A stretch of DNA of 64,000 nucleotides from Extensimonas perlucida (GTDB lineage Bacteria; Pseudomonadota; Gammaproteobacteria; Burkholderiales; Burkholderiaceae_C): contig NZ_VMYE01000003.1 in NCBI RefSeq assembly GCF_007655255.1, positions 124,001-188,000 on the forward strand, in the 5' to 3' direction. The notes beneath the pieces are model-generated. The model had not been told where the DNA came from. It made no database searches and saw only the letters and a program-made list of their open reading frames with translations. Positions 1 through 64,000 of the stretch are shown here, piece by piece. A program made the translations under genes and the position numbers. Every line of letters begins with the position of its first letter. Within the stretch, counting starts at the first letter, position 1.

Positions 1-138
1 CGCAGCACCGACTGCTTTCGCAAAAGCGCCGAGGGCCTGTGGGTGCTGCACCCGTTTGCGCGCGACGAAACCGTGCTGCTCGCGAGCGTGGGACTGGAGT
101 TGCCGCCAGAGCAGCTGTTTGCCGACGTGATCGATTGA
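1..138 (+). CDS. Uma2 family protein, C-terminal fragment cut by window edge
   Basis: The first 45 codons read as the C-terminus of a Uma2-family (DUF820) protein, ending in TGA. The encoded residues are identical to the last 45 residues of the next gene. The few DNA differences (for example CTG/TTG, GGA/GGG, GAT/GAC) are all synonymous, and only the stop codon differs (TGA against TAA). This is therefore the end of a tandem paralogue whose 5' part lies outside the window. Uma2 proteins have a PD-(D/E)XK nuclease-like fold and are often present in many copies per genome; their cellular role is poorly known. Confidence 0.85.
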   Translation, partial: RSTDCFRKSAEGLWVLHPFARDETVLLASVGLELPPEQLFADVID

Positions 139-177
139 GCCACCTCATCTTCTCATCCACCGGCAAAGGACTTTGTC

Positions 178-741
178 ATGGGCCAAGCCGCAGAAAAACC
201 CGTTTTCACGCCGCAGGACTACCTCGCCTGGGAGGCCGAACAGCCCGAGCGCCACGAATACCTCAATGGTGAAGTGTTCGCCATGGCCGGCGCCGAGGAT
301 CGGCACGTGACGGTGTCGGGCAACCTCTACATGGCGCTGCGCCAGCACCTGCGCGGCAGCCCCTGCCGCACCTACATGAGCGAAATGCGCCTGCACGTGG
401 CCGCGGCCAACTGCTACTTCTACCCCGACGTGATGGTGACTTGCAGTGCGCGCGACTTGGCGAGCCCGCTCGTCAAGACCGAGCCCAAGCTGATCGTCGA
501 AGTGCTCTCGCCGAGCACCGCCGCGTACGACCGCGGCCTCAAGTTCAGCCACTACCGGCGCCTCGAGAGCCTGCAGGAATACGCGCTCATTGACCTGGAC
601 ACGCGCAGCACCGACTGCTTTCGCAAAAGCGCCGAGGGCCTGTGGGTGCTGCACCCGTTTGCGCGCGACGAAACCGTGTTGCTCGCGAGCGTGGGGCTGG
701 AGCTGCCGCCAGAGCAGCTGTTTGCCGACGTGATCGACTAA
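178..741 (+). CDS. Uma2 family (DUF820) putative endonuclease
   Basis: A 187-residue protein of the usual Uma2 size. The PD-(D/E)XK-like core can be traced as the FYPDVMV strand (Asp84), the IVEVLSPST strand (Glu108) and Lys122 in the following GLKFSHY helix. The N-terminal TPQDYLAWE and YLNGEVFAMAG segments are also typical. An AAAGGA stretch a few bases upstream supports the start. It is the second member of a tandem pair: the gene just upstream is identical at the protein level over the visible end. Nuclease activity is inferred from the fold; no substrate or pathway is known. No partner gene points to a specific role. Confidence 0.85.
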   Translation: MGQAAEKPVFTPQDYLAWEAEQPERHEYLNGEVFAMAGAEDRHVTVSGNLYMALRQHLRGSPCRTYMSEMRLHVAAANCYFYPDVMVTCSARDLASPLVKTEPKLIVEVLSPSTAAYDRGLKFSHYRRLESLQEYALIDLDTRSTDCFRKSAEGLWVLHPFARDETVLLASVGLELPPEQLFADVID

Positions 742-874
742 AACGAAGCTGGTTTGCTCTTTTTTATGCAGCTACTTACGCAGACCACATAAGCACAAAT
801 AGGCAATTCTGCTTGAAAAAAGGCGGACGTGTTTTGGCGGTATGAGCGGGCATGGCGGGTTCGTTCACAGCTTC

Positions 875-1621
<747 letters not shown>

Positions 1622-1635
1622 GGGGTTCTTTCTCA

Positions 1636-2301
1636 TCAGCGCACGATGGCGATTTTTCGCTGCGCGCGCTTGACCAGCGCCGACAGCGCATAGCACAGCA
1701 CGAAATAGACCACGGCCGCGGCGAGGTAGCTCTCGATCGGGCGGCCGAAATTCTTGCCCGCGATCTCGAAGCCCTTGAGCAGGTCGTAGGCGCCGATCGC
1801 ATAGACCAGCGAGGTGTCCTGAAACAGGATGATGGTCTGCGTGAGCAGCAGCGGCAGCATGTTGCGAAAAGCCTGCGGCAGCACCACGAGCTGCATGACC
1901 TGCGCGTAGCGCATGCCCAGCGCCTGCCCCGCGAGCACCTGGCCGCGTGGCACCGACTGGATGCCGGCGCGCATGATCTCGCTGAAGTACGCGGCCTCGA
2001 ACGCGACGAAGGTGATCACCGCCGACCACTCGGCGCCTATGGGCCGCCCGATGAGCGCGGGCACGAGCAGGAAGAACCACAAAATCACCATCACGAGCGG
2101 AATGCTGCGCATGCCGTTGACGTAGATCGTCGCGGGCCAGGCCAGCCAGCGCAGGCCCGACAGGCGCATGAGCGCGAGCAAGGTGCCCAGCACCACGCCG
2201 CCCACGGTGGCCACCAGCGTGAGCAGCAGGCTGAAATACAGCCCCTTGAGCACAAAGTTGGAGACCAGCTCCCAGCTGAAGAAAGAAAAGTCGAGCTGCA
2301 T
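1636..2301 (-). CDS. gltK: Glutamate/aspartate ABC transporter, permease GltK
   Basis: A 221-residue inner-membrane permease of the HisM/GltK type with about five hydrophobic segments. The ATPase-docking EAA loop is clear as [19 protein letters not shown]. The N-terminus ([11 protein letters not shown]) resembles the short periplasmic start of this family. It begins 2 bp after the gltJ stop, so the two permease genes are probably translationally linked and would form the heterodimeric channel. The gltL reading frame follows directly. Confidence 0.92.
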
Positions 2302-2303
2302 GC

Positions 2304-3086
2304 TCAATGCCCCCCGCCCACGCCGCCACCCACACTGCCACCCACGGCACCAGGCACCACGAGGCCGGGCACGCGCAGGCGCTTTTCGATGAGCGCCATG
2401 ACGCGGTTGATGGCAAAGGCCGACACCACGTACAGCGCGGTCACGGCCAGATAAATCTCGACGCCGCGCGAGGTTTCCTCCTGCGCCTGCATGGCAAACA
2501 TGGTGAGCTCGGCCACCGACACGGCAAAGGCCACCGACGAGTTCTTGAACACGTTCATCGCCTCGCTCGTGAGCGGCGGGATGACGATGCGAAACGCCTG
2601 CGGCAGCAGCACGTAGCGATAGGCCTGCCAGGGCGTCAGGCCCAGCGCCTGCGCCGCGTAGCGCTGCCCGCGCGGCAGCGCCTCTATGCCCGCGCGCACC
2701 TGCTCGGCCACGCGTGCCGAGGTGAAAAAGCCCAGGCCCAGCACCACGAGCACGAAGCCCGGCACGCCCTTGAGCGCCGGCACGAGCGCGGGCACCACGT
2801 GGTACCAGACGAAAATCTGCACGAGCAACGGAATGTTGCGAAACAGCTCGACCCAGGCGTTGCCCAGGCGCACCACGAGCGGGTGCCCCTGCAGCGTGCG
2901 CAGCGTGCCGATCACGGTGCCCAGCACCAGCGCGATCAGCAAGGCCAGCAGCGATACCGTCACCGTCCAGCCCCAGGCCGACAACATCCAGTCCAGATAG
3001 GTCACGCTGCCGCCGTGGCCGAAGCAGCCGGACACAGGCTCCTGATCCAGCGTGTCCTGGCAAAACACCTGCCATTCCCAATGCAT
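2304..3086 (-). CDS. gltJ: Glutamate/aspartate ABC transporter, permease GltJ
   Basis: A 260-residue permease with the EAA-type motif [14 protein letters not shown] followed by YAAQALG, and several transmembrane stretches. The N-terminal HWEWQVFCQ and [17 protein letters not shown] segments are typical of GltJ. The last 15 or so residues form an unusual glycine/valine-rich tail ([12 protein letters not shown]) after the ordinary VPGLVVPG end, probably a neutral extension. The upstream gap to gltI holds a terminator hairpin, which suggests that the membrane and ATPase genes are expressed at a lower level than the binding protein. Confidence 0.92.
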
Positions 3087-3124
3087 AAGCCCTCCTCACG
3101 GGCAGGGTGCGACGCAGGCCGCAC

Positions 3125-3160
3125 AAAAAAGCCCCTCGCATGCACCACCATGCAAGGGGC
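3125..3160 (-). terminator. Intercistronic terminator/attenuator between gltI and gltJ
   Basis: On the minus strand a 12-bp stem with one mismatch (arms 3160-3149 and 3142-3131, 6-nt loop) is followed at once by six T residues (3130-3125). It lies just after the gltI stop and before gltJ. Such hairpins between a binding-protein gene and its permease genes commonly lower downstream expression or protect the upstream mRNA. Confidence 0.85.
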
Positions 3161-3177
3161 AGCTGCAGGTGACGCGC

Positions 3178-4098
3178 TTATTTCTTGAGCGCGTAGTCTT
3201 CCATGGGCTTGTCGTTCGGATGCGCCCAGGCTTCTTTGGTGGTTTCGGACAAAGGCAGGCCGATCACGGTGTTGGTCGGCGGGATGGGTTGCATGAACCA
3301 CTTGTCGTAGAGCTTGGCGAGCGAGCCGTCGGCGATCTGGCGCTTGATGCTGTCATCGACCGCCTTTTTGAAGGCCGGGTCGTCCTTGCGCATCATGCAC
3401 GCGATGGGCTCGACCGAGAGCACCTCGCCCACGATCTTGAAGTCCTGCGGGTTCTTGGCTTTGGCGATGTTGGCCGCGAGGATGGAGCCGTCCATCACGA
3501 AGGCGTCGGCGCGGCCAGATTCGAGCAGCAAAAAGCTGTCGGCGTGGTCTTTGCCATAGACCTCCTTGAAGTCGATGCCGCCGGCGCGCTCGTGCTTGCG
3601 CAGCGTCTGCACCGAGGTGGTGCCCGTGGTCGTGGCCACGGTCTTGCCGTTCAAGTCCTTGATCGACTGGATGCCCGAATTCGCCTTGACGGCCATGCGC
3701 ACCTCTTCGACGTAGGTGGTCACGGCAAAGGCCACGTCTTTTTGGCGCGCACGGTTGTTCGTGGTCGAGCCGCACTCCAGATCGACCGTACCGTTGGTCA
3801 CGAGCGGGATGCGGTTTTGCGAGGTCACGGGCTGGTATTTGATCTCGAGCTTCTGCAAGCCGAGCTGTTTGCGGATGTCGGCAAGGATGCGCTCGCCCAT
3901 CTCGGTGTGAAAGCCCACATACTTGCCGTTACCCAGCGTGTACGAAAGGCCCGAGGACTCGCGCACGCCCAGGGTCACGCTGCCCGTGGCCTTGATCTTG
4001 GCCAGCGTGTCGTTGGCCTGCGCCAAGGCGCCCTGGCTACCCAGGGCTGCAAACGCCAGCGCCGCGAGGGCAGCTTTGGCAAAAGAACGTTTTTGCAT
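3178..4098 (-). CDS. gltI: Glutamate/aspartate ABC transporter, periplasmic binding protein
   Basis: A 306-residue family 3 solute-binding protein. It has a Sec signal peptide (MQKRSFAKAALAALAFAALG, cleavage near ALAQA). The mature part contains GSVTLGVRESSGL, NRIPLVTNGTVDLECGSTTNN and VATTTGTTSVQTLRKHE, all typical of the GltI/BztA group, and the C-terminal KLYDKWFMQPIPP. The start is supported by an AAGGAG six bases upstream. It is the first gene of the importer operon and is separated from gltJ by a terminator. Substrate preference for glutamate/aspartate is inferred from family resemblance. Confidence 0.93.
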   Translation of the reverse strand: MQKRSFAKAALAALAFAALGSQGALAQANDTLAKIKATGSVTLGVRESSGLSYTLGNGKYVGFHTEMGERILADIRKQLGLQKLEIKYQPVTSQNRIPLVTNGTVDLECGSTTNNRARQKDVAFAVTTYVEEVRMAVKANSGIQSIKDLNGKTVATTTGTTSVQTLRKHERAGGIDFKEVYGKDHADSFLLLESGRADAFVMDGSILAANIAKAKNPQDFKIVGEVLSVEPIACMMRKDDPAFKKAVDDSIKRQIADGSLAKLYDKWFMQPIPPTNTVIGLPLSETTKEAWAHPNDKPMEDYALKK

Positions 4099-4405
4099 CG
4101 CAATCTCCTTGTGAGAAATTTCCTTCGGCGGCTATACCCGGGCGGTACAGCCGAGCAACACGGTAACAGAACAGCACTCAAGCAATTTTCGCACCGTTTT
4201 TGGCGCACGCGCGCCCATGCATGGTGCGTACGCGGGATGACGGCGAGGGAGTTCGGTGACTGCCGGAAAGTCCATTGCACTGTCATGGGCGGTGAAGCAG
4301 CGGCCAAAATCACTGCCCGCGATGGGCCAGCCCGCACAGATGTGCAGCACCGCCCCTGGCCCATCGGGTCATTTTTGCATCGCCCCCACGAAAGATTTCA
4401 CCGCC
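4099..4405. other. Intergenic region between gltI and copA
   Basis: These 307 bases separate two divergent genes and must hold both promoters. I see no convincing -35/-10 pair and no obvious copper-responsive box. The middle part (about 4230-4316) is a degenerate copy of the MITE-like repeat found intact at 38.1 kb and 45.0 kb. Confidence 0.5.
4230..4316. repeat. Degenerate internal copy of the 174-bp MITE-like repeat
   Basis: The segment starting ACGCGGGATGACGGCGAGG and ending near GAAGCAGCGGCCAAAAT matches the interior of the elements at 38124-38297 and 44955-45128 in order and spacing. The central hairpin sequence is decayed. The terminal CCCAGATTG repeats are not present, so this is an old, truncated copy. 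Confidence 0.65.
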
Positions 4406-6220
4406 ATGCCGCGCCCTTCGCCGTTTCTCTTTGCCTTGCCAAACCCATCGCGGCGGCGGTTCGTCCAGGGGCTGGCCGCGGGCGGGGTGCTGGCAGGCTT
4501 CGCGCTCCCAGCGACGCGGGCATCGGCCCAGCCATTCCCCGCAGCGGGTGCAAGCGCCGCGGTGCTGCAGGGCAACGAGTTCCACCTGGTGATTGCCGAA
4601 TCGCCCGTGAACTTCACCGGCAAGCCCGGCGTGGCGACCACCGTCAATGGCATGCTGCCCGGGCCCACACTGCGCTGGCGCGAGGGCGAGACGGTCACCA
4701 TCCGGGTGACCAACCAGCTGCGCGAGACGAGCTCCATCCACTGGCACGGCATCATCCTGCCCTACCAGATGGACGGCGTGCCGGGCGTGAGCTTTGGGGG
4801 AATAGCTCCGGGCGAGACCTTTACCTACCGCTTCAAGGTGCAGCAAAGCGGCACCTACTGGTACCACTCGCATTCCGGCTTCCAGGAACTGACGGGGCTT
4901 TATGGGGCCATCATCATCGACCCCGCCGGGCCACAGACCCTGCGCGCAGACCGCGACCATGTGGTGCTGCTGTCGGACTGGACGGACGAAGACCCGATGC
5001 GCGTCTTCATGAAGCTCAAAACCGAGAGCGACTACTACAACGTCCACCGGCCCACCGCGGCGGACTTTGTTCGCGATGTCTCGCGTGAGGGCTTCTCGGC
5101 AGCACTCGACAAGCGCCGCATGTGGAACCAGATGCGCATGAGCCCCTCCGACCTGGCCGACCTGTCTGCGCAAACCTTGACCTACCTGTGCAACGGCAGC
5201 ACCCCCGCGGGCAACTGGACCGGCCTGTTTCGCCCCGGCGAGCGCGTGCGGCTGCGCTTCATCAACGGTGCCGGCCACACCTTTTACGACGTGCGCATCC
5301 CGGGCCTCAAACTCAAGGTCGTGCAGGTGGACGGGGTCGATGTGGAGCCGGTCACGGTGGATGAATTTCGCTTCGGCCCCGGCGAGACCTGCGACGTGCT
5401 GGTCGCGCCGCGCGATGACGCCTACACCGTGTTCGCGCAGTCCATGGACCGCACGGGCTATGCCCGCGGTACGCTGGCCGTGTGCGCCGGCCTGAGCGCC
5501 CCCGTGCCGCCGCTGGACGAACCCCAGTGGCTGTCGATGGCCGACATGATGGGGATGGAGCACGGCTCCGCAGGTGCGCCGGGCCACGGCGCTACGCCCG
5601 CCATACAGCACACGCATGGAATGGAGCATGGCCAACATGCGAAGCACGATCATGCGATGCCGGGCACGGCGGCTGCCGCCCCCCTCGCTGTGCCCAGCAC
5701 CACGGTACGCCATGCCCGCACCGAATATGGCCCGAGCACCGACATGCGCGTGGACATGCCGCGCACCGCGCTCGACGACCCCGGCGTCGGGCTGCGCAAC
5801 AACGGCAGGCGCGTGCTCACACTGGCCGACCTGCACACTCTGGGCGGCCCGTTGGACCCGCGCGGCCCCGGGCGCGAAATCGAATTGCACCTGACCGGCA
5901 ACATGGAGCGCTACACCTGGTCGATCGACGGGCTCAGTTTCGGCGACTCCCGGCCCGTGCACTTCCGGCATGGCGAGCGCCTGCGCGTGATCCTGCACAA
6001 CGACACGATGATGACGCACCCCATGCACCTGCACGGCATGTGGAGCGAGCTGGAAAGCCCCGACGGGCGCTTTCTGGCACGCCGCCACACGCTGCCGGTG
6101 CAGCCGGCCCAGCGCGTCAGCCTGCTCGTCACAGCCGATGCGCTGGGGCGCTGGGTCTGGCACTGCCACCTGATGTTCCACATGGACGCGGGCATGTTCC
6201 GCGAGGTCGTGGTGTCCTGA
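4406..6220 (+). CDS. copA: Copper resistance multicopper oxidase CopA (PcoA-type)
   Basis: A 604-residue periplasmic cuprous oxidase. The N-terminus carries a Tat signal (SRRRFVQGLAAGG, residues 15-27, cleavage near ASAQ). The four copper-ligand blocks are visible: SIHWHG (His112, His114), YWYHSHSG (His154, His156), HPMHLHGMW, and the C-terminal HCHLMFHMDAGM (Cys587). A Met/His-rich stretch around residues 375-420 (MADMMGMEHG and similar) would bind extra copper. It is followed by copB and a DUF411 gene on the same strand, a typical resistance operon. The ATG chosen sits just ahead of the Tat signal; an upstream in-frame start would precede it with unlikely sequence. Confidence 0.95.
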   Translation: MPRPSPFLFALPNPSRRRFVQGLAAGGVLAGFALPATRASAQPFPAAGASAAVLQGNEFHLVIAESPVNFTGKPGVATTVNGMLPGPTLRWREGETVTIRVTNQLRETSSIHWHGIILPYQMDGVPGVSFGGIAPGETFTYRFKVQQSGTYWYHSHSGFQELTGLYGAIIIDPAGPQTLRADRDHVVLLSDWTDEDPMRVFMKLKTESDYYNVHRPTAADFVRDVSREGFSAALDKRRMWNQMRMSPSDLADLSAQTLTYLCNGSTPAGNWTGLFRPGERVRLRFINGAGHTFYDVRIPGLKLKVVQVDGVDVEPVTVDEFRFGPGETCDVLVAPRDDAYTVFAQSMDRTGYARGTLAVCAGLSAPVPPLDEPQWLSMADMMGMEHGSAGAPGHGATPAIQHTHGMEHGQHAKHDHAMPGTAAAAPLAVPSTTVRHARTEYGPSTDMRVDMPRTALDDPGVGLRNNGRRVLTLADLHTLGGPLDPRGPGREIELHLTGNMERYTWSIDGLSFGDSRPVHFRHGERLRVILHNDTMMTHPMHLHGMWSELESPDGRFLARRHTLPVQPAQRVSLLVTADALGRWVWHCHLMFHMDAGMFREVVVS

Positions 6221-6248
6221 GCACGGCCCGACCCACAGCGCATCGACC

Positions 6249-7268
6249 ATGAAAACCACCCCCCTTCCCCTACTCACCCTGGCACTGGCGGCCTGGGCGG
6301 CGCTCCCCGCGCAAGCCCAGTCGCTCAGCGCTCAGGCGCAAGACCATGCGGCGCACCATCATGGCAGCGACGACAACGCCGCGCCGCCCCCGCAAGCACC
6401 CGCCGCCACGCCAGCGGCCGCCGACACCCCTCTGCACACGGGGCATGACGCCCCCCTCACCACCCCCACCCAGCCAGTTCCCGGAGGCATGGCTCCCATG
6501 GAGCATGGCGATGCCGGCGGTCAAGACGGCACGACCCCGCGCGATGTCCGCGACCCCAACGCCTACTCCGATGGGCTGGTGCGGGGCGCGGGCATCCATG
6601 CAATCCCCGGCGTTTCCCCGCTGCGCCTGGCCGACGAGCACCGCTTCGGTGCGCTGGTGCTCGACCGCCTGGAGCGCGCCCACACGCGCGGCGGCGACAA
6701 TGCCACCGCCTACGACCTGCAGGCGTGGTTCGGGCGCGACTTCGACAAAGCCGTGCTCAAGGCCGAGGGCGAGGCCGCCGGCGGCACACTGCACGAGGCG
6801 CGCACCGAGCTGCTCTGGGGCCACGCCATCACGCCGTACTGGGACGCCCAGCTGGGTGTGCGCTACGACGCAGGCACCGGCCCCGACCGCGGCTGGCTGG
6901 CCTTTGGCGTCCAGGGACTGGCGCCGTACTGGTTCGAAGTCGAGGCGACCGCCTACCTTGGTGACGGCGGGCGCAGCGCGCTGCGGCTTGCGGCAAGCTA
7001 CGACCTGCTGCTGACGCAAAAGCTCATCCTGCAGCCGCGCGGCGAGGCGCAGTTCTACGGCAAGAACGATCCGGCGCGCACCATCGGCAGCGGCCTGTCC
7101 CACGCCACCCTCGGCCTGCGCCTGCGCTACGAATTCAGCCGCCAACTCGCCCCGTACCTCGGATTGGAACGCGCCGGCAGCTTCGGCCGCACAGCCGACT
7201 ACCTGCGCACCGAAGGTGCGCGCGCACAGCAAACGCGCTGGCTGGCCGGTGTTCGATTCTGGTTTTAG
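6249..7268 (+). CDS. copB: Copper resistance outer-membrane protein CopB
   Basis: A 339-residue CopB/PcoB-family protein. After a signal peptide (MKTTPLPLLTLALAAWAALPAQAQ) comes a low-complexity region rich in His, Met, Pro and Ala (roughly residues 25-95), then the conserved beta-barrel domain: YSDGLVRGAGIH, ALVLDRLE, AWFGRDFDKAVLKAEGE, LLWGHAITPYWDAQLGVRYD. It ends with an aromatic residue (RFWF), as expected for outer-membrane barrels. It lies 28 bp after copA. CopB is thought to bind or sequester copper at the outer membrane alongside CopA. Confidence 0.94.
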   Translation: MKTTPLPLLTLALAAWAALPAQAQSLSAQAQDHAAHHHGSDDNAAPPPQAPAATPAAADTPLHTGHDAPLTTPTQPVPGGMAPMEHGDAGGQDGTTPRDVRDPNAYSDGLVRGAGIHAIPGVSPLRLADEHRFGALVLDRLERAHTRGGDNATAYDLQAWFGRDFDKAVLKAEGEAAGGTLHEARTELLWGHAITPYWDAQLGVRYDAGTGPDRGWLAFGVQGLAPYWFEVEATAYLGDGGRSALRLAASYDLLLTQKLILQPRGEAQFYGKNDPARTIGSGLSHATLGLRLRYEFSRQLAPYLGLERAGSFGRTADYLRTEGARAQQTRWLAGVRFWF

Positions 7269-7289
7269 CTATGGAAAGGCAGGCAAGCC

Positions 7290-7775
7290 ATGCACCAAAC
7301 TGACGACAACAAACAAACGAACCTGCCGCGGCGCCGCACCCTGCTCGCGGCTGCGCTCACGCTGGCGCTGGCGGCACCGGGCATCGCGCGGAGCCGGCAA
7401 CTGGCCCAGGTGTGGAAGGATCCGACCTGCGGATGCTGCAAGGACTGGATTGCGCACCTGCAAGCAGCCGGCTTCGAAGTGCAGGCCTCAGACACCGGCA
7501 ACGCGGCAGCGCGCGCACGGCTGGGCATCCCGCAGAAGTATGGCTCGTGCCACACGGCACTGATCGGTGGCTACGCCATCGAAGGCCATGTGCCCGCCAC
7601 GGACATTCAGCGCCTGCTGCGCGCAGCCCCCCGGGCCATCGGCCTCGCGGCGCCGGGCATGCCGGTCGGCTCGCCCGGCATGGATGGCCCGGCCTATGGC
7701 GGACGCAAGGACGCCTACGAGGTGCTGTTGATCGGGCTGGACGGCACAAGCACGATCTACCGGTCGTACCGCTGA
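7290..7775 (+). CDS. DUF411 metal-binding protein of copper operon
   Basis: A 161-residue exported protein. A signal sequence with a twin-arginine-like start (LPRRRTLLAAALTLALAAPG) is followed by the DUF411 core: VWKDPTCGCCKDW (Cys47, Cys49, Cys50), then GIPQKYGSCHTALIGGYAIEGHVPATDI and a C-terminal domain ending YEVLLIGLDG. DUF411 proteins occur in metal-resistance clusters and the CGCC motif is a probable metal or thiol centre. It starts 21 bp after copB, so it is probably co-transcribed. No copRS regulator is present nearby. Confidence 0.9.
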   Translation: MHQTDDNKQTNLPRRRTLLAAALTLALAAPGIARSRQLAQVWKDPTCGCCKDWIAHLQAAGFEVQASDTGNAAARARLGIPQKYGSCHTALIGGYAIEGHVPATDIQRLLRAAPRAIGLAAPGMPVGSPGMDGPAYGGRKDAYEVLLIGLDGTSTIYRSYR

Positions 7776-7895
7776 ACAAGCACCCACCCGCGATGCGGCT
7801 TCATGCGCCACTGACGCCTGCAGAACACACGAAGGCGGTGGCGGTGCCGTGCGGCCGTTTCCCGCCTCCGGGTTTTCGCGGTGCCTCCCAGGCTT

Positions 7896-8861
7896 TCACA
7901 CCGGCCCACTCACCTGCTGCGCCTGCAAATGGCTCCACAACGCCTGCGCGCGGCTTCGCTCGGCGTCCTTGCCCGCGGGCCTGGCGCGGTAGGCGCGCAC
8001 GGAAAGGTGCAATTGCAGCGCCTCGCACGCCTGCGCATCGGCGGGCAGCGCGCTCACGAGCTGCTGGGCGCGCAATGCTTCGCGCACCGCACTGTGGGGC
8101 AAAAAGGCCAGCCCGTGCCCTTCGAGCGCCATGGCCTTGAGGCCCTCGGCCATGTCGGTTTCATAGACGCGCTCGAGCTGACCCGCGATGCCCGCCTGCT
8201 TGAGCAGCAGCTCGGCCAAATGCCCGAGGTAAGCGCCAGGCGCATAGCCGAGAAAAGGCAGCAGCCGCGACGACTGGCCCGCCTGGCGCGCGCGCGCAGG
8301 CAAGCGAAACAGCGGCCGTCCTTGGGCGTCGGGCTTGCTGTAGGGCGCCAGAAGCTCCTCGCCGAGCTGCACCATTTCGTAGCGCTCGGTGTCGAGCTGA
8401 AAGGGCAGCGCCGGATGGTGGTAGGCGATCAGCAGGTCGCAGCCACCTTCGACGAGGCGCAACACCGCGTCGTGCACGTTGAGCGCCGCCAGGCGGCTCT
8501 TGAACGGGCCGAATTCGGCATGCAGGCGCGACACCCAGGCCGGGAAAAACGTGAAAGCCAGCGTGTGCGGCACCGCGAACGCGACCACGTCCTGCCCCGC
8601 CGCAGCCTGCGCACGCAGCATGGCGCGCGTGCCCTGCAGCGCCTGCAGCCATTCGAGCGCCTGCGCGTACAGCGTCTGGCCCGCGGGCGTCAGGCGCAGC
8701 GGGTACGCGCTGCGATCGACGAGGTCAGTACCGGCCCAGGCCTCGAGCGCCTGGATGCGGCGCGAAAACGCCGGCTGCGTCACATGCCGCAGCTGCGCCG
8801 AGCGGCTGAAGCTGCGCGTTTCGGCCAGGCTGACGAAGTCTTCGAGCCACTTGGTTTCCAT
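7896..8861 (-). CDS. LysR-type regulator, HypT/YjiE-like
   Basis: A 321-residue LysR regulator. The N-terminal winged helix-turn-helix (METKWLEDFVSLAETRSFSR, then HVTQPAFSRRIQALE) is close to the start of E. coli HypT/YjiE (IETKWLYDF, VSQPAFSRRIRALE), a hypochlorite-responsive regulator. The effector domain follows from about residue 90. It faces away from its right neighbour, now an accessory gene, so any original divergent target may have been displaced. It is convergent with the copper operon; a link to copper is possible but not shown. The HypT assignment is from N-terminal similarity only. Confidence 0.85.
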   Translation of the reverse strand: METKWLEDFVSLAETRSFSRSAQLRHVTQPAFSRRIQALEAWAGTDLVDRSAYPLRLTPAGQTLYAQALEWLQALQGTRAMLRAQAAAGQDVVAFAVPHTLAFTFFPAWVSRLHAEFGPFKSRLAALNVHDAVLRLVEGGCDLLIAYHHPALPFQLDTERYEMVQLGEELLAPYSKPDAQGRPLFRLPARARQAGQSSRLLPFLGYAPGAYLGHLAELLLKQAGIAGQLERVYETDMAEGLKAMALEGHGLAFLPHSAVREALRAQQLVSALPADAQACEALQLHLSVRAYRARPAGKDAERSRAQALWSHLQAQQVSGPV

Positions 8862-8894
8862 CGGGGCATTATCGCGAGCAGCGCGGCCGCGCCG

Positions 8895-8957
8895 TCAGCA
8901 CTGCTGATAGTGGTAGCGGCAGGCGATCACGACCAGCGCCGAATTGCCCACCCAGCA
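8895..8957 (-). pseudogene. Relic of a YoeB-type toxin gene (C-terminal end only)
   Basis: Read on the minus strand, the sequence before the TGA at 8895-8897 encodes ALVVIACRYHYQQC, which matches the conserved C-terminus of YoeB toxins and the end of the intact toxin at 10341 (PLVVIACHYH). Directly beyond it (8957-8968) is an ACAAGTCTAG stretch that also occurs upstream of the intact yefM antitoxin gene (10893 onward). The relic therefore joins the toxin 3' end to the module's upstream flank, with everything between deleted. Confidence 0.75.
8908..8938. repeat. Direct repeat flanking the DUF4214 gene, left copy
   Basis: These 31 bp match 10342-10372 at 30 of 31 positions in the same orientation. 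Both copies are the 3' end of a yoeB-like toxin gene. Together they bracket the low-G+C DUF4214 gene. Confidence 0.85.
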
Positions 8958-8971
8958 ACAAGTCTAGCGAT

Positions 8972-9006
8972 GATGTAATCGAATTTTGCTATCATGGCGT
9001 TACATC
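8972..9006 (+). promoter_or_regulatory. Inverted repeat upstream of the DUF4214 gene
   Basis: GATGTAA (8972-8978) and TTACATC (9000-9006) form a 7-bp inverted repeat with a 21-bp spacer in an AT-rich stretch 40-70 bp ahead of the DUF4214 start. It may be a regulator site or part of the promoter. The start itself has a strong GGGAGGAG ribosome-binding site. Confidence 0.35.
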
Positions 9007-9043
9007 TTTTTTATTGTTTGGCACACCACTGCGGGAGGAGTAA

Positions 9044-10264
9044 ATGTTGCAAGACTTGGACATCATCAAAGCCTACTACACCATGTTCGGCAGAGCGCCA
9101 GAAAAGGAAGGGTTCGACTACTGGAAGAGTGAAGCTGCCCAACACGGCTGGTCTCTTTCCGACTTGGTGAACACATTTTTGCAACTGCCGGTAGTGCAAG
9201 AAGCTGGTTACCCCCTCACCCAGTCCGCAGATGGTTACGTGACCAATTTGTATGCCACCCTATTTGGAAAGACTCCAGATGACAACGGCTACTGGGCCGG
9301 TCAGCTCAATAATGGCGTCTCCAAAGGAGACCTTTTATCCACGATGGTGCAGGCCGCCCTCGGCACACCAGATGGTACGCTGGGCAAAGACAACATCATC
9401 AACAAGCTTGCATTCAGCCAGTACGTGGTGTCGATCCAGCAGACCAACAACATCAGCCTCGACCCCAGCTTACTCAAGGAGTGGACTGAGTCCGTGAACG
9501 ATTTGACTGAATCGGTAGCCACGGCAATCAAGGGCATTTACGACAAGTCTGGCGCCACACTCAACCTGTTTCCCAATGGAACCATACCTTCTGGATCCAG
9601 TGACATGCAATTGTCAGCAGCCATCCTGAGCGAGCTGAATATCTTCAAAACCGATTTGTACGAAATAATTCTGGGTAGTGGCAGCCAGGATGGCAATACT
9701 GGCGGTTCCTCCGGTAGCAGTGAACTTCTGGCCAGTGACATGGAGGAACTGACCAGCCTAGTCACCATGAACACCAACGGCGGCATATTATCCACGGAAT
9801 CGCTGCGCGAGGCCACCTTGAAAGACTTGGCAAATGATGCATATTATTACGAGCTCTTCAATCCATCTAATTATTGGGGCCACGAAGATGGGATTTTTGC
9901 TGCCGAGGAAATCGGCGCACCTAGCGCCAACATTCAAAATTTTGTCGCCACCACGGAAAACCTTGAGTCTATTTACTACGGCACCGCCATCAAGGCTCTT
10001 AAAGCAATTGATATGGATGAAGCGATGCAAATCGGCAATTTCATCCAGGCCAATGCGGCGGCTCTGGAAGCGGGCAACCAGACTGTGCTCGACCAATACA
10101 TTGCCTTGATGGTTTCGGTTTTTAGGGACCCGGCCGCAGTACCCCTTTTTACCGATCAGCAAATAGCGGATTCGACAGCAATGGGTACGGCCATGGCTGC
10201 ACAATTGGTTGGCAGTGGCGACACTCCTGCGCTCTTCGATGGCATGCTCATGGCTTTCATGTGA
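9044..10264 (+). CDS. DUF4214 domain protein, function unknown
   Basis: A 406-residue acidic protein. The first ~125 residues contain two DUF4214-type repeats: AYYTMFGRAPEKEGFDYW and LYATLFGKTPDDNGYW, each followed by a helix resembling the usual 'G.S..DL...F' pattern. The remainder has no family I recognise: a Ser/Gly/Asp-rich linker (about residues 210-230) and a helical C-terminal half. There is no signal peptide. DUF4214 repeats are common in secreted RTX-like and surface-layer proteins, where they may be structural, but no GGXGXD repeats or type I secretion genes are here. G+C and codon use are clearly lower than in neighbours, suggesting acquisition. It begins after a strong GGGAGGAG site and lies between toxin-antitoxin remnants. 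Confidence 0.8.
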   Translation: MLQDLDIIKAYYTMFGRAPEKEGFDYWKSEAAQHGWSLSDLVNTFLQLPVVQEAGYPLTQSADGYVTNLYATLFGKTPDDNGYWAGQLNNGVSKGDLLSTMVQAALGTPDGTLGKDNIINKLAFSQYVVSIQQTNNISLDPSLLKEWTESVNDLTESVATAIKGIYDKSGATLNLFPNGTIPSGSSDMQLSAAILSELNIFKTDLYEIILGSGSQDGNTGGSSGSSELLASDMEELTSLVTMNTNGGILSTESLREATLKDLANDAYYYELFNPSNYWGHEDGIFAAEEIGAPSANIQNFVATTENLESIYYGTAIKALKAIDMDEAMQIGNFIQANAAALEAGNQTVLDQYIALMVSVFRDPAAVPLFTDQQIADSTAMGTAMAAQLVGSGDTPALFDGMLMAFM

Positions 10265-10340
10265 AACAGCGCTCGCCCCCAGCGCTCGAGGCCACCGTCC
10301 CAACTCATCGCCATTGACAATCCATCGATAGTGGTGGTGG

Positions 10341-10613
10341 TTAGTGGTAGTGGCAGGCGATCACGACCAGCGGCCGCGCATCCACGCAATACACCAACCT
10401 GTGGGTGTCATCGATGCGGCGCGACCAAAAGCCTGCGAGGTTTTCTTTGAGCGGTTCGGGCTTGCCTATGCCTGCGAAGGGATGGCGCAAGCAGTCCTTG
10501 ATCAAGGCGTTGATGCGCCTCAAGGTTTTGCGATCCTGGAGCTGCCAATATTCGTAACCCTCCCAAGCGGCGAGCGTCCAGGTCAGTTTGCTGAGCGTTT
10601 GCTCAATCGGCAT
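10341..10613 (-). CDS. yoeB: YoeB/Txe-type toxin of a type II toxin-antitoxin system
   Basis: A 90-residue ribosome-dependent mRNA interferase. The family core is present: KTLRRINALIKDCLRHPFAGIGKPEPLK, LAGFWSRRIDDTHRLVY and the C-terminal ACHYH, which include counterparts of the E. coli YoeB catalytic Glu, Arg and His. The start overlaps the end of the antitoxin gene by 11 bp, the normal arrangement. It would cleave mRNA at the A site when YefM is degraded. A decayed paralogue of its 3' end lies at 8.9 kb. Confidence 0.92.
   Translation of the reverse strand: MPIEQTLSKLTWTLAAWEGYEYWQLQDRKTLRRINALIKDCLRHPFAGIGKPEPLKENLAGFWSRRIDDTHRLVYCVDARPLVVIACHYH
10342..10372. repeat. Direct repeat flanking the DUF4214 gene, right copy
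   Basis: Partner of 8908-8938 (one mismatch). Here it forms the 3' end of the intact yoeB gene. Confidence 0.85.
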
Positions 10614-10860
10614 CAGCCAAGTCCCGCTGCGTGACCCGACCCTGGCGGTACTGCTCGATCGAGCGCGCCAGATGCGCGGCGTTGGCCGGCGACTTCAGCA
10701 GGTGCACCGTTTCCATGAGGCTATTGAAGGTGTCGAGCGACATCAGCACCGCATCGGGCGCATCGCGGCGCACGATGACCGTGTAGTCGGCATCGTCTAT
10801 GACTTGATCGATCACGTTTTTGAGGCCGTTGCGCGCCTCGGAGAAATTCACCACCCGCAT
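10603..10860 (-). CDS. yefM: YefM/Phd-type antitoxin
   Basis: An 85-residue antitoxin. The N-terminal half (MRVVNFSEARNGLKNVIDQVIDDADYTVIVRRDAPDAVLMS as overlapping motifs MRVVNFSEARN and VIVRRDAPDAVLMS) is the Phd/YefM DNA-binding fold. The C-terminal part (LARSIEQYRQGRV) is the toxin-wrapping segment. I chose the second ATG because AAGGAG lies eight bases upstream of it; a longer start would put the operator inside the gene. It overlaps yoeB by 11 bp and probably represses its own promoter. Confidence 0.92.
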   Translation of the reverse strand: MRVVNFSEARNGLKNVIDQVIDDADYTVIVRRDAPDAVLMSLDTFNSLMETVHLLKSPANAAHLARSIEQYRQGRVTQRDLADAD

Positions 10861-10875
10861 TGCGACGGCTCCTTG

Positions 10876-10898
10876 ACTTGTGCTGCTTATGCACAAGT
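10876..10898 (-). promoter_or_regulatory. Operator-like palindrome upstream of yefM-yoeB
   Basis: ACTTGTGC and GCACAAGT form a perfect 8-bp inverted repeat with a 7-bp spacer, ending 16 bp before the yefM ATG. Position and symmetry fit autoregulation by the YefM-YoeB complex. Confidence 0.65.
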
Positions 10899-10914
10899 CT
10901 AGAGGATCGCGCGC

Positions 10915-11081
10915 TAGGAGCCTGTCGGACTTTGGGCGTCGAAAGCGAGAATGTGCCCCAGCGAGACCAGTTCTTGCCGGATTCGCCGCCCCATAGCGGG
11001 ACTATGGGGCAAGAAGCCGGTAAAAAATGGGCCGCTGCGGCGCATTCGCAGCCGACGATTCCAAAGTCCGACAGGCTCCTA
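10915..11081. repeat. 167-bp palindromic MITE-like element (TAGGAGCCTGTCGG family)
   Basis: The ends are perfect 18-bp inverted repeats (AGGAGCCTGTCGGACTTT and its complement), flanked by T and A so that each end reads TAGGAG outward. The arms remain partly complementary along their whole length. The centre is a perfect 9-bp hairpin (GCCCCATAG, 5-nt loop, CTATGGGGC; 10988-11010). No ORF is inside. One-ended remnants occur at 13402-13420 and 35087-35125, showing a dispersed family. It lies between the toxin-antitoxin module and the ABC exporter gene. Confidence 0.85.
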
Positions 11082-11101
11082 GATCGCAAGGCGGATGCGC
11101 A

Positions 11102-12931
<1,830 letters not shown>

Positions 12932-12958
12932 TCAAAGACAAAACCGGAGATTGTGCCC

Positions 12959-13390
12959 ATGTCCACCACCACCGACGCCACCACACCCCCACCCGTCACG
13001 CTGCCCACCGACAAGGAGCTCGTGCTCAAGGTCATCCCCATGCCGGCCGACTGCAACGCCAATGGCGACATCTTCGGCGGCTGGGTGATGTCGCAGGTGG
13101 ACTTGGCCGGCTCGGTGCTGCCCGCGCGCTACGCGCAGGGCCGCATGGCGACCGTGGCGGTGAATGAATTCATCTTCAAGCAGCCGGTTCGCGTGGGCGA
13201 CGTGCTCTCGTTTTTTGCGGGCATCGCGCACGTGGGCCATACCTCGATCACCGTGGAAGTCGAGGTCTATGCCGAGCAGCTCGCCAGGCAGGGCAATTAT
13301 GTGAAGGTCACGCAGGCGCGGCTCACCTACGTGGCCATAGACGACGCAGGCCGCCCACGCCCCGTGGTGCGCAGGCAAGTGGCGGCCTGA
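12959..13390 (+). CDS. Acyl-CoA thioesterase, hotdog fold (YciA-like)
   Basis: A 143-residue single hotdog-domain thioesterase. The family motifs are PADCNANGDIFGGWVMSQVDLAG (first part includes the catalytic Asp region NANGDIFGGW), FIFKQPVRVGDVLSFFA and GHTSITVEVEVYAE. YciA-type enzymes hydrolyse a range of acyl-CoAs and probably form hexamers. The start was placed at the ATG that gives the usual short N-terminus. It is transcribed away from the ABC exporter gene. A half-copy of the palindromic repeat lies just after its stop. Confidence 0.92.
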   Translation: MSTTTDATTPPPVTLPTDKELVLKVIPMPADCNANGDIFGGWVMSQVDLAGSVLPARYAQGRMATVAVNEFIFKQPVRVGDVLSFFAGIAHVGHTSITVEVEVYAEQLARQGNYVKVTQARLTYVAIDDAGRPRPVVRRQVAA

Positions 13391-13401
13391 GAAGGTGCAA
13401 A

Positions 13402-13420
13402 CAAGCCCGACAGGCTGCTA
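13402..13420. repeat. One-ended remnant of the TAGGAGCCTGTCGG palindromic element
   Basis: CAAGCCCGACAGGCTGCTA matches the right end of the 167-bp element (CAAAGTCCGACAGGCTCCTA) with a few differences. It sits exactly at the broken 5' edge of the guanine deaminase fragment. Confidence 0.6.
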
Positions 13421-13421
13421 A

Positions 13422-13649
13422 GCCGCGAGCGGCACGGCCGGCAATCTGCAGCCGGGCTGCGAGGCCGACTTCCTGGTACTCAACCCCGCCGCCAAGCCCA
13501 TGCTCACGCGCAAGACGGCGCAGGCCGGCAGTCTGGACGAACTGCTGTTCGCGTTGATCGTGCCGGGGGATGACCGGGCCGTGGAGCAGTATTTCGTGGC
13601 GGGGGTGAGGGCATATCGCCCCGTGGGCCTCATCGACAATTGGGGCTGA
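13422..13649 (+). pseudogene. Guanine deaminase, 3' fragment
   Basis: A reading frame of 75 codons without a usable start encodes GTAGNLQPGCEADFLVLNP, then DELLFALIVPGDDRAVEQYFVAG and YRPVGLIDNWG, the C-terminal end of a guanine deaminase (amidohydrolase family). The frame meets a TAA immediately upstream, at the end of a palindromic repeat remnant. The catalytic N-terminal ~360 residues are missing, so this is a truncated leftover. It sits between the thioesterase gene and a restriction-modification pair. Confidence 0.8.
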
Positions 13650-13682
13650 ATGGGGACTGAATGAGTATTGCCAGAGGTTTGT

Positions 13683-14294
13683 TTACGCGGCGATACCCAC
13701 AATGACCAAAGGCACAGAAGGCACGCCGCGTCCATTGCGGATGACGTTGTATAACTCCCCCTCGAAATATCCTGGGCCTGAGGACATTTGTGCTTGCAGA
13801 GATTTCATCGGAAGAATCTCTATGCCCACGTCAATCTGGTCGCGCACATAAAAAGCCAGGTGCTTGACAAAAAGATCATAGGCGACGAAGGCATATTTGC
13901 CGAACTGCACCTCGATGGCAACACGACTCTTGACGAAGTCGGTCTGATTGTAACTCATGATGGGCGTTTTACCCGTTCTGGCAATAATCGCCTTTTGCTC
14001 TTCCGGCGGCAAGGTCAGCGTCTGCCGGATCAATCTCTCATCATCGGTAACCCAGTAAGTGACGCGACTCTCTTGCCACTCCTTGCTGCCAAGTTTTTCA
14101 TGAAACGCTTTGTTCATGTCGATGGGGCTGTATTTCGTTTGCCCCTTCATACGTGACTCTTTGCTTACTTTGGTTTTGCAAAGGTCTGCCTCGATGTCTT
14201 CTATGACCTCTTTGATTTCCTGCCAAAGATGTGCTTTATGGACGAGCAGATATTCGAGGCCATTGAGGTGCGAGTAGGTTTGCACAATTTTCAT
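13683..14294 (-). CDS. BglII/BstYI-family type II restriction endonuclease
   Basis: A 203-residue protein. The segment TDFVKSRVAIEVQFGKYAF places Asp119 nine residues before Glu128, with Gln130 two further on. This reproduces the D-x8-E-x-Q active site of BglII (Asp84, Glu93, Gln95). The C-terminal region (PMKSLQAQMSSGPGYFEGEL, PSVPLVIVGI) also resembles the group. The start is preceded by GAGGAG and its ATG overlaps the stop of the upstream methyltransferase gene (ATGA), so the two are co-translated. G+C is visibly lower than in the surroundings. The recognition site cannot be read from sequence; BglII cuts AGATCT and BstYI cuts RGATCY. Confidence 0.82.
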   Translation of the reverse strand: MKIVQTYSHLNGLEYLLVHKAHLWQEIKEVIEDIEADLCKTKVSKESRMKGQTKYSPIDMNKAFHEKLGSKEWQESRVTYWVTDDERLIRQTLTLPPEEQKAIIARTGKTPIMSYNQTDFVKSRVAIEVQFGKYAFVAYDLFVKHLAFYVRDQIDVGIEILPMKSLQAQMSSGPGYFEGELYNVIRNGRGVPSVPLVIVGIAA

Positions 14295-15256
14295 GAGGTC
14301 TCCTCGAAGCGCTTGCTCGGTTCTTCGAGAAGGGATTGTTGTTGCGAATTTTCTGGCGCGGCCGCCTGCCAGAAATTCGTGGTGAGCGCTTTGCCGGCGT
14401 CGGCTGGGTCGTAGATGGGGGTGTGCATGGGCCGCACGGGAAGCGTGCCGTGCATGGCTTGCAGAACGCGGGTGCGAGCGATACTGGCGTATTCTGGCAT
14501 TTTCTCGGCCCCACAACCCTTGCGACCTCGCAATATGGCTGAAACCATCGTCGTGCCGACCCCAAGAAAGGGATCCAGCACCCAGTCCCCCTTGTCTGTC
14601 AAAGAAAGTACCAATCGGTCGACGAGTTCCACGGGAAACTGGCAGGGGTGAATGGTTTTTTCCACGTGGTTATTTTTTACATTCGGAATAATCCACACGT
14701 CACCGGGATTTTTTCCGAGGGGATTCCCCGAAAGCTGTCCTGCCTTTGGGCCCTTGAAGTGCTTTTTCCCAGGGTATTTTTGCGGCACGCGAATGGCGTC
14801 GAGATTGAATTTGTAATTGTCGCCTTTGGTGAACCATAGAATGGTTTCATGGCGGCCTGAAAGGCGCTTGCTGCAGTGCAGCCCATGCTCGAAATGCCAA
14901 ATGATGCGATTACGCAATTTAAGACCATGTTGCGTAAAAAGTGGATACATCACGATATCCAGCGGGACGACCTCGCCATGCGCAACAAAATTTCCGACCT
15001 GCCAGCAAATGCTGCCGCCAGGCGCCAGGACGCGGGCACACTCGGCAATGACGAGCGCTTGCCATTCCAGATAGCGATCCAGATGCACTTGTCTTTCATA
15101 GGCCTTGCCAAGGTTGTAAGGCGGCGAGGTGACGACGAGCTGCATGGACTCGTTGGGAATGGTGCTGAGGAATTGCTCGCATGCCCCTTCGAAAATGACG
15201 GCGCGCGCTCCAGGGTCGAAGCGTGCGGCGATGGATGAAGGTTCATGGCTGTCCAT
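14291..15256 (-). CDS. Type II DNA methyltransferase (beta class, probably N4-cytosine)
   Basis: A 321-residue methyltransferase. The catalytic motif TSPPYNLG is at residues 43-50 and the cofactor motif DPFLGVGTT at 228-236, an order that defines the beta class. TSPPY is usual for N4-cytosine enzymes. The start was chosen because GAGG lies just ahead of it; an earlier ATG-ATG at 15286 has no such site. The gene is the first of a two-gene unit and overlaps the endonuclease by 4 bp, so methylase is made first. It should protect the site cut by its partner. Confidence 0.9.
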   Translation of the reverse strand: MDSHEPSSIAARFDPGARAVIFEGACEQFLSTIPNESMQLVVTSPPYNLGKAYERQVHLDRYLEWQALVIAECARVLAPGGSICWQVGNFVAHGEVVPLDIVMYPLFTQHGLKLRNRIIWHFEHGLHCSKRLSGRHETILWFTKGDNYKFNLDAIRVPQKYPGKKHFKGPKAGQLSGNPLGKNPGDVWIIPNVKNNHVEKTIHPCQFPVELVDRLVLSLTDKGDWVLDPFLGVGTTMVSAILRGRKGCGAEKMPEYASIARTRVLQAMHGTLPVRPMHTPIYDPADAGKALTTNFWQAAAPENSQQQSLLEEPSKRFEETS

Positions 15257-15319
15257 GAAAACCTCATTGGCTGTTGGGAACATCATCCGTTGCCACGCAC
15301 AGTATTTTTACCGCCCGCC

Positions 15320-16800
<1,481 letters not shown>

Positions 16801-16804
<4 letters not shown>

Positions 16805-17976
16805 GCGCTGATTTTAGAGAGCGTAGGCGCTTGCTGCTGCGCGCGCGCCACCGACATCAGAATGCCCAGCGCCAGCCCCAGCGTGACCATGGCCGTGCCG
16901 CCGTAGCTGATGAAAGGCAGCGGCACGCCCACCACGGGCAGGATGCCGCTGACCATGCCCGTGTTGACGAAGGCGTAGGCGAAGAAAATCATCGCCACGG
17001 CGCAGGCCATCAGGCGCCCGAACAAGGTGTTGGCGCGCAGCGCGATCGCCAGGCCGCGCCACACCAGCAGCACGAAGCAGGTGATCAGCACCAGGTTGCC
17101 CGCGAGGCCGAACTCCTCGGAAAACGCGGCAAAGATGAAGTCCGTGGTGCGCTCGGGGATGAATTCGAGGTGCGTCTGCGTGCCCGCCATGAAGCCCTTG
17201 CCCCAAAAACCACCCGAGCCTATGGCGATCATGCCCTGGATGATGTGAAAGCCCTTGCCCAGCGGGTCGCGCGTGGGGTCCAGCAGCGTGCAGATGCGCT
17301 GCTGCTGGTAGTCGTGCAGCAGCGGCCAGCGCACGCCCTCGGCGCACAGTGTGGGCTGGTACCAGACGATCAGCACCACGGCCATGGCGCCCAGCAGCAC
17401 CGGCGGCAGCACCAGCTTCCAAGGCAGGCCGGCAAAGAAAATCACCGACAGCCCCGCGGCCAGCACCAGCAGCGCCGTGCCCAGGTCGGGCTGCTTCATG
17501 ATCAGGCCCACGGGCACGGCCAGCAGCAGCGCGGCCACGCCGAAGTCGAGCGCGCGCAACTGGCCCTCGCGCTTTTGGAACCACCAGGCGAGCATCATGG
17601 GCATGGCGATCTTGAGCAGCTCGCTCGGCTGGATCACGACCACGCCGAGGTCCAGCCAGCGCTGCGCCCCTTTCTTGGTCAGACCGAACAGGGCCACGGC
17701 CACGAGCAGCGCCACCCCGATTGCGTACAGCGGCACCGCCAGCGCCATGATTTTTTGCGGCGGCACCTGCGCCACGACGAACAAAATCAGCGCCGCGAGC
17801 AGCATGTTGCGCCCATGGTCAATGAAGCGCGTGCCATGGTCGTAACCCGAGGAATACATCGCCAGCAACCCCAGGCCCGCGAGCACGGCCACCAGCAAGA
17901 GCATGGGCAGGTCGAAGCCGCGCAGCAGCATCAGCGCGCGCTGCGCCAGGGAGGGTTTGTCGATCACGGCAGCCAT
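16801..17976 (-). CDS. rodA: Rod-shape peptidoglycan polymerase RodA
   Basis: A 391-residue SEDS-family inner-membrane protein with about ten transmembrane segments. The family signatures are GAQRWLDLGVVVIQPSELLKIA, MKQPDLGTALLVLAAG, and GVPLPFISYGGTAMV. RodA polymerises glycan strands with PBP2 for lateral wall growth. Its usual partners mreBCD and mrdA are not in the window. It overlaps tldD by 4 bp downstream. I used the ATG giving MAAVIDKPSL because longer starts run into the repeat region. Confidence 0.95.
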
Positions 17977-18063
17977 GGCGCGATTATCCGCGGCGGCCCA
18001 CAATAAGTGCCCAAGCCGGCGTTGATGCCGCGCGGCGCTTGAGACCATTGCATTCGCTCTGGA

Positions 18064-18136
18064 CTTACGCAAACAAGGATGCAGCGAGGTGTTTTGCCAT
18101 GGGGCGAATGCCTTGCCTCGTCCCGATTTGCGTAAG
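18064..18136. repeat. Imperfect palindrome with CTTACGCAAA ends
   Basis: Perfect 10-bp terminal inverted repeats (CTTACGCAAA and TTTGCGTAAG) enclose 53 bp with further weak pairing (CGAGG with CCTCG). It fills the gap between the divergent rodA and yqiA genes. No second full copy was recognised in the window. Confidence 0.6.
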
Positions 18137-18166
18137 CCTTGTCGCTTTTACTTCGGGGCCCACACC

Positions 18167-18763
18167 ATGCCAACCACGCACCTGCTCTACCTGCACGGCT
18201 TTCGCTCCTCGCCGCAATCGGCCAAGGCCAGTTTGCTGGCCACATACCTTGCGCGCCACCACCCCGAGGTGCATTGGTGGTGCCCGCAGCTGCCGCCCTC
18301 GCCGCGCGCTGCGATGGAGTTGGTACGCCAGGGCATCGCCGACTGGCCGCAGGCCCGCATGGCCGTGGTGGGCTCCTCGCTCGGCGGTTACTACGCAAGC
18401 TGGGTGGCGCAGCAATCGCGCTGCGCGAGCGTGCTGCTGAACCCGGCCGTCGATCCGGCGCGCGACCTGGTCCGCTACATCGGTGAACAAAGCGCCTGGC
18501 ACGACCCGAGCCAGCATTTTTATTTCCGCCCCGAATACGTCGAGGAGCTGCGCGCGCTCGACACGCGCGGCCTGCCGCCCGCGGGGCCCGAGCTCGCCAT
18601 CATCGCCAAAGGCGACGAGCTGCTCGACTGGCGCGAGATGGTGGGCCGTTATCCACAGGCCAAGCTGCTGCTGCTCGAAGACAGCGACCACGGGCTCAGC
18701 GACTTTGCCGAGCATTTGCCCGCGGTGCTGGAGTTTCTGGGCCTCGCAGGCGGCGCGCGCTGA
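18167..18763 (+). CDS. yqiA: YqiA/YcfP-type alpha/beta-hydrolase (esterase)
   Basis: A 198-residue small hydrolase. It begins LLYLHGFRSSPQSAKA, the conserved YqiA start. The nucleophile elbow is VVGSSLGGYYASW. The acid and His lie in IAKGDELLDW and DSDHGLSDF. YqiA hydrolyses short acyl esters in vitro; its natural role is unclear. The start was placed at the ATG directly before the conserved region; a longer frame would enter the palindromic repeat. Confidence 0.92.
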   Translation: MPTTHLLYLHGFRSSPQSAKASLLATYLARHHPEVHWWCPQLPPSPRAAMELVRQGIADWPQARMAVVGSSLGGYYASWVAQQSRCASVLLNPAVDPARDLVRYIGEQSAWHDPSQHFYFRPEYVEELRALDTRGLPPAGPELAIIAKGDELLDWREMVGRYPQAKLLLLEDSDHGLSDFAEHLPAVLEFLGLAGGAR

Positions 18764-18784
18764 TGGCGGCGGATGCCATGCGGC

Positions 18785-20374
18785 TCAGCGCGCGGTGCTC
18801 TGCGCGGGGTTCTCGCTGCGCTGCCAGCGTGCGTAGTCTGCCGGGTAGGCAATGCGGTAGCGCAGCTCCTGCGCCGCCGCCACGTCGCTGCGTCCGAGTA
18901 CGCGTGCGCTCACGATCAGGGGCTCGATCACGCGCGGCTCGGGTGAAAAGTGCAGCAGGCTTTGCGCGAGCGCGAACACCTGCGCCGCGTTCGCAGGCGT
19001 GATCGCCGTGAGCGGCATGCTCGTGAGCAGCGCGAAATCGACCGAGTCGGCAAAAAACAGGGTGTCAGAGACTTTGGCGATGGTGTTGTCGCGCAGCGCG
19101 GGCGTGCGCTCGGACACGGGGCGGTAGATCTGGCTCACGCGCCAGTAGTCCCAGCCCACGTAGGCGCCCAGCCCCAAAATACCCGCCAAAACCAGTGCAA
19201 CGCCATATCGCACGAGCGTAAAGCGCTCCCAAAACAGAGGCAAACCGCGCCACAGCAGCGCCACGGCAAAAAGCGTCGCGAGCTGAAACGGCCCGTACCA
19301 CAGCGGAAACTCCACCAGGCTGTGCAGCCCCACGAGCGCAAGCACGCCCCAGGCGAGCTGGCGCGCGGGAGTGGTCTCGCGCCAGGGGCGCGCGCGCCAG
19401 ACCCAGGCCAGCACGGCCACGCAGACCAGCAGCGCCACGGGCACACCCAGCTCCACGGCAAGGTGCAGCGGCAGGTCGTGCGCGTTGTCGAGCAGCAGGC
19501 AAAAGCGCGTGCCGGGGAACAGCGTCATGTAGTGCGCGTAGTCGAGCTCGCCCCAGCCCCAGCCCGTCCAAGGTTTTTGCGCGATCAGGTACAGCACGTT
19601 GGACCAGAGCACGCGCCGGCTCACGCACGCCCGCCCCTCGCCGCCAAAGCGCAAAAACAGGTCTTCGGCCTGAAAACCCGTCCACTGCAGCAGCAAGCCC
19701 GGCAGCAGCCAGGCCCACGCCAGATACAAAATCAGCCCCGCCACCGCCAGAGCGAGCGCCAGCCGCCCCATGCTGCGCCGCCACAGCACGAGCAGCGCCA
19801 CGATCACGAGCCACTGCAGCGCGCCGGTGCGCGAAGTGGTTGCTGCGCTGGCCAGCGCAATCCAGGCAAGCGACCACGCGAGCAGCACGCCAGCGAATGG
19901 CAAAAGCCAATTTCGCGTTCCCAGCGACGCAGGGCCTGGCCTCAGCTGCGCCTGCGCCTGCGCGACGAGCCACAGCAGCGCCCACGCGCCCAGCGCGAGC
20001 AGCGTGGCCTGCTGGTTGCGTTGGCGCAGGTTGCCTATGGCCTGGCCGGGCGTGGAAGGCTGTACCCAGGGCGCGAGGCCCACATCGCCCCAGAAATACT
20101 GCACCAGCCCGACGCCGCCGGCCAAGATGGCCGCAAACACCAGCCCCAGCGCGAATTGCGTGGCAAAAAATTCCGTCCCGTCGCGTCCGATGCCGGGGCC
20201 CGCGCGCCGCCGCGCCGCTGCGCGCGCGCCCGCGAGCGCCGCAAGCAACAACATGCAGGCCCACGCGCCCAGCACCGGCCAGAAGTTGCTCAGCGGCGGC
20301 GCCGTGTACGAAAACACGAAAGGCCAGGCCACGGCGAGCAGGGCGAGCGGCGCGGCGATGGCATCAAGGGGCAT
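18785..20374 (-). CDS. O-antigen ligase / PglL-type O-oligosaccharyltransferase family membrane protein
   Basis: A 529-residue membrane protein with 10-12 hydrophobic segments. The Wzy_C region is seen at QKPWTGWGWGELDYAHYM, followed by a periplasmic loop with LLDNAHDLPLHLAVELG (the conserved His in NAHD). A soluble C-terminal tail (VSERTPALRDNT to the end) fits the PglL/Wzy_C_2 layout. Such enzymes transfer lipid-linked glycans to lipid A core or to pilin and other proteins. Sequence alone does not separate ligase from protein glycosylase; the tail favours PglL. It is a stand-alone gene, convergent with yqiA. Confidence 0.85.
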   Translation of the reverse strand: MPLDAIAAPLALLAVAWPFVFSYTAPPLSNFWPVLGAWACMLLLAALAGARAAARRRAGPGIGRDGTEFFATQFALGLVFAAILAGGVGLVQYFWGDVGLAPWVQPSTPGQAIGNLRQRNQQATLLALGAWALLWLVAQAQAQLRPGPASLGTRNWLLPFAGVLLAWSLAWIALASAATTSRTGALQWLVIVALLVLWRRSMGRLALALAVAGLILYLAWAWLLPGLLLQWTGFQAEDLFLRFGGEGRACVSRRVLWSNVLYLIAQKPWTGWGWGELDYAHYMTLFPGTRFCLLLDNAHDLPLHLAVELGVPVALLVCVAVLAWVWRARPWRETTPARQLAWGVLALVGLHSLVEFPLWYGPFQLATLFAVALLWRGLPLFWERFTLVRYGVALVLAGILGLGAYVGWDYWRVSQIYRPVSERTPALRDNTIAKVSDTLFFADSVDFALLTSMPLTAITPANAAQVFALAQSLLHFSPEPRVIEPLIVSARVLGRSDVAAAQELRYRIAYPADYARWQRSENPAQSTAR

Positions 20375-20449
20375 GGCGGGGGCAAGTGCGCTATGGAAGA
20401 CGCATGGAGCGTGAGCCGCCGATCATAGGCGCATGGGACAATCCGCAGG

Positions 20450-22627
20450 ATGTACGCATTGTTTGAAGAGGCCGGCAAATTCCTCACCGGCCGCATCCTT
20501 TCCGAAGCCGAAAACTCCGCGCAGGTCGAGCTCGAATCGGGCAAGCGCGTGAAGGTCAAGGCGGCGAACCTGCTGCTGCGCTTTGCCCAGCCCGAGCCCG
20601 CACAACTGCTCGCGCAGGCGCAAGACGTGGCGCAGGGCATAGAGCTGGACCTGGCCTGGGAGTTCGCGCCCGAGGGCGAATTCGGCTTTGCCGAGCTGGC
20701 GCGCGAGTATTTCTCGGCGAACGCGCCGCTGGCCGAGCAAGTCGGCATGCTCTTGCGTCTGCACGAGGCGCCGCATTACTTCCGGCGCGCGGGCAAGGGC
20801 CGCTTCAAAAAGGCGCCGCCCGAGGTACTGCAGCAGGCGCTCGCCGCGCTCGAGAAGAAAAAGCAGCAGCAGCAGCAAATCGCCGACTGGGCGCAGGAGC
20901 TCGCTGCGGGCCGCTGCCCCGCGCCCATCCGCGCGCAGCTCTACAAAATCCTGTTCAAGCCCGACAAGAACGCACCCGAATACAAGGCCGTGGTCGAAGC
21001 CAGCCGCGCCACGCACACCGCGGCGCTCGCGCTGCTGCAAAAGGCCGGCGCGATCGACTCGGCCTACCAGTTCCACTGGCAGCGCTTTTTGTTCGAGGAC
21101 TTCCCGCAGGGCACGGCCTTCCCGCCGCTGCCCGTGCCGCCGCCGCCCGAGGACTTGCCGCTCGCGCCCGTGCAGGCGTATTCGATCGACGACTCGCACA
21201 CCACCGAGATCGACGACGCGCTCTCGCTGCAGGGCCTGGGCACGGGCACCGTGGTGCTGGGCATCCACATCGCGGCGCCGGGGCTGGGCCTGGCACCGGG
21301 CAGCGCGCTCGACCAGGTGGGGCGCCGGCGCCTGTCCACCGTGTATATGCCGGGCTACAAGATCACCATGCTGCCCGAAGACGTGGTGCAGGCGTACACG
21401 CTCGAAGCCGGGCGCGCAAACCCTGCGGTGTCGCTGTACGTGACCATCGACGAAGCCACGCTCGAAATCCGCGCGAGCGAAACGCGCCTGGAGCGCGTGC
21501 CCGTGGCGCACAACCTGCGCCACGACCAGCTCGACCACATCGTCACCGAAGCCTGGCTCAGTGACCCCACAGTTCAATACGAAAACACGCCTGAACCCTT
21601 GATAGAACTGCGCGAGCAGCTCACCTTTTTATACCGCCTCGCGCTCGCCCTCAAAGCGCGGCGCGAGGTGGTGCGTGGCAAGCCCGAGAACTTCACGCGG
21701 CCCGACTACAGCTTTCGCCTCGTGGGCAACGACGGCGCCGAGCCCACGGGCAGCGAACAGGTGCAGATCAGCGTGCGCCGGCGCGGCGCGCCGCTGGACT
21801 TGATCGTGGCCGAGGCCGCCATCGTCGCCAACAGCCGCTGGGGCGCGTGGCTGGCCGAGCTGGGCGTGCCCGGCATCTACCGCAGCCAGGCCAGCATGGC
21901 GCCGGGCGTGAAGGTGCGCATGGGCACCAAGGCGCTGCCGCACGCGGGTATTGGCGTGCCGTGCTACGCCTGGAGCACCTCGCCGCTGCGCCGCTACACC
22001 GACCTCGTGAACCAGTGGCAGATCATCGCTTGCGCGCGCCACGGCCGCACCGCCGCGCTCGCCGCACCCTTCAAGCCCAAGGACGCCGAGCTGTTTGCCA
22101 TCCTCAGCAGCTTTGACGCCGCTTACGGTAGCTACAACGCCTACCAGGCCAGCATGGAGCGCTACTGGACGCTGCGTTATCTGCAGCAAAACGGCATCAC
22201 CGAGCTCACCGCCACGGTGCTCAAAGAAGGGCCGCAGGGCGACGCGCTGGTGCGCGCCGACAGCCTGCCGCTGGTCTTTGGCGTGCTCGGCGCGCAAGGG
22301 CTGCCGCGCGGCGCGCAGGTGCGCGTACAGCTCGGCGCGATCGACGAATTCACGCTCGATGTGCGCGGCACTGTGCTCGAACGCCTGGACACCGGCACGC
22401 CGCCTGCCGCCGACGCGCAGCTCGACCTCGACGAGGGCGGCGAAGAAGGCCAGGAGGCAGCCGCGGGCCCGATCACCATCGCCGTCGATGTGGCAGACGA
22501 CACAGGCGATGCGGCTGATGTGACCAATGCGGCTGACGCAGCGCAGGAGGCCGCGCCGCGCGCCGAGGCCGATCCCACCCAGGCCGCAACTGCCCCCATC
22601 ACGCCTGTTCACGCAGCCACCGAATAG
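20450..22627 (+). CDS. RNB-domain exoribonuclease (RNase II/R family)
   Basis: A 725-residue 3'-5' exoribonuclease. The RNB catalytic domain starts at AYSIDDSHTTEIDDALSL, which holds the metal-binding Asp residues, and continues with YMPGYKITMLPEDVVQAYTL and TSPLRRYTDLVNQWQ. The N-terminal region is shorter than in RNase R and resembles the betaproteobacterial RNase II-like group. A C-terminal acidic Ala/Asp-rich tail (about 40 residues) follows the S1-like end. It leads a probable operon with the TonB-like gene, aroE and mtgA. Confidence 0.93.
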   Translation: MYALFEEAGKFLTGRILSEAENSAQVELESGKRVKVKAANLLLRFAQPEPAQLLAQAQDVAQGIELDLAWEFAPEGEFGFAELAREYFSANAPLAEQVGMLLRLHEAPHYFRRAGKGRFKKAPPEVLQQALAALEKKKQQQQQIADWAQELAAGRCPAPIRAQLYKILFKPDKNAPEYKAVVEASRATHTAALALLQKAGAIDSAYQFHWQRFLFEDFPQGTAFPPLPVPPPPEDLPLAPVQAYSIDDSHTTEIDDALSLQGLGTGTVVLGIHIAAPGLGLAPGSALDQVGRRRLSTVYMPGYKITMLPEDVVQAYTLEAGRANPAVSLYVTIDEATLEIRASETRLERVPVAHNLRHDQLDHIVTEAWLSDPTVQYENTPEPLIELREQLTFLYRLALALKARREVVRGKPENFTRPDYSFRLVGNDGAEPTGSEQVQISVRRRGAPLDLIVAEAAIVANSRWGAWLAELGVPGIYRSQASMAPGVKVRMGTKALPHAGIGVPCYAWSTSPLRRYTDLVNQWQIIACARHGRTAALAAPFKPKDAELFAILSSFDAAYGSYNAYQASMERYWTLRYLQQNGITELTATVLKEGPQGDALVRADSLPLVFGVLGAQGLPRGAQVRVQLGAIDEFTLDVRGTVLERLDTGTPPAADAQLDLDEGGEEGQEAAAGPITIAVDVADDTGDAADVTNAADAAQEAAPRAEADPTQAATAPITPVHAATE

Positions 22628-22637
22628 AGGCCGCACT

Positions 22638-23507
22638 GTGAAACCGCTCGCGTCGCTTCGCTCTCTCGACCTGTTCCAGCGTGCGCTGCTGTTTTCCGTG
22701 GCCGTGCACGCGGCGGTGCTCACGGTGCGCTTCGTGAACCCCGTGGCGGTGCAGCGCGTGTTCCAGGACACGCCGCTCGAAGTCATCCTCGTCAACGCGC
22801 GCTCCGAGGACCGGCCCGACAAGGCGCAGGCCATCGCGCAGACGCAGCTCGCCGGCGGGGGTGAGGCCGAGCGCGGGCGCGCCACGAGCCCGCTGCCGTA
22901 CTCCGCGCTCACCGCCGTAGGCGACGACGTCGAAGACGCGCAGCGCCAGGCTGACGCCCTGCTCGCACAGCAAACCCAGCTGCTCGCGCAGCTGCGCCGC
23001 CAGCTCGCCAACCTGCCGCCGCCCGACCCGCGCCAGAGCAGCGACAACCCCGGCGCTACGGCCCAGGAAGACAAGCGCCGCCAGCTGCTCAAGCTGCTCG
23101 CCGAAATCGAAAAGCGCATCAACGAGCAAAACGCCCGCCCGCGCAAGCGCTACATCAGCCCCAGCACGCGCGAAGCCGCCTACGCGATCTACTACGACGC
23201 GCTGCGCCGCCGCGTCGAAGACAAGGGCACGGAAAACTTCCCTGAATCCCACGGCCAAAAGCTCTACGGCGAGCTGACCATGATCCTCACCGTGAACCAC
23301 GACGGGCGCGTGCTCGCCACCGAGGTCGTGCAAAGCTCGGGCAACGCGCTGCTCGATCGGCGCGCCGAAGCCATCGCACGCGCCGCCGGGCCCTTCGGCC
23401 CCTTCACCGCCGAAATGCGGCGCCAGGCCGACCAGATCGCCATGGTGGCGCGCTTCAAGTTCACGCGCGAGCAAACCCTCGAAACCAACCTGCGTTCCGC
23501 GCCATGA
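22638..23507 (+). CDS. TonB-like energy-transducing protein
   Basis: A 289-residue protein with a cytoplasmic start, one transmembrane helix (residues ~16-33, LLFSVAVHAAVLTVRFV), a long Gln/Ala-rich periplasmic rod with heptad-like character, and a C-terminal TonB-type domain (YGELTMILTVNHDGRVLATEVVQSSGNALLDRRA). TonB proteins couple the ExbB/ExbD proton-driven motor to outer-membrane receptors. The start is a GTG ten bases after the RNase stop. Its stop overlaps the aroE ATG. No exbBD genes are here. Confidence 0.9.
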   Translation: MKPLASLRSLDLFQRALLFSVAVHAAVLTVRFVNPVAVQRVFQDTPLEVILVNARSEDRPDKAQAIAQTQLAGGGEAERGRATSPLPYSALTAVGDDVEDAQRQADALLAQQTQLLAQLRRQLANLPPPDPRQSSDNPGATAQEDKRRQLLKLLAEIEKRINEQNARPRKRYISPSTREAAYAIYYDALRRRVEDKGTENFPESHGQKLYGELTMILTVNHDGRVLATEVVQSSGNALLDRRAEAIARAAGPFGPFTAEMRRQADQIAMVARFKFTREQTLETNLRSAP

Positions 23508-24469
23508 CCCCTGCCGCGACCCAAACCCCAGCGCCCCCGGCCGCCGCACCCGACCTCTATGCCGTCATGGGCCACCCCGTGGCGCACAGCCGCTCGCCCG
23601 CGATCCACCGGCGTTTTGCCGAACTCACGGGCCAGCACATTGCCTATGACGCCTGCCTGCTGCCGCTCGACGGCTTTGCGCAGGGCGTGCGCGACTTCAT
23701 CGCACGCGGCGGGCGCGGCTGCAACGTCACCGTGCCCTTCAAGCACGAGGCTGCGCAGATCGCCACGCAGCGCAGCGCGCGCGTGGCGCTGGCCGGCGCC
23801 GCGAACACACTCATGTTCATGGCAGGCGGCGGCATTTACGCCGACAACACCGACGGCCTGGGCCTGGTGGCCGACATCACGCGCAACGCCGGCGTGGCGC
23901 TGGCCGGGCGCGACGTGCTGCTCGTGGGCGCGGGCGGCGCGGCCGCAGGCGTGCTCGGGCCGCTGCTCCAAGCCGGCGTGCGCCGCCTCACCGTGGCCAA
24001 CCGCACGCTGACCAAGGCGCAAGCCCTGGTGCAGGCGCATGCCGACCTCGCAAAACTCCTGAAGGTGGAGCTGCTTGCGCAGACTCCACAAGCGCTGGAG
24101 TCCGATTTCGATGTGATCATCAACGCCACCGCGAGCAGCCTCGCCGGCGCCGCGGTGCCAGTGCCCGCGCGCGTGCTGCGCCCCGGCAGCCTGGCCTACG
24201 ACATGATGTACGGCCCCGCCGCGCACGGCTTTTTGCATTGGGCGCAGCAGCACGGCGCGCGCCCGCGCGACGGCCTGGGCATGCTCGTGGAGCAGGCGGC
24301 TGAATCGTTTGCGCTCTGGCGCGGCGTGCGCCCACCCGCGGCGCAGGTGCTGGCCGAGTTGCAGGCGCAGCTGCAGGCCGAGGCACGAGCCGCATCGCGC
24401 ACCGCGTCCCCGGCCGAGGCACAAGCCCAGGCCCCGGCGCAAGCGCCCGGCGCCGGGGCCAAAGCCTGA
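23504..24469 (+). CDS. aroE: Shikimate dehydrogenase
   Basis: A 321-residue AroE that reduces 3-dehydroshikimate with NADPH in aromatic amino-acid synthesis. Substrate-site motifs are MGHPVAHSRSPAIHRRF, NVTVPFKHEA (catalytic Lys) and ADNTDGLG (Asp). The NADP loop is LLVGAGGAAAGV. The protein is about 40 residues longer than usual because of an Ala/Gln-rich tail after the normal end (VLAELQAQLQAEARAAS and onward), probably disordered. The ATG overlaps the upstream stop (ATGA). Confidence 0.95.
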   Translation: MTPAATQTPAPPAAAPDLYAVMGHPVAHSRSPAIHRRFAELTGQHIAYDACLLPLDGFAQGVRDFIARGGRGCNVTVPFKHEAAQIATQRSARVALAGAANTLMFMAGGGIYADNTDGLGLVADITRNAGVALAGRDVLLVGAGGAAAGVLGPLLQAGVRRLTVANRTLTKAQALVQAHADLAKLLKVELLAQTPQALESDFDVIINATASSLAGAAVPVPARVLRPGSLAYDMMYGPAAHGFLHWAQQHGARPRDGLGMLVEQAAESFALWRGVRPPAAQVLAELQAQLQAEARAASRTASPAEAQAQAPAQAPGAGAKA

Positions 24470-24478
24470 TCCCCCGCG

Positions 24479-25228
24479 ATGAAACCGCTGCTGCGCTGGC
24501 TCACTCTGGTGCTGCTCGCCGCTGTGGCGCTGGAGCTGTTTTTCGTGCTGCGCATCGCGCTCATGGCCGTGGTCGATCCGCAGTCCACGAGCTTTCAGCG
24601 CTCCGAAATCTGGGCGCAGCTGCACAGCCGCGGCAGCGTGCGCTGGCAGCAGCAATGGGTGCCTTATGCGCAAATTTCCGACCATCTCAAGCGCGCCGTG
24701 ATCGCGTCCGAGGACGACGGCTTCGTGGCACACGAAGGGGTCGATTGGAACGCCATCGAAAAAGCCTGGGAGCGCAACGCCCGCGCCGAAGCGCAGGCGC
24801 AGGCGCGCGCGGGCAAGGCCGCCAAAGCGGCGCCTGCAGCCCGCCCCGCGCGGCCGCCCAAAATCCGCGGCGGCTCGACCATCACGCAGCAGCTCGCGAA
24901 AAACCTGCTGCTCTCGGGCGAGCGCACGCTGCTGCGCAAGGGGCAGGAATTCATCCTCACCATGGCGCTGGAGCTGTTCCTGAGCAAGCAGCGCATCCTC
25001 GAGATCTACCTCAACAACGTCGAATGGGGCGAGGGCGTGTTCGGCGCCGAAGCCGCGGCGCAGCACTACTACCGCAAGAGCGCCGCGCGCCTGGCCCCCG
25101 CCGAGGCCGCACGCCTGGCCGTGATGCTGCCAGCGCCCAAGCGCTTCGAGAAAACCCCCGGCTCGGCCTACCTCGCAGGCCGCACGCGCACCATCCTCGC
25201 GCGCATGGGCAGTGCAGAATTGCCATGA
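24479..25228 (+). CDS. mtgA: Monofunctional peptidoglycan transglycosylase
   Basis: A 249-residue GT51 glycosyltransferase with an N-terminal membrane anchor (residues 9-30). Donor-site motif VIASEDDGFVAHEGVDW includes the catalytic Glu; GGSTITQQLAKNLLLSGERT and FLSKQRILEIYLNNVEWGEGVFG complete the set. There is no transpeptidase domain. A 25-residue Ala/Arg-rich insertion (ARAEAQAQARAGKAAKAAP) lies in the loop after the first motif. It is the last gene of the run starting with the RNB nuclease. Confidence 0.95.
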   Translation: MKPLLRWLTLVLLAAVALELFFVLRIALMAVVDPQSTSFQRSEIWAQLHSRGSVRWQQQWVPYAQISDHLKRAVIASEDDGFVAHEGVDWNAIEKAWERNARAEAQAQARAGKAAKAAPAARPARPPKIRGGSTITQQLAKNLLLSGERTLLRKGQEFILTMALELFLSKQRILEIYLNNVEWGEGVFGAEAAAQHYYRKSAARLAPAEAARLAVMLPAPKRFEKTPGSAYLAGRTRTILARMGSAELP

Positions 25229-25256
25229 GTACGCCTCTGTTTTATGAATGAAAATG

Positions 25257-25292
25257 GCCTCTATCACTTATCCATACTGCATAAGCAGCTAT
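25257..25292. repeat. 36-bp dispersed repeat ending AAGCAGCTAT, copy 1
   Basis: GCCTCTATCACTTATC followed by TGCATAAGCAGCTAT matches 39056-39091 at about 28 of 36 positions in the same orientation. It sits between mtgA and ruvC, just ahead of the ruvC ATG. Confidence 0.7.
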
Positions 25293-25306
25293 CACACGAG
25301 TAGCGC

Positions 25307-25855
25307 ATGCGCATCCTCGGCATAGACCCCGGCCTGCAGACCACGGGCTTTGGCGTGATCGAGGCGCAAGGCCAGGCGCTGCGCTACGTGGCCAGCGGCA
25401 CCATACGCACCACGGCGCTCGCGCTGGGCGACCTGCCGGGGCGGCTCAAGCTGCTGTTCGACGGCATCGCCGAAGTCGCGCAGCGCTACCAGCCCGAGGC
25501 CGCGGCGGTGGAAATCATCTTCGTCAACGTGAACCCGCAATCCACGCTGCTGCTGGGCCAGGCGCGCGGCGCCTGCATCACCGCGCTCGTCGCGCGCGAC
25601 TTGCCCGTGGCCGAATACACCGCGCTGCAGATGAAAAAAGCCGTGGTCGGCCACGGCCGCGCCGCCAAGAGCCAGGTGCAGGAGATGGTGCGCCGCCTGC
25701 TGCAACTGCCCGGCCTGCCCGGCCCCGACGCCGCCGACGCGCTGGGCCTCGCGATCACGCACGCGCACGCCGGCGCCGCCATGGCGCGCCTGGGCAGCGC
25801 CGCCCCCCTGCAACGCCGCCAGCACGCGATGTTCAAGGGCGGGCGCAGTTATTGA
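25307..25855 (+). CDS. ruvC: Holliday junction resolvase RuvC
   Basis: A 182-residue endonuclease that cuts Holliday junctions. Catalytic acidic residues appear in [16 protein letters not shown] (Asp7), [15 protein letters not shown] (Glu) and the C-terminal [16 protein letters not shown] (Asp residues). Length is normal. ruvA and ruvB are not adjacent, which is common in this order. A dispersed 36-bp repeat occupies the upstream gap. Confidence 0.97.
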
Positions 25856-25929
25856 CTCCTGCCTGCGGCGGTTTGGCCAGCGGCGCGTTTGCATGCGCAA
25901 AAAATCGGCGCATCGCGCACAATCACCGC

Positions 25930-26967
25930 ATGACTGCACTGCACTGCCCCCCGCTTTCCATGCTCGACCTGGTGCCCGTGCGCGCTGATGCCACTGTGGC
26001 CGACGCCCTGCGCGTTGCGTTGCAGACGGCGCGGCATACGGAGCGCCTGGGTTTTTTGCGTTACTGGGTTGCCGAGCACCACAACATCGACGGCATCGCC
26101 AGTTCGGCCACGGCCGTGCTCGTGGGCTACATCGCGGGCGGCACCGAGCGCATTCGCGTGGGCTCGGGCGGCATCATGCTGCCCAACCACGCGCCGCTGG
26201 TCGTGGCCGAGGCTTTCGGCACGCTGGCCGAGCTCTACCCCGGCCGCATAGACCTGGGCCTGGGCCGCGCGCCCGGCACCGACCCGGCCACCATGCGCGC
26301 ACTGCGCCGCGACCGCGTCGAAACCGTGGAAGACTTCCCGCGCGACGTGGCCGAGCTGCAGCGCCTGCTCGCGCCGCCCACACCGGGCCAGCGCATCGTC
26401 GCCACGCCGGGCGCGGGCACCCAGGTGCCTATCTGGCTGCTCGGCTCCAGCCTGTTTTCGGCGCAGCTCGCGGCCGAGCGCGGCCTGCCCTACGCGTTCG
26501 CCTCGCACTTCGCGCCGCGCCTGCTGCACCAGGCCATAGCCTTGTACCGGCAGCAGTTCCGCCCCTCGGACGTGCTCGCCAAGCCCTACGTGATGATAGG
26601 CGTGCCGCTGATCGCCGCGCCCACCGACGCCGAGGCCGAGTACCTTGCGAGCAGCATGTACCAGCGCGTACTCGGCATCCTGCGCGGCGAGCGCCTGCGC
26701 CTGCAGCCGCCGCAGGAAAACTTCACGGCCCGTCTGCACCCGCAGGAGCGCGCGGCGATCCAGGATTTCCTCGCCGCGGCCGTGATCGGCAGCCCCGACA
26801 CCGTACGCCGCGGCTTCGCGCAGCTCGTGCAAAGCACGCAGGCCGACGAGTTCATCCTCACCTGCGACATCTACGACCCGGCGCTGCGCCTGCGCTCGCT
26901 CGACATCGCGGCGCAGGTGCGCGACGAGATGAACGGCGCGGCCACAGCCTCACAAGGCGCCGCCTGA
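25930..26967 (+). CDS. LLM-class flavin-dependent oxidoreductase (luciferase-like)
   Basis: A 345-residue luciferase-like monooxygenase close to the E. coli YhbW type. The conserved segments are [40 protein letters not shown] and [14 protein letters not shown]. Such enzymes use reduced FMN supplied by a separate reductase; the substrate cannot be deduced. The start was chosen at the ATG that gives the typical short leader before the first strand (LDLVPV). It is a single gene between ruvC and a convergent SDR gene. Confidence 0.9.
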
Positions 26968-27064
26968 GCGCGGCAGGTGGGGCGCTGCGTGCGGGCGCCA
27001 GCGCCGCCTGAGCGCCCGCTGAGCATCGGCTGATCGCGCACCGCGCCGCCTGGTCGGCCCGCGC

Positions 27065-27814
27065 TCAGCGCGCCAGATAACCGCCGTCTATGGGGTAGTA
27101 AGCCCCGGTGACGAACGAGGCGCGCTCGCTCGCGAGCCAGGTCACGAGCTCGGCCACCTCTTCGGGGCGCCCCAAGCGCCCTATGGGATGCGCCGCGACG
27201 AGCATGGCGTTCGTGGCCGGGTCCTCCTCGAAGCGGCCGATCATGGGCGTGTGGATGAAGCCCGGCCCGACGGCGTTCACGCGCACGCCCTGTGCGCCGT
27301 ATTCGAGCGCCGCCGTCTGCGTGAGCCCCACCACGCCGTGCTTGGCCGCGGTGTAGGCCGCAGAGCCCGCAAAGCCCACCGCGCCCAGGATAGAGGCCAT
27401 GTTGATGATGGAGCCACCGCCGCTTTGCAGCATCGCGGGTATCTGGTACTTCATGCCGTAGAACACGCCCGAGAGGTTGATGCCCAGCACGCGCACCCAG
27501 TCGTCCAGCGGGTAGTCGGCCAGCGGCATGCTGACGCCGCTCACGCCGGCGTTGTTGCAGGCCACGTCGAGGCGGTCGAAATACGTCATGGTCTGCTCGA
27601 CCAGCGAACGGCAGTCCGCGGGTTTATAGACGTCGGCCGCGATGTACAGCGCTTCGCGGCCGCAGGCGCGCACCAGCGCAGCCGTTTCTTCGCCCCCCGC
27701 GGCGTTCAGGTCCGACACCACCACATGCGCGCCTTCGCGCGCCCAGGCGAGCGCGATGGCCCGTCCAATGCCAGAGGACGCGCCCGTCACCAAAGCCACT
27801 TTGTCTCTCAACAT
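27065..27814 (-). CDS. Short-chain dehydrogenase/reductase
   Basis: A 249-residue classical SDR. The nucleotide loop is VTGASSGIGRAIAL, the NNAG motif is present as CNNAGVSG, and the catalytic Ser-Tyr-Lys is seen in NMASILG with YTAAKHG. An Asp at the end of the second strand (VVVSDLN) suggests NAD rather than NADP. An AAGGAG site precedes the ATG. Substrate is unknown; it resembles glucose/ribitol dehydrogenase-like oxidoreductases. Confidence 0.9.
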   Translation of the reverse strand: MLRDKVALVTGASSGIGRAIALAWAREGAHVVVSDLNAAGGEETAALVRACGREALYIAADVYKPADCRSLVEQTMTYFDRLDVACNNAGVSGVSMPLADYPLDDWVRVLGINLSGVFYGMKYQIPAMLQSGGGSIINMASILGAVGFAGSAAYTAAKHGVVGLTQTAALEYGAQGVRVNAVGPGFIHTPMIGRFEEDPATNAMLVAAHPIGRLGRPEEVAELVTWLASERASFVTGAYYPIDGGYLAR

Positions 27815-27955
27815 GCTGTGCTCCTTGCTGTTACTGCACCCACAGCCCCACGCCGCAGGTCCGCAGCCATTGTGCCGGCAGGATGTGACGCTCGCGTTCA
27901 TGGCGCGCAAGCCTATGGTTGCGCGCCGCGTCCAAGCGGGCGGTTCATCCGCGCA

Positions 27956-29506
27956 TCAATGCACGCCGCGCAGCGCCCGTCGGTACTGCATGGCCTCGGC
28001 GACATGCGTGAGCTGCGTGCTGCGCGCGCCGGCCAGGTCGGCGATGGTGCGCGCGAGCTTGAGCACGCGGTGTGTGCTGCGCGCCGACCAGCCCAGGCGC
28101 GCGGCAGCCTGCTGCAAAAAGGGCGCCGCCGCCGCGTCCAGCAGCAGGTATGCGTCGAGCTCCTGCCCCTGCAGCGCCTGGTTGGTCTTGCCCTGGCGCG
28201 CGAGCATGCGTGCGCGCGCCTGCTCCACGCGCGTGCGCAGGCTCGCGCTGCTCTCGCCGGGCGGTGTCTGCAGCAGCTGTTCGGGCGGCAGCGCGGGCAC
28301 TTCGACATGCAGGTCTATGCGGTCCAGCAGCGGGCCGCTGAGCTTGCCCTGGTAGCGCGCCACCTGGTCGGGCGTGCAGCGGCACACGCGCTGCATAGCG
28401 CCCAGGTAGCCGCAGGGGCAGGGGTTCATGGCCGCGACGAGCTGGAACTGCGCCGGGTACTCGGCCCGCATGGCGGCGCGTGCGATCGTGATCTGCCCGG
28501 TCTCGAGCGGCTCGCGCAGCGCCTCGAGCGCGGCGCGCGGAAACTCCGGCAGCTCGTCGAGAAACAGCACCCCATGGTGCGCAAGCGAGATTTCGCCGGG
28601 CCGCGGCGGCGTGCCGCCACCCACGAGCGCCACGGCGCTCGCCGTGTGGTGTGGCTGGCGCGTGGGGCGCAGGCCCCATTGCGCGGGGCTGAAGTGGCCC
28701 GCGAGGCTCGCGATGGCCGCGCTTTGCAGCGCTTCGTCCAGCGTCATGGCCGGCAGCAGCCCGGCAAAGCGCCGCGCGAGCATGGACTTGCCCGAGCCCG
28801 GCGGCCCCACCAGCAAGGCGCTGTGGCCACCGGCAGCGGCGATCTCCAGTGCACGCTTGGCCGCGGCCTGGCCCTTCACGTCGGCCATGTCGACGCTGTC
28901 GCTGCCCTGCGCCATGGGCGTGGGCTGCAGGCGGCACCAGCCGTCCTCGTCCGCTTCGTCCGTGCCGTCGGCCAGTGCGCCGGCGTCCGTGGGCATGAAG
29001 GCACGCACCACGTCGAGCAAGTGGCGCGCGCGCACCACCTGGGCGCCGGGCACGAGCGCGGCCTCTTCGGCGCTGCCGGGCGGCAGCACCAGCGTGGCTT
29101 CGACCTTCTGCGTCTGCAGCGCCAGGCTGGTGGCGAGCGCGCCGCGCACCGGACGCAAGGCGCCCGAGAGGGACAGCTCACCCGCAAACTCGTGCCCCGC
29201 AAGGCGCGCGCCGTCGATCTGCCCGCTGGCCGCGAGGATGCCCAGCGCGATCGGCAAATCGAAGCGCCCTGAATCCTTGGGCAGGTCGGCCGGCGCGAGG
29301 TTGACCGTGATGCGCTTGTTGTGCGGAAACTCCAGCCCGGCGTTGAGCAGCGCGGAGCGCACGCGCTCGCGCGCTTCCTTGACCTCGACGTCGGCGAGTC
29401 CGACCAGCGTGAAGCTAGGCAGACCATTGGCCAGATGCACCTCCACGGTGACGGATGGCGCCTGCAGCCCCAAAAGGGCGCGGCTTTGCACCAAAGCAAG
29501 ACTCAT
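27956..29506 (-). CDS. comM: YifB/ComM family Mg-chelatase-like AAA+ ATPase
   Basis: A 516-residue protein: N-terminal Lon-protease-like ChlI domain (residues 1-150, VEVHLANGLPSFTLVGL), central AAA+ core with Walker A GPPGSGKSMLARR and Walker B VLFLDELPEF, and C-terminal Mg_chelatase_C (ARLGWSARSTHRVLKLARTIADL). ComM is a helicase that promotes branch migration during natural transformation in related bacteria. Length is standard. It is transcribed away from the porin-glnK-amtB operon. Confidence 0.93.
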   Translation of the reverse strand: MSLALVQSRALLGLQAPSVTVEVHLANGLPSFTLVGLADVEVKEARERVRSALLNAGLEFPHNKRITVNLAPADLPKDSGRFDLPIALGILAASGQIDGARLAGHEFAGELSLSGALRPVRGALATSLALQTQKVEATLVLPPGSAEEAALVPGAQVVRARHLLDVVRAFMPTDAGALADGTDEADEDGWCRLQPTPMAQGSDSVDMADVKGQAAAKRALEIAAAGGHSALLVGPPGSGKSMLARRFAGLLPAMTLDEALQSAAIASLAGHFSPAQWGLRPTRQPHHTASAVALVGGGTPPRPGEISLAHHGVLFLDELPEFPRAALEALREPLETGQITIARAAMRAEYPAQFQLVAAMNPCPCGYLGAMQRVCRCTPDQVARYQGKLSGPLLDRIDLHVEVPALPPEQLLQTPPGESSASLRTRVEQARARMLARQGKTNQALQGQELDAYLLLDAAAAPFLQQAAARLGWSARSTHRVLKLARTIADLAGARSTQLTHVAEAMQYRRALRGVH

Positions 29507-29648
29507 GAACGAAGTGCTCCCTCAAAGGGTGCGCTGCGGGGACTTTGCGGCGCTGTTTTTCAGAGCGCGGCGGCAGGCACGCGCAAGACATGCTGGAAAT
29601 GTAACGGTTCGCGCGTTTGCGCAAGGGTTGGCGCCGGCGGGCCACGCA

Positions 29649-29664
29649 TGGCACGTTCCATGCT
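29649..29664 (+). promoter_or_regulatory. Sigma-54 (RpoN) promoter of the porin-glnK-amtB operon
   Basis: TGGCACGTTCCATGCT matches the -24/-12 consensus TGGCACG-N4-TTGCW with one mismatch, including the invariant GG and GC at correct spacing. It lies 42 bp before the porin ATG and would start transcription near 29676. This suggests NtrC-dependent expression under nitrogen limitation. I did not find a clear NtrC site upstream. Confidence 0.8.
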
Positions 29665-29705
29665 TTGAGGCTTGCGTCGCAACTTTTCAACGCATCGGAG
29701 GAAGA

Positions 29706-30434
29706 ATGATCCCCAAGTCCGTCAAATCGCTGGGCCTCGCACTGGCTGCCGCCCTGCCCCTGCTCGCCCACGCCCAGCTCACCGGGAACGTCAGCCTGAC
29801 GAGCAATTACAAGTTCCGCGGGCAGGACCAGGACATCAGCAAGATGAAAGCCTTCAAGCCGGCCATACAGGGCGGCTTCGACTACAGCTTTGCCGACACC
29901 GGGTTTTACCTGGGCAACTGGAACTCCAGCGTGGACTGGCTGCCGAACAACTCGATCGAAAGCGACCTGTATGGCGGCTACAAATTCAAGGCCGGCGAAT
30001 TCGACCTGGACGTGGGCATGATTGCCTACCTTTATGCGAGCAACAGCGCGGGCAACACCGTCGAGCTCTACGGCGCGGCCACCTATGGCCCCTTCACGGC
30101 CAAATATTCGCACACCGTCTCCGAGGACTATTTCAACTACGCTGGCGCCAAGAACTCCGACCGCTCGGGCCGCAACACGGGCTACCTGAACCTGGCCTTT
30201 GCGCAAGAGGTGATGCCCAAGGTCACGCTCAAGGCGTCCGTCGGCTACACCCATTTTGCGGGCGACATCCGCGACCTGGGCGTGCCGCACTACGTCGATT
30301 ACAGCGTCGGTGGCAGCTACGACTTCGGTAGCGGCCTGAGCCTGGGGGCGGCCGTGGCCGGGGCCAACAAGAAGGACTTTTACGGCGACGTCAACAAGGC
30401 GCGCCTGATCGTCACTCTGACCAAAACCATGTAA
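29706..30434 (+). CDS. TorF family putative porin
   Basis: A 242-residue outer-membrane protein. It has a signal peptide (KSLGLALAAALPLLAHAQ) and then the TorF/Gcw_chp pattern LTGNVSLTSNYKFRGQDQD, with many alternating aromatic strands and a barrel-like C-terminus. It is the first gene after a sigma-54 promoter and precedes glnK and amtB. This suggests a nitrogen-regulated outer-membrane pore, perhaps for small nitrogen compounds. Substrate is inferred only from context. An AGGAAGA stretch precedes the start. Confidence 0.88.
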   Translation: MIPKSVKSLGLALAAALPLLAHAQLTGNVSLTSNYKFRGQDQDISKMKAFKPAIQGGFDYSFADTGFYLGNWNSSVDWLPNNSIESDLYGGYKFKAGEFDLDVGMIAYLYASNSAGNTVELYGAATYGPFTAKYSHTVSEDYFNYAGAKNSDRSGRNTGYLNLAFAQEVMPKVTLKASVGYTHFAGDIRDLGVPHYVDYSVGGSYDFGSGLSLGAAVAGANKKDFYGDVNKARLIVTLTKTM

Positions 30435-30818
<384 letters not shown>

Positions 30819-30849
30819 GCGGCGCATCGCATCAGAGAGAGGAAAAGCC

Positions 30850-32385
30850 ATGAAAAAACTACTCGCTTCCCTGGCGCTGGGCCTGAGCCTGTGGGCCGGC
30901 ATGACGGCCGCCGGCGCGCAAACCCCGGAACCCGCCGCCAGTGCACCGGCGGCGGCTGCAGCCGCGGAACCTGCTGCCACGCCCGCGCCCACCGCCGCAC
31001 CTGCAGAGGCCGCCGCACCCGCCGCCGCAGCACCCGCCGCACCTGCTCCCACGCCCAACAAGGGCGATACGAGCTGGATGATGGTTTCGACCCTGCTGGT
31101 CATCCTGATGGTGTTGCCCGGCCTGGCGCTGTTCTACGGCGGCCTGGTGCGCAGCAAGAACATGCTGTCGGTGCTCATGCAGGTCATGGTCACCTTCTCG
31201 CTGATCACGGTGCTGTGGTTCATCTATGGCTACAGCATCGCGTTCACCGAGGGTGGCGCGTTCTTCGGCGGCTTTGATCGGCTCTTCATGAAGGGCATCT
31301 GGGACAACGCCGCCGGCACCTTTGCCAATGCCGCCACCTTCAGCAAGGGCGTGGTGATTCCCGAGATCGTCTTCGCTGCGTTCCAGGCCACGTTTGCCGG
31401 CATCACCTGCTGCCTGATCGTGGGGGCGTTTGCCGAGCGCATCAAGTTCAGCGCGGTCCTGCTGTTCATGGTGCTGTGGTTCACCTTCAGCTACCTGCCC
31501 ATCGCGCACATGGTGTGGTTCTGGATGGGCCCCGACGCCTATGCCACCAAAGAAGTTGCGGACGCCATGACGGCCAAGGCCGGCCAGATCTGGCAGTGGG
31601 GCGCGCTCGACTTTGCCGGCGGCACCGTGGTGCACATCAACGCCGCCGTGGCGGGCCTGGTGGGCGCGTTCATGGTCGGCAAGCGCATCGGCTTCGGCAA
31701 GGAATCCATGGCCCCGCACAGCCTCACGCTGACCATGGTGGGCGCCTCGTTGCTGTGGGTGGGCTGGTTCGGCTTCAACGCCGGCTCCGCGCTCGAAGCC
31801 AATGGCTTCGCCGCTCTGGCGTTCATCAACACCCTTGTGGCCACAGCCGCTGCGGTGCTGGCCTGGTCTGTCGGTGAGGCGCTGATGCGCGGCAAGGCTT
31901 CGATGCTGGGTGCGGCCTCGGGCGCCGTCGCCGGACTCGTGGCCATCACCCCGGCTGCGGGCAACGTGGGCATAGGCGGCGCGCTGGTGGTGGGCCTGGT
32001 CGGCGGCTTTGCCTGCCTGTGGGGCGTGAACGGCCTCAAGCGCCTGCTGGGGGCGGACGATTCGCTCGACGTATTCGGCGTGCATGGCGTGGGCGGCATC
32101 GTGGGCGCGCTGCTCACGGGCGTGTTCAATGCACCCGGCCTGGGCGGCCCCGGCTACGTGGCCGACTGGGTGACAGCCAGCGTTGTGACGGCGGCGGATT
32201 ACTCGATTGCCGCACAAGTGTGGACGCAAGCCAAGGCCGTGCTGCTGACCATCGTGTGGTCTGGCGTGGTGTCCTTCATCGCCTACAAGATCGTGGACCT
32301 GACCATAGGCCTGCGCGTGTCGGAAGAAGAAGAGCGCGAAGGTCTGGACATTTCGTACCACGGCGAAACGGCCTACAACCGGTGA
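30850..32385 (+). CDS. amtB: Ammonium transporter AmtB
   Basis: A 511-residue ammonium channel. A signal peptide (MKKLLASLALGLSLWAG) and a long Ala/Pro-rich periplasmic stretch precede eleven transmembrane helices. Family motifs include GLALFYGGLVRSKNMLSVLMQ, FAGGTVVHINAAVAGLVGA and VFGVHGVGGIVGALLTG, which carry the twin pore histidines. It forms trimers and is regulated by GlnK from the adjacent gene. Two terminators follow. Confidence 0.97.
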   Translation: MKKLLASLALGLSLWAGMTAAGAQTPEPAASAPAAAAAAEPAATPAPTAAPAEAAAPAAAAPAAPAPTPNKGDTSWMMVSTLLVILMVLPGLALFYGGLVRSKNMLSVLMQVMVTFSLITVLWFIYGYSIAFTEGGAFFGGFDRLFMKGIWDNAAGTFANAATFSKGVVIPEIVFAAFQATFAGITCCLIVGAFAERIKFSAVLLFMVLWFTFSYLPIAHMVWFWMGPDAYATKEVADAMTAKAGQIWQWGALDFAGGTVVHINAAVAGLVGAFMVGKRIGFGKESMAPHSLTLTMVGASLLWVGWFGFNAGSALEANGFAALAFINTLVATAAAVLAWSVGEALMRGKASMLGAASGAVAGLVAITPAAGNVGIGGALVVGLVGGFACLWGVNGLKRLLGADDSLDVFGVHGVGGIVGALLTGVFNAPGLGGPGYVADWVTASVVTAADYSIAAQVWTQAKAVLLTIVWSGVVSFIAYKIVDLTIGLRVSEEEEREGLDISYHGETAYNR

Positions 32386-32392
32386 GGGGGAT

Positions 32393-32429
32393 GGGGCTGC
32401 CGTCGCAGACCGGGCTGCAGCCCCTTTTT
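32393..32429 (+). terminator. Intrinsic terminator of the amtB operon
   Basis: GGGGCTGC (32393-32400) pairs with GCAGCCCC (32417-32424) and is followed by TTTTT. It begins eight bases after the amtB stop. Confidence 0.8.
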
Positions 32430-32449
32430 ACCCAGTGGCGTTTGGTGAG

Positions 32450-32487
32450 CCCATGAAAAAAGCCCCCGCGGGGGCTTTTTTCATGGG
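32450..32487. terminator. Bidirectional terminator between amtB and the RRM gene
   Basis: A perfect 38-bp palindrome with a GCCCCCGCGGGGGC core flanked by A6 and T6. It can terminate transcription from both strands and serves the convergent amtB and RNA-binding protein genes. Confidence 0.93.
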
Positions 32488-32504
32488 TGCGCTAGCGTGC
32501 GCTA

Positions 32505-32954
32505 TCAGTAGCTGTCGCCGCCGTAGCCGCCGCCACTGCGGCCGCCGCCACCGCCACTGCGCGGGCCCGAGCCGTAAGGGCTGCGGAAGCCGCCTTCGCT
32601 ACGCCCGCCGCCGCTGCGGCCATAGCCACCACCGCCGCCACCACCACCGTAGCCGCCGCCACCACCACCGCCGTAGCCGCCACCGCCGGAACGCGGCGGG
32701 CGCGGCTCCATGGGACGGGCCTCATTGACCACCAGGCTGCGCCCGGCCATGGGCTGGCCGTGCATGCCTTCGATGGCGGCCTGCGCCTCGGCATCGCTGC
32801 CCATTTCGACGAAGCCAAAGCCCTTGGAGCGACCAGTGTCGCGCTCCATCATGACCTTGGCGCTGGTGACGGTGCCGAACTGACCGAAGGATTGCTCCAG
32901 ATCGCTGTCGCGCACGGAATACGGCAGATTGCCGACATAAAGTTTGTTGCCCAT
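32505..32954 (-). CDS. Glycine-rich RRM RNA-binding protein
   Basis: A 149-residue protein. Residues 1-80 are one RNA recognition motif with RNP2 LYVGNLPY and RNP1 KGFGFVEM. Residues from about 85 onward are a Gly/Tyr/Arg/Ser-rich tail with repeated GGGGYGGGG units. This layout matches cold-induced Rbp proteins of cyanobacteria and betaproteobacteria, thought to act as RNA chaperones. The shorter start was chosen because GAGGAG lies eight bases upstream. The tail's repetitive DNA may be prone to length change. Confidence 0.92.
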   Translation of the reverse strand: MGNKLYVGNLPYSVRDSDLEQSFGQFGTVTSAKVMMERDTGRSKGFGFVEMGSDAEAQAAIEGMHGQPMAGRSLVVNEARPMEPRPPRSGGGGYGGGGGGGYGGGGGGGGYGRSGGGRSEGGFRSPYGSGPRSGGGGGRSGGGYGGDSY

Positions 32955-33257
32955 CGAAGGACTCCTCAAAAATACCTGAAAAAACGCGATAGAGCCCCGA
33001 AACGCAAGCCGCCTATTCCGACGAAATACCTGTGCGCCAACTCACGGATCATCGCAAACACAAATGCAAGAAAACCTCGCGGCGTCATTATGACTGACAA
33101 GTCGGACGAAAACGCAAGAAAAATCATCGCTGCAGGCCGCGAAATCGTGGTTTTGGTGCTGCACGCAGCGCCAAACCCCTTTTTTATGCCCGCCGCGCCC
33201 GGGCCCGCGCGCCGGTGCGCGCAAGGCATGGTGCCGCAGGGCTTTTGGTATATTTGC
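32955..33257. other. Intergenic region between the RRM gene and the metX leader
   Basis: About 300 bases holding divergent promoters. A TATATT -10-like hexamer at 33249-33254 would start transcription close to 33261, exactly where the metX riboswitch begins. A 59-codon frame (33090-33269) ends inside the riboswitch and lacks a ribosome-binding site, so I do not call it a gene. I see nothing else. Confidence 0.5.
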
Positions 33258-33316
33258 CGCCAGCGCTGATTTGCCCCAGCTTGCGAGCGCTCTACAAATG
33301 CTGCTAAAGACTCGTC
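33258..33316 (+). promoter_or_regulatory. SAM-II (SAM-alpha) type riboswitch aptamer
   Basis: The order AGCGCTGATTTG, GCGAGCGCT, ACAAATG and GCTAAAG with short spacings reproduces the SAM-II consensus (GCGCTGATTT, GCAAGCGC, AAATG, GCTAAA). P1 is formed by AGCGCT (33262-33267) and AGCGCT (33286-33291). The loop CAGC (33277-33280) can pair with GCTG (33300-33303) to give the pseudoknot. It lies directly ahead of metX, a standard target of SAM control. S-adenosylmethionine binding should reduce metX-metW expression. Confidence 0.85.
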
Positions 33317-33327
33317 CGACCTTCCCG

Positions 33328-33361
33328 ACCCGGCCCTGTTTTTAGCGCAGCCGGGTTTTTT
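33328..33361 (+). terminator. Intrinsic terminator in the metX leader
   Basis: ACCCGGC (33328-33334) pairs with GCCGGGT (33350-33356), followed by six T residues ending one base before the metX ATG. It is likely the expression platform of the riboswitch or a basal attenuator. Its position leaves no room for an ordinary Shine-Dalgarno sequence. Confidence 0.75.
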
Positions 33362-34489
33362 ATGCCGTTCATCGCCACGCCCCAGACCATGCATTTCCCG
33401 GAGGCGCTGCCCTTGCAAAGCGGCGCGTCCATCCGCGACTACCACCTCGCCTACGAGACCTACGGCACGCTTGATGCCGCGCGCTCCAACGCCGTGCTGG
33501 TGTGCCACGCGCTCAACGCCTCGCACCACGTCGCGGGCGTGTACGAGGGGCAGCCGCACAGCGAAGGCTGGTGGGACAACATGGTCGGGCCGGGCAAGCC
33601 CGTCGATACGAACCGCTTTTTCGTGATCGGCGTGAACAACCTGGGCTCGTGCTTCGGCTCCACCGGCCCCATGCACCGCAACCCCGACACGGGCCGCATC
33701 TACGGCGCGGACTTTCCCGTGGTCACCGTGGAGGACTGGGTGAACGCGCAGGCGCGGCTGCTCGATCGTTTGGGCATTGAACGGCTCGCGGCCGTGCTCG
33801 GCGGCAGTCTGGGCGGCATGCAGGCGCTGTCGTGGTCGCTGCAATACCCCGAGCGCGTGCGTCACGCCGTGGTGGTGGCGAGCGCGCCCAATCTCACCGC
33901 AGAAAACATCGCTTTCAACGAGGTCGCGCGCCGCGCCATCGTCACCGACCCGGACTTTCACGGAGGCCACTTTTACCAATACGGCGTGGTGCCCAAGCGC
34001 GGCCTGCGCATCGCGCGCATGATCGGCCACATCACCTACCTCTCGGACGACGTGATGAACGCCAAGTTCGGGCGCCAGCTGCGCGACCGGCTCGAGCCCA
34101 AATACAGCACGCAGGACATAGAGTTTCAAATCGAGAGCTACCTGCGCCACCAGGCCGACAAGTTCAGCGAATACTTCGACGCCAACACCTATTTGCTGAT
34201 CACGCGCGCGCTCGACTACTTCGACCCGGCGCGCCGCCACGGCGGCAACCTGAGCCTGGCGCTCGCGCCCGCGACGGCCAGGTTTTTGCTCGTGAGCTTC
34301 AAGACCGACTGGCGCTTTGCCCCTGCGCGCAGCCGCGAGATCGTCAAGGCTCTGCTCGACAACAAGCGCAGCCTGAGCTATGCCGAGATCGACGCGCCCC
34401 ACGGACATGATGCCTTTTTGCTCGATGACGCCCGCTACATGAGCGTGATGCGCTCTTATTTCGAGAGTATCGCGAAGGAGCTCGCATGA
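33362..34489 (+). CDS. metX: Homoserine O-acyltransferase MetX
   Basis: A 375-residue alpha/beta-hydrolase-fold acyltransferase for the first committed step of methionine synthesis. The nucleophile is Ser149 in [13 protein letters not shown]; the acid is in [10 protein letters not shown] and the His in [13 protein letters not shown]. The N-terminal block [15 protein letters not shown] and [20 protein letters not shown] are typical. The annotated ATG directly follows a T-run, so initiation is unusual. Family members from betaproteobacteria use either succinyl- or acetyl-CoA; I cannot tell which here. It overlaps metW by 4 bp. Confidence 0.96.
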
Positions 34490-35070
34490 GCGCGCAAGCC
34501 ACCATGGAAGCGATCGCCCGCCTGGTGCCACAGGGCGCGCGCGTGCTCGACCTGGGCTGCGGCGGCGGCGCGTTGCTGTCGTACCTGCAGCGTGAGCGCG
34601 GCTGCAGCGGCTACGGCGTAGAGATCGCCGACGCCAACGTGCTCGCCTGCGTGCAGCGCGGCGTCGATGTGATCCAGCTCAACCTCGACGAAGGGCTGTC
34701 GATGTTCGGCGACCGCTCTTTCGACGTGGTGCTGCAGATCGACACCTTGCAGCACCTGCGCAACGCCGAGGTCATGCTGCGCGAAACCGCGCGCGTGGGG
34801 CGCACGGGCATCGTCGCCTTCCCCAACTTTGCGCACTGGCCCAACCGCCTGTCGGTGCTGCGCGGGCGCATGCCCGTGACGCGCCACCTGCCCTACCAGT
34901 GGTACGACACGCCCAACATTCGCGTGGGCACCTACGCCGACTTCGAGGTGCTCGCGCGCAAGAACCGCCTGCGCATCATCGACGCCTTCGGCCTGCAGGA
35001 CGGGCGCATCGTGCGCTTTCTGCCCAATGCGCGTGCGGGCACGGCGGTGTTCCACTTCGAGGGTGCGTAG
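34486..35070 (+). CDS. metW: Methionine biosynthesis protein MetW
   Basis: A 194-residue methyltransferase-fold protein. The cofactor-like loop [12 protein letters not shown] and the family-specific [20 protein letters not shown] and [17 protein letters not shown] are clear. MetW is required with MetX for homoserine acylation in several proteobacteria. Its ATG overlaps the metX stop (ATGA), so both are under the same SAM-II leader. Confidence 0.96.
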
Positions 35071-35086
35071 CCGACGGGCGCCAGCG

Positions 35087-35125
35087 CGCTGCGGCGCGGC
35101 ATGCCCAAAGTCTGACAGGCGCCTA
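35087..35125. repeat. Remnant of the TAGGAGCCTGTCGG element at the pyk 3' end
   Basis: GCTGCGGCGC followed by CAAAGTCTGACAGGCGCCTA matches the right arm of the 167-bp element with a short internal deletion. The outer CTA at 35123-35125 is, on the minus strand, the TAG stop codon of pyruvate kinase, so the element appears to have supplied the end of that gene. Confidence 0.65.
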
Positions 35126-36562
35126 CCGCGCGCGGCAGATTTTCAGCATGTTGGTGCCGCCCGGCGCGCCCATGGGCTCGCCGCAGGTGATGGCGTAGAT
35201 GTCGCCGCTTTGCACGATGCCGCGCGCCTTCAGGTGCGCCTCGGCCTGCGCGAGCGCGGTGTCGCGGTCGGCGCTGGTGTCGGCGAGCAGCAGCGGACGC
35301 ACGTTGCGGTACATGGCCAGGCGCCGCTGCGTGGCCACCTTGGAGGTCAGCGCGTAGATCGGGATGTGGATGCGGTGGCGGCTCATCCATAGCGCCGTGG
35401 CGCCGCTGTCGGTCAGCGCCACGATGGCCTTGGCGCCCAGGTGGTGCGCGGTAAAGAGCGCGCCCATGGCGATCGACTGGTCTATGCGTGTGAAGCGGTG
35501 GCCGCTGAAGTCGGCGTCCTGCAGCGGGTCTTCCGAGGCTTCGGCGGCGGCGCAGATGGTCGCCATTTCCTGCACGGTTTCGAGCGGGTACTTGCCCGCC
35601 GCCGTCTCGGCGCTGAGCATCACGGCGTCGGTGCCGTCGAGCACGGCGTTGGCCACGTCGCTGACCTCGGCGCGCGTGGGCACGGGGTTGTGGATCATGC
35701 TCTCCATCATCTGCGTCGCGGTGATCGCCACTTTGTCAAAGGCGCGCGCCATGCGGATCATCTTCTTTTGCAGCGCGGGCACGGCGGCATTGCCCACCTC
35801 CACTGCCAGGTCGCCGCGCGCCACCATGATGCCGTCGCTCGCGCGCAAGATTTCTTCGAGGTGCGGAATCGCCTCGGCGCGCTCGATCTTTGCGATCAGG
35901 CTCGGCTTGTGGCGGAACTCGGCCCCGGCCACGTTGCACAGCTGGCGCGCCATCTCCATGTCGGTGGCGGTCTTGGGAAAGCTCACCGCCACGTAATCGG
36001 CCTGAAAGCCCATCGCGGTGCGTATGTCTTCCATGTCCTTGGCGGTCAGCGCGGGCGCGGTGAGGCCGCCGCCCTGCTTGTTGATGCCCTTGTTGTTCGA
36101 GAGCTCGCCGCCCACTTTCACCGTGGTTTCGACCGCGTCGCCGTGCACGCCATCGACCTGCAGCACGATCAGCCCGTCGTTGAGCAGCAGCATGTCGCCG
36201 GGCTTCACGTCGTGCGGCAGCTCTTTGTAGTCCAGGCCCACGCCATGCTCGTCACCCGGCTCGGTGCGCGCGGCGTCGAGCACGAAGCGCGCGCCCGGCT
36301 GCAGCTGCACGCGACCATTGGCAAACTTGCCCACGCGGATCTTGGGGCCCTGCAGGTCGGCCATGATGGCCACCTCCATGCCCGCGCGCTGGGCCGCGGC
36401 GCGCACCATGGCCGCGCGCTCGATGTGGTCCTGCGCCTGTCCGTGGCTGAAATTGAGCCGCACCACGTTGACGCCGGCGCGGATCATGGCTTCGAGCAAT
36501 TGCGGCGTGTTCGACGCGGGGCCGAGGGTGGCAACGATCTTGGTGGCGCGCAGTGCGGGCAT
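35123..36562 (-). CDS. pyk: Pyruvate kinase
   Basis: A 479-residue enzyme making pyruvate and ATP from phosphoenolpyruvate and ADP. Motifs are ATKIVATLGPASN, VVRLNFSHG, the active-site region SLIAKIERAEAI and MVARGDLAVEVG, and ATQMMESMIHNPVPTRAEV. The C-terminal domain is normal length. I used the ATG at MPALRATKIV; earlier starts add an Ala/Pro-rich leader. The stop codon comes from a repeat remnant. It is convergent with metW. Confidence 0.96.
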   Translation of the reverse strand: MPALRATKIVATLGPASNTPQLLEAMIRAGVNVVRLNFSHGQAQDHIERAAMVRAAAQRAGMEVAIMADLQGPKIRVGKFANGRVQLQPGARFVLDAARTEPGDEHGVGLDYKELPHDVKPGDMLLLNDGLIVLQVDGVHGDAVETTVKVGGELSNNKGINKQGGGLTAPALTAKDMEDIRTAMGFQADYVAVSFPKTATDMEMARQLCNVAGAEFRHKPSLIAKIERAEAIPHLEEILRASDGIMVARGDLAVEVGNAAVPALQKKMIRMARAFDKVAITATQMMESMIHNPVPTRAEVSDVANAVLDGTDAVMLSAETAAGKYPLETVQEMATICAAAEASEDPLQDADFSGHRFTRIDQSIAMGALFTAHHLGAKAIVALTDSGATALWMSRHRIHIPIYALTSKVATQRRLAMYRNVRPLLLADTSADRDTALAQAEAHLKARGIVQSGDIYAITCGEPMGAPGGTNMLKICRAR

Positions 36563-36711
36563 GGCAGGGACAGTGCGAAGTGGCGATGCGGGCATTGTTC
36601 CACACGCGCCGGCGGCCCGCGCAGGCGGCAGGCAAGGTGCGTCAGGCAACGCACACGCGATGCCGTGCGCCAGATGCCGCACATCAGGCGGTGCGCAGCA
36701 AACCGTGCGTG

Positions 36712-38103
36712 TCAGGCGCCTTGCATCAGCGCCTCGATCTCCTCCGGCGCCACGGGCACCTCGCGCGTGAGCAGCTCGCAGCCCTGCGCAGTCACCAGGG
36801 CGTCGTCCTCGATGCGGATGCCGATGTGGTGGAAGGCCTCGGGCACGCCGGGCGCGGGGCGCACGTACAGGCCCGGCTCTATGGTCAGCACCATGCCGGG
36901 GCGCAGGATGCGGCTCGGGCGTTCGGTGATGGTCTCGCCCGACAGCGGGTCCTGGCGCACGCTGGTCTGGCCGACTTCGCCGGGCTCCACGTAGCTGCCG
37001 CAGTCGTGCACGTCCATGCCCAGCCAGTGGCTGGTGCGGTGCATGTAAAACGCAAAGTAGGCGCGGCTCGCGATCACGTCCTGCGCCGTGCCCACCTTGT
37101 TTTTGTCGAGCAGGCCGAGGTCGAGCAGCCCTTGCGCGAGCACGGCCACGGTGGCCTCGTGCGGCGCGTCGAAGCGCGCGCCAGGGCGTGTGGCGGCCAC
37201 GGCGGCTTCCTGACTCGCCAGCACCAGGTCATACAGCGCGCGCTGCGGGCCGGTGAATTTGCCATCGGCCGGAAAGGTGCGCGTGATGTCGCTCGCGTAG
37301 CCGTCCAGCTCGCAACCCGCGTCAATCAGCACCAGCTCGCCCGCGCGCAGCGGTGCGTCGCTCGCGCGATAGTGCAGCACGCAGGCATTCGCGCCGGCGG
37401 CGACGATGGCGTCGTAGGCCGGGTACTGCGCGCCCTGCTGACGGAATTCATGCAGCAGCTCGGCCTCGAGGTGGTACTCGCGCGCGTCCTCGCCCGCACG
37501 CAGCATGCGCGCCGCGCGCTGCATCGCGCGCACATGGCCGCGCGCGCTGATCTGCGCCGCGCGGCGCATGGTGGCCTGCTCGTGCGCGTCTTTGACGAGG
37601 CGCATTTCATCGAGCAGCGTGCACAGGTCGTTCTGCGCCGCCGGGCACAGCGCGCCGTAGCGTGCACGCGCGCGCACCGCAGCGAGCCAGCCTTCCACGC
37701 GCGCCGCCAGGCCCGCGTGCGTGGCAAACGGGTACCAGACGCAAGCACGGTTTTCGAGCAGGCGCGGCAGGCGCACGTCCAGCTCGGCAAACGAATACGC
37801 CGCATCCACGCCCAGCGCCGCCGGCGCGGCCTGCGGGCCCAGGCGGTAGCCGTCCCAGATTTCGCGCTCCTGGTCCTTGGGCTGGCAAAACAGCGTGCTG
37901 TGTCCGTCGCCCGTGAGCACCAGGCAGGCATTGGGCTCGCCAAAGCCTGTCAGGTAATAAAAATAGCTGTCGTGGCGGTACAGGTACTGGTTGTCGCGGT
38001 TGCGCGGGCGCTCGGGCGCCGTGGGAATGATGGCAATGCCGCCCGCGCCCAGCTGGGCAGCCAGACGGGCGCGGCGGTCGGCGTAAAGCGAAGAAGGGGC
38101 CAT
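36712..38103 (-). CDS. pepP: Xaa-Pro aminopeptidase P
   Basis: A 463-residue metallopeptidase removing N-terminal residues before proline. The N-terminal AMP_N domain covers residues 1-130 (IAIIPTAPERPRNRDNQYLYRHDSYFYYLTG split over the region). The pita-bread catalytic domain carries metal ligands in LVLIDAGCELDGYASDITRTF, HRTSHWLGMDVHDCG and LTIEPGLY. In many Burkholderiales pepP directly follows murU; here a 5.6-kb accessory block separates them. Confidence 0.95.
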   Translation of the reverse strand: MAPSSLYADRRARLAAQLGAGGIAIIPTAPERPRNRDNQYLYRHDSYFYYLTGFGEPNACLVLTGDGHSTLFCQPKDQEREIWDGYRLGPQAAPAALGVDAAYSFAELDVRLPRLLENRACVWYPFATHAGLAARVEGWLAAVRARARYGALCPAAQNDLCTLLDEMRLVKDAHEQATMRRAAQISARGHVRAMQRAARMLRAGEDAREYHLEAELLHEFRQQGAQYPAYDAIVAAGANACVLHYRASDAPLRAGELVLIDAGCELDGYASDITRTFPADGKFTGPQRALYDLVLASQEAAVAATRPGARFDAPHEATVAVLAQGLLDLGLLDKNKVGTAQDVIASRAYFAFYMHRTSHWLGMDVHDCGSYVEPGEVGQTSVRQDPLSGETITERPSRILRPGMVLTIEPGLYVRPAPGVPEAFHHIGIRIEDDALVTAQGCELLTREVPVAPEEIEALMQGA

Positions 38104-38123
38104 GGTAAAAGTGCAAAGTTGAA

Positions 38124-38297
38124 CCCAGATTGTTCATCAGGACGCGGGATGATGGCGAGGCGGCTGGCGCGGCAGTTTGGTCGCGGGTGAGGAGTCCATG
38201 GCCGGTGCCATGGACGCCGAAGCAGCGGCCAAAATGACCGTCAGCCGTCCGCCAGCGCCCGCGTAGGCCCGAAGGGCCGCCTAATGGACAATCTGGG
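38124..38297. repeat. 174-bp MITE-like element, copy A
   Basis: The ends CCCAGATTG and CAATCTGGG are inverted repeats about 18 bp long (CCCAGATTGTCCATTAGG on the better-preserved side). Both flanks read TTGAA (38119-38123 and 38298-38302), the probable target duplication. A 9-bp hairpin GTCCATGGC/GCCATGGAC sits in the middle (38194-38215) and a GGCCC/GGGCC hairpin near the right end. No ORF. Copy B at 44955-45128 has the same length and opposite orientation. It fills most of the 332-bp gap between pepP and hicA. Confidence 0.88.
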
Positions 38298-38396
38298 TTG
38301 AATCGATAAAGGTCGATTGCCGACCATGATCGCGAAAGCGTCGAGTATCGAAGCATTTGCCAGGCGCAGTGGGCCAGGGTTATCGGGCGAACGTCT

Positions 38397-38427
38397 TTGC
38401 CTCTAATTGATACTCGATGTAGTATCA
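38397..38427 (+). promoter_or_regulatory. hicAB promoter with overlapping operator
   Basis: TTGCCT (38397-38402), 17-bp spacer and TAGTAT (38420-38425) form a good sigma-70 promoter. TGATACT and AGTATCA (38408-38414, 38421-38427) are a perfect inverted repeat overlapping the -10, the likely HicB site. Transcription would start about four bases before the hicA ATG, giving an almost leaderless mRNA without a Shine-Dalgarno sequence. Confidence 0.7.
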
Positions 38428-38435
38428 TTTTGCAC

Positions 38436-38678
38436 ATGGGCAAAGCACAAAAGCTGATCGAGCAAATGGCGCGCAACCCGCGCGACTGGAGCATCGACCA
38501 AGTGCTTACCGTCGCGCGCTATGCCGACTTGACGGTCAGCTGCCCCGGAGGCAGTCACCACATCTTGCGCAACGCGGCGGGCAAGAAGATCAGCGTGCCG
38601 GCGCACCGGCCCATCAAGCCTGTCTATGTCAAAGCGCTGCTGCGCCTGATCCGCGAAGGCAAAGGAGATGACGAATGA
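38436..38678 (+). CDS. hicA: HicA mRNA interferase toxin
   Basis: An 80-residue toxin with a double-stranded RNA-binding-like fold. The family block is SCPGGSHHILRNAAGKKISVPAHRPIKPVYVKALL, seen in parts as GGSHHILRN (catalytic His) and ISVPAHRPIKPVY. It degrades mRNA unless bound by HicB. Its stop overlaps the hicB ATG. The residues before the core (MARNPRDWSIDQVLTVA) are longer than in minimal HicA but usual for the plant-associated and betaproteobacterial type. Confidence 0.93.
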   Translation: MGKAQKLIEQMARNPRDWSIDQVLTVARYADLTVSCPGGSHHILRNAAGKKISVPAHRPIKPVYVKALLRLIREGKGDDE

Positions 38679-39019
38679 TCGACCCCCAAAAATACCCCAT
38701 CGAACTGCGTCCGCTCGCGCAGGAAGACGGCGGCGGCTGGCTTGCCACTTTTCCTGATCTGCCCGGCTGCATGGGCGACGGCGACACGCCCGCAGCCGCG
38801 ATTACCGACGGCTATGCCGCTGCGCAAGCGTGGCTCGAAGTGGCAGCCCAGCACGGCGACCCCATCCCGCAACCTGGCGCGGGCGGCGAGTCGGGCAAAT
38901 TCGTGGCCCGGGTGCCCAAGAGCCTGCACACGCGCCTTGCCGCACGCGCCGAGCAGGAAGGCGTGAGCATGAACACCCTGGTGGTGTCGCTGCTGGCAGA
39001 AGGCGTCGCCGCGCGTTGA
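38675..39019 (+). CDS. hicB: HicB antitoxin
   Basis: A 114-residue antitoxin. The N-terminal RNase H-like domain reads YPIELRPLAQEDGGGWLATFPDLPGCMGDG. The C-terminal part (VPKSLHTRLAARAEQEGVSMNTLVVSLLAEG) is a ribbon-helix-helix DNA-binding domain, able to bind the palindrome ahead of hicA. ATGA overlap with hicA ensures coupled synthesis. Confidence 0.93.
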   Translation: MIDPQKYPIELRPLAQEDGGGWLATFPDLPGCMGDGDTPAAAITDGYAAAQAWLEVAAQHGDPIPQPGAGGESGKFVARVPKSLHTRLAARAEQEGVSMNTLVVSLLAEGVAAR

Positions 39020-39055
39020 GCCTTAGCCTGTGGCCTAAAAATAATGGCAAAAAGT

Positions 39056-39091
39056 GCCTCTAGCGCTTATCTGACATGCACAAGCAGCTAT
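39056..39091. repeat. 36-bp dispersed repeat ending AAGCAGCTAT, copy 2
   Basis: GCCTCTAGCGCTTATC followed by TGCACAAGCAGCTAT matches 25257-25292. It lies at the junction between hicB and the 3' end of the restriction-modification gene. Shorter relatives of its ATAGCTGCTTG core occur inside several genes. Confidence 0.7.
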
Positions 39092-39095
39092 TGTT

Positions 39096-42000
39096 TCATG
39101 AATCCTTGCGCGCCAGCGCCTGCATGGCGGTGGTGATGCGCACGGTCTCCACGCTCACCGTGGCGACGCGCGCGAGCAGGTCGATCACGCGCTCTTTGTG
39201 GTCGGCAAAGCGGTAATGGTCGAAGCGCGCGCGGATGGTCGGGTCTTTGGGCTTTTTTTCCTTGTGCTGGTCCAGCACCCAGTCGATCGCGCAGCGGTTG
39301 CCGAGCCGGTAGGCCCAGGCCTCGGGCGGCACGCCGCGCAGCGTGGTTTCGCTGTCGAGCACGATGCAGCCAGCCGCCGGGTCGGACTTGAGCAGCACCT
39401 TGGGCGCCAGCCCGGCCGCGCGCGCGGCCGTGTCGGGCGTGTCGTGGCGCGTCAGGGCGTAGGGCGCCACCGTCTCATAGCCGATATGCAGCGCCATGAG
39501 CTCGCGCCCCCATTCGGCCCAGCGCCAGAAGTCGGCATGAAAGGGGATGCGCGGGAACTCGCGCTTGAGGTTTTGTGCGTATTTTTCGCGGTACACCGGG
39601 TCGTGCAGCACGGCGTAGCAGTAGTGAAAGATTGCTTCTTTATCGATAGCTGGTTGCGCTTTTCCCTTGCCGGCTTCGGCCGCATAGTGCTTGCGAAATT
39701 GCTGGAGCGCCCAGTCGGTGATGTTGTCGGAGCGGTTGCCTTGCGCGTCGAAGCGATATAGCGCGAGCGTCTGGGTTTTCTCTAGCAGGTCTAAGGTTGG
39801 AAGTATGCCAACCGCCAGGGCTTGGAACGGCTTAGATGCTGGCGTACCGCTAATCATGATTGCCGCGTTCTTGGTGCCCACAGGGAAAATCTGCGGTTGG
39901 AGGTATTGCATTTCGTTCAGTTGCTTACTGAAGTACAGATGCCTCTTGGAAAAAGGCCGATACAGGCTTTCGCGGATGCAGTCAGGCGAAAATTCCAATT
40001 GTCGGTTTTGGTCAAACGCCGCTTTCAGGGAGCGCGTCCACTTGATCGTCGTGTCGGTGTTGGTGCTGTCCGCGCAGTCCACATGTGTGTTGTAGGTGTC
40101 GATCAGAAACCGCACCTTGGTTGCGAGCGTGTCTGGATCGAAGTCGTAAACCCAGTCGTCGCGGTTGGTCACCACACCCAGCGAAAACAGCTTGAAAATC
40201 GCCCGCTCCTTCGCCGCAGTCTTGGCCGCCTTGGTTTCCTTGCTGGCCAGCGGGATCAGGGTGTCGAAGTCGTTGTGCGTCAGGTTCAGCCAGTGGCCGG
40301 CCTGGTCGGGCTGCACTTCGTCGAACTGCAGGCGGCGCATGGGGTGCGTGGCCAGGAAGCTGAGCTTTTCTTCGGCGGTTTCCATCTCGGGGCGGCGGAC
40401 GTAGAACACGCGCGCGGGGCGCTTGTCCTTGGTGCTGCTGGCGCGCTTGACCATGAAGCTGATGGCCACGCCGGTCTGGATGCCGAACACATTGTGCCGC
40501 GTGCCGCTGAGCCTGGGGTTGGCGCGCACGTCGCCGCCCAGGTCCACCACCCAAACCTCCGCAAACTCCTGCACCACGATCTTGCGAAAGCCGTCGAAGG
40601 TGCGCGCGTCCAGAAAGCTGCGGTTGCTCACGAAGCTGAGCACGCCGTTGTCGGCCAGGCGGTCGCTGGCCCAGCGGAAAAAGCGCGCGTACATGTCGTA
40701 GAGCTTGGTCTTTTGTGCGGTGCTGGCGGCGATGTAAGTCTGCTTGATGCGCGCGTCGATCTGCGGGTAGGTGCGGTTTTTGTTGTTGTCGTTCTCGTTT
40801 TGCTGGTTCGCGTTGTAGGGCGGGTTGCCGATGACGACGCTGATGCGCCGCGCGTTCTGGCGCCGGATGCGGGCGACGTTTTCTTCGCTCACGCTGCCGA
40901 ACAGCTCGGCCGTGGTGCCGCGCGCGGCGGTGTGCAGGCCCACGTTGTCCAGCGTGTCCACGAAGCACAGGTTGGGAAATTCGGCGTATTCGCCGGTGAT
41001 GGCGGCATACGTCGCCTCGATGTTCAGGTTGGCCACGTAGTAGGGCAGGATGGCGACTTCGTTGGCGTGCAGCTCTTCGCGGTATTTGTGCGCGAGCTTC
41101 TTGGGCTGGCCGCGAAAGTGTTCGAGCAGCTCGCAGATGTAGGTGCCGGTGCCGGTGGCGGGGTCGAGGATGTCCACCTCGCGGTCGATGAGGTTTTTGC
41201 CGAAGTGCTGCTCGCACAGCCAGTCGGCGCCGTCGATCATGAAGCGCACGATTTCATTGGGCGTATAGACCACGCCCAGGCGGTCGGCGGCCTTGGTGTT
41301 GTAAACCTTGTAGAAGTTTTCGTAGATGACCTTGAGGAAGGCCTGCTTTTCGCCGTGGCTGCCGATCTGCGCGGCGGCGGCGCGGATGGCGGCGTAGTAG
41401 GGCTCCAGCCCCTTGAGGGTTTGCCTTTTGAGCGCGCCGGTGAAGAACACGCCTTCGAGCGCGTACAGCTCGCGTGCGACGTTGTTGTGGCGGTGAAAGT
41501 CGCTGTCGTCGAACACCTTGGCGAAGATTTCTTCGGTCAGGATGTGCTGGATGAGCATTTCGCGCACGTCCGCCGGGCCGAGCGCGGGGTTGATGGCCTC
41601 CTGCGCGTGCGCCAGAAAGCGCGCGGCGGCGGCGGCAAACGCGGGGTTGGTGGCTTCCTGTGTCTCGATCATGCTGCGCAGCGCGGCGAGCACGGCGGGC
41701 AGGTCGGCCTTGAACTGCTCGACGGCGGCGCGAAAGTCGGCGATCTCGGGCCGCTCGTAGCCAAAAAAGAGCTTGAGCAGTTTTTCCAGCGCGGCGGTGT
41801 CTTCGACGGCGCAGCGCAGCACCTCCTGCCGGTGCTGCCACAGCACGACGGTGGCGTCGTCGCTGAAGACGATGTTGTCCTGCGGATAGCCCTTTTTGAA
41901 CTTCTTGGCGATTTCGGCGTCGAGGTCGTCCTGCGCGTCCTTGGCTTCCCAGTAGCCCAGCGGCATGCGCAGCTCGTGCAGCAGCGCGCCATCGACGCTG

Positions 42001-42182
42001 ATGTGCGCCTTGGTGGCTGTCTTGAGCGGGTATTCGGCCAGAAACACCAGCCCGAGCTGGCGGCCCCAGTTCTTGAGCAGGTCTTTGAACGCCTCGCGCA
42101 CGATGGTTTCGCGCTGGCTGCCGCTGACTTTCTTGATGAGGTCGAGCTGCGCAAGGTAGTCGTGGATGAGGAGCTGGCTCAT
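39096..42182 (-). CDS. Single-chain type ISP/IIG-like restriction-modification enzyme
   Basis: A 1028-residue enzyme. Residues 55-110 look like a PD-(D/E)XK nuclease: ISVDGALL (Asp64) then GYWEAKDA (Glu79, Lys81). A helical linker follows. The N6-adenine methyltransferase has motif I DPATGTGTY (330-338) and motif IV NPPYN (443-447). The remainder is a target-recognition domain resembling the type ISP specificity domain. Classical type ISP enzymes (LlaGI, LlaBIII) are ~1,600 residues with a helicase between nuclease and methylase; no DEAD/Walker motifs are seen here, so this is a helicase-less, IIG-like form. The reading frame is open far upstream, but MSQLLIHDYLAQL is the natural start; upstream codons are repeat sequence. 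Confidence 0.85.
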   Translation of the reverse strand: MSQLLIHDYLAQLDLIKKVSGSQRETIVREAFKDLLKNWGRQLGLVFLAEYPLKTATKAHISVDGALLHELRMPLGYWEAKDAQDDLDAEIAKKFKKGYPQDNIVFSDDATVVLWQHRQEVLRCAVEDTAALEKLLKLFFGYERPEIADFRAAVEQFKADLPAVLAALRSMIETQEATNPAFAAAAARFLAHAQEAINPALGPADVREMLIQHILTEEIFAKVFDDSDFHRHNNVARELYALEGVFFTGALKRQTLKGLEPYYAAIRAAAAQIGSHGEKQAFLKVIYENFYKVYNTKAADRLGVVYTPNEIVRFMIDGADWLCEQHFGKNLIDREVDILDPATGTGTYICELLEHFRGQPKKLAHKYREELHANEVAILPYYVANLNIEATYAAITGEYAEFPNLCFVDTLDNVGLHTAARGTTAELFGSVSEENVARIRRQNARRISVVIGNPPYNANQQNENDNNKNRTYPQIDARIKQTYIAASTAQKTKLYDMYARFFRWASDRLADNGVLSFVSNRSFLDARTFDGFRKIVVQEFAEVWVVDLGGDVRANPRLSGTRHNVFGIQTGVAISFMVKRASSTKDKRPARVFYVRRPEMETAEEKLSFLATHPMRRLQFDEVQPDQAGHWLNLTHNDFDTLIPLASKETKAAKTAAKERAIFKLFSLGVVTNRDDWVYDFDPDTLATKVRFLIDTYNTHVDCADSTNTDTTIKWTRSLKAAFDQNRQLEFSPDCIRESLYRPFSKRHLYFSKQLNEMQYLQPQIFPVGTKNAAIMISGTPASKPFQALAVGILPTLDLLEKTQTLALYRFDAQGNRSDNITDWALQQFRKHYAAEAGKGKAQPAIDKEAIFHYCYAVLHDPVYREKYAQNLKREFPRIPFHADFWRWAEWGRELMALHIGYETVAPYALTRHDTPDTAARAAGLAPKVLLKSDPAAGCIVLDSETTLRGVPPEAWAYRLGNRCAIDWVLDQHKEKKPKDPTIRARFDHYRFADHKERVIDLLARVATVSVETVRITTAMQALARKDS

Positions 42183-42210
42183 GGGGCGGGGCGGGGCGGG
42201 TTGGCGGGGG

Positions 42211-42274
42211 CGTGGCGTGGCGTGGCGTGGCGTGGCGTGGCGTGGTGTGGCGTGGTGTGTGTGTGTGGGGGGGG
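42211..42274. repeat. Compound simple-sequence tract upstream of the restriction-modification gene
   Basis: Seven perfect CGTGG units (42211-42245) are followed by TGTGG, CGTGG, a (TG)n run and a G8 tract (42267-42274). It lies 29-92 bp upstream of the enzyme's ATG, between it and the DUF2322-like gene on the same strand. Pentamer, dinucleotide and mononucleotide runs all change length by slippage, so expression of the gene could vary between cells. Confidence 0.85.
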
Positions 42275-42298
42275 CTGGCAAGGTGCGGTTGGAGGCGC

Positions 42299-42616
42299 TC
42301 AGGCTGCCACCAGCCGCACCCCATAGCTCGCGCCGCCTGCGGCCCAGGCGAGTAGGCGGTCTATGTTGGGGTGCTTGCCGGGGTGGGCCTGGGCGTCGGC
42401 CAGGTGCTCGCCGTACCACTGCAAGCCCTCGGCCGCCGCAGCGGGCGTGATGGCGCCGCCGTGTTTTTGCGCCAGCGCGTGGTACACGGCCAGCGAGCCG
42501 GCCTGGCCGGGTTTGTTTTCTATCGTGGCCACAACCTGGCCTTGCGCGTCCAGCAGCTGCAGGGCGGCGAGGTGGGCGATGGAGGGGAGCTGCTGGAGGC
42601 GGGTGGCGAAGTTCAT
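42299..42616 (-). CDS. Small conserved protein, possibly DUF2322 family
   Basis: A 105-residue protein starting MNFATRLQQLPSIAHLAALQLLDAQG. The C-terminal YHALAQKHGGAITPAAAAEGLQWYGEHLADAQAHPGKHPNID has a pattern I associate with DUF2322, though I cannot confirm it. No motif suggests a function. It lies upstream of the restriction-modification gene on the same strand, separated by the simple-sequence tract, and may be co-transcribed with it. Confidence 0.65.
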   Translation of the reverse strand: MNFATRLQQLPSIAHLAALQLLDAQGQVVATIENKPGQAGSLAVYHALAQKHGGAITPAAAAEGLQWYGEHLADAQAHPGKHPNIDRLLAWAAGGASYGVRLVAA

Positions 42617-42791
42617 GGTGGGGTGGTTTGCTTTGCGGCAGCACAATGTAATCGGTGGCCGGAGAGCATATCGGGACGCAAGAAGGCCCCGGAGATTCTT
42701 CTGCATTCCCACGCAGCGGAAATGCACTGGTTTGCCGGCGGACGGCCCTATCGACAGGTGGAAAAATCAAACGATCAGCAAGGAGAGGTAC

Positions 42792-43679
42792 ATGGCGAGA
42801 AGAAAGAACAGTGGTTTGGCCGAGGCTTTGTTCGACTTGACGGCAGCCTTGCCATGGTGGGTGGGCGTGGTGTTGGCCGTCATCGCCTACGCGGTGTTGC
42901 ACCGGTATGCGGTGATGGAGGTTCCAACCACGCTTTCGGCAGGGCAGAAGGGCGGAGACATGCTGTCCGCAGTGGTGATCAAAGGGCTGGCCTCGGGCGG
43001 GCAATATCTGGTTCCCCTCATCCTGTTGGCGGCTGCAGCTGCCTCTGCCCTTGGCCGGCGCAAGCGACAGGGGTTGATTGCCAAGGCGGGGAACGATGCC
43101 ACGGGTGCGGCGCTGCGCACCATGAGCTGGCGCGACTTCGAGCTTCTCGTGGGCGAGGCTTTCCGCCTGCGCGGCTACGCCGTGACCGAGCTGGGCGGAA
43201 ATGGTGCCGACGGCGGTGTGGACCTGAAATTGACCAGGGGCGGCGAAACTTTCCTCGTCCAATGCAAGCGCTGGAAGGCATACCAGGTGTCCGTCGAGGT
43301 CGTGCGTGAGTTGTATGGCGTGATGGCGGCGCAGGGGGCAGCCGGTGGCTTTGTGGTCACTTCCGGCACTTTCACAGAACCGGCGCGCAATTTTGCGCAA
43401 GGGCGGAACATCGAGCTCATCGACGGCCCTGCGCTGCAGAAGATGATCGATGCCGTGCGGCCCGCAGTCGCAAACAAGGAAAAAACGGCAAGCGCACCGG
43501 CTGTGGCTATGGCTGTGGCTGCTGCGCCAGCGGCAGCGGCAGCGCCGGTTTGCCCGCTGTGTGGCAGTCCCATGGTGCGGCGCTTGGCCCAACGGGGCGC
43601 CAATGCAGGCAAACCGTTTTGGGGTTGCAGCCGTTATGCGCAGACCAAGTGCGGAGGGGCTCGGGCTATCGAGGAGTGA
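42792..43679 (+). CDS. Membrane-anchored Mrr-type restriction endonuclease with zinc ribbon
   Basis: A 295-residue protein with three parts. Two transmembrane helices (about 21-38 and 72-88) anchor the N-terminus. The Mrr catalytic domain (about 108-215) has MSWRDFELLVGEAFRLRGY, GADGGVDLKL (Asp144) and FLVQCKRWK (Gln157-Cys-Lys159), the D-QxK form of the PD-(D/E)XK site. After an Ala/Val-rich linker, a topoisomerase-type C4 zinc ribbon (CPLCGSPMV, FWGCSRYAQTKC) ends the protein. Mrr nucleases cut methylated or foreign DNA. The membrane anchor suggests action on incoming DNA at the envelope. AGGAGAGG precedes the ATG. Confidence 0.88.
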   Translation: MARRKNSGLAEALFDLTAALPWWVGVVLAVIAYAVLHRYAVMEVPTTLSAGQKGGDMLSAVVIKGLASGGQYLVPLILLAAAAASALGRRKRQGLIAKAGNDATGAALRTMSWRDFELLVGEAFRLRGYAVTELGGNGADGGVDLKLTRGGETFLVQCKRWKAYQVSVEVVRELYGVMAAQGAAGGFVVTSGTFTEPARNFAQGRNIELIDGPALQKMIDAVRPAVANKEKTASAPAVAMAVAAAPAAAAAPVCPLCGSPMVRRLAQRGANAGKPFWGCSRYAQTKCGGARAIEE

Positions 43680-43694
43680 ATTTTTTGGGCTGGC

Positions 43695-44507
43695 CTATGG
43701 GGCCGCTGTTTTGGTGCCGCTGTCGGCCAGCTCATTCAACGCCGCGAGCCGCTCGGGCGTGCCCACGTCGGTCCAGCGGCCGGTGTAGAGCGCGGCGCTC
43801 ACGCGGTGCTGGTCCATGGCGCGGCGCAGCAGGGGGGCCAGGGGCGCGGCCACGCCGGCGGGGTTGCCGGGCGGGATGTCGCACCAGGGCGGCGTGAAAA
43901 GCTCGGCGCGCAGCAGCGCGATGGTGCTGTAGGTGTAGCGCGGCGCGGGGTCTTGCGGCGGCAGGTTGAGCGCGAGGCCCGCAGGCGAGAGGCCGAAGTC
44001 GCCGCGCGGATGGTGCGCAGGGTTGGGCACCAGCCACAGGTGCGCCAGGTGGCCGCTCGCGGCAAAGCGCTGCACCTCGGCGGCGGCAAAGGCGAAGTCG
44101 GGCGCGAACACGTCGCCCGCTGCGAGCCAGAACACCGGCCCCAAAAGCGGCAGCGCGCGCGCGATGGCACCCGCAGTCTCGAGCGCGGCGCCGAAGTCGC
44201 GGCCCTCGTGCGAGTATGAAATCGATAGCTGCTTGTGCTCGCCAGCATTGCCTTGGATGGCAAAATGATCTGAAAAATGTGCACTGACCTGTTCCTCCAG
44301 CCAGGCGGTGTTGATGACGGCCTGGGTGACGCCTGCCGCGGCGAGCGCGCGCAGGTGCCATTCGAGCAGCGGGCGCCCCTGCACGCGCAGCAGGGGCTTG
44401 GGCGTGTGGTCGGTCAGAGGGCGCATGCGCTCACCGCGGCCAGCGGCGAGCAGCATGGCGGGGACTTGGCCTGTGGTCGCGGAAATGGGCTTGGACTTGT
44501 CGGGCAT
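43695..44507 (-). CDS. murU: N-acetylmuramate-1-phosphate uridylyltransferase MurU
   Basis: A 270-residue nucleotidyltransferase. It starts AMLLAAGRGERMRPLTDHTPKPLL, the sugar-nucleotidyltransferase signature, then LLEWHLRALAAAGV, FWLAAGDVFAPDF and YTGRWTDVGTPERL. MurU makes UDP-MurNAc in the cell-wall recycling route with AmgK. In related genomes the order is amgK-murU-pepP; neither partner is adjacent here, pepP lying 5.6 kb away on the same strand. The alternative is another sugar-1-phosphate transferase. Confidence 0.87.
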   Translation of the reverse strand: MPDKSKPISATTGQVPAMLLAAGRGERMRPLTDHTPKPLLRVQGRPLLEWHLRALAAAGVTQAVINTAWLEEQVSAHFSDHFAIQGNAGEHKQLSISYSHEGRDFGAALETAGAIARALPLLGPVFWLAAGDVFAPDFAFAAAEVQRFAASGHLAHLWLVPNPAHHPRGDFGLSPAGLALNLPPQDPAPRYTYSTIALLRAELFTPPWCDIPPGNPAGVAAPLAPLLRRAMDQHRVSAALYTGRWTDVGTPERLAALNELADSGTKTAAP

Positions 44508-44598
44508 GGGGCGCACTGTAGGGCACGGCGAGGGCACGACGGCGCAGCGCAGGGTGGCAGAGCGCGGATGCTGCGAACGCGAGGCGAAGCGCGGCAGC

Positions 44599-44640
44599 TT
44601 GACAAGTGGCCAGGGGACTGTTTTTAATATTGGTTATTAA
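44599..44640 (+). promoter_or_regulatory. parDE promoter and operator-like palindrome
   Basis: TTGACA (44599-44604) is followed after 18-20 bp by a TTTAAT/TAATAT -10 region. TTAATA and TATTAA (44624-44629, 44635-44640) form a perfect inverted repeat over the -10, a likely ParD site. AGGAG lies eight bases before the parD ATG. Confidence 0.65.
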
Positions 44641-44658
44641 CTTGCAGGAGAAACAGCG

Positions 44659-44922
44659 ATGCCTACCAGTGTGGCGCTCAGCCCCCATTTCGAAGCCTTT
44701 GTCCGGCAGCAGGTCGAATCAGGCCGCTTCAACAACGTCAGCGAGGTGGTGCGTGCCGGGCTGCGCCTGCTCGAGGAACGCGAGGCCGAACAGGTCGCCA
44801 AGCTGCAGGCCTTGCGCGAGGCCGTCGCGGTGGGGTTGACGAGCGGGCCTTGTCTTTCGGAAGAGGAGGTGTTTGATCGCCTCGAAGCGAAGTATCTCGC
44901 GATGGCTGAGAAAGCAGTCTGA
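44659..44922 (+). CDS. parD: ParD-type antitoxin (ribbon-helix-helix)
   Basis: An 87-residue antitoxin: MPTSVALSPHFEAFVRQQVESGRFNNVSEVVRAGLRLLEE, with the ribbon strand and the FNNVSEVVRAGLR helices, is the ParD DNA-binding half. The C-terminal part would wrap ParE. Its TGA overlaps the ATG of the parE gene, which is broken by a MITE. The antitoxin can still be made and could neutralise ParE from other sources. Confidence 0.93.
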   Translation: MPTSVALSPHFEAFVRQQVESGRFNNVSEVVRAGLRLLEEREAEQVAKLQALREAVAVGLTSGPCLSEEEVFDRLEAKYLAMAEKAV

Positions 44923-45409
44923 TGCGGCTGGAATTTTTGCCCCGGGCCATTGAACCCAGATTGTCCATTAGGCGGTGCTGCGCACCTACGCGGGCGCTGG
45001 CGGACGGCTGACGGTCATTTTGGCCGCTGCTTCGGCGTCCATGGCACCTGCCATGGACTTCTCACCAGCGACCAAACTGCCGCGCCAGCCGCCTCGCCAT
45101 CATCCCACGTCCTAATGGACAATCTGGGTTGAAGACTTGGAGGCCATCGGTGATTACATCGCCAGGGACAACCCCCGCCGAGCGGCCAGCTTCGTACGCG
45201 AGTTGCGCGCGCAGTGCCGCAAGCTGACCCAGTCGCCTCAAGCCTATAAACCGCGGCCGGAACTCGGCAAGGGCATGCGTTCCTGCGCTCATGGCAACTA
45301 TCTCGTGGTTTTCTACGAGGAAGCGGGCCTGGTGCGTATCGTGCTCGGCGCGATGGACATCGAGGCCCAGTTCGCAACAAAGATTTCTGGCGCGGGCAGC
45401 AAGGGCTAG
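44922..45409 (+). pseudogene. parE: parE toxin gene interrupted by MITE copy B
   Basis: Codons 1-11 (MRLEFLPRAIE) precede the insertion at 44954. The frame resumes at 45134 with DLEAIGDYIARDNPRRAASF and runs to a normal ParE end (RIVLGAMDIEAQF). Removing the 174-bp element plus one TTGAA copy (179 bp) restores an uninterrupted 102-residue ParE. The insertion shifts the frame, so the toxin is inactive unless an internal TTG restart is used, which is unlikely to give a working fold. Confidence 0.92.
44955..45128. mobile_element. 174-bp MITE-like element, copy B, inserted in parE
   Basis: Same length as copy A and about 90-95% identical when reversed. Ends CCCAGATTGTCCATTAGG and its complement are perfect here. 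Flanks TTGAA at 44950-44954 and 45129-45133 are the target duplication. The central GTCCATGGC/GCCATGGAC hairpin is kept. The end-proximal hairpin is GGTGC/GCACC in place of GGCCC/GGGCC in copy A, a paired change that keeps the stem. No ORF, so movement would need a transposase in trans. Confidence 0.92.
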
Positions 45410-45515
45410 CCACTGCGGCTCGCCTGCCGCAGGAAGCCGCACAGGGGCCACCAAGGCGCGCCGGTAAAATCGGCCGCTTTCCTCGACTTTTGCCTCCTTT
45501 GGAGCCCTTCTTCCC

Positions 45516-47654
45516 ATGGCCAACTCCCCAGAACAACAACGCATGGCGAACGCGATCCGCGCCTTGGCCATGGATGCCGTCCAGCAAGCCAACTCGGGCC
45601 ACCCGGGCGCACCCATGGGCATGGCCGAAATGGCCGTGGCCTTGTGGGGCGAGCACCTGCGCCACAACCCGGCCAATCCGCGCTGGTTCGACCGCGACCG
45701 CTTCGTGCTCAGCAACGGCCACGCCTCCATGCTGCTGTATGCGCTGCTGCACCTCACGGGCTACGATCTGCCGCTGGAGGAAATCAAAAAATTCCGCCAG
45801 CTGCACAGCAAGACGCCGGGCCACCCCGAGGTGGACGTGACGCCGGGCGTGGAGACCACCACGGGCCCGCTGGGCCAGGGCATCGCCAACGCCGTGGGCA
45901 TGGCGCTGGCCGAAAAGCTGCTCGCGGCCGAGTTCAACCGTCCGGGACACAGCGTGGTCGATCACCACACCTACGTCTTCCTCGGCGACGGCTGCATGAT
46001 GGAAGGCATCAGCCACGAGGCCGTGGCGCTGGCCGGCGCCTGGAAGCTGGGCAAGCTGATCGCGCTCTACGACGACAACGGCATCAGCATAGACGGTGAG
46101 GTCACGCCCTGGTTCATCGACGACACGGCGCAGCGCTTTGCCGCCTGCGGCTGGAACGTAGTAGGCCCCGTCGATGGGCACGACGCGCCGCAGGTGGCCG
46201 CGGCCATTGCGCAGGCGCGCGCGCAGTCGCTGCAGCCTACGCTCATCATTTGCAAGACGCACATCGGCAAGGGCTCGCCCAACCGCGCCAACACTGCCAA
46301 GGCGCACGGTGAGCCACTCGGCGCCGACGAAATCGCACGCACGCGCGCCGCGCTCGGCTGGGACTACCCGCCTTTCACGATCCCGGCGGACGTTTATGCC
46401 CACTGGGACGCGAAGCAGCGCGGCCAGGCCGCCGAGGCCCAGTGGGCCCAGCACTTTGCCGCCTACCGCGCCGCCTACCCCGAGCTTGCGGCCGAGTTCA
46501 CGCGCCGCATGCAAGGCGAGCTGCCGGCGCACTTTGCCGAGCTGGTGCAGGGCACCGTTGCCGCGCTGCACGCCAAGGCCGAAACCGTGGCCACGCGCAA
46601 GGCCAGCCAGATCGTGCTCGAGGCCTTCACTGCTGCGCTGCCCGAGTTGCTCGGCGGCAGCGCCGACCTCACGGGCTCGAACCTCACCAACACCAGCCAC
46701 ACGCCCAACCTGCGCTTCGACGCGCATGGCAAGGTGGTGCAGACCACGCTGCCAGGTGGCCGCAGCGTGGGCGGGCGCCACATCAACTACGGCGTGCGCG
46801 AGTTCGGCATGGCCGCGATCATGAACGGCATCGCGCTGCACGGCGGCTTCATCCCCTACGGCGGCACCTTCCTGACTTTCAGCGACTACAGCCGCAACGC
46901 CGTGCGCATGGCCGCGCTGATGCACCAGCGCGTGATCCACGTGTTCACGCACGACTCCATCGGTCTGGGTGAGGACGGCCCCACGCACCAGCCCGTCGAG
47001 CACGCGGCCAGCCTGCGCCTGATCCCGCGCCTGGAAGTCTGGCGCCCCGCCGACACGGCCGAGACCGCCGTGGCCTGGGGCGCGGCGCTGGCCCAGGATG
47101 ACCGGCCCACGGCGCTGCTGCTGTCGCGCCAAAACCTTGCCTACGCGCCCAAGCGCAATCTGGAAGACATCCGCCGCGGCGCCTACGTGCTCAGCGAGCC
47201 GGCGGACGCGGGGCTCGATACGGCAGCCCAGGCCGTGCTGATCGCGACCGGCTCTGAAGTGCAGCTCGCGCTTGCTGCGCAGCAGCTGCTTGCATCCAAA
47301 AAAATAGCTGTGCGCGTGGTGTCCATGCCCAGCACCACCGTTTTTGACCGTGAACCGGTGGACTACAAACTGTCCGTGCTGCCCGCCGGCATCCCGCGCG
47401 TCGCCGTGGAGATGGGCGTGACCGACGGCTGGTGGAAATACGGCTGCGCCGCCGTGCTCGGGCTCGACCGTTTTGGCGAATCTGCCCCTGCGCCGGCGCT
47501 GCTGCAGCACTTTGGCTTCACCGCGGAGAACCTCGCCGCCATCGTGCAGACCGTGCTCGCGGGCACTGACGAAGCCCACGGCAAAGGCCATGACAAAGGC
47601 CACGGCAAACACAAGGCCAAAGACAAAAACAAGAGCAAAAACAAGCGCAAGTAA
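45516..47654 (+). CDS. tkt: Transketolase
   Basis: A 712-residue thiamine-diphosphate enzyme of the pentose phosphate and Calvin cycles. Motifs are [39 protein letters not shown], the cofactor site [18 protein letters not shown] and [20 protein letters not shown]. It is followed by gap, a frequent pairing. The C-terminal ~28 residues ([20 protein letters not shown] and on, mainly Lys, His and Gly) extend beyond the normal end near LAGTDEAHG and are not part of the family fold. Confidence 0.96.
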
Positions 47655-48701
<1,047 letters not shown>

Positions 48702-48771
48702 GCCGCCAGAGAATCCTGAAAAAGCGCCGGTTGTTCGCTGCCGGCGCTTATGAGGGCTGACAAGCCGATGC

Positions 48772-48806
48772 GCCCACCCGCTGCGCCTGCGCGGGTGGGC
48801 TTTTTT
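48772..48806 (+). terminator. Intrinsic terminator downstream of gap
   Basis: GCCCACCCGC pairs perfectly with GCGGGTGGGC across a 9-nt loop and is followed by a run of T residues. A second hairpin without a T-run (AAGCGCCGG/CCGGCGCTT, 48722-48749) precedes it, right after the gap stop. Confidence 0.92.
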
Positions 48807-48809
48807 GCC

Positions 48810-49160
48810 TCACTCGCCCGCGCCTTGCGTGCGGATGGTGTCGTGGCCGTTCTTGTCCTTGGCGCGGCCCAGGTCGGAGTCGAGCGCGTGGATCAGCTTG
48901 TCGGCAGCCTTGGTCAGCGCCTCGGCCACTTTCTCGGCCTCGGCCGTCACGGCCACGGGTGCGCGGCCAGCCACGCGCGCCTCAAGGCGGCAGCGCTTGT
49001 CGAGGCCGCCCTTGGTGCTGTTTTCGTCCGTGAGGAAGACTTCCACGCGCGTGAGGTGCTCGCGAAAGCGCGCGAGCCGGTCTTGCAGCTCGCTCTGCGC
49101 CCATTGGGCCAGCGATTCTCCGCCATGGATTTTGTCGTCGGTGTGGACTTGCACTTGCAT
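48810..49160 (-). CDS. HPF/RaiA family ribosome-associated factor
   Basis: A 116-residue protein of the short HPF/RaiA fold (beta-alpha-beta-beta-beta-alpha). It starts MQVQVHTDDKIHGGESLAQWAQ and includes HLTRVEVFLTDENSTKGGLDKRCRLEAR and PVAVTAEAEKVAEALTKAADKL. It is divergent from typical sigma-54-linked hpf and matches a stand-alone betaproteobacterial version. Members bind the 30S subunit in stationary phase. It is convergent with gap. AAAGGAACC lies before the ATG. Confidence 0.85.
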   Translation of the reverse strand: MQVQVHTDDKIHGGESLAQWAQSELQDRLARFREHLTRVEVFLTDENSTKGGLDKRCRLEARVAGRAPVAVTAEAEKVAEALTKAADKLIHALDSDLGRAKDKNGHDTIRTQGAGE

Positions 49161-49358
49161 GTGGGGTTCCTTTCTTGAGGCATGTTGATGGGGCCGGCGC
49201 GGCGGCTGCCGCTTGTCTTTCTACATAAGGTCGGCCCATGGCAAAACAAACGGCGCCAGGCATTCATTCGGCAGCGAACGCCCGGCGCACCCTGCGATTG
49301 TCGCAGGTGCATAGCGGCGGCAACTACAATGCGCGCCTTCAGCCACTGGATAAACACC

Positions 49359-49751
49359 ATGCAACGCTGTGATTTTTCCCGCCGTCTTTCTGGTACGCGC
49401 CTTGGCGTGTGGGGCCTGGCGCTCGCGCTCGCCGCGGCCGTGGCTGCGCCGCCGGTTTTGGCGCAGCAGGTTCCGTTCGGCCTTGGCAATGTGCGCAATT
49501 TCCCCGAGGCCGCGCTGCGCGGCAAGCTCAGCATCATGAGCACCGTCGATGCCGAGCTCAACAGCCGCGCCATTCGCATGGCGCCGGGCATGCGCCTGTT
49601 CAGCCCGCAAAACAGCCTGGTCATGCTGCACACCGTGATCGGGCAGAGCTTCAAGGTCAACTACGTGATCGAGCCCTCCACGGGCATGCTGCTCACGGCC
49701 TGGATACTGACCGAAGCCGAGGCCGCGCAGCCGCGTCCGGCCACCAGATAA
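49359..49751 (+). CDS. Conserved exported protein of unknown function
   Basis: A 130-residue protein with a signal peptide (LGVWGLALALAAAVAAPPVLAQQ). The mature part (RNFPEAALRGKLSIMSTVDAEL, NSRAIRMAPGMRLFSPQNSLVM) has no motif I know. An alternative ATG ten codons earlier (49329) is possible. It precedes miaB on the same strand by about 100 bp. I infer only a periplasmic location. Confidence 0.75.
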   Translation: MQRCDFSRRLSGTRLGVWGLALALAAAVAAPPVLAQQVPFGLGNVRNFPEAALRGKLSIMSTVDAELNSRAIRMAPGMRLFSPQNSLVMLHTVIGQSFKVNYVIEPSTGMLLTAWILTEAEAAQPRPATR

Positions 49752-49853
49752 GGCCCGTCCGCGCATCGCAGCCGTGCCGCCGATGTGCCTGCAGCAGCGC
49801 CCCATGGGGGCGCCGTTTGCCGTTTTTCGTTTCTCCCCGATTCCCGATTCGCC

Positions 49854-51188
49854 ATGCCAAAAAAAGTCTTCATCAAAACCTTCGGCTGCCAGATGAACGA
49901 GTACGACTCGGACAAGATGCTCGACGTGCTGCACGCCGCCGCGGGCTACGAGCCCACGCAGGAGCCCGAAGAGGCCGACCTGATCCTGTTCAACACCTGC
50001 TCGGTGCGCGAAAAAGCGCAGGAAAAGGTGTTCAGCGACCTGGGCCGCTTCAAGCACCTCAAGGCGCGCGGCGTGCAGATCGGCGTGGGCGGCTGCGTGG
50101 CCAGCCAGGAGGGCGAGGAGATCATCGCGCGCGCCCCCTATGTGGACATCGTTTTCGGCCCGCAGACCTTGCACCGCCTGCCTGAGCTGCTCGTACAGCG
50201 AGAGCGCCAAGACCGCCCGCAGGTGGACATCAGCTTTCCCGAGATCGAAAAGTTCGATCACCTGCCGCCCGCGCGCGTCGAGGGCCCGAGCGCCTTCGTC
50301 TCCATCATGGAAGGCTGCAGCAAATACTGCAGCTACTGCGTCGTGCCCTACACGCGCGGCGAGGAGGTCTCGCGCCCGCTCGACGACGTGCTCGTCGAGG
50401 TCGCGGGCCTGGCCGACCAGGGCGTGAAGGAAGTCACGCTACTGGGCCAGAACGTGAACGCCTACCGCGGTGCGATGGGCGGCAGCGCCGAGATCGCGGA
50501 CTTTGCCCTGCTGCTCGAGTACGTGGCCGACATTCCGGGCATAGAGCGCATCCGCTACACCACCAGCCACCCCAACGAGTTCACGCCGCGGCTGATCGAG
50601 GCCTACGCACGCATCCCCAAGCTCGTGAGCCACCTGCACCTGCCCGTGCAGCACGGCAGCGACCGCATCCTCATGGCCATGAAGCGTGGCTACACCACCA
50701 TGGAATACAAAAGCACGGTGCGCAAGCTGCGCGCGATCCGCCCCGAGCTGTCGCTCGCCAGCGACTTCATCGTCGGCTTTCCAGGCGAGACCGAGGAAGA
50801 CTTTGCGCGCCTCATGCGCCTCGTGGAGGAGCTGCAGTTCGACAACAGCTTCAGCTTCGTCTTCAGCCCGCGCCCCGGCACGCCCGCGGCCAGCCTGCAC
50901 GACGACACGCCGCAGGAGGTCAAACTGCGCCGCCTGCAGCAGCTGCAGGCCACCATCAACGCGCACATCCAGAGCATCAGCGCGAGCCGCGTCGGCACGG
51001 TGCAGCGCGTGCTCGTCGAAGGCAACTCCAAGCGCGACGCGCGCGAACTCATGGGCCGCACCGAATGCAACCGCGTGGTCAACTTCCCGGGGCCGGCGCG
51101 CCTCGTCGGGCAGATGGTGGACGTGCGCATCACCGAGGCCAAGGCCTACACGCTGCGCGGCGAGGTGCTGGTGCGCGATGAAGGTTGA
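49854..51188 (+). CDS. miaB: tRNA-2-methylthio-N6-dimethylallyladenosine synthase MiaB
   Basis: A 444-residue radical SAM methylthiotransferase acting on A37 of tRNAs that read UNN codons. The N-terminal cluster cysteines are in [19 protein letters not shown] and GGCVASQEG. The radical SAM motif is [20 protein letters not shown] domain closes the protein ([11 protein letters not shown]). Length is standard. Confidence 0.97.
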
Positions 51189-51221
51189 GGGCTGGCTGAA
51201 GCCAGCCCTCAACACAAGCTC

Positions 51222-51761
51222 TCAGAACGGAATGTCGTCGTCCATGTCATCGAAGCCCGACGATGCAGGCGCGGCGGGCTGCGGGGCCATGGGGGCGGCA
51301 GCGGGTGCGGGGGCCGCGGGGCGCGCTGCCGGGCGGGCGGGCGGCGGGCTGGCGCGGCGCGGTGCAGCGTCGTAGCCGCCGCCTTCGTCGTAGCCGCCCT
51401 GCGAGGCACCTTGGCCGCCCATGCCCTGGCGGCTGCCCAGCATTTGCATCTGGTCGGCGCGGATCTCGGTGCTGTAGCGCTCCACGCCCGACTGGTCCGT
51501 CCACTTGCGCGTGCGCAAGGAGCCTTCCACATAGACCTGCGAGCCTTTGCGCAGGTATTGACCCACGACTTCGGCCAGGCGCCCGGTGAAGACCACGCGG
51601 TGCCATTCGGTGGCCTCGCGCATTTCACCGCTTTGCTTGTCGCGCCACTTGTCCGTCGTGGCGATGGTGACGTTGGCCAGCTGATCGCCGTTCGGAAAGG
51701 AGCGCATTTCGGGGTCGCGGCCCAGGTTGCCGACGAGGATGACTTTGTTCACGGATGCCAT
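51222..51761 (-). CDS. ssb: Single-stranded DNA-binding protein
   Basis: A 179-residue SSB. The OB-fold (residues 1-115) begins [21 protein letters not shown] Gly/Ala/Pro-rich linker leads to the acidic tip MDDDIPF that recruits repair and replication proteins. It is a single gene, convergent with miaB. Confidence 0.96.
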
Positions 51762-51943
51762 GTTGCTTTACCTTGATATGAGGTGGACGCGCATGCGCGC
51801 CGAGCGCCCGATTGTGCCGCAACGCGCATTTTTACCTGCATCCGAAACAGCCCGCTCAAACGACTGCCTGCCCTTCCGCACCACCGCCGCTGCGCCACTG
51901 CGCTGGCCAGCACTGAGGCCGCTCGTCAGCTTGCAGGCTGCGG

Positions 51944-53038
51944 TCAGACGTTGAACAAAAAGTTCATCACATCCCCATCCTTGACCACGTAATCCTTGCC
52001 TTCGGCGCGCATCTTGCCGGCTTCTTTGGCGCCCTGTTCGCCCTTGTAGGCGATGAAGTCGTCGAAGGCGATGGTCTGGGCGCGGATGAAGCCGCGCTCG
52101 AAATCGCCGTGGATCACGCCGGCGGCCTTGGGGGCGGTGTCGCCGATGTGGATGGTCCAGGCGCGCACTTCCTTGACGCCGGCGGTGAAGTAGGTCTGCA
52201 GGCCCAGCAGCTGGTAGGCGGCGCGGATCAGGCGGTTCAGGCCGGGTTCGTCCTGGCCCAGCTCCTTGAGGAATTCGAGCCGGTCGGCCTCGTCCATTTC
52301 GGCGAGTTCGGCCTCGATCTTGGCGCAGATGGCCACCACGGGGGCGTTCTGGCGCGCCGCGTAGTCCTTGAGGCGTTCCAGCAGCGGGTTGTTCTCGAAG
52401 CCGTCCTCGCTGACGTTGCCCACGAACATCGCGGGCTTGGCGGTGATCAGGCACAGGGGCTTGAGCAGGGCGCGCTCGGCATCGCTGAGCGCGAGCGTGC
52501 GCACCGGCTGGCCTTCGTTGAGCGTGGCCTGCACCTTGGTGAGCAGCTGCACCAGGGCCGCGGCTTCCTTGTCGTTGCCGCTCTTGGCGGCCTTGGCGCT
52601 GCGCTGCAGGGCTTTTTCGACGGTGCCGAGGTCGGCCAGGCACAGCTCGGTCTGGATCACTTCGATGTCGGCGATCGGATCGACCTTGCCGGCCACGTGG
52701 ATCACGTTCGGGTCTTCGAAGCAGCGCACCACGTTGATGATGGCGTCGGTCTCGCGGATGTGCGCGAGAAACTGGTTGCCCAGGCCCTCGCCCTGGCTCG
52801 CGCCGGCGACGAGGCCCGCAATGTCCACGAACTCGACGATGGCCGGCACGACGCGCTCGGGGTGGATGATTTCGGCCAATTGCTGCAGGCGCGGATCAGG
52901 CACTTCGACCACGCCGGTATTGGGCTCTATGGTGCAAAAAGGATAGTTTTCGGCGGCGATGCCGGCCTTGGTGAGGGCGTTGAAGAGGGTGGACTTGCCC
53001 ACGTTGGGCAGACCCACGATGCCGCATTGGAGGCTCAT
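51944..53038 (-). CDS. ychF: Ribosome-binding ATPase YchF (Obg family)
   Basis: A 364-residue P-loop protein. G1 [15 protein letters not shown]3-region [11 protein letters not shown], and the changed G4 (NVSED in place of NKxD) that gives ATP preference are present. The TGS domain closes the protein ([21 protein letters not shown]). YchF binds ribosomes and affects oxidative stress response. It is divergent from the FAD monooxygenase gene. Confidence 0.96.
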
Positions 53039-53170
53039 GGCAGGGCTTTCTGGGTTCGCAAGTAAACGTTTGATTTTACGAGGCGGCCCCTTGAACTCCG
53101 GTTTGTGCCCGGTTTGCACCCGACTTTCGCACCGCCTGCGCGCAACGTGGGTACGAAGTGCGCTCCTACA

Positions 53171-54325
53171 ATGCCTGCCATGGCGCAAACCTATGACATT
53201 TGTATCCGTGGGGCCGGGATCGTGGGGCGCACCCTGGCTTTGTTGCTCGCACGCGAGCGGCTGCGCGTGGCGCTGGTCGCGGCACCGCCGCCCGAAGGCG
53301 CTGCGCCCGACGTGCGTGCTTATGCGCTGAACGCGGCGGCGCGGCAGCTGCTCGAAGGCTTGCGCGCCTGGCCTGACACCGAGCACGCGACCGCCGTCAC
53401 GCGCATGCAAGTCTATGGCGACCAGGGAGCGCAACTGCATTTCGACGCCGACGAACTCGGCGCCGAGGCGCTGACCTGGATCGTCGATGTGCCCGCACTA
53501 GAGGCGCGCCTGGCCGAGGCCGTGCGCTACCAGCCGCAGGTCGAGGTGGTGGCCGAGCCCCAGCCCGCAGCGCTCACCGTGGTCTGCGAGGGCCGAGCGA
53601 GCCGCACGCGCGACGAGTTCGGCGTGGAGTTCGAGCTCACGCCCTACGGGCAGCACGCCATCGCCACGCGGCTGCACTGCGAGCGCCCGCACGCGCAGAC
53701 CGCATTGCAATGGTTTTTGCCCGACGGCAGCATCCTGGCCTTCTTGCCGCTCGAGGGCGCGCACGGGCACGCCGTGGCCGTGGTGTGGTCGGTGCCGCAG
53801 GAACTCGCGCCGCAATTGCTGACGCTGGTGCCCGAGGACTTCGCGCAACAGCTCGAGACGGCCAGCCAAGGCGCTCTGGGCGCGCTGCAACTGCGTGGCG
53901 AGCGCGTGGCCTGGCCGCTGCAGCTCGCGCAGGCGCGCCAGTGGTGCGGCCCCATGCCCGACGCGGCAGCGGCCGGCGCGCGCAGCTGGGTGCTCGCGGG
54001 CGATGCCGCGCACAACGTGCACCCGCTGTCGGGCCACGGGCTGAACCTGGGCCTGGGCGACGTGCAGGCGCTCGCGCGCGTGCTGCACGGGCGCGACTAC
54101 TGGCGCAGCGTGGGCGACTTGCGCCTGCTGCGTCGCTACGAGCGCGAGCGCAAGGCCGCCCTGCTGCCCATGCTGCTCACCACCGACGGCCTGCAGCAGC
54201 TGTTTGCGCGCCGCGAAGCCCCCGTGCAGCTGCTGCGCAACCTGGGGCTGCGCGGCTTCGAGCACAGCGGCCCGCTCAAGGCCTGGATGGCAAAACAGGC
54301 CATAGGCGCCGTACAGTCTGCGTGA
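53171..54325 (+). CDS. UbiH/UbiF-family FAD monooxygenase
   Basis: A 384-residue flavoprotein hydroxylase. The FAD-binding start is [20 protein letters not shown], and the second FAD motif is [24 protein letters not shown]. This fits the ubiquinone-ring hydroxylases. The middle region is less conserved, so UbiH, UbiF or a related hydroxylase cannot be told apart. A second ATG three codons on (53180) may be the real start. It is followed by dsbC. Confidence 0.88.
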
Positions 54326-54348
54326 GGCGCTCCTTTTTTGATATTTTC

Positions 54349-55080
54349 ATGATCCACACCATGCACCCTTTTTCTGCCTTGTTGGCCGGCGCCGCGCTGG
54401 CCCTGAGCTTCGCGGCCCAGGCCCAGGAAGCGACGATCCGCAAAGCCCTGGCCGAGCGCATTCCGCAGCTCGAAAAAATCGACGAGGTGCGCGCCTCGCC
54501 CATGCCGGGGCTGTACGAGGTGCGCGTGGGCACGGACCTGTTTTACAGCGACGCCAAGGGCAACTACCTGATCCAGGGTGAGCTGATCGACACGCAGGCG
54601 CGGCGCAACCTGACCGAAGACCGCATTCACCAGCTCACGGCGGTGGACTTTGCCGCGCTGCCGATCAAGGACGCGATCCCCATCGTGCGCGGCAATGGCA
54701 AGCGCAAGCTCGCGGTGTTCGCAGACCCGAACTGCGGCTACTGCAAGCGCTTCGAACGTGACCTGCAGGGCGTGGACAACGTCACGGCGTATCTGTTCCT
54801 CTACCCCATCCTGAGCCCCGACTCGGCCGAAAAATCGCGCAACATCTGGTGCGCCAAGGATCGCGCCGCGGCCTGGCAGGACCAGATGCTGCGCGACAAG
54901 CCCGCCCCCGCGGCGAGCTGCGACACCAGCGCGCTGCAGCGCAACCTCGCGTTCGGGCGCAAATACAAGATCACCGGCACACCCACGCTGATCTTTGCCA
55001 ACGGCGCGCGCGTGCCCGGCGCCATCGGCGTGGCCGAACTTGAAAAACGCCTCGCGGAACCCTCTGCCACCACCCGCTGA
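54349..55080 (+). CDS. dsbC: Thiol:disulfide interchange protein DsbC
   Basis: A 243-residue periplasmic disulfide isomerase. A signal peptide ends near FAAQAQEA. The N-terminal dimerisation domain (LYEVRVGTDLFYSDAKGNYLIQG) precedes the thioredoxin domain with the active site FADPNCGYCKRFE. The cis-proline region is GTPTLIFANG. A start four codons later is also possible. It lies between the UbiH-like gene and the M61 peptidase gene. Confidence 0.94.
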   Translation: MIHTMHPFSALLAGAALALSFAAQAQEATIRKALAERIPQLEKIDEVRASPMPGLYEVRVGTDLFYSDAKGNYLIQGELIDTQARRNLTEDRIHQLTAVDFAALPIKDAIPIVRGNGKRKLAVFADPNCGYCKRFERDLQGVDNVTAYLFLYPILSPDSAEKSRNIWCAKDRAAAWQDQMLRDKPAPAASCDTSALQRNLAFGRKYKITGTPTLIFANGARVPGAIGVAELEKRLAEPSATTR

Positions 55081-55093
55081 GGCCGCCGCGCAC

Positions 55094-56935
55094 ATGCCCG
55101 AGATGTCCGCCATACCCGCCACGCCCGCGGCCACCGACCCCAGCGCACGCGCCGCCATCCACTACTGCGTTGCGCCCGCCGACCTGCACGCGCATCTGTT
55201 CGCGGTCACGCTCAGCGTGGCCGCGCCGCAGGCAGCGCAGGAATTCGCGCTGCCGGTGTGGATTCCTGGCAGCTATCTGGTGCGCGAGTTTTCCAAGAAC
55301 CTGCAGCGTCTGCAGGCGCAGCAGGGCGACGTGCCCGTGCCGCTCACGCAGCTCGACAAGCACCGCTGGCGCGCCGCGTGCCGCAGCGGCGCGCCGCTTA
55401 CGCTGCGCTACGAGGTCTGCGCCTACGATCCGTCGGTGCGCGCGGCCTGGCTGGACGCGGCGCGCGGCTTTTTCAACGGCACCAGCCTGTGCCTGCGCGT
55501 CGTGGGGCAGGAGGCGGCGGCGCACACGCTCGAAGTGCAGCGCGCGGCCGCCCCGCCCGACTGGTGCCTGGCCACGGCGCTCACCGCCGTGCAGGTCGAT
55601 GCCGCGGGCTTTGGCTTGTACCGTGCGGCCGATTACGACGAGCTCGTGGACAGCCCCGTGGAAATGGGCAATTTCTGGAGCGGTGCATTCACTGCCTGCG
55701 GCGTGCCGCACCGCTTCGTCGTGAGCGGCGCCGCGCCCTCGTTCGATGGCGAGCGTCTGCTTGCCGACACGCAAAAAATCTGCGCAGCCGCCATTCGCCT
55801 GTGGCACGGCGAGGCCGCGCCGCCGCACGCGCATTACCTCTTCATGCTGCACGCCATGCACGATGGCTACGGTGGGCTCGAGCACCGCCACAGCACCGCG
55901 CTGGTGTGCAAGCGGCGCGAGCTGCCGCGCCGCAGCGACCCCCTGGCCGCGCCGGCCGACCAGGCCACCAAGCCGGGCGAGGACTACACGCGCCTTTTGG
56001 GCCTCATCAGCCACGAATACTTCCACACCTGGAACGTCAAGCGCCTGCGCCCCGCGGAGTTTGCGCGCTACGACTACGACCGCGAGAACTACACCGAGCT
56101 GCTGTGGTTTTTCGAGGGCTTCACGAGTTATTACGACGACCTGCTGCTGCGCCGTGCGGGCCTGATCGACGACGCGGCCTACCTCAAGCGGCTCACGCAA
56201 GCCATCCACCAGGTGACGCAGGCGCCGGGGCGCCATGTGCAAAGCGTAGCGCAGGCGAGCTTCGACGCCTGGGTCAAGTATTACCGCCCCGACGAGAACA
56301 CGCCCAACGCCACGGTGAGCTACTACACCAAGGGCGCGCTCGTGGCGCTGTGCCTGGACCTCACGCTGCGCCGCGAGGGCTGCAGCACGCTAGACGCCGT
56401 GCTGCGCGCGCTGTGGCAGCGCTGCGCGGGTGGCCCCATGCGCGAGGACGACCTGCGCGCCGTGCTCGCCGAGCTCGGCGGGCGCTCGTTCGCGCCCGAG
56501 CTCGACGCCTGGGTGCACGGCACCGACGAGCTGCCGCTGGCCGAACTGCTCGCCGCGCATGGCGTGCGCATGCAGGCCGAAGCGCCCCAGATCGCCCAGC
56601 GCCTGGGCCTGCGTATCAATGAAAACCATAGCGTGCAGATCAAGACCGTGCTACGCCACGGCGCGGCCGAGCGGGCGGGCATGGCGGCGGGCGACGAATG
56701 GCTGGGCGTGGAGGTGGCGGGCCAGGGCTGGCGCCTCACGCGGCTGGACGAACTGCCGCTGCTGGCCGGCGCCGCGCGCGAGCTCACGGCCCTGGTGGCG
56801 CGCGACGGGCGCCTGCTGCGCCTGCCGCTCGTGCTACCCGAACCCGGTGGCGCGGGTGCGCCAGCCGACACCTTCCGCCTCAGCGTGGCCGACGGCGCGG
56901 CGCTGGGGCGCTTGCTCGATGCGCCGCCGCTATAG
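55094..56935 (+). CDS. M61 family metallopeptidase with PDZ domain
   Basis: A 613-residue M61 (glycyl aminopeptidase-like) enzyme. The N-terminal beta domain has [16 protein letters not shown]. The catalytic zinc motif is [15 protein letters not shown] with the downstream Glu in [20 protein letters not shown]-terminal PDZ domain ([20 protein letters not shown]) follows. No signal peptide is seen. Family members prefer N-terminal Gly or Ala. It starts 13 bp after dsbC. Confidence 0.93.
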
Positions 56936-56997
56936 TTGGACTTGAGCATCTTCCTCGTCCCTTTCTTCCCTCTTTCCCGGAACACAAAGGAGTCCCC

Positions 56998-57777
56998 ATG
57001 AACTACGAAACCATCCTCGTGCGCACCGAGGCCGACAAGGTCGGCATCATCGCGCTGAACCGTCCCAAGCAGCTCAACGCGCTCAGCGACCAGCTCATGG
57101 ACGAGCTGGGCCACGCGCTCAAGGCCTTCGACGCGGACGAGAAAATCGGCTGCATCATCCTCACGGGCAGCGAAAAAGCCTTTGCCGCGGGTGCCGACAT
57201 CCCCAGCATGGCCAAATACAGCTTCGTCGATGCCTACAAGGGCGACTTCATCACGCGCAACTGGGAAACGATTCGCAGCGTGCGCAAACCCGTGATCGGC
57301 GCGGTGAGCGGCTTTGCGCTCGGCGGCGGCTGCGAACTCGCGATGATGTGCGACTTCATCATCGCGGCCGACAACGCCAAGTTCGGCCAGCCCGAGATCA
57401 AGCTCGGCGTGATTCCCGGCGCGGGCGGCACGCAGCGCCTGCCGCGCGCCGTGGGCAAGTCCAAGACCATGGACATGGTGCTCACGGGCCGCATGATGGA
57501 CGCCACCGAGGCCGAGCGCGCGGGCCTGGTGAGCCGCGTCGTGCCGCTGGACAAGCTGATGGAGGAAGCCCTGGGCGCCGCACTCATCGTCGCCGACCTC
57601 TCGCAGGTCGCCGTCATGGCCGCCAAGGAATCCGTGAACCGCGCGTTCGAGAGCTCGCTCAGCGACGGCCTGATGTTCGAGCGCCGCCTGTTCCACGGCC
57701 TGTTCGCCACCGAAGACCAGAAGGAAGGCATGGACGCTTTCCTGAACAAGCGCAAGCCCGAGTTCAAGAACCGCTGA
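56998..57777 (+). CDS. Enoyl-CoA hydratase
   Basis: A 259-residue crotonase-family enzyme. The oxyanion loops are [11 protein letters not shown] and [17 protein letters not shown], and both catalytic Glu residues are in place (Glu in GGGCELAMM and in [21 protein letters not shown]). This matches short-chain enoyl-CoA hydratase of beta-oxidation. AAAGGAG lies just before the ATG. Confidence 0.94.
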
Positions 57778-57892
57778 CCCATAGGCTTCAAAGGAAAAAA
57801 TGGGCGTTTGTGCCCGTCCATAAAGCATAAAAGGCTATATTTAACATAGCAATTCTGGTGGGCGCCGCAAGCGCGCGGCACAGGAGACAAGC

Positions 57893-58699
57893 ATGGACCT
57901 CGGGCTCCAAGACAAGGTGGCGCTGGTCACGGGCAGCGAGCGCGGCACCGGCAGCGTGATCGCGCAGCGGCTCGCCGAAGAAGGCGCGACCGTGATCGCG
58001 CATGGCTTTGCGCAAGGCAGCGCCGAGCCCCTGCGCACACCGGGCACACCGGGCGCGCAGGGCGTGGCGCACACCGTCTGGGGCGACCTGTGCAGCGACG
58101 CGGGCGCCGCGCAGGTGGCGCAGCAGGCGCTGGCTGCCGCGGGGCGCGTGGACATTCTGGTGAACAACTACGGCACGGCCGCGGACGCGCGCTGGCACGA
58201 GGCCGAGACCGCCGTCTGGCTGGACATGTACCAGAAGAACCTGCTGGGCGCGGTGCGCCTGATCCGCCTGCTCACGCCGCAGATGCGCAGCCGCGGCTGG
58301 GGGCGCGTGATCCAGCTCGGCACCATAGGTTCGACCCAGCCCAATCCGCTGCGCCCGGCCTACTACGCGGCCAAGAGCGCGCTCGCGAGCATCGCCGTGA
58401 CGCTGTCGCAGGAGCTTGCGAACACCGGCATCACCGTGAACACGGTGTCGCCGGGCTACATCCGCACGCCCGAAGTCGAGGCCGCCTTCCGCGCCAAGGC
58501 GCGCCGCGCGGGCTGGGAAGATGACTGGGCAAGCATAGAGGCGCGCATCGTCGCGCAGCGCTTTCCCAATCCCGTGGGCCGCATCGCCACACGCGAGGAG
58601 GTGGCCGACCTGGTGTGCTTCGTCGCGAGCACGCGCGCCGCCTTCATCAACGGCCAGAACCTGCGCATAGACGGCGGCGCGCTCGGGCTGGTGCAATAG
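57893..58699 (+). CDS. Short-chain dehydrogenase/reductase
   Basis: A 268-residue SDR. The cofactor loop is slightly changed (VTGSERGTGSVIA for TGxxxGxG). The NN-G motif is VNNYGTA. The catalytic residues lie in QLGTIGS and AYYAAKSAL (Tyr, Lys). C-terminal INGQNLRIDGG is typical of the 3-oxoacyl reductase-like group. Substrate is unknown. It lies in a run of acyl-CoA related genes. Confidence 0.88.
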   Translation: MDLGLQDKVALVTGSERGTGSVIAQRLAEEGATVIAHGFAQGSAEPLRTPGTPGAQGVAHTVWGDLCSDAGAAQVAQQALAAAGRVDILVNNYGTAADARWHEAETAVWLDMYQKNLLGAVRLIRLLTPQMRSRGWGRVIQLGTIGSTQPNPLRPAYYAAKSALASIAVTLSQELANTGITVNTVSPGYIRTPEVEAAFRAKARRAGWEDDWASIEARIVAQRFPNPVGRIATREEVADLVCFVASTRAAFINGQNLRIDGGALGLVQ

Positions 58700-58715
58700 C
58701 CGCCGCGCAGCAGAT

Positions 58716-59702
58716 TCAGCCGGCGCGGCGAAAGCCCGCCAGGCGCCGGTCCATGACTTCTTCGGCCTCGCGGATGATGCGGCTGACGAGCTCGGCGCAG
58801 GTCGGGATGTCGTGGATCAGGCCCTGCACCATGCCGGCCCAGAACACACCCTGGGAGAGGTCGCCCGTCTCCAGCAACTCCTTGCCCGCCTTGCCCGAGA
58901 CGAGCTCGCGCACGTCCTCGAACTTTGCGCCGGGCTCGCTCAGGCGCCGCGCCACCTCTTCGGAGACGGGGCTGCGGCCCACGCGCGCGGTGTTTTTGAG
59001 GCTGCGGAAAATGAGCAGGCTGCCGCGTTCGTCGTTTTCGAGGTAGGCCTGCTTGACGCGCGGGTGGATTTTGGCCTCTTGCGTGGCGCAAAAGCGCGTG
59101 CCCATGTTGATGCCCTCGGCGCCCAGCGCAAGCGCCGCGACCAGCCCGCGGCCGTCGGCAAAGCCACCCGAGGCAAGCAGCGGAATCTTCACCTGGTCGG
59201 CCGCGCAGGGGATCAAAATCAGGCCCGGGATGTCGTCCTCGCCCGGGTGGCCCGCGCACTCGAAGCCGTCGATCGAGATGATGTCGCAGCCGGCTTTCTC
59301 GGCCGACAGCGCGTGGCGCACCGCGGTGCACTTGTGGAGGATGCGCACGCCGTGCGGCTTGAGCATCTCCCAGATCTCGCGCACCGCCTGCGTGCCCGCG
59401 GTCTCGACGATGCGCACGCCGCCGTCGAGGATGGCCTGCACGTAGGCCTTGTAGTCGGGCGGGTTGATCGTCGGGAACACCGTGAGGTTCACGCCAAAGG
59501 GCTTGTCCGTCATGCTGCGGCAGCGCGCGATCTCCTCGCGCAGCGCCTGCGGCGTGGGCTGCGTCAGCGCCGTCAAAATGCCGAGCCCGCCCGCGTTGGA
59601 CACGGCCGAGGCGAGTTCGGCCACACCGACGTTTTGCATGCCGCCTTGCACGATGGGGTGTTCGATGCCAAGCATGTCGGTGATGCGCGTTTGGAAAGGC
59701 AT
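58716..59702 (-). CDS. Nitronate monooxygenase family / 2-nitropropane dioxygenase-like protein
   Basis: A 328-residue FMN TIM-barrel protein. Conserved blocks are HPIVQGGMQNVGVAELASAVSNAGGLG, GFECAGHPGEDD, LLASGGFADGRGL and GINMGTRFCATQEA. This fits the nitronate monooxygenase / enoyl reductase-like family. Whether it oxidises nitronates or acts on acyl-CoA compounds is not clear from sequence. It is convergent with the SDR gene. Confidence 0.9.
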   Translation of the reverse strand: MPFQTRITDMLGIEHPIVQGGMQNVGVAELASAVSNAGGLGILTALTQPTPQALREEIARCRSMTDKPFGVNLTVFPTINPPDYKAYVQAILDGGVRIVETAGTQAVREIWEMLKPHGVRILHKCTAVRHALSAEKAGCDIISIDGFECAGHPGEDDIPGLILIPCAADQVKIPLLASGGFADGRGLVAALALGAEGINMGTRFCATQEAKIHPRVKQAYLENDERGSLLIFRSLKNTARVGRSPVSEEVARRLSEPGAKFEDVRELVSGKAGKELLETGDLSQGVFWAGMVQGLIHDIPTCAELVSRIIREAEEVMDRRLAGFRRAG

Positions 59703-59807
59703 GGGGAAGTCTCCTGAAGTCGTTGGAAAGAGGGGGAACCAGAGCGCCATGGCATTGCGCGCCGGCCCGGCTTGCATGCTATCCGATCGCTGTCGGCGCA
59801 GACAGTG

Positions 59808-60839
59808 TCAGGGTTGCCAACCGTACCAGCGGCAAAACTTGATCCAGCGAAGCCACCAGCCGTGTCTCAAGTAGGCACGCGCGAGCTCCCGCGCAGACCA
59901 AGGCGAGGCCGCGCGAAAGTCCTGTCGAAAACGCTCGGCCAACGCACGTGCAGACACTTGCGGCGGGATTTCCGTTTTGTGCTTGTGCAGATAGCGCATC
60001 GCGCCGGTTAAATTACGCCCACACTGGTGGGCTAGCGCAAGCCGCACACGCGCGTCACCCCAATATGGCCAATGTTCAAGCTCCGCGCGCAGTGGCACCA
60101 AGGCACGGGATTGGTCAAGGGCTTTGGGCAAATTCATCGACGCAAGGATGCTGCCGCTACGCTGGCGGTACATGACCCAGGGCTTGGGGCAGTAGTAGAA
60201 ACTGCGTGCGCGCAGAGCCAGCAGTGTGGAGATGAGTACATCTTCGAAAACCTGCCCAACGGGAAAGCGCAGGTCTTCTGGCCACAAAGAACGCTTTGTG
60301 ACCTTGGACCACATGTGCAGTTGTCCAGCTTGCAATAGGCCAGCCAGCAAAGCTGCTGGATCGTGCACTAGACGGTTGGCCGATCCTAGAAACGTCGCGC
60401 GGTGACCCTCCCCACGCAGGAGGTGTTTGAGCCGCATACGTTCGCGCCACACGGAAAAATCACACAGGATCAAATCGGGTGCGTTGTGCTGCACGATGGC
60501 GCGCAGATCCGTCAGCGCGCCGGGGCATAGCTTGTCGTCTGCATCCAAAAACCATACGTAATCGCCCTCCGCAGCACCTAACAAAGTGTTGCGCGCTGCA
60601 CTAACTCCTTGATTGCTGGCATGTCGCAGGATGCGCACATATGGTTGCCAGCGCTGCTCCAAGGCCAGCATGCGCTGCCACGTACCATCGCGCGAAGCGT
60701 CGTCGAGCACTATGACTTCAATACTCTCCTGGGCCTGTCGCAACACAGATTCCACGCACTCCTCAACATAAGGTTCGACGTTGAAAGCGGGGATCAAAAT
60801 GCTCAGCCAGCGCGCAGTCATGGCTTTTGGAGGAGGCAT
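59808..60839 (-). CDS. Glycosyltransferase family 2
   Basis: A 343-residue GT-A glycosyltransferase. It begins LSILIPAFNVEPYVEECVESVL and has VIVLDDASRDGT and the metal-binding DADD in YVWFLDADDKL. The C-terminal half is specific to this protein. G+C is lower than in housekeeping genes, common for polysaccharide loci. The start could also be six codons later. It is divergent from the next gene, with a 49-bp gap. Confidence 0.88.
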   Translation of the reverse strand: MPPPKAMTARWLSILIPAFNVEPYVEECVESVLRQAQESIEVIVLDDASRDGTWQRMLALEQRWQPYVRILRHASNQGVSAARNTLLGAAEGDYVWFLDADDKLCPGALTDLRAIVQHNAPDLILCDFSVWRERMRLKHLLRGEGHRATFLGSANRLVHDPAALLAGLLQAGQLHMWSKVTKRSLWPEDLRFPVGQVFEDVLISTLLALRARSFYYCPKPWVMYRQRSGSILASMNLPKALDQSRALVPLRAELEHWPYWGDARVRLALAHQCGRNLTGAMRYLHKHKTEIPPQVSARALAERFRQDFRAASPWSARELARAYLRHGWWLRWIKFCRWYGWQP

Positions 60840-60888
60840 AACCCGTACGCGACAATGCAAGTCCACATCCGAGGCATCGTATCACCCC

Positions 60889-61863
60889 ATGACTTTGCAT
60901 CACCCGCAATCTATCCTGCGCGTCGCTTATCAGTTGCTTACCTTGCGCAAGCCGCGCAATACCCTGTCCTATCCCGGTGCGCCGCGTGTCCAGATTTTTA
61001 CGGGCACGCAGGCACAGCCCGTGGCGCCCGCCGCCACTGCAAACACCCTGACATCCATCCCTGCTCGCATCTGGACCTACTGGCACAGCGCCACGCTAGA
61101 CCCCGTGGTGCAGCAGTGCATAGCGAACTGGCGGCGCCATTGCCCAGGCCTGGACGTGCAGGTGATCCACGCGCACACGCTGGGCGACGTGGTTGCCGCC
61201 GGGGACTTGCCACCCGCGTTTGCGGCGCTGCCTGCCGCCAAGCAGGCGGACTGGCTGCGGCTTTATGTGGTGCGCAAATTCGGCGGCTATTGGCTGGACG
61301 CGAGCACTTTGCTCACGCAGTCGCTCGCTTGGCTCGATGGCCTGCGCCAGACCCAGGGCGCGGAATTCGTCGGCTTTTACATCGACGGCTACACCACGGA
61401 CTTGCGCTACCCCATCATCGAAAGCTGGGCCTTCGGCGCGCCGGCTGGGGAGCCCTTTATGACCGCGTGGCAGCAGGAATTCCACCGCGCGCTGATCGAA
61501 GAGGGCGAGCAGCGCTATTTGCAGGCCTTGCAGGCGCAGGCAGGGGGCCGCCAGGTGCTGCAGGGCATTACGGACCCGGCCTATTTGCTCATCCACGTCG
61601 CAGCGCAGCAGGTGCTGCGACGCCCCAACGGTTTCCGGCTGGCTTTGCTGCGTGCCGAGGACACGGCGTTTTTCTACCAGCAGGCCGTGTGGTGGAAATG
61701 GTATTTGCTCTACCCGCGGCTGTGCCTGGTGCCCGCAGAGCCGCATCCCGCCCCCTTGATCAAGCTGCGCGGCGGCGAGCGGCGGCACTTTGCCAAACTG
61801 CTGCAAGGCCACGGCGGGGCCGCACCGGGCAGCATCTGGCAGCGGGCGACCACGGGTGCCTGA
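60889..61863 (+). CDS. Capsular polysaccharide synthesis-type glycosyltransferase (GT32-like)
   Basis: A 324-residue protein. IPARIWTYWHSATLDPVVQQCI is the conserved start of the Caps_synth/GT32-like family. LPAAKQADWLRLYVVRKFGGYWLDAS contains the sugar-nucleotide site of these enzymes, with WLDAS in place of the usual DxD form. Substrate is unknown. An earlier in-frame ATG would overlap the divergent gene, so I used MTLHHPQS. Confidence 0.83.
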   Translation: MTLHHPQSILRVAYQLLTLRKPRNTLSYPGAPRVQIFTGTQAQPVAPAATANTLTSIPARIWTYWHSATLDPVVQQCIANWRRHCPGLDVQVIHAHTLGDVVAAGDLPPAFAALPAAKQADWLRLYVVRKFGGYWLDASTLLTQSLAWLDGLRQTQGAEFVGFYIDGYTTDLRYPIIESWAFGAPAGEPFMTAWQQEFHRALIEEGEQRYLQALQAQAGGRQVLQGITDPAYLLIHVAAQQVLRRPNGFRLALLRAEDTAFFYQQAVWWKWYLLYPRLCLVPAEPHPAPLIKLRGGERRHFAKLLQGHGGAAPGSIWQRATTGA

Positions 61864-61878
61864 GCGGGGGGCGCAGAG

Positions 61879-63027
61879 TCAAACCGCCACTGCGCCCTGC
61901 CCTTTGCCCACGCGCATGAACAGGTCCAGGTACTGCTGGCGCATGCGCTGGCGGTCGAACGTGGCGCGCGCGTGGGCCTGGCCGGCGGCGGCGATGCGCG
62001 CCGTGCCCTCGTTGTCGCGCAGCGCTGCATACAGCGTCTGCGCCAGTGCCTGCGCGTCGGCATGCGGCACGAGAAAGCCCGTTTCGCCGTGCGTGAGCAC
62101 TTCGCGCACGCCCTCCACGTCCGAGCCTATGCCGCAGCAGCCCGACGCCATACCCTCGATCAAAGCCAAGCATAAGCCCTCGTAATGCGTGGAGAGCACG
62201 CACAACTTGACCCGCGCCAGCAGCGCAGGCAAGTCGGCCACATGGCCCAGAAAGCGCACCTGCGCATCGACCCCGAGCGCGCGCGCGAGGGCCTGCGCCT
62301 TGCCGCGCCAGCTCGCCTTGCCTTCGCCGGCCAGGTACACCGTGGGACGCAAACCCTGCTGCGCGAGCAGCGCGGTCGCGCGGATCAGGGTGGCGTGGTC
62401 TTTTTGCTGCGCAAAGCGCGCAGGCATGACGATGGCGTCCTCGCGCTGCGCCCACGGCAGGCCGGTCGGAAAGCGGCTCAGATCGATGCCGTTGAGGATC
62501 GCGACGCAGCGCTCGGCTGGGTGGCCCAGGCGCACCAGCTCATCGCGCACGGCCTGCGACACGCCCACGATGCACGCGGTGCGCTGCGCCAGCCACAGCG
62601 ACTGGCGCAGCCGCCCCAGGCGGTAGCGCTCGCGCACGTTGTGCTCCACGTGGATGAGCTGAGGCACGCCGGCGAGCAAGCCCGCGTACCGGCCCCACAG
62701 GTGCTCGCTGAAACCATGCGCCACGAGCACGTCCGGCTGCCACTGACGGCACAGGCGCGCCAGCGCCAGGATGGTGACGATATGCGCCCAGCGCGGCACC
62801 ACCTCGACCTGCAGCCCTTTGGCGCGCAGCGCCGCGACGCGCTCGGTCGGATCTATGGATGCACGCCGGCGCAGCACGAGCAGCGTTTCCTGGCCCGGGT
62901 ACTCGCCGCACAGGTCTATGGCCACCTGCGTCGCCCCCGAAAAACCGCCCGAGACGAAGTGCAGCACGCGCAAAGGACGGGTCGCTGCAGAGGAATCGCT
63001 GAATGAATTAGGTAAAGCTTGGCTCAT
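61879..63027 (-). CDS. Glycosyltransferase family 4
   Basis: A 382-residue GT-B glycosyltransferase. N-terminal VLHFVSGGFSGATQVAIDL, the linker region VGVSQAVRDELVRLG, and the nucleotide-sugar site HYEGLCLALIEGMASG (E-x7-E form) are seen. It overlaps the downstream part of the O-antigen ligase gene by 4 bp, so both belong to one operon entering from the right. Confidence 0.9.
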   Translation of the reverse strand: MSQALPNSFSDSSAATRPLRVLHFVSGGFSGATQVAIDLCGEYPGQETLLVLRRRASIDPTERVAALRAKGLQVEVVPRWAHIVTILALARLCRQWQPDVLVAHGFSEHLWGRYAGLLAGVPQLIHVEHNVRERYRLGRLRQSLWLAQRTACIVGVSQAVRDELVRLGHPAERCVAILNGIDLSRFPTGLPWAQREDAIVMPARFAQQKDHATLIRATALLAQQGLRPTVYLAGEGKASWRGKAQALARALGVDAQVRFLGHVADLPALLARVKLCVLSTHYEGLCLALIEGMASGCCGIGSDVEGVREVLTHGETGFLVPHADAQALAQTLYAALRDNEGTARIAAAGQAHARATFDRQRMRQQYLDLFMRVGKGQGAVAV

Positions 63028-64000
63028 CGCTGGGCACCGGCCCCGGAAGTTTGAGGCGCCGCGGCAGGCCAGCAGACGGCCAGCCACAAAGTGATGGGCA
63101 GCAGGTACATCAGGTTGCCGTTGTTGTGGGCAAACATGACCTGCGTCATGCCAAAGCCCAGGTAGCCGAGCACCGTGACCAGGCCACACAGCGCGGCGGC
63201 ATGGCGCTCGCCGCGGGCGGCGTCCTCATTGCCTGCAGCAGTGGCATTTTCCAGAGGTTCGCGCCCCGTTGGGCGCAAGCGGCGCCAACACAGGAAGCCG
63301 GGCACGGCGTAGAACAGCGCCAGACCGCTGACGCCGAGCAGGCCGCGCTTGGCGAACATGTCCAGCCATTCGTTGTGCGCATGGTTGAAGTGCACGGACA
63401 TCGAAGGCATTTCCTGGCGCGCGACGGCCTCCCTCTGGCTTTGCTCATAGCCCAACTGGCCCGCGCCCAGCCAAGGATGCGCCATGCCCAGCCGCCATGC
63501 ATGCATCCAGAAAGCGAGCCGGGAGCCGGTTGACGTATTGGACTTTTCGGGCTCGGGCTGCTGCAGCAGTTCCTGCACGGCCTCATGGGCTCGTTTTTGC
63601 ACAGGAGGTAGGCTCGCCAGCAAAAGACATGCGAGCAGCGCCGCCCCCAGCGCGCGCAGCCCCCGCTTCGGTTGGCCGCCTTTCGCGAACGGCTGCCCGA
63701 GCCAGACAATGACCACCAGCAGCACGGGCAGCGTCACCCACCCGCCCCGGCTGCCCGAAAGCACGCTGGCCGCAAGGCCCAGCACCGCAGCCAGGCTACC
63801 AAGCAGGCGTTCGTGCAGGCGGCTTGCCTGCACGGCCCAGATGCCGCTCCACAGCGCGAGCAGCAGAGACAGATTGCCGAACTGTATGGCGTTGGTGTAA
63901 CCCTCGGCGCGCTCGAGGTGCTGCACCAGCACCTGCCAGCCAGCGAGCAAGCCGGCGCCCGCCGCGCCCACCCAGCAGCCCCATCGCAAGGCGCTGCCCG
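63024..64000 (-). CDS. O-antigen ligase family protein, 5' part outside window
   Basis: The frame is open to the window edge, giving at least 321 residues. There are 6-8 hydrophobic segments. The Wzy_C part includes VLSGSRGGWVTLPVLLVVIVW, HPWLGAGQLGYEQSQ and the loop HFNHAHNEWLDMFAKRGLLGV with the conserved His. C-terminal MFAHNNGNLMYLLPITLWLAV follows. It may be a ligase or polymerase of surface polysaccharide. It overlaps the downstream GT4 gene by 4 bp. Confidence 0.87.
   Translation of the reverse strand, partial: GSALRWGCWVGAAGAGLLAGWQVLVQHLERAEGYTNAIQFGNLSLLLALWSGIWAVQASRLHERLLGSLAAVLGLAASVLSGSRGGWVTLPVLLVVIVWLGQPFAKGGQPKRGLRALGAALLACLLLASLPPVQKRAHEAVQELLQQPEPEKSNTSTGSRLAFWMHAWRLGMAHPWLGAGQLGYEQSQREAVARQEMPSMSVHFNHAHNEWLDMFAKRGLLGVSGLALFYAVPGFLCWRRLRPTGREPLENATAAGNEDAARGERHAAALCGLVTVLGYLGFGMTQVMFAHNNGNLMYLLPITLWLAVCWPAAAPQTSGAGAQR

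Follow-up and report, generated by a model that had tools for sequence, protein, structure and literature searches.

Organisation of the metX locus

In the window analysed here (the whole stretch of DNA, 64 kb in length), the methionine gene metX lies directly behind a leader that comprises a promoter element, an aptamer with the sequence blocks of the SAM-II class and an intrinsic terminator. This arrangement, which had been picked out in a preliminary description of the same DNA, is real, and the observation is confirmed. The features are as follows:

33246-33254, + strand: extended -10 promoter element TGG TATATT (TATATT at 33249-33254), by sequence
33262-33311, + strand: SAM-II aptamer, by sequence and covariance models
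33262-33291, + strand: P1 hairpin, AGCGCU (33262-33267) with AGCGCU (33286-33291), 6 bp, by RF00521 and R1 alignments
33268-33273, + strand: L1, GAUUUG, inside the P1 hairpin loop, by sequence
33280-33284, + strand: 5' strand of P2, CUUGC, inside the P1 hairpin loop, by sequence
33303-33309, + strand: GCUAAAG, 3' strand of P2 and putative SAM-binding core, in a pseudoknot with CUUGC 33280-33284
33303-33311, + strand: 5' strand of the antiterminator, GCUAAAGAC, joined by 9 bp to 33338-33346 in the fold of lowest energy
33338-33346, + strand: 3' strand of the antiterminator, GUUUUUAGC, in the terminator loop, by complementarity and the TTT[AG]GC motif
33327-33357 (with U-tract to 33361), + strand: intrinsic terminator hairpin with a 15-nt loop, by sequence and script
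33327-33334 and 33350-33357, + strand: terminator arms GACCCGGC and GCCGGGUU, by sequence
33356-33361, + strand: terminator U-tract, six T, abutting the ATG at 33362-33364 with zero bases between, by sequence
33362-34489, + strand: metX, homoserine O-succinyltransferase, 375 aa (ORF; NF047916 at 648.4 bits, cut-off 560)
34486-35070, + strand: metW (ORF; TIGR02081 at 229.3 bits, cut-off 189.5)

The start of metW overlaps the end of metX by 4 nt, and the two genes are probably one operon. That metX is the target, as proposed in the preliminary description, is borne out by the NF047916 match, and its guess of a beta-proteobacterium was equally right: the nearest named relative by MetX is an Extensimonas sp. 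(98% identical), and the window groups with Extensimonas on a MetX tree (99/95). The terminator hairpin alone amounts to -15.1 kcal/mol; it was not listed by a simple terminator scan because its 15-nt loop exceeds that scan's loop limit of 8, and a simple promoter scan did not list the metX promoter. A further hairpin, of 10 bp and followed by TTTTTT, lies 5' of the metX promoter (33152-33185, + strand) and was found, by the criteria used, in the window only (0/79 metX-selected loci checked).

An aptamer of the SAM-II class

All three SAM-II blocks (GAUUUG, CUUGC and GCUAAAG) are present, and in order, in the alignments to RF00521 and to a model of our own, R1, and a methionine gene lies downstream, as in SAM-II riboswitches (metX at 33362). 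No Rfam family reached its cut-off anywhere in the 64-kb window; with relaxed limits, RF00521 aligned over its full model length with 33253-33325 at 27.6 bits (genome-wide E 4.8e-4), the cut-off of 36 bits being an Rfam search threshold and not a structural feature. The preliminary description, which named SAM-II by sequence, had regarded a score below this threshold as evidence against the class; the score is formally below it (27.6 vs 36), but the assignment is upheld by R1, which gave 65.5 bits on the window (E 2.1e-18) and found one strong copy in the window's own genome. R1 was built from 54 rows, leaving out both the window and its nearest relative, L032 (one of the 55 references chosen, L185, was dropped since its parsed stretch was too short). 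Chance resemblance to SAM-II is ruled out by this score and by the synteny with metX. Because of the R1 score and the family-wide matches described below, the low RF00521 score is taken to reflect a beta-proteobacterial lineage subtype of SAM-II.

In the alignment of these rows (A1), five pairs of P1 are formed in 270/270 cells, with little variation; the window carries a U-A pair (33267-33286) where most relatives have C-G. GCTAAA is invariant in the 54 rows, which were parsed by a pattern demanding [GA]CTAAA. The P2 strands are complementary in the window (33280-33284 and 33303-33309) and nearly invariant in the beta-proteobacterial rows, which therefore offer no covariation evidence for P2; in the metA RNA of A. 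tumefaciens, mutants have demonstrated that P2 forms and that SAM binding depends on it (PMC1273637). In the RF00521 alignment, the window is gapped by three bases on each of two sides that carry the consensus GGCC, a region that is probably P2a, and these gaps are consistent with a P2a that may have been lost or much shortened. By our own count P2a has 2 bp in the window vs 1.5 for shuffled tails, in a register too narrow for alpha-proteobacterial members. P2a is not required of SAM-II, because, although it has 5 bp in 60% of members, it has only 2 bp in the crystallised metX RNA (PMC6061858). The SAM contacts described in the numbering of another SAM-II RNA (U10 and U11 of L1, U21/U22, U46 and A47) can be carried over to bases of the window by motif only. 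Folded in full, the leader shows no stability beyond that of its shuffles (z +0.57).

Spread among relatives

The SAM-II-like metX leader is general in the window's family and not unusual, a point that was absent from the preliminary description. RF00521 matches 235/299 genomes of the family, as the search tool delimits it, at E <=0.1, with 69/299 above the cut-off, as against 2/14 control genomes at E 0.1 (B. subtilis and L. lactis), none of them above the cut-off; at the order level it matches 92/200 genomes (E 0.01) and at the phylum level 58/299 (E 0.001), with 0/14 controls in each case. R1 at E 0.01 matches 276/298 family genomes and 135/141 genera, although some of the weak matches may be the metK element discussed below, which has the core in common with it. 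Two sets of loci were assembled: (i) 80 picked by MetX similarity alone, in which the aptamer was parsed in 79 (the miss being L080), and (ii) 88 family loci picked by RF00521 (the 30 best plus one for each of 58 further genera), in which it was parsed in 84 (misses L152, L158, L162 and L169). Its position is conserved, with metX directly 3' of the aptamer in 81 of these 84 (exceptions L028, L132 and L144).

So is the promoter. TATAN[T/G] occurs within 45 nt 5' of the aptamer in 130/163 loci vs 4/984 control windows, and CATAAT was seen by eye in 13 of the remaining 33 loci. The gap from TATAN[T/G] to GCGC is 6-11 nt in 125 of the 130 loci and 8 nt in the window, a placement that agrees with the promoters reported a few nucleotides 5' of P1 in SAM-II leaders (Corbino et al., PMC1273637). 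The suggestion in the preliminary description that TATATT would start transcription at the first base of P1 fits this spacing, the extended -10 being expected to start it at P1 or within 1-2 nt of it.

Some loci depart from the common layout. Eight (L069, L071, L073, L078, L094, L096, L103 and L110) have an extra hairpin (e.g. CGGAACCCTGGAGTTCCG) between P1 and GCTAAA, and two of them (L069 and L071) carry AGCTGAA in the terminator loop, complementary to TTCAGCT, that is, a shifted antiterminator. In L024, a SAM-II aptamer is followed by an ATG 6 nt after GCTAAA and no terminator was found, which looks like a layout for direct occlusion of translation.

Relation to described RNA elements

The window shares with SAM-II (RF00521 SAM_alpha; the metA motif of Corbino et al., 2005, PMC1273637) P1, the three blocks and the P2 strands, as well as a promoter a few nt before P1, a terminator between P2 and the ORF and a methionine gene downstream. 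It differs from RF00521 members in its lower score, in the gapped GGCC sides and in its antiterminator, made of GCUAAAGAC and the terminator loop. SAM-II with terminators in beta-proteobacteria is already in print (PMC2258182). SAM-V has a pseudoknot fold and SAM site in common with SAM-II, but, unlike the window, it is translational and comes from marine alpha-proteobacteria and Bacteroidetes (PMC6061858). Alpha-proteobacterial SAM-II with a terminator (S. meliloti metZ, PMC9373788; locus L205) likewise has the aptamer followed by the terminator, whereas in L205, unlike in the window, the strand after GCUAAA matches the 5' arm of the terminator.

A second precedent is the 'metXZ' RNA element of beta-proteobacteria, for which Leyn et al. 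(2014, PMC4239095) published a consensus of six regions; in the open-access literature searched, 'metXZ' appears together with riboswitch only in that paper. Gene, taxa (10/11 Comamonadaceae genomes in their table), single copy and a two-pairing pseudoknot followed by a terminator are alike, and their description of a conserved beta-proteobacterial metX/metZ leader with pseudoknot and terminator applies to the element present in 79/80 metX-selected loci. Because gene, taxa, pseudoknot and terminator fit, the two are probably the same RNA, a likeness drawn from the text of their description. The readings differ in that Leyn et al. set metXZ apart from SAM_alpha and guess at an antiterminator in which their regions 3 and 4 pair with a strand of the terminator stem. 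A separately named orphan element would thereby join a riboswitch class whose ligand and structure are known, and SAM control of methionine synthesis would then reach most members of this beta-proteobacterial family.

Pairing between the aptamer and the terminator loop

In the minimum-energy fold of the window, GCUAAAGAC (33303-33311), which begins with the GCUAAAG of P2, is paired with the loop strand GUUUUUAGC (33338-33346). Antiterminator and terminator share the loop and therefore cannot both be complete. The motif at the heart of this complementarity, TTT[AG]GC, lies in or next to the terminator loop in 82/156 loci (those with a script-found terminator, window included) vs 20/2339 equal-length upstream control windows; the other 74/156 have no exact motif. 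When the 70 nt after the aptamer are counted (unparsed: L080, L152, L162, L169 and L207), the motif is found in 65/80 of the window plus metX-selected loci, a mostly Comamonadaceae set (controls 22/400), in 21/85 family matches, L144, which is not before metX, included (controls 11/425), and in 8/30 of the best order matches outside the family (controls 2/150), two of which (L173 and L174) have it 45 nt away. It is found in 0/29 parsed best phylum matches, which are alpha-type (controls 3/145).

Duplex energies were compared in two groups. For 69 distinct Comamonadaceae-like strand pairs, the mean is -11.4 vs -6.3 kcal/mol with shuffled loops, and 70% are at p<=0.05; for the remaining 56 distinct pairs, the figures are -10.0 vs -6.9 kcal/mol and 38%. 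In the window itself, whose strands have the same letters as those of L032, 7% of 60 shuffles do as well (p 0.07).

The loop pairing covaries, with compensatory changes. The base immediately 3' of GCUAAA is paired with the one immediately 5' of TTT[AG]GC in 81/82 rows (shuffled mean 74.5, 0/5000 as high), the pair types being G-U in 60, G-C in 13, A-U in 5, U-A in 2, C-G in 1 and G-G in 1. Over 64 distinct rows (94 in all), +1 is paired in 57 (shuffled 49.3, 0/2000 as high), +2 in 41 (shuffled 34.0, 6/2000 as high) and +3 in 50 (shuffled 34.3, 0/2000 as high), which sum to 148 paired cells (shuffled 117.6, 0/2000 as high) vs 49, 68, 106 and 124 in four slid registers. Because the terminator loop is T-rich, the +1 count alone is no mark of register (+1 reaches 59 in two slid registers, and +2 reaches 55 at slide +2); it is +3 (50 vs 10-18 slid) and the sum that single out the register. 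These shuffles ignore relatedness, and repeated origin on a tree therefore outweighs the counts: on a tree of partial MetX (81 tips, 90 columns, 29/78 inner branches open), the A-U form requires 5 changes, C-G 2 and U-A 1, with 3/81 tips unpaired. In both the register test and the tree, the motif scored was whichever TTT[AG]GC came first 3' of the aptamer, in some rows one that lies outside the loop. No clear pairing excess was seen in the 64 distinct rows at -1 to -3 or at +4, and covariation lent no support to an extension of the pairing 5' of GCUAAA (33299-33301 with 33347-33349).

In the window, the antiterminator fold (-26.7 kcal/mol) and the terminator fold (-25.9 kcal/mol) are near equal, and in growing transcripts the antiterminator is the best fold from the point at which the loop strand is made. 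In 68/77 motif rows, the balance favours the terminator fold (by 4.2 kcal/mol on average across all 77), and a loop antiterminator therefore needs a kinetic, co-transcriptional ordering.

A model for the control of metX

The reading that we favour, at a probability of roughly 0.8, is that the leader is a SAM-II riboswitch that turns metX (and metW) off by transcription termination, by way of an antiterminator formed with the terminator loop. Transcription would start from the extended -10, at P1 or 1-2 nt before it. When SAM is scarce, the P2 pseudoknot would be loose and its 3' strand GCUAAAGAC (33303-33311) free to pair with GUUUUUAGC (33338-33346) before the second terminator arm is made, and this 9-bp antiterminator would keep the terminator from closing, so that metX is read. 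With SAM bound, P2 would hold the GCUAAAGAC strand against CUUGC and leave the terminator loop free, and the hairpin of GACCCGGC and GCCGGGUU, together with the six U, would stop transcription immediately 5' of the AUG and yield an RNA of about 100 nt (in S. meliloti, the leader RNA is about 100 nt as well; PMC9373788). The aptamer blocks and their conserved position, the promoter spacing, the terminator, the complementarity and the covariation of the antiterminator are shown by the results above; SAM binding, switching, termination with its size and efficiency, and the order of folding we infer. The off sign is that proposed for the class by Corbino et al. (PMC1273637). The preliminary description already had the aptamer and the terminator, and to these the antiterminator is now added.

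The aptamer kind itself is known, and what seems new is the pairing of the SAM-contacting strand with the terminator loop as an expression platform; such a loop-directed SAM-II antiterminator was not found described in the running text of the open-access papers searched. Coupling of aptamer to terminator is poorly documented for SAM-II, and the S. meliloti study describes the effects of SAM-II on gene expression as unstudied before it (PMC9373788). If the strand that holds the ligand is also the antiterminator strand, the coupling would be direct and could be tested by one compensatory pair outside the conserved blocks, such as C33311-G33338, which lies outside those that bind SAM.

The terminator and the start codon

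The preliminary description had also drawn attention to a terminator that touches a start codon devoid of a Shine-Dalgarno (SD) core, and this is accurate: the T-run extends to 33361, the ATG begins at 33362 and there is no GGAG, AGGA or GAGG at -20 to -5. It is doubtful, but possible, that the hairpin exerts dual control, that is, that it terminates transcription and in addition hides the start region on read-through RNA, so that SAM would also lower initiation. The stem ends 4 nt before the AUG, and the sole SD-like sequence, a GGG 6 nt before the metX ATG, is inside it; the stem and the start are likewise no more than 12 nt apart in 55/80 loci of the metX set, the window included, and just 8 of these 55 have an SD core. 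Both control modes exist in the SAM-II class, since in S. meliloti one SAM-II acts on translation (metA) and another is predicted to act on termination (metZ) (PMC9373788). The terminated RNA would end before the AUG, and the hairpin could therefore block ribosomes only on read-through RNA.

Against dual control, 25/80 starts of the metX set are more than 12 nt away, so that only part of the clade has terminator and start in contact; SD cores are equally scarce among these distant starts (3/25). Over all loci, the start is within 12 nt of the stem in 68/154, with an SD core in 9/68, and the core is also uncommon with more distant starts (20/86), so that its absence is no mark of contact; taking as the start the first in-frame ATG 3' of the stem, as was done here, biases the distances downwards. 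Several Acidovorax-type loci (L033, L034, L038, L044, L045, L048, L059 and L076) place the metX start about 100 nt beyond the terminator, and the contact is therefore not general.

Other antiterminators and other ligands

It is improbable that the terminator forms by default, or is opposed by some other antiterminator (for instance the linker with the 5' arm), and that the TTTAGC of the loop is inherited and plays no role. Pairings of this sort do occur: of the 73 rows that lack the loop motif, 51 have a linker that matches the terminator 5' arm more strongly than shuffled sequence does, and the alpha-type L205 pairs CAGGCCGG with CCGGCCTG; the greater stability of the terminator in most motif rows would also suit a default terminator. 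In motif rows, however, the linker beats shuffled in only 19/83 (mean -5.3 vs -6.6 kcal/mol), and the loop pairing covaries, its pair types having changed several times on the MetX tree. A 5'-arm antiterminator was rejected for the window, motif-row linker pairing being no better than shuffled. Since linker-to-5'-arm pairing is found mainly where the loop motif is absent, two wirings appear to coexist in the lineage, one with 5'-arm antiterminators and one with the loop antiterminator that we propose for metX in the window.

That the leader merely resembles SAM-II and senses another ligand, as the RF00521 score below cut-off and the separate metXZ naming would allow (the text of Leyn et al. 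places SAM_alpha only in Rhizobiales and Rhodobacterales and calls the beta-proteobacterial element novel; PMC4239095), is very unlikely, given that GAUUUG, CUUGC and GCUAAAG are all retained, that the 69 family genomes noted above exceed that cut-off and that SAM-II had already been placed in beta-proteobacteria by Barrick and Breaker (PMC2258182).

A related element ahead of metK

When the genome that contains the window was searched with R1, a second but weak match (20.9 bits, E 0.008) came up directly 5' of metK, a gene that, in the text of Leyn et al., is under no known methionine regulator in beta-proteobacteria (PMC4239095). The feature lies outside the window:

G000:C4:84898-84959, - strand: SAM-II-like metK leader element, by R1 match (loci L232 and L235)

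MetK was found in 115/120 genomes searched, and the element is present in all of the 30 best, which were taken as loci (L235-L264, own genome included). Its pattern is TCGCYGRGUUA...ACUUGC..GGGCGA...GCUAAAGCGUUCGCC: P1, CUUGC and GCUAAAG are kept, and GAGUUA replaces the SAM-contacting GAUUUG. On locus L232, RF00521 scores 19.3 bits, and no Rfam family reached its cut-off on the three metK loci scanned. In an alignment of 20 short-insert loci (17 distinct), 14 pairs, among them those of P2 and of a P2a formed by GARC and GUUC, are intact in 99.6% of 238 cells. The outer pair of P1 (G-C in 9, A-U in 7, unpaired in 1 of the 17) is the only one changed on both sides, and 408/500 shuffles also show one such pair. 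A model of this element, R2, matches 114/200 order genomes and 6/150 phylum genomes (3 of the 6 in the window's own family), SAM-II cross-matches included.

In 26/30 loci, CGUUCGCC is complementary to the metK start, and the two are paired in the minimum-energy folds of the four metK leaders folded. The GCGUUCGCC strand could pair either in the pseudoknot or with the metK start codon, so that binding of a ligand would turn metK on. Freeing of the metK start by a ligand would be an unusual sign for SAM, L1 is altered and a changed ligand is possible; a spermidine-sensing variant of SAM-I before metK of Oceanobacillus offers a precedent (PMC10853860). Only tentatively, then, would we suggest that SAM-II in Burkholderiales has split into two related switches wired oppositely, with metX turned off and metK turned on, the latter perhaps by a ligand that is no longer SAM.

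At three loci, a canonical SAM-II and a second SAM-II-like element stand in tandem, about 60-105 nt apart: L230 (5721-5508, minus strand, in G135, a genome of the same genus), L270 and L273. The 874 nt of L144 that surround the L230 pair gave no MetX match. Of the two elements in L270, the first has a terminator with TTTTAGC in its loop, and the second belongs to the metK type.
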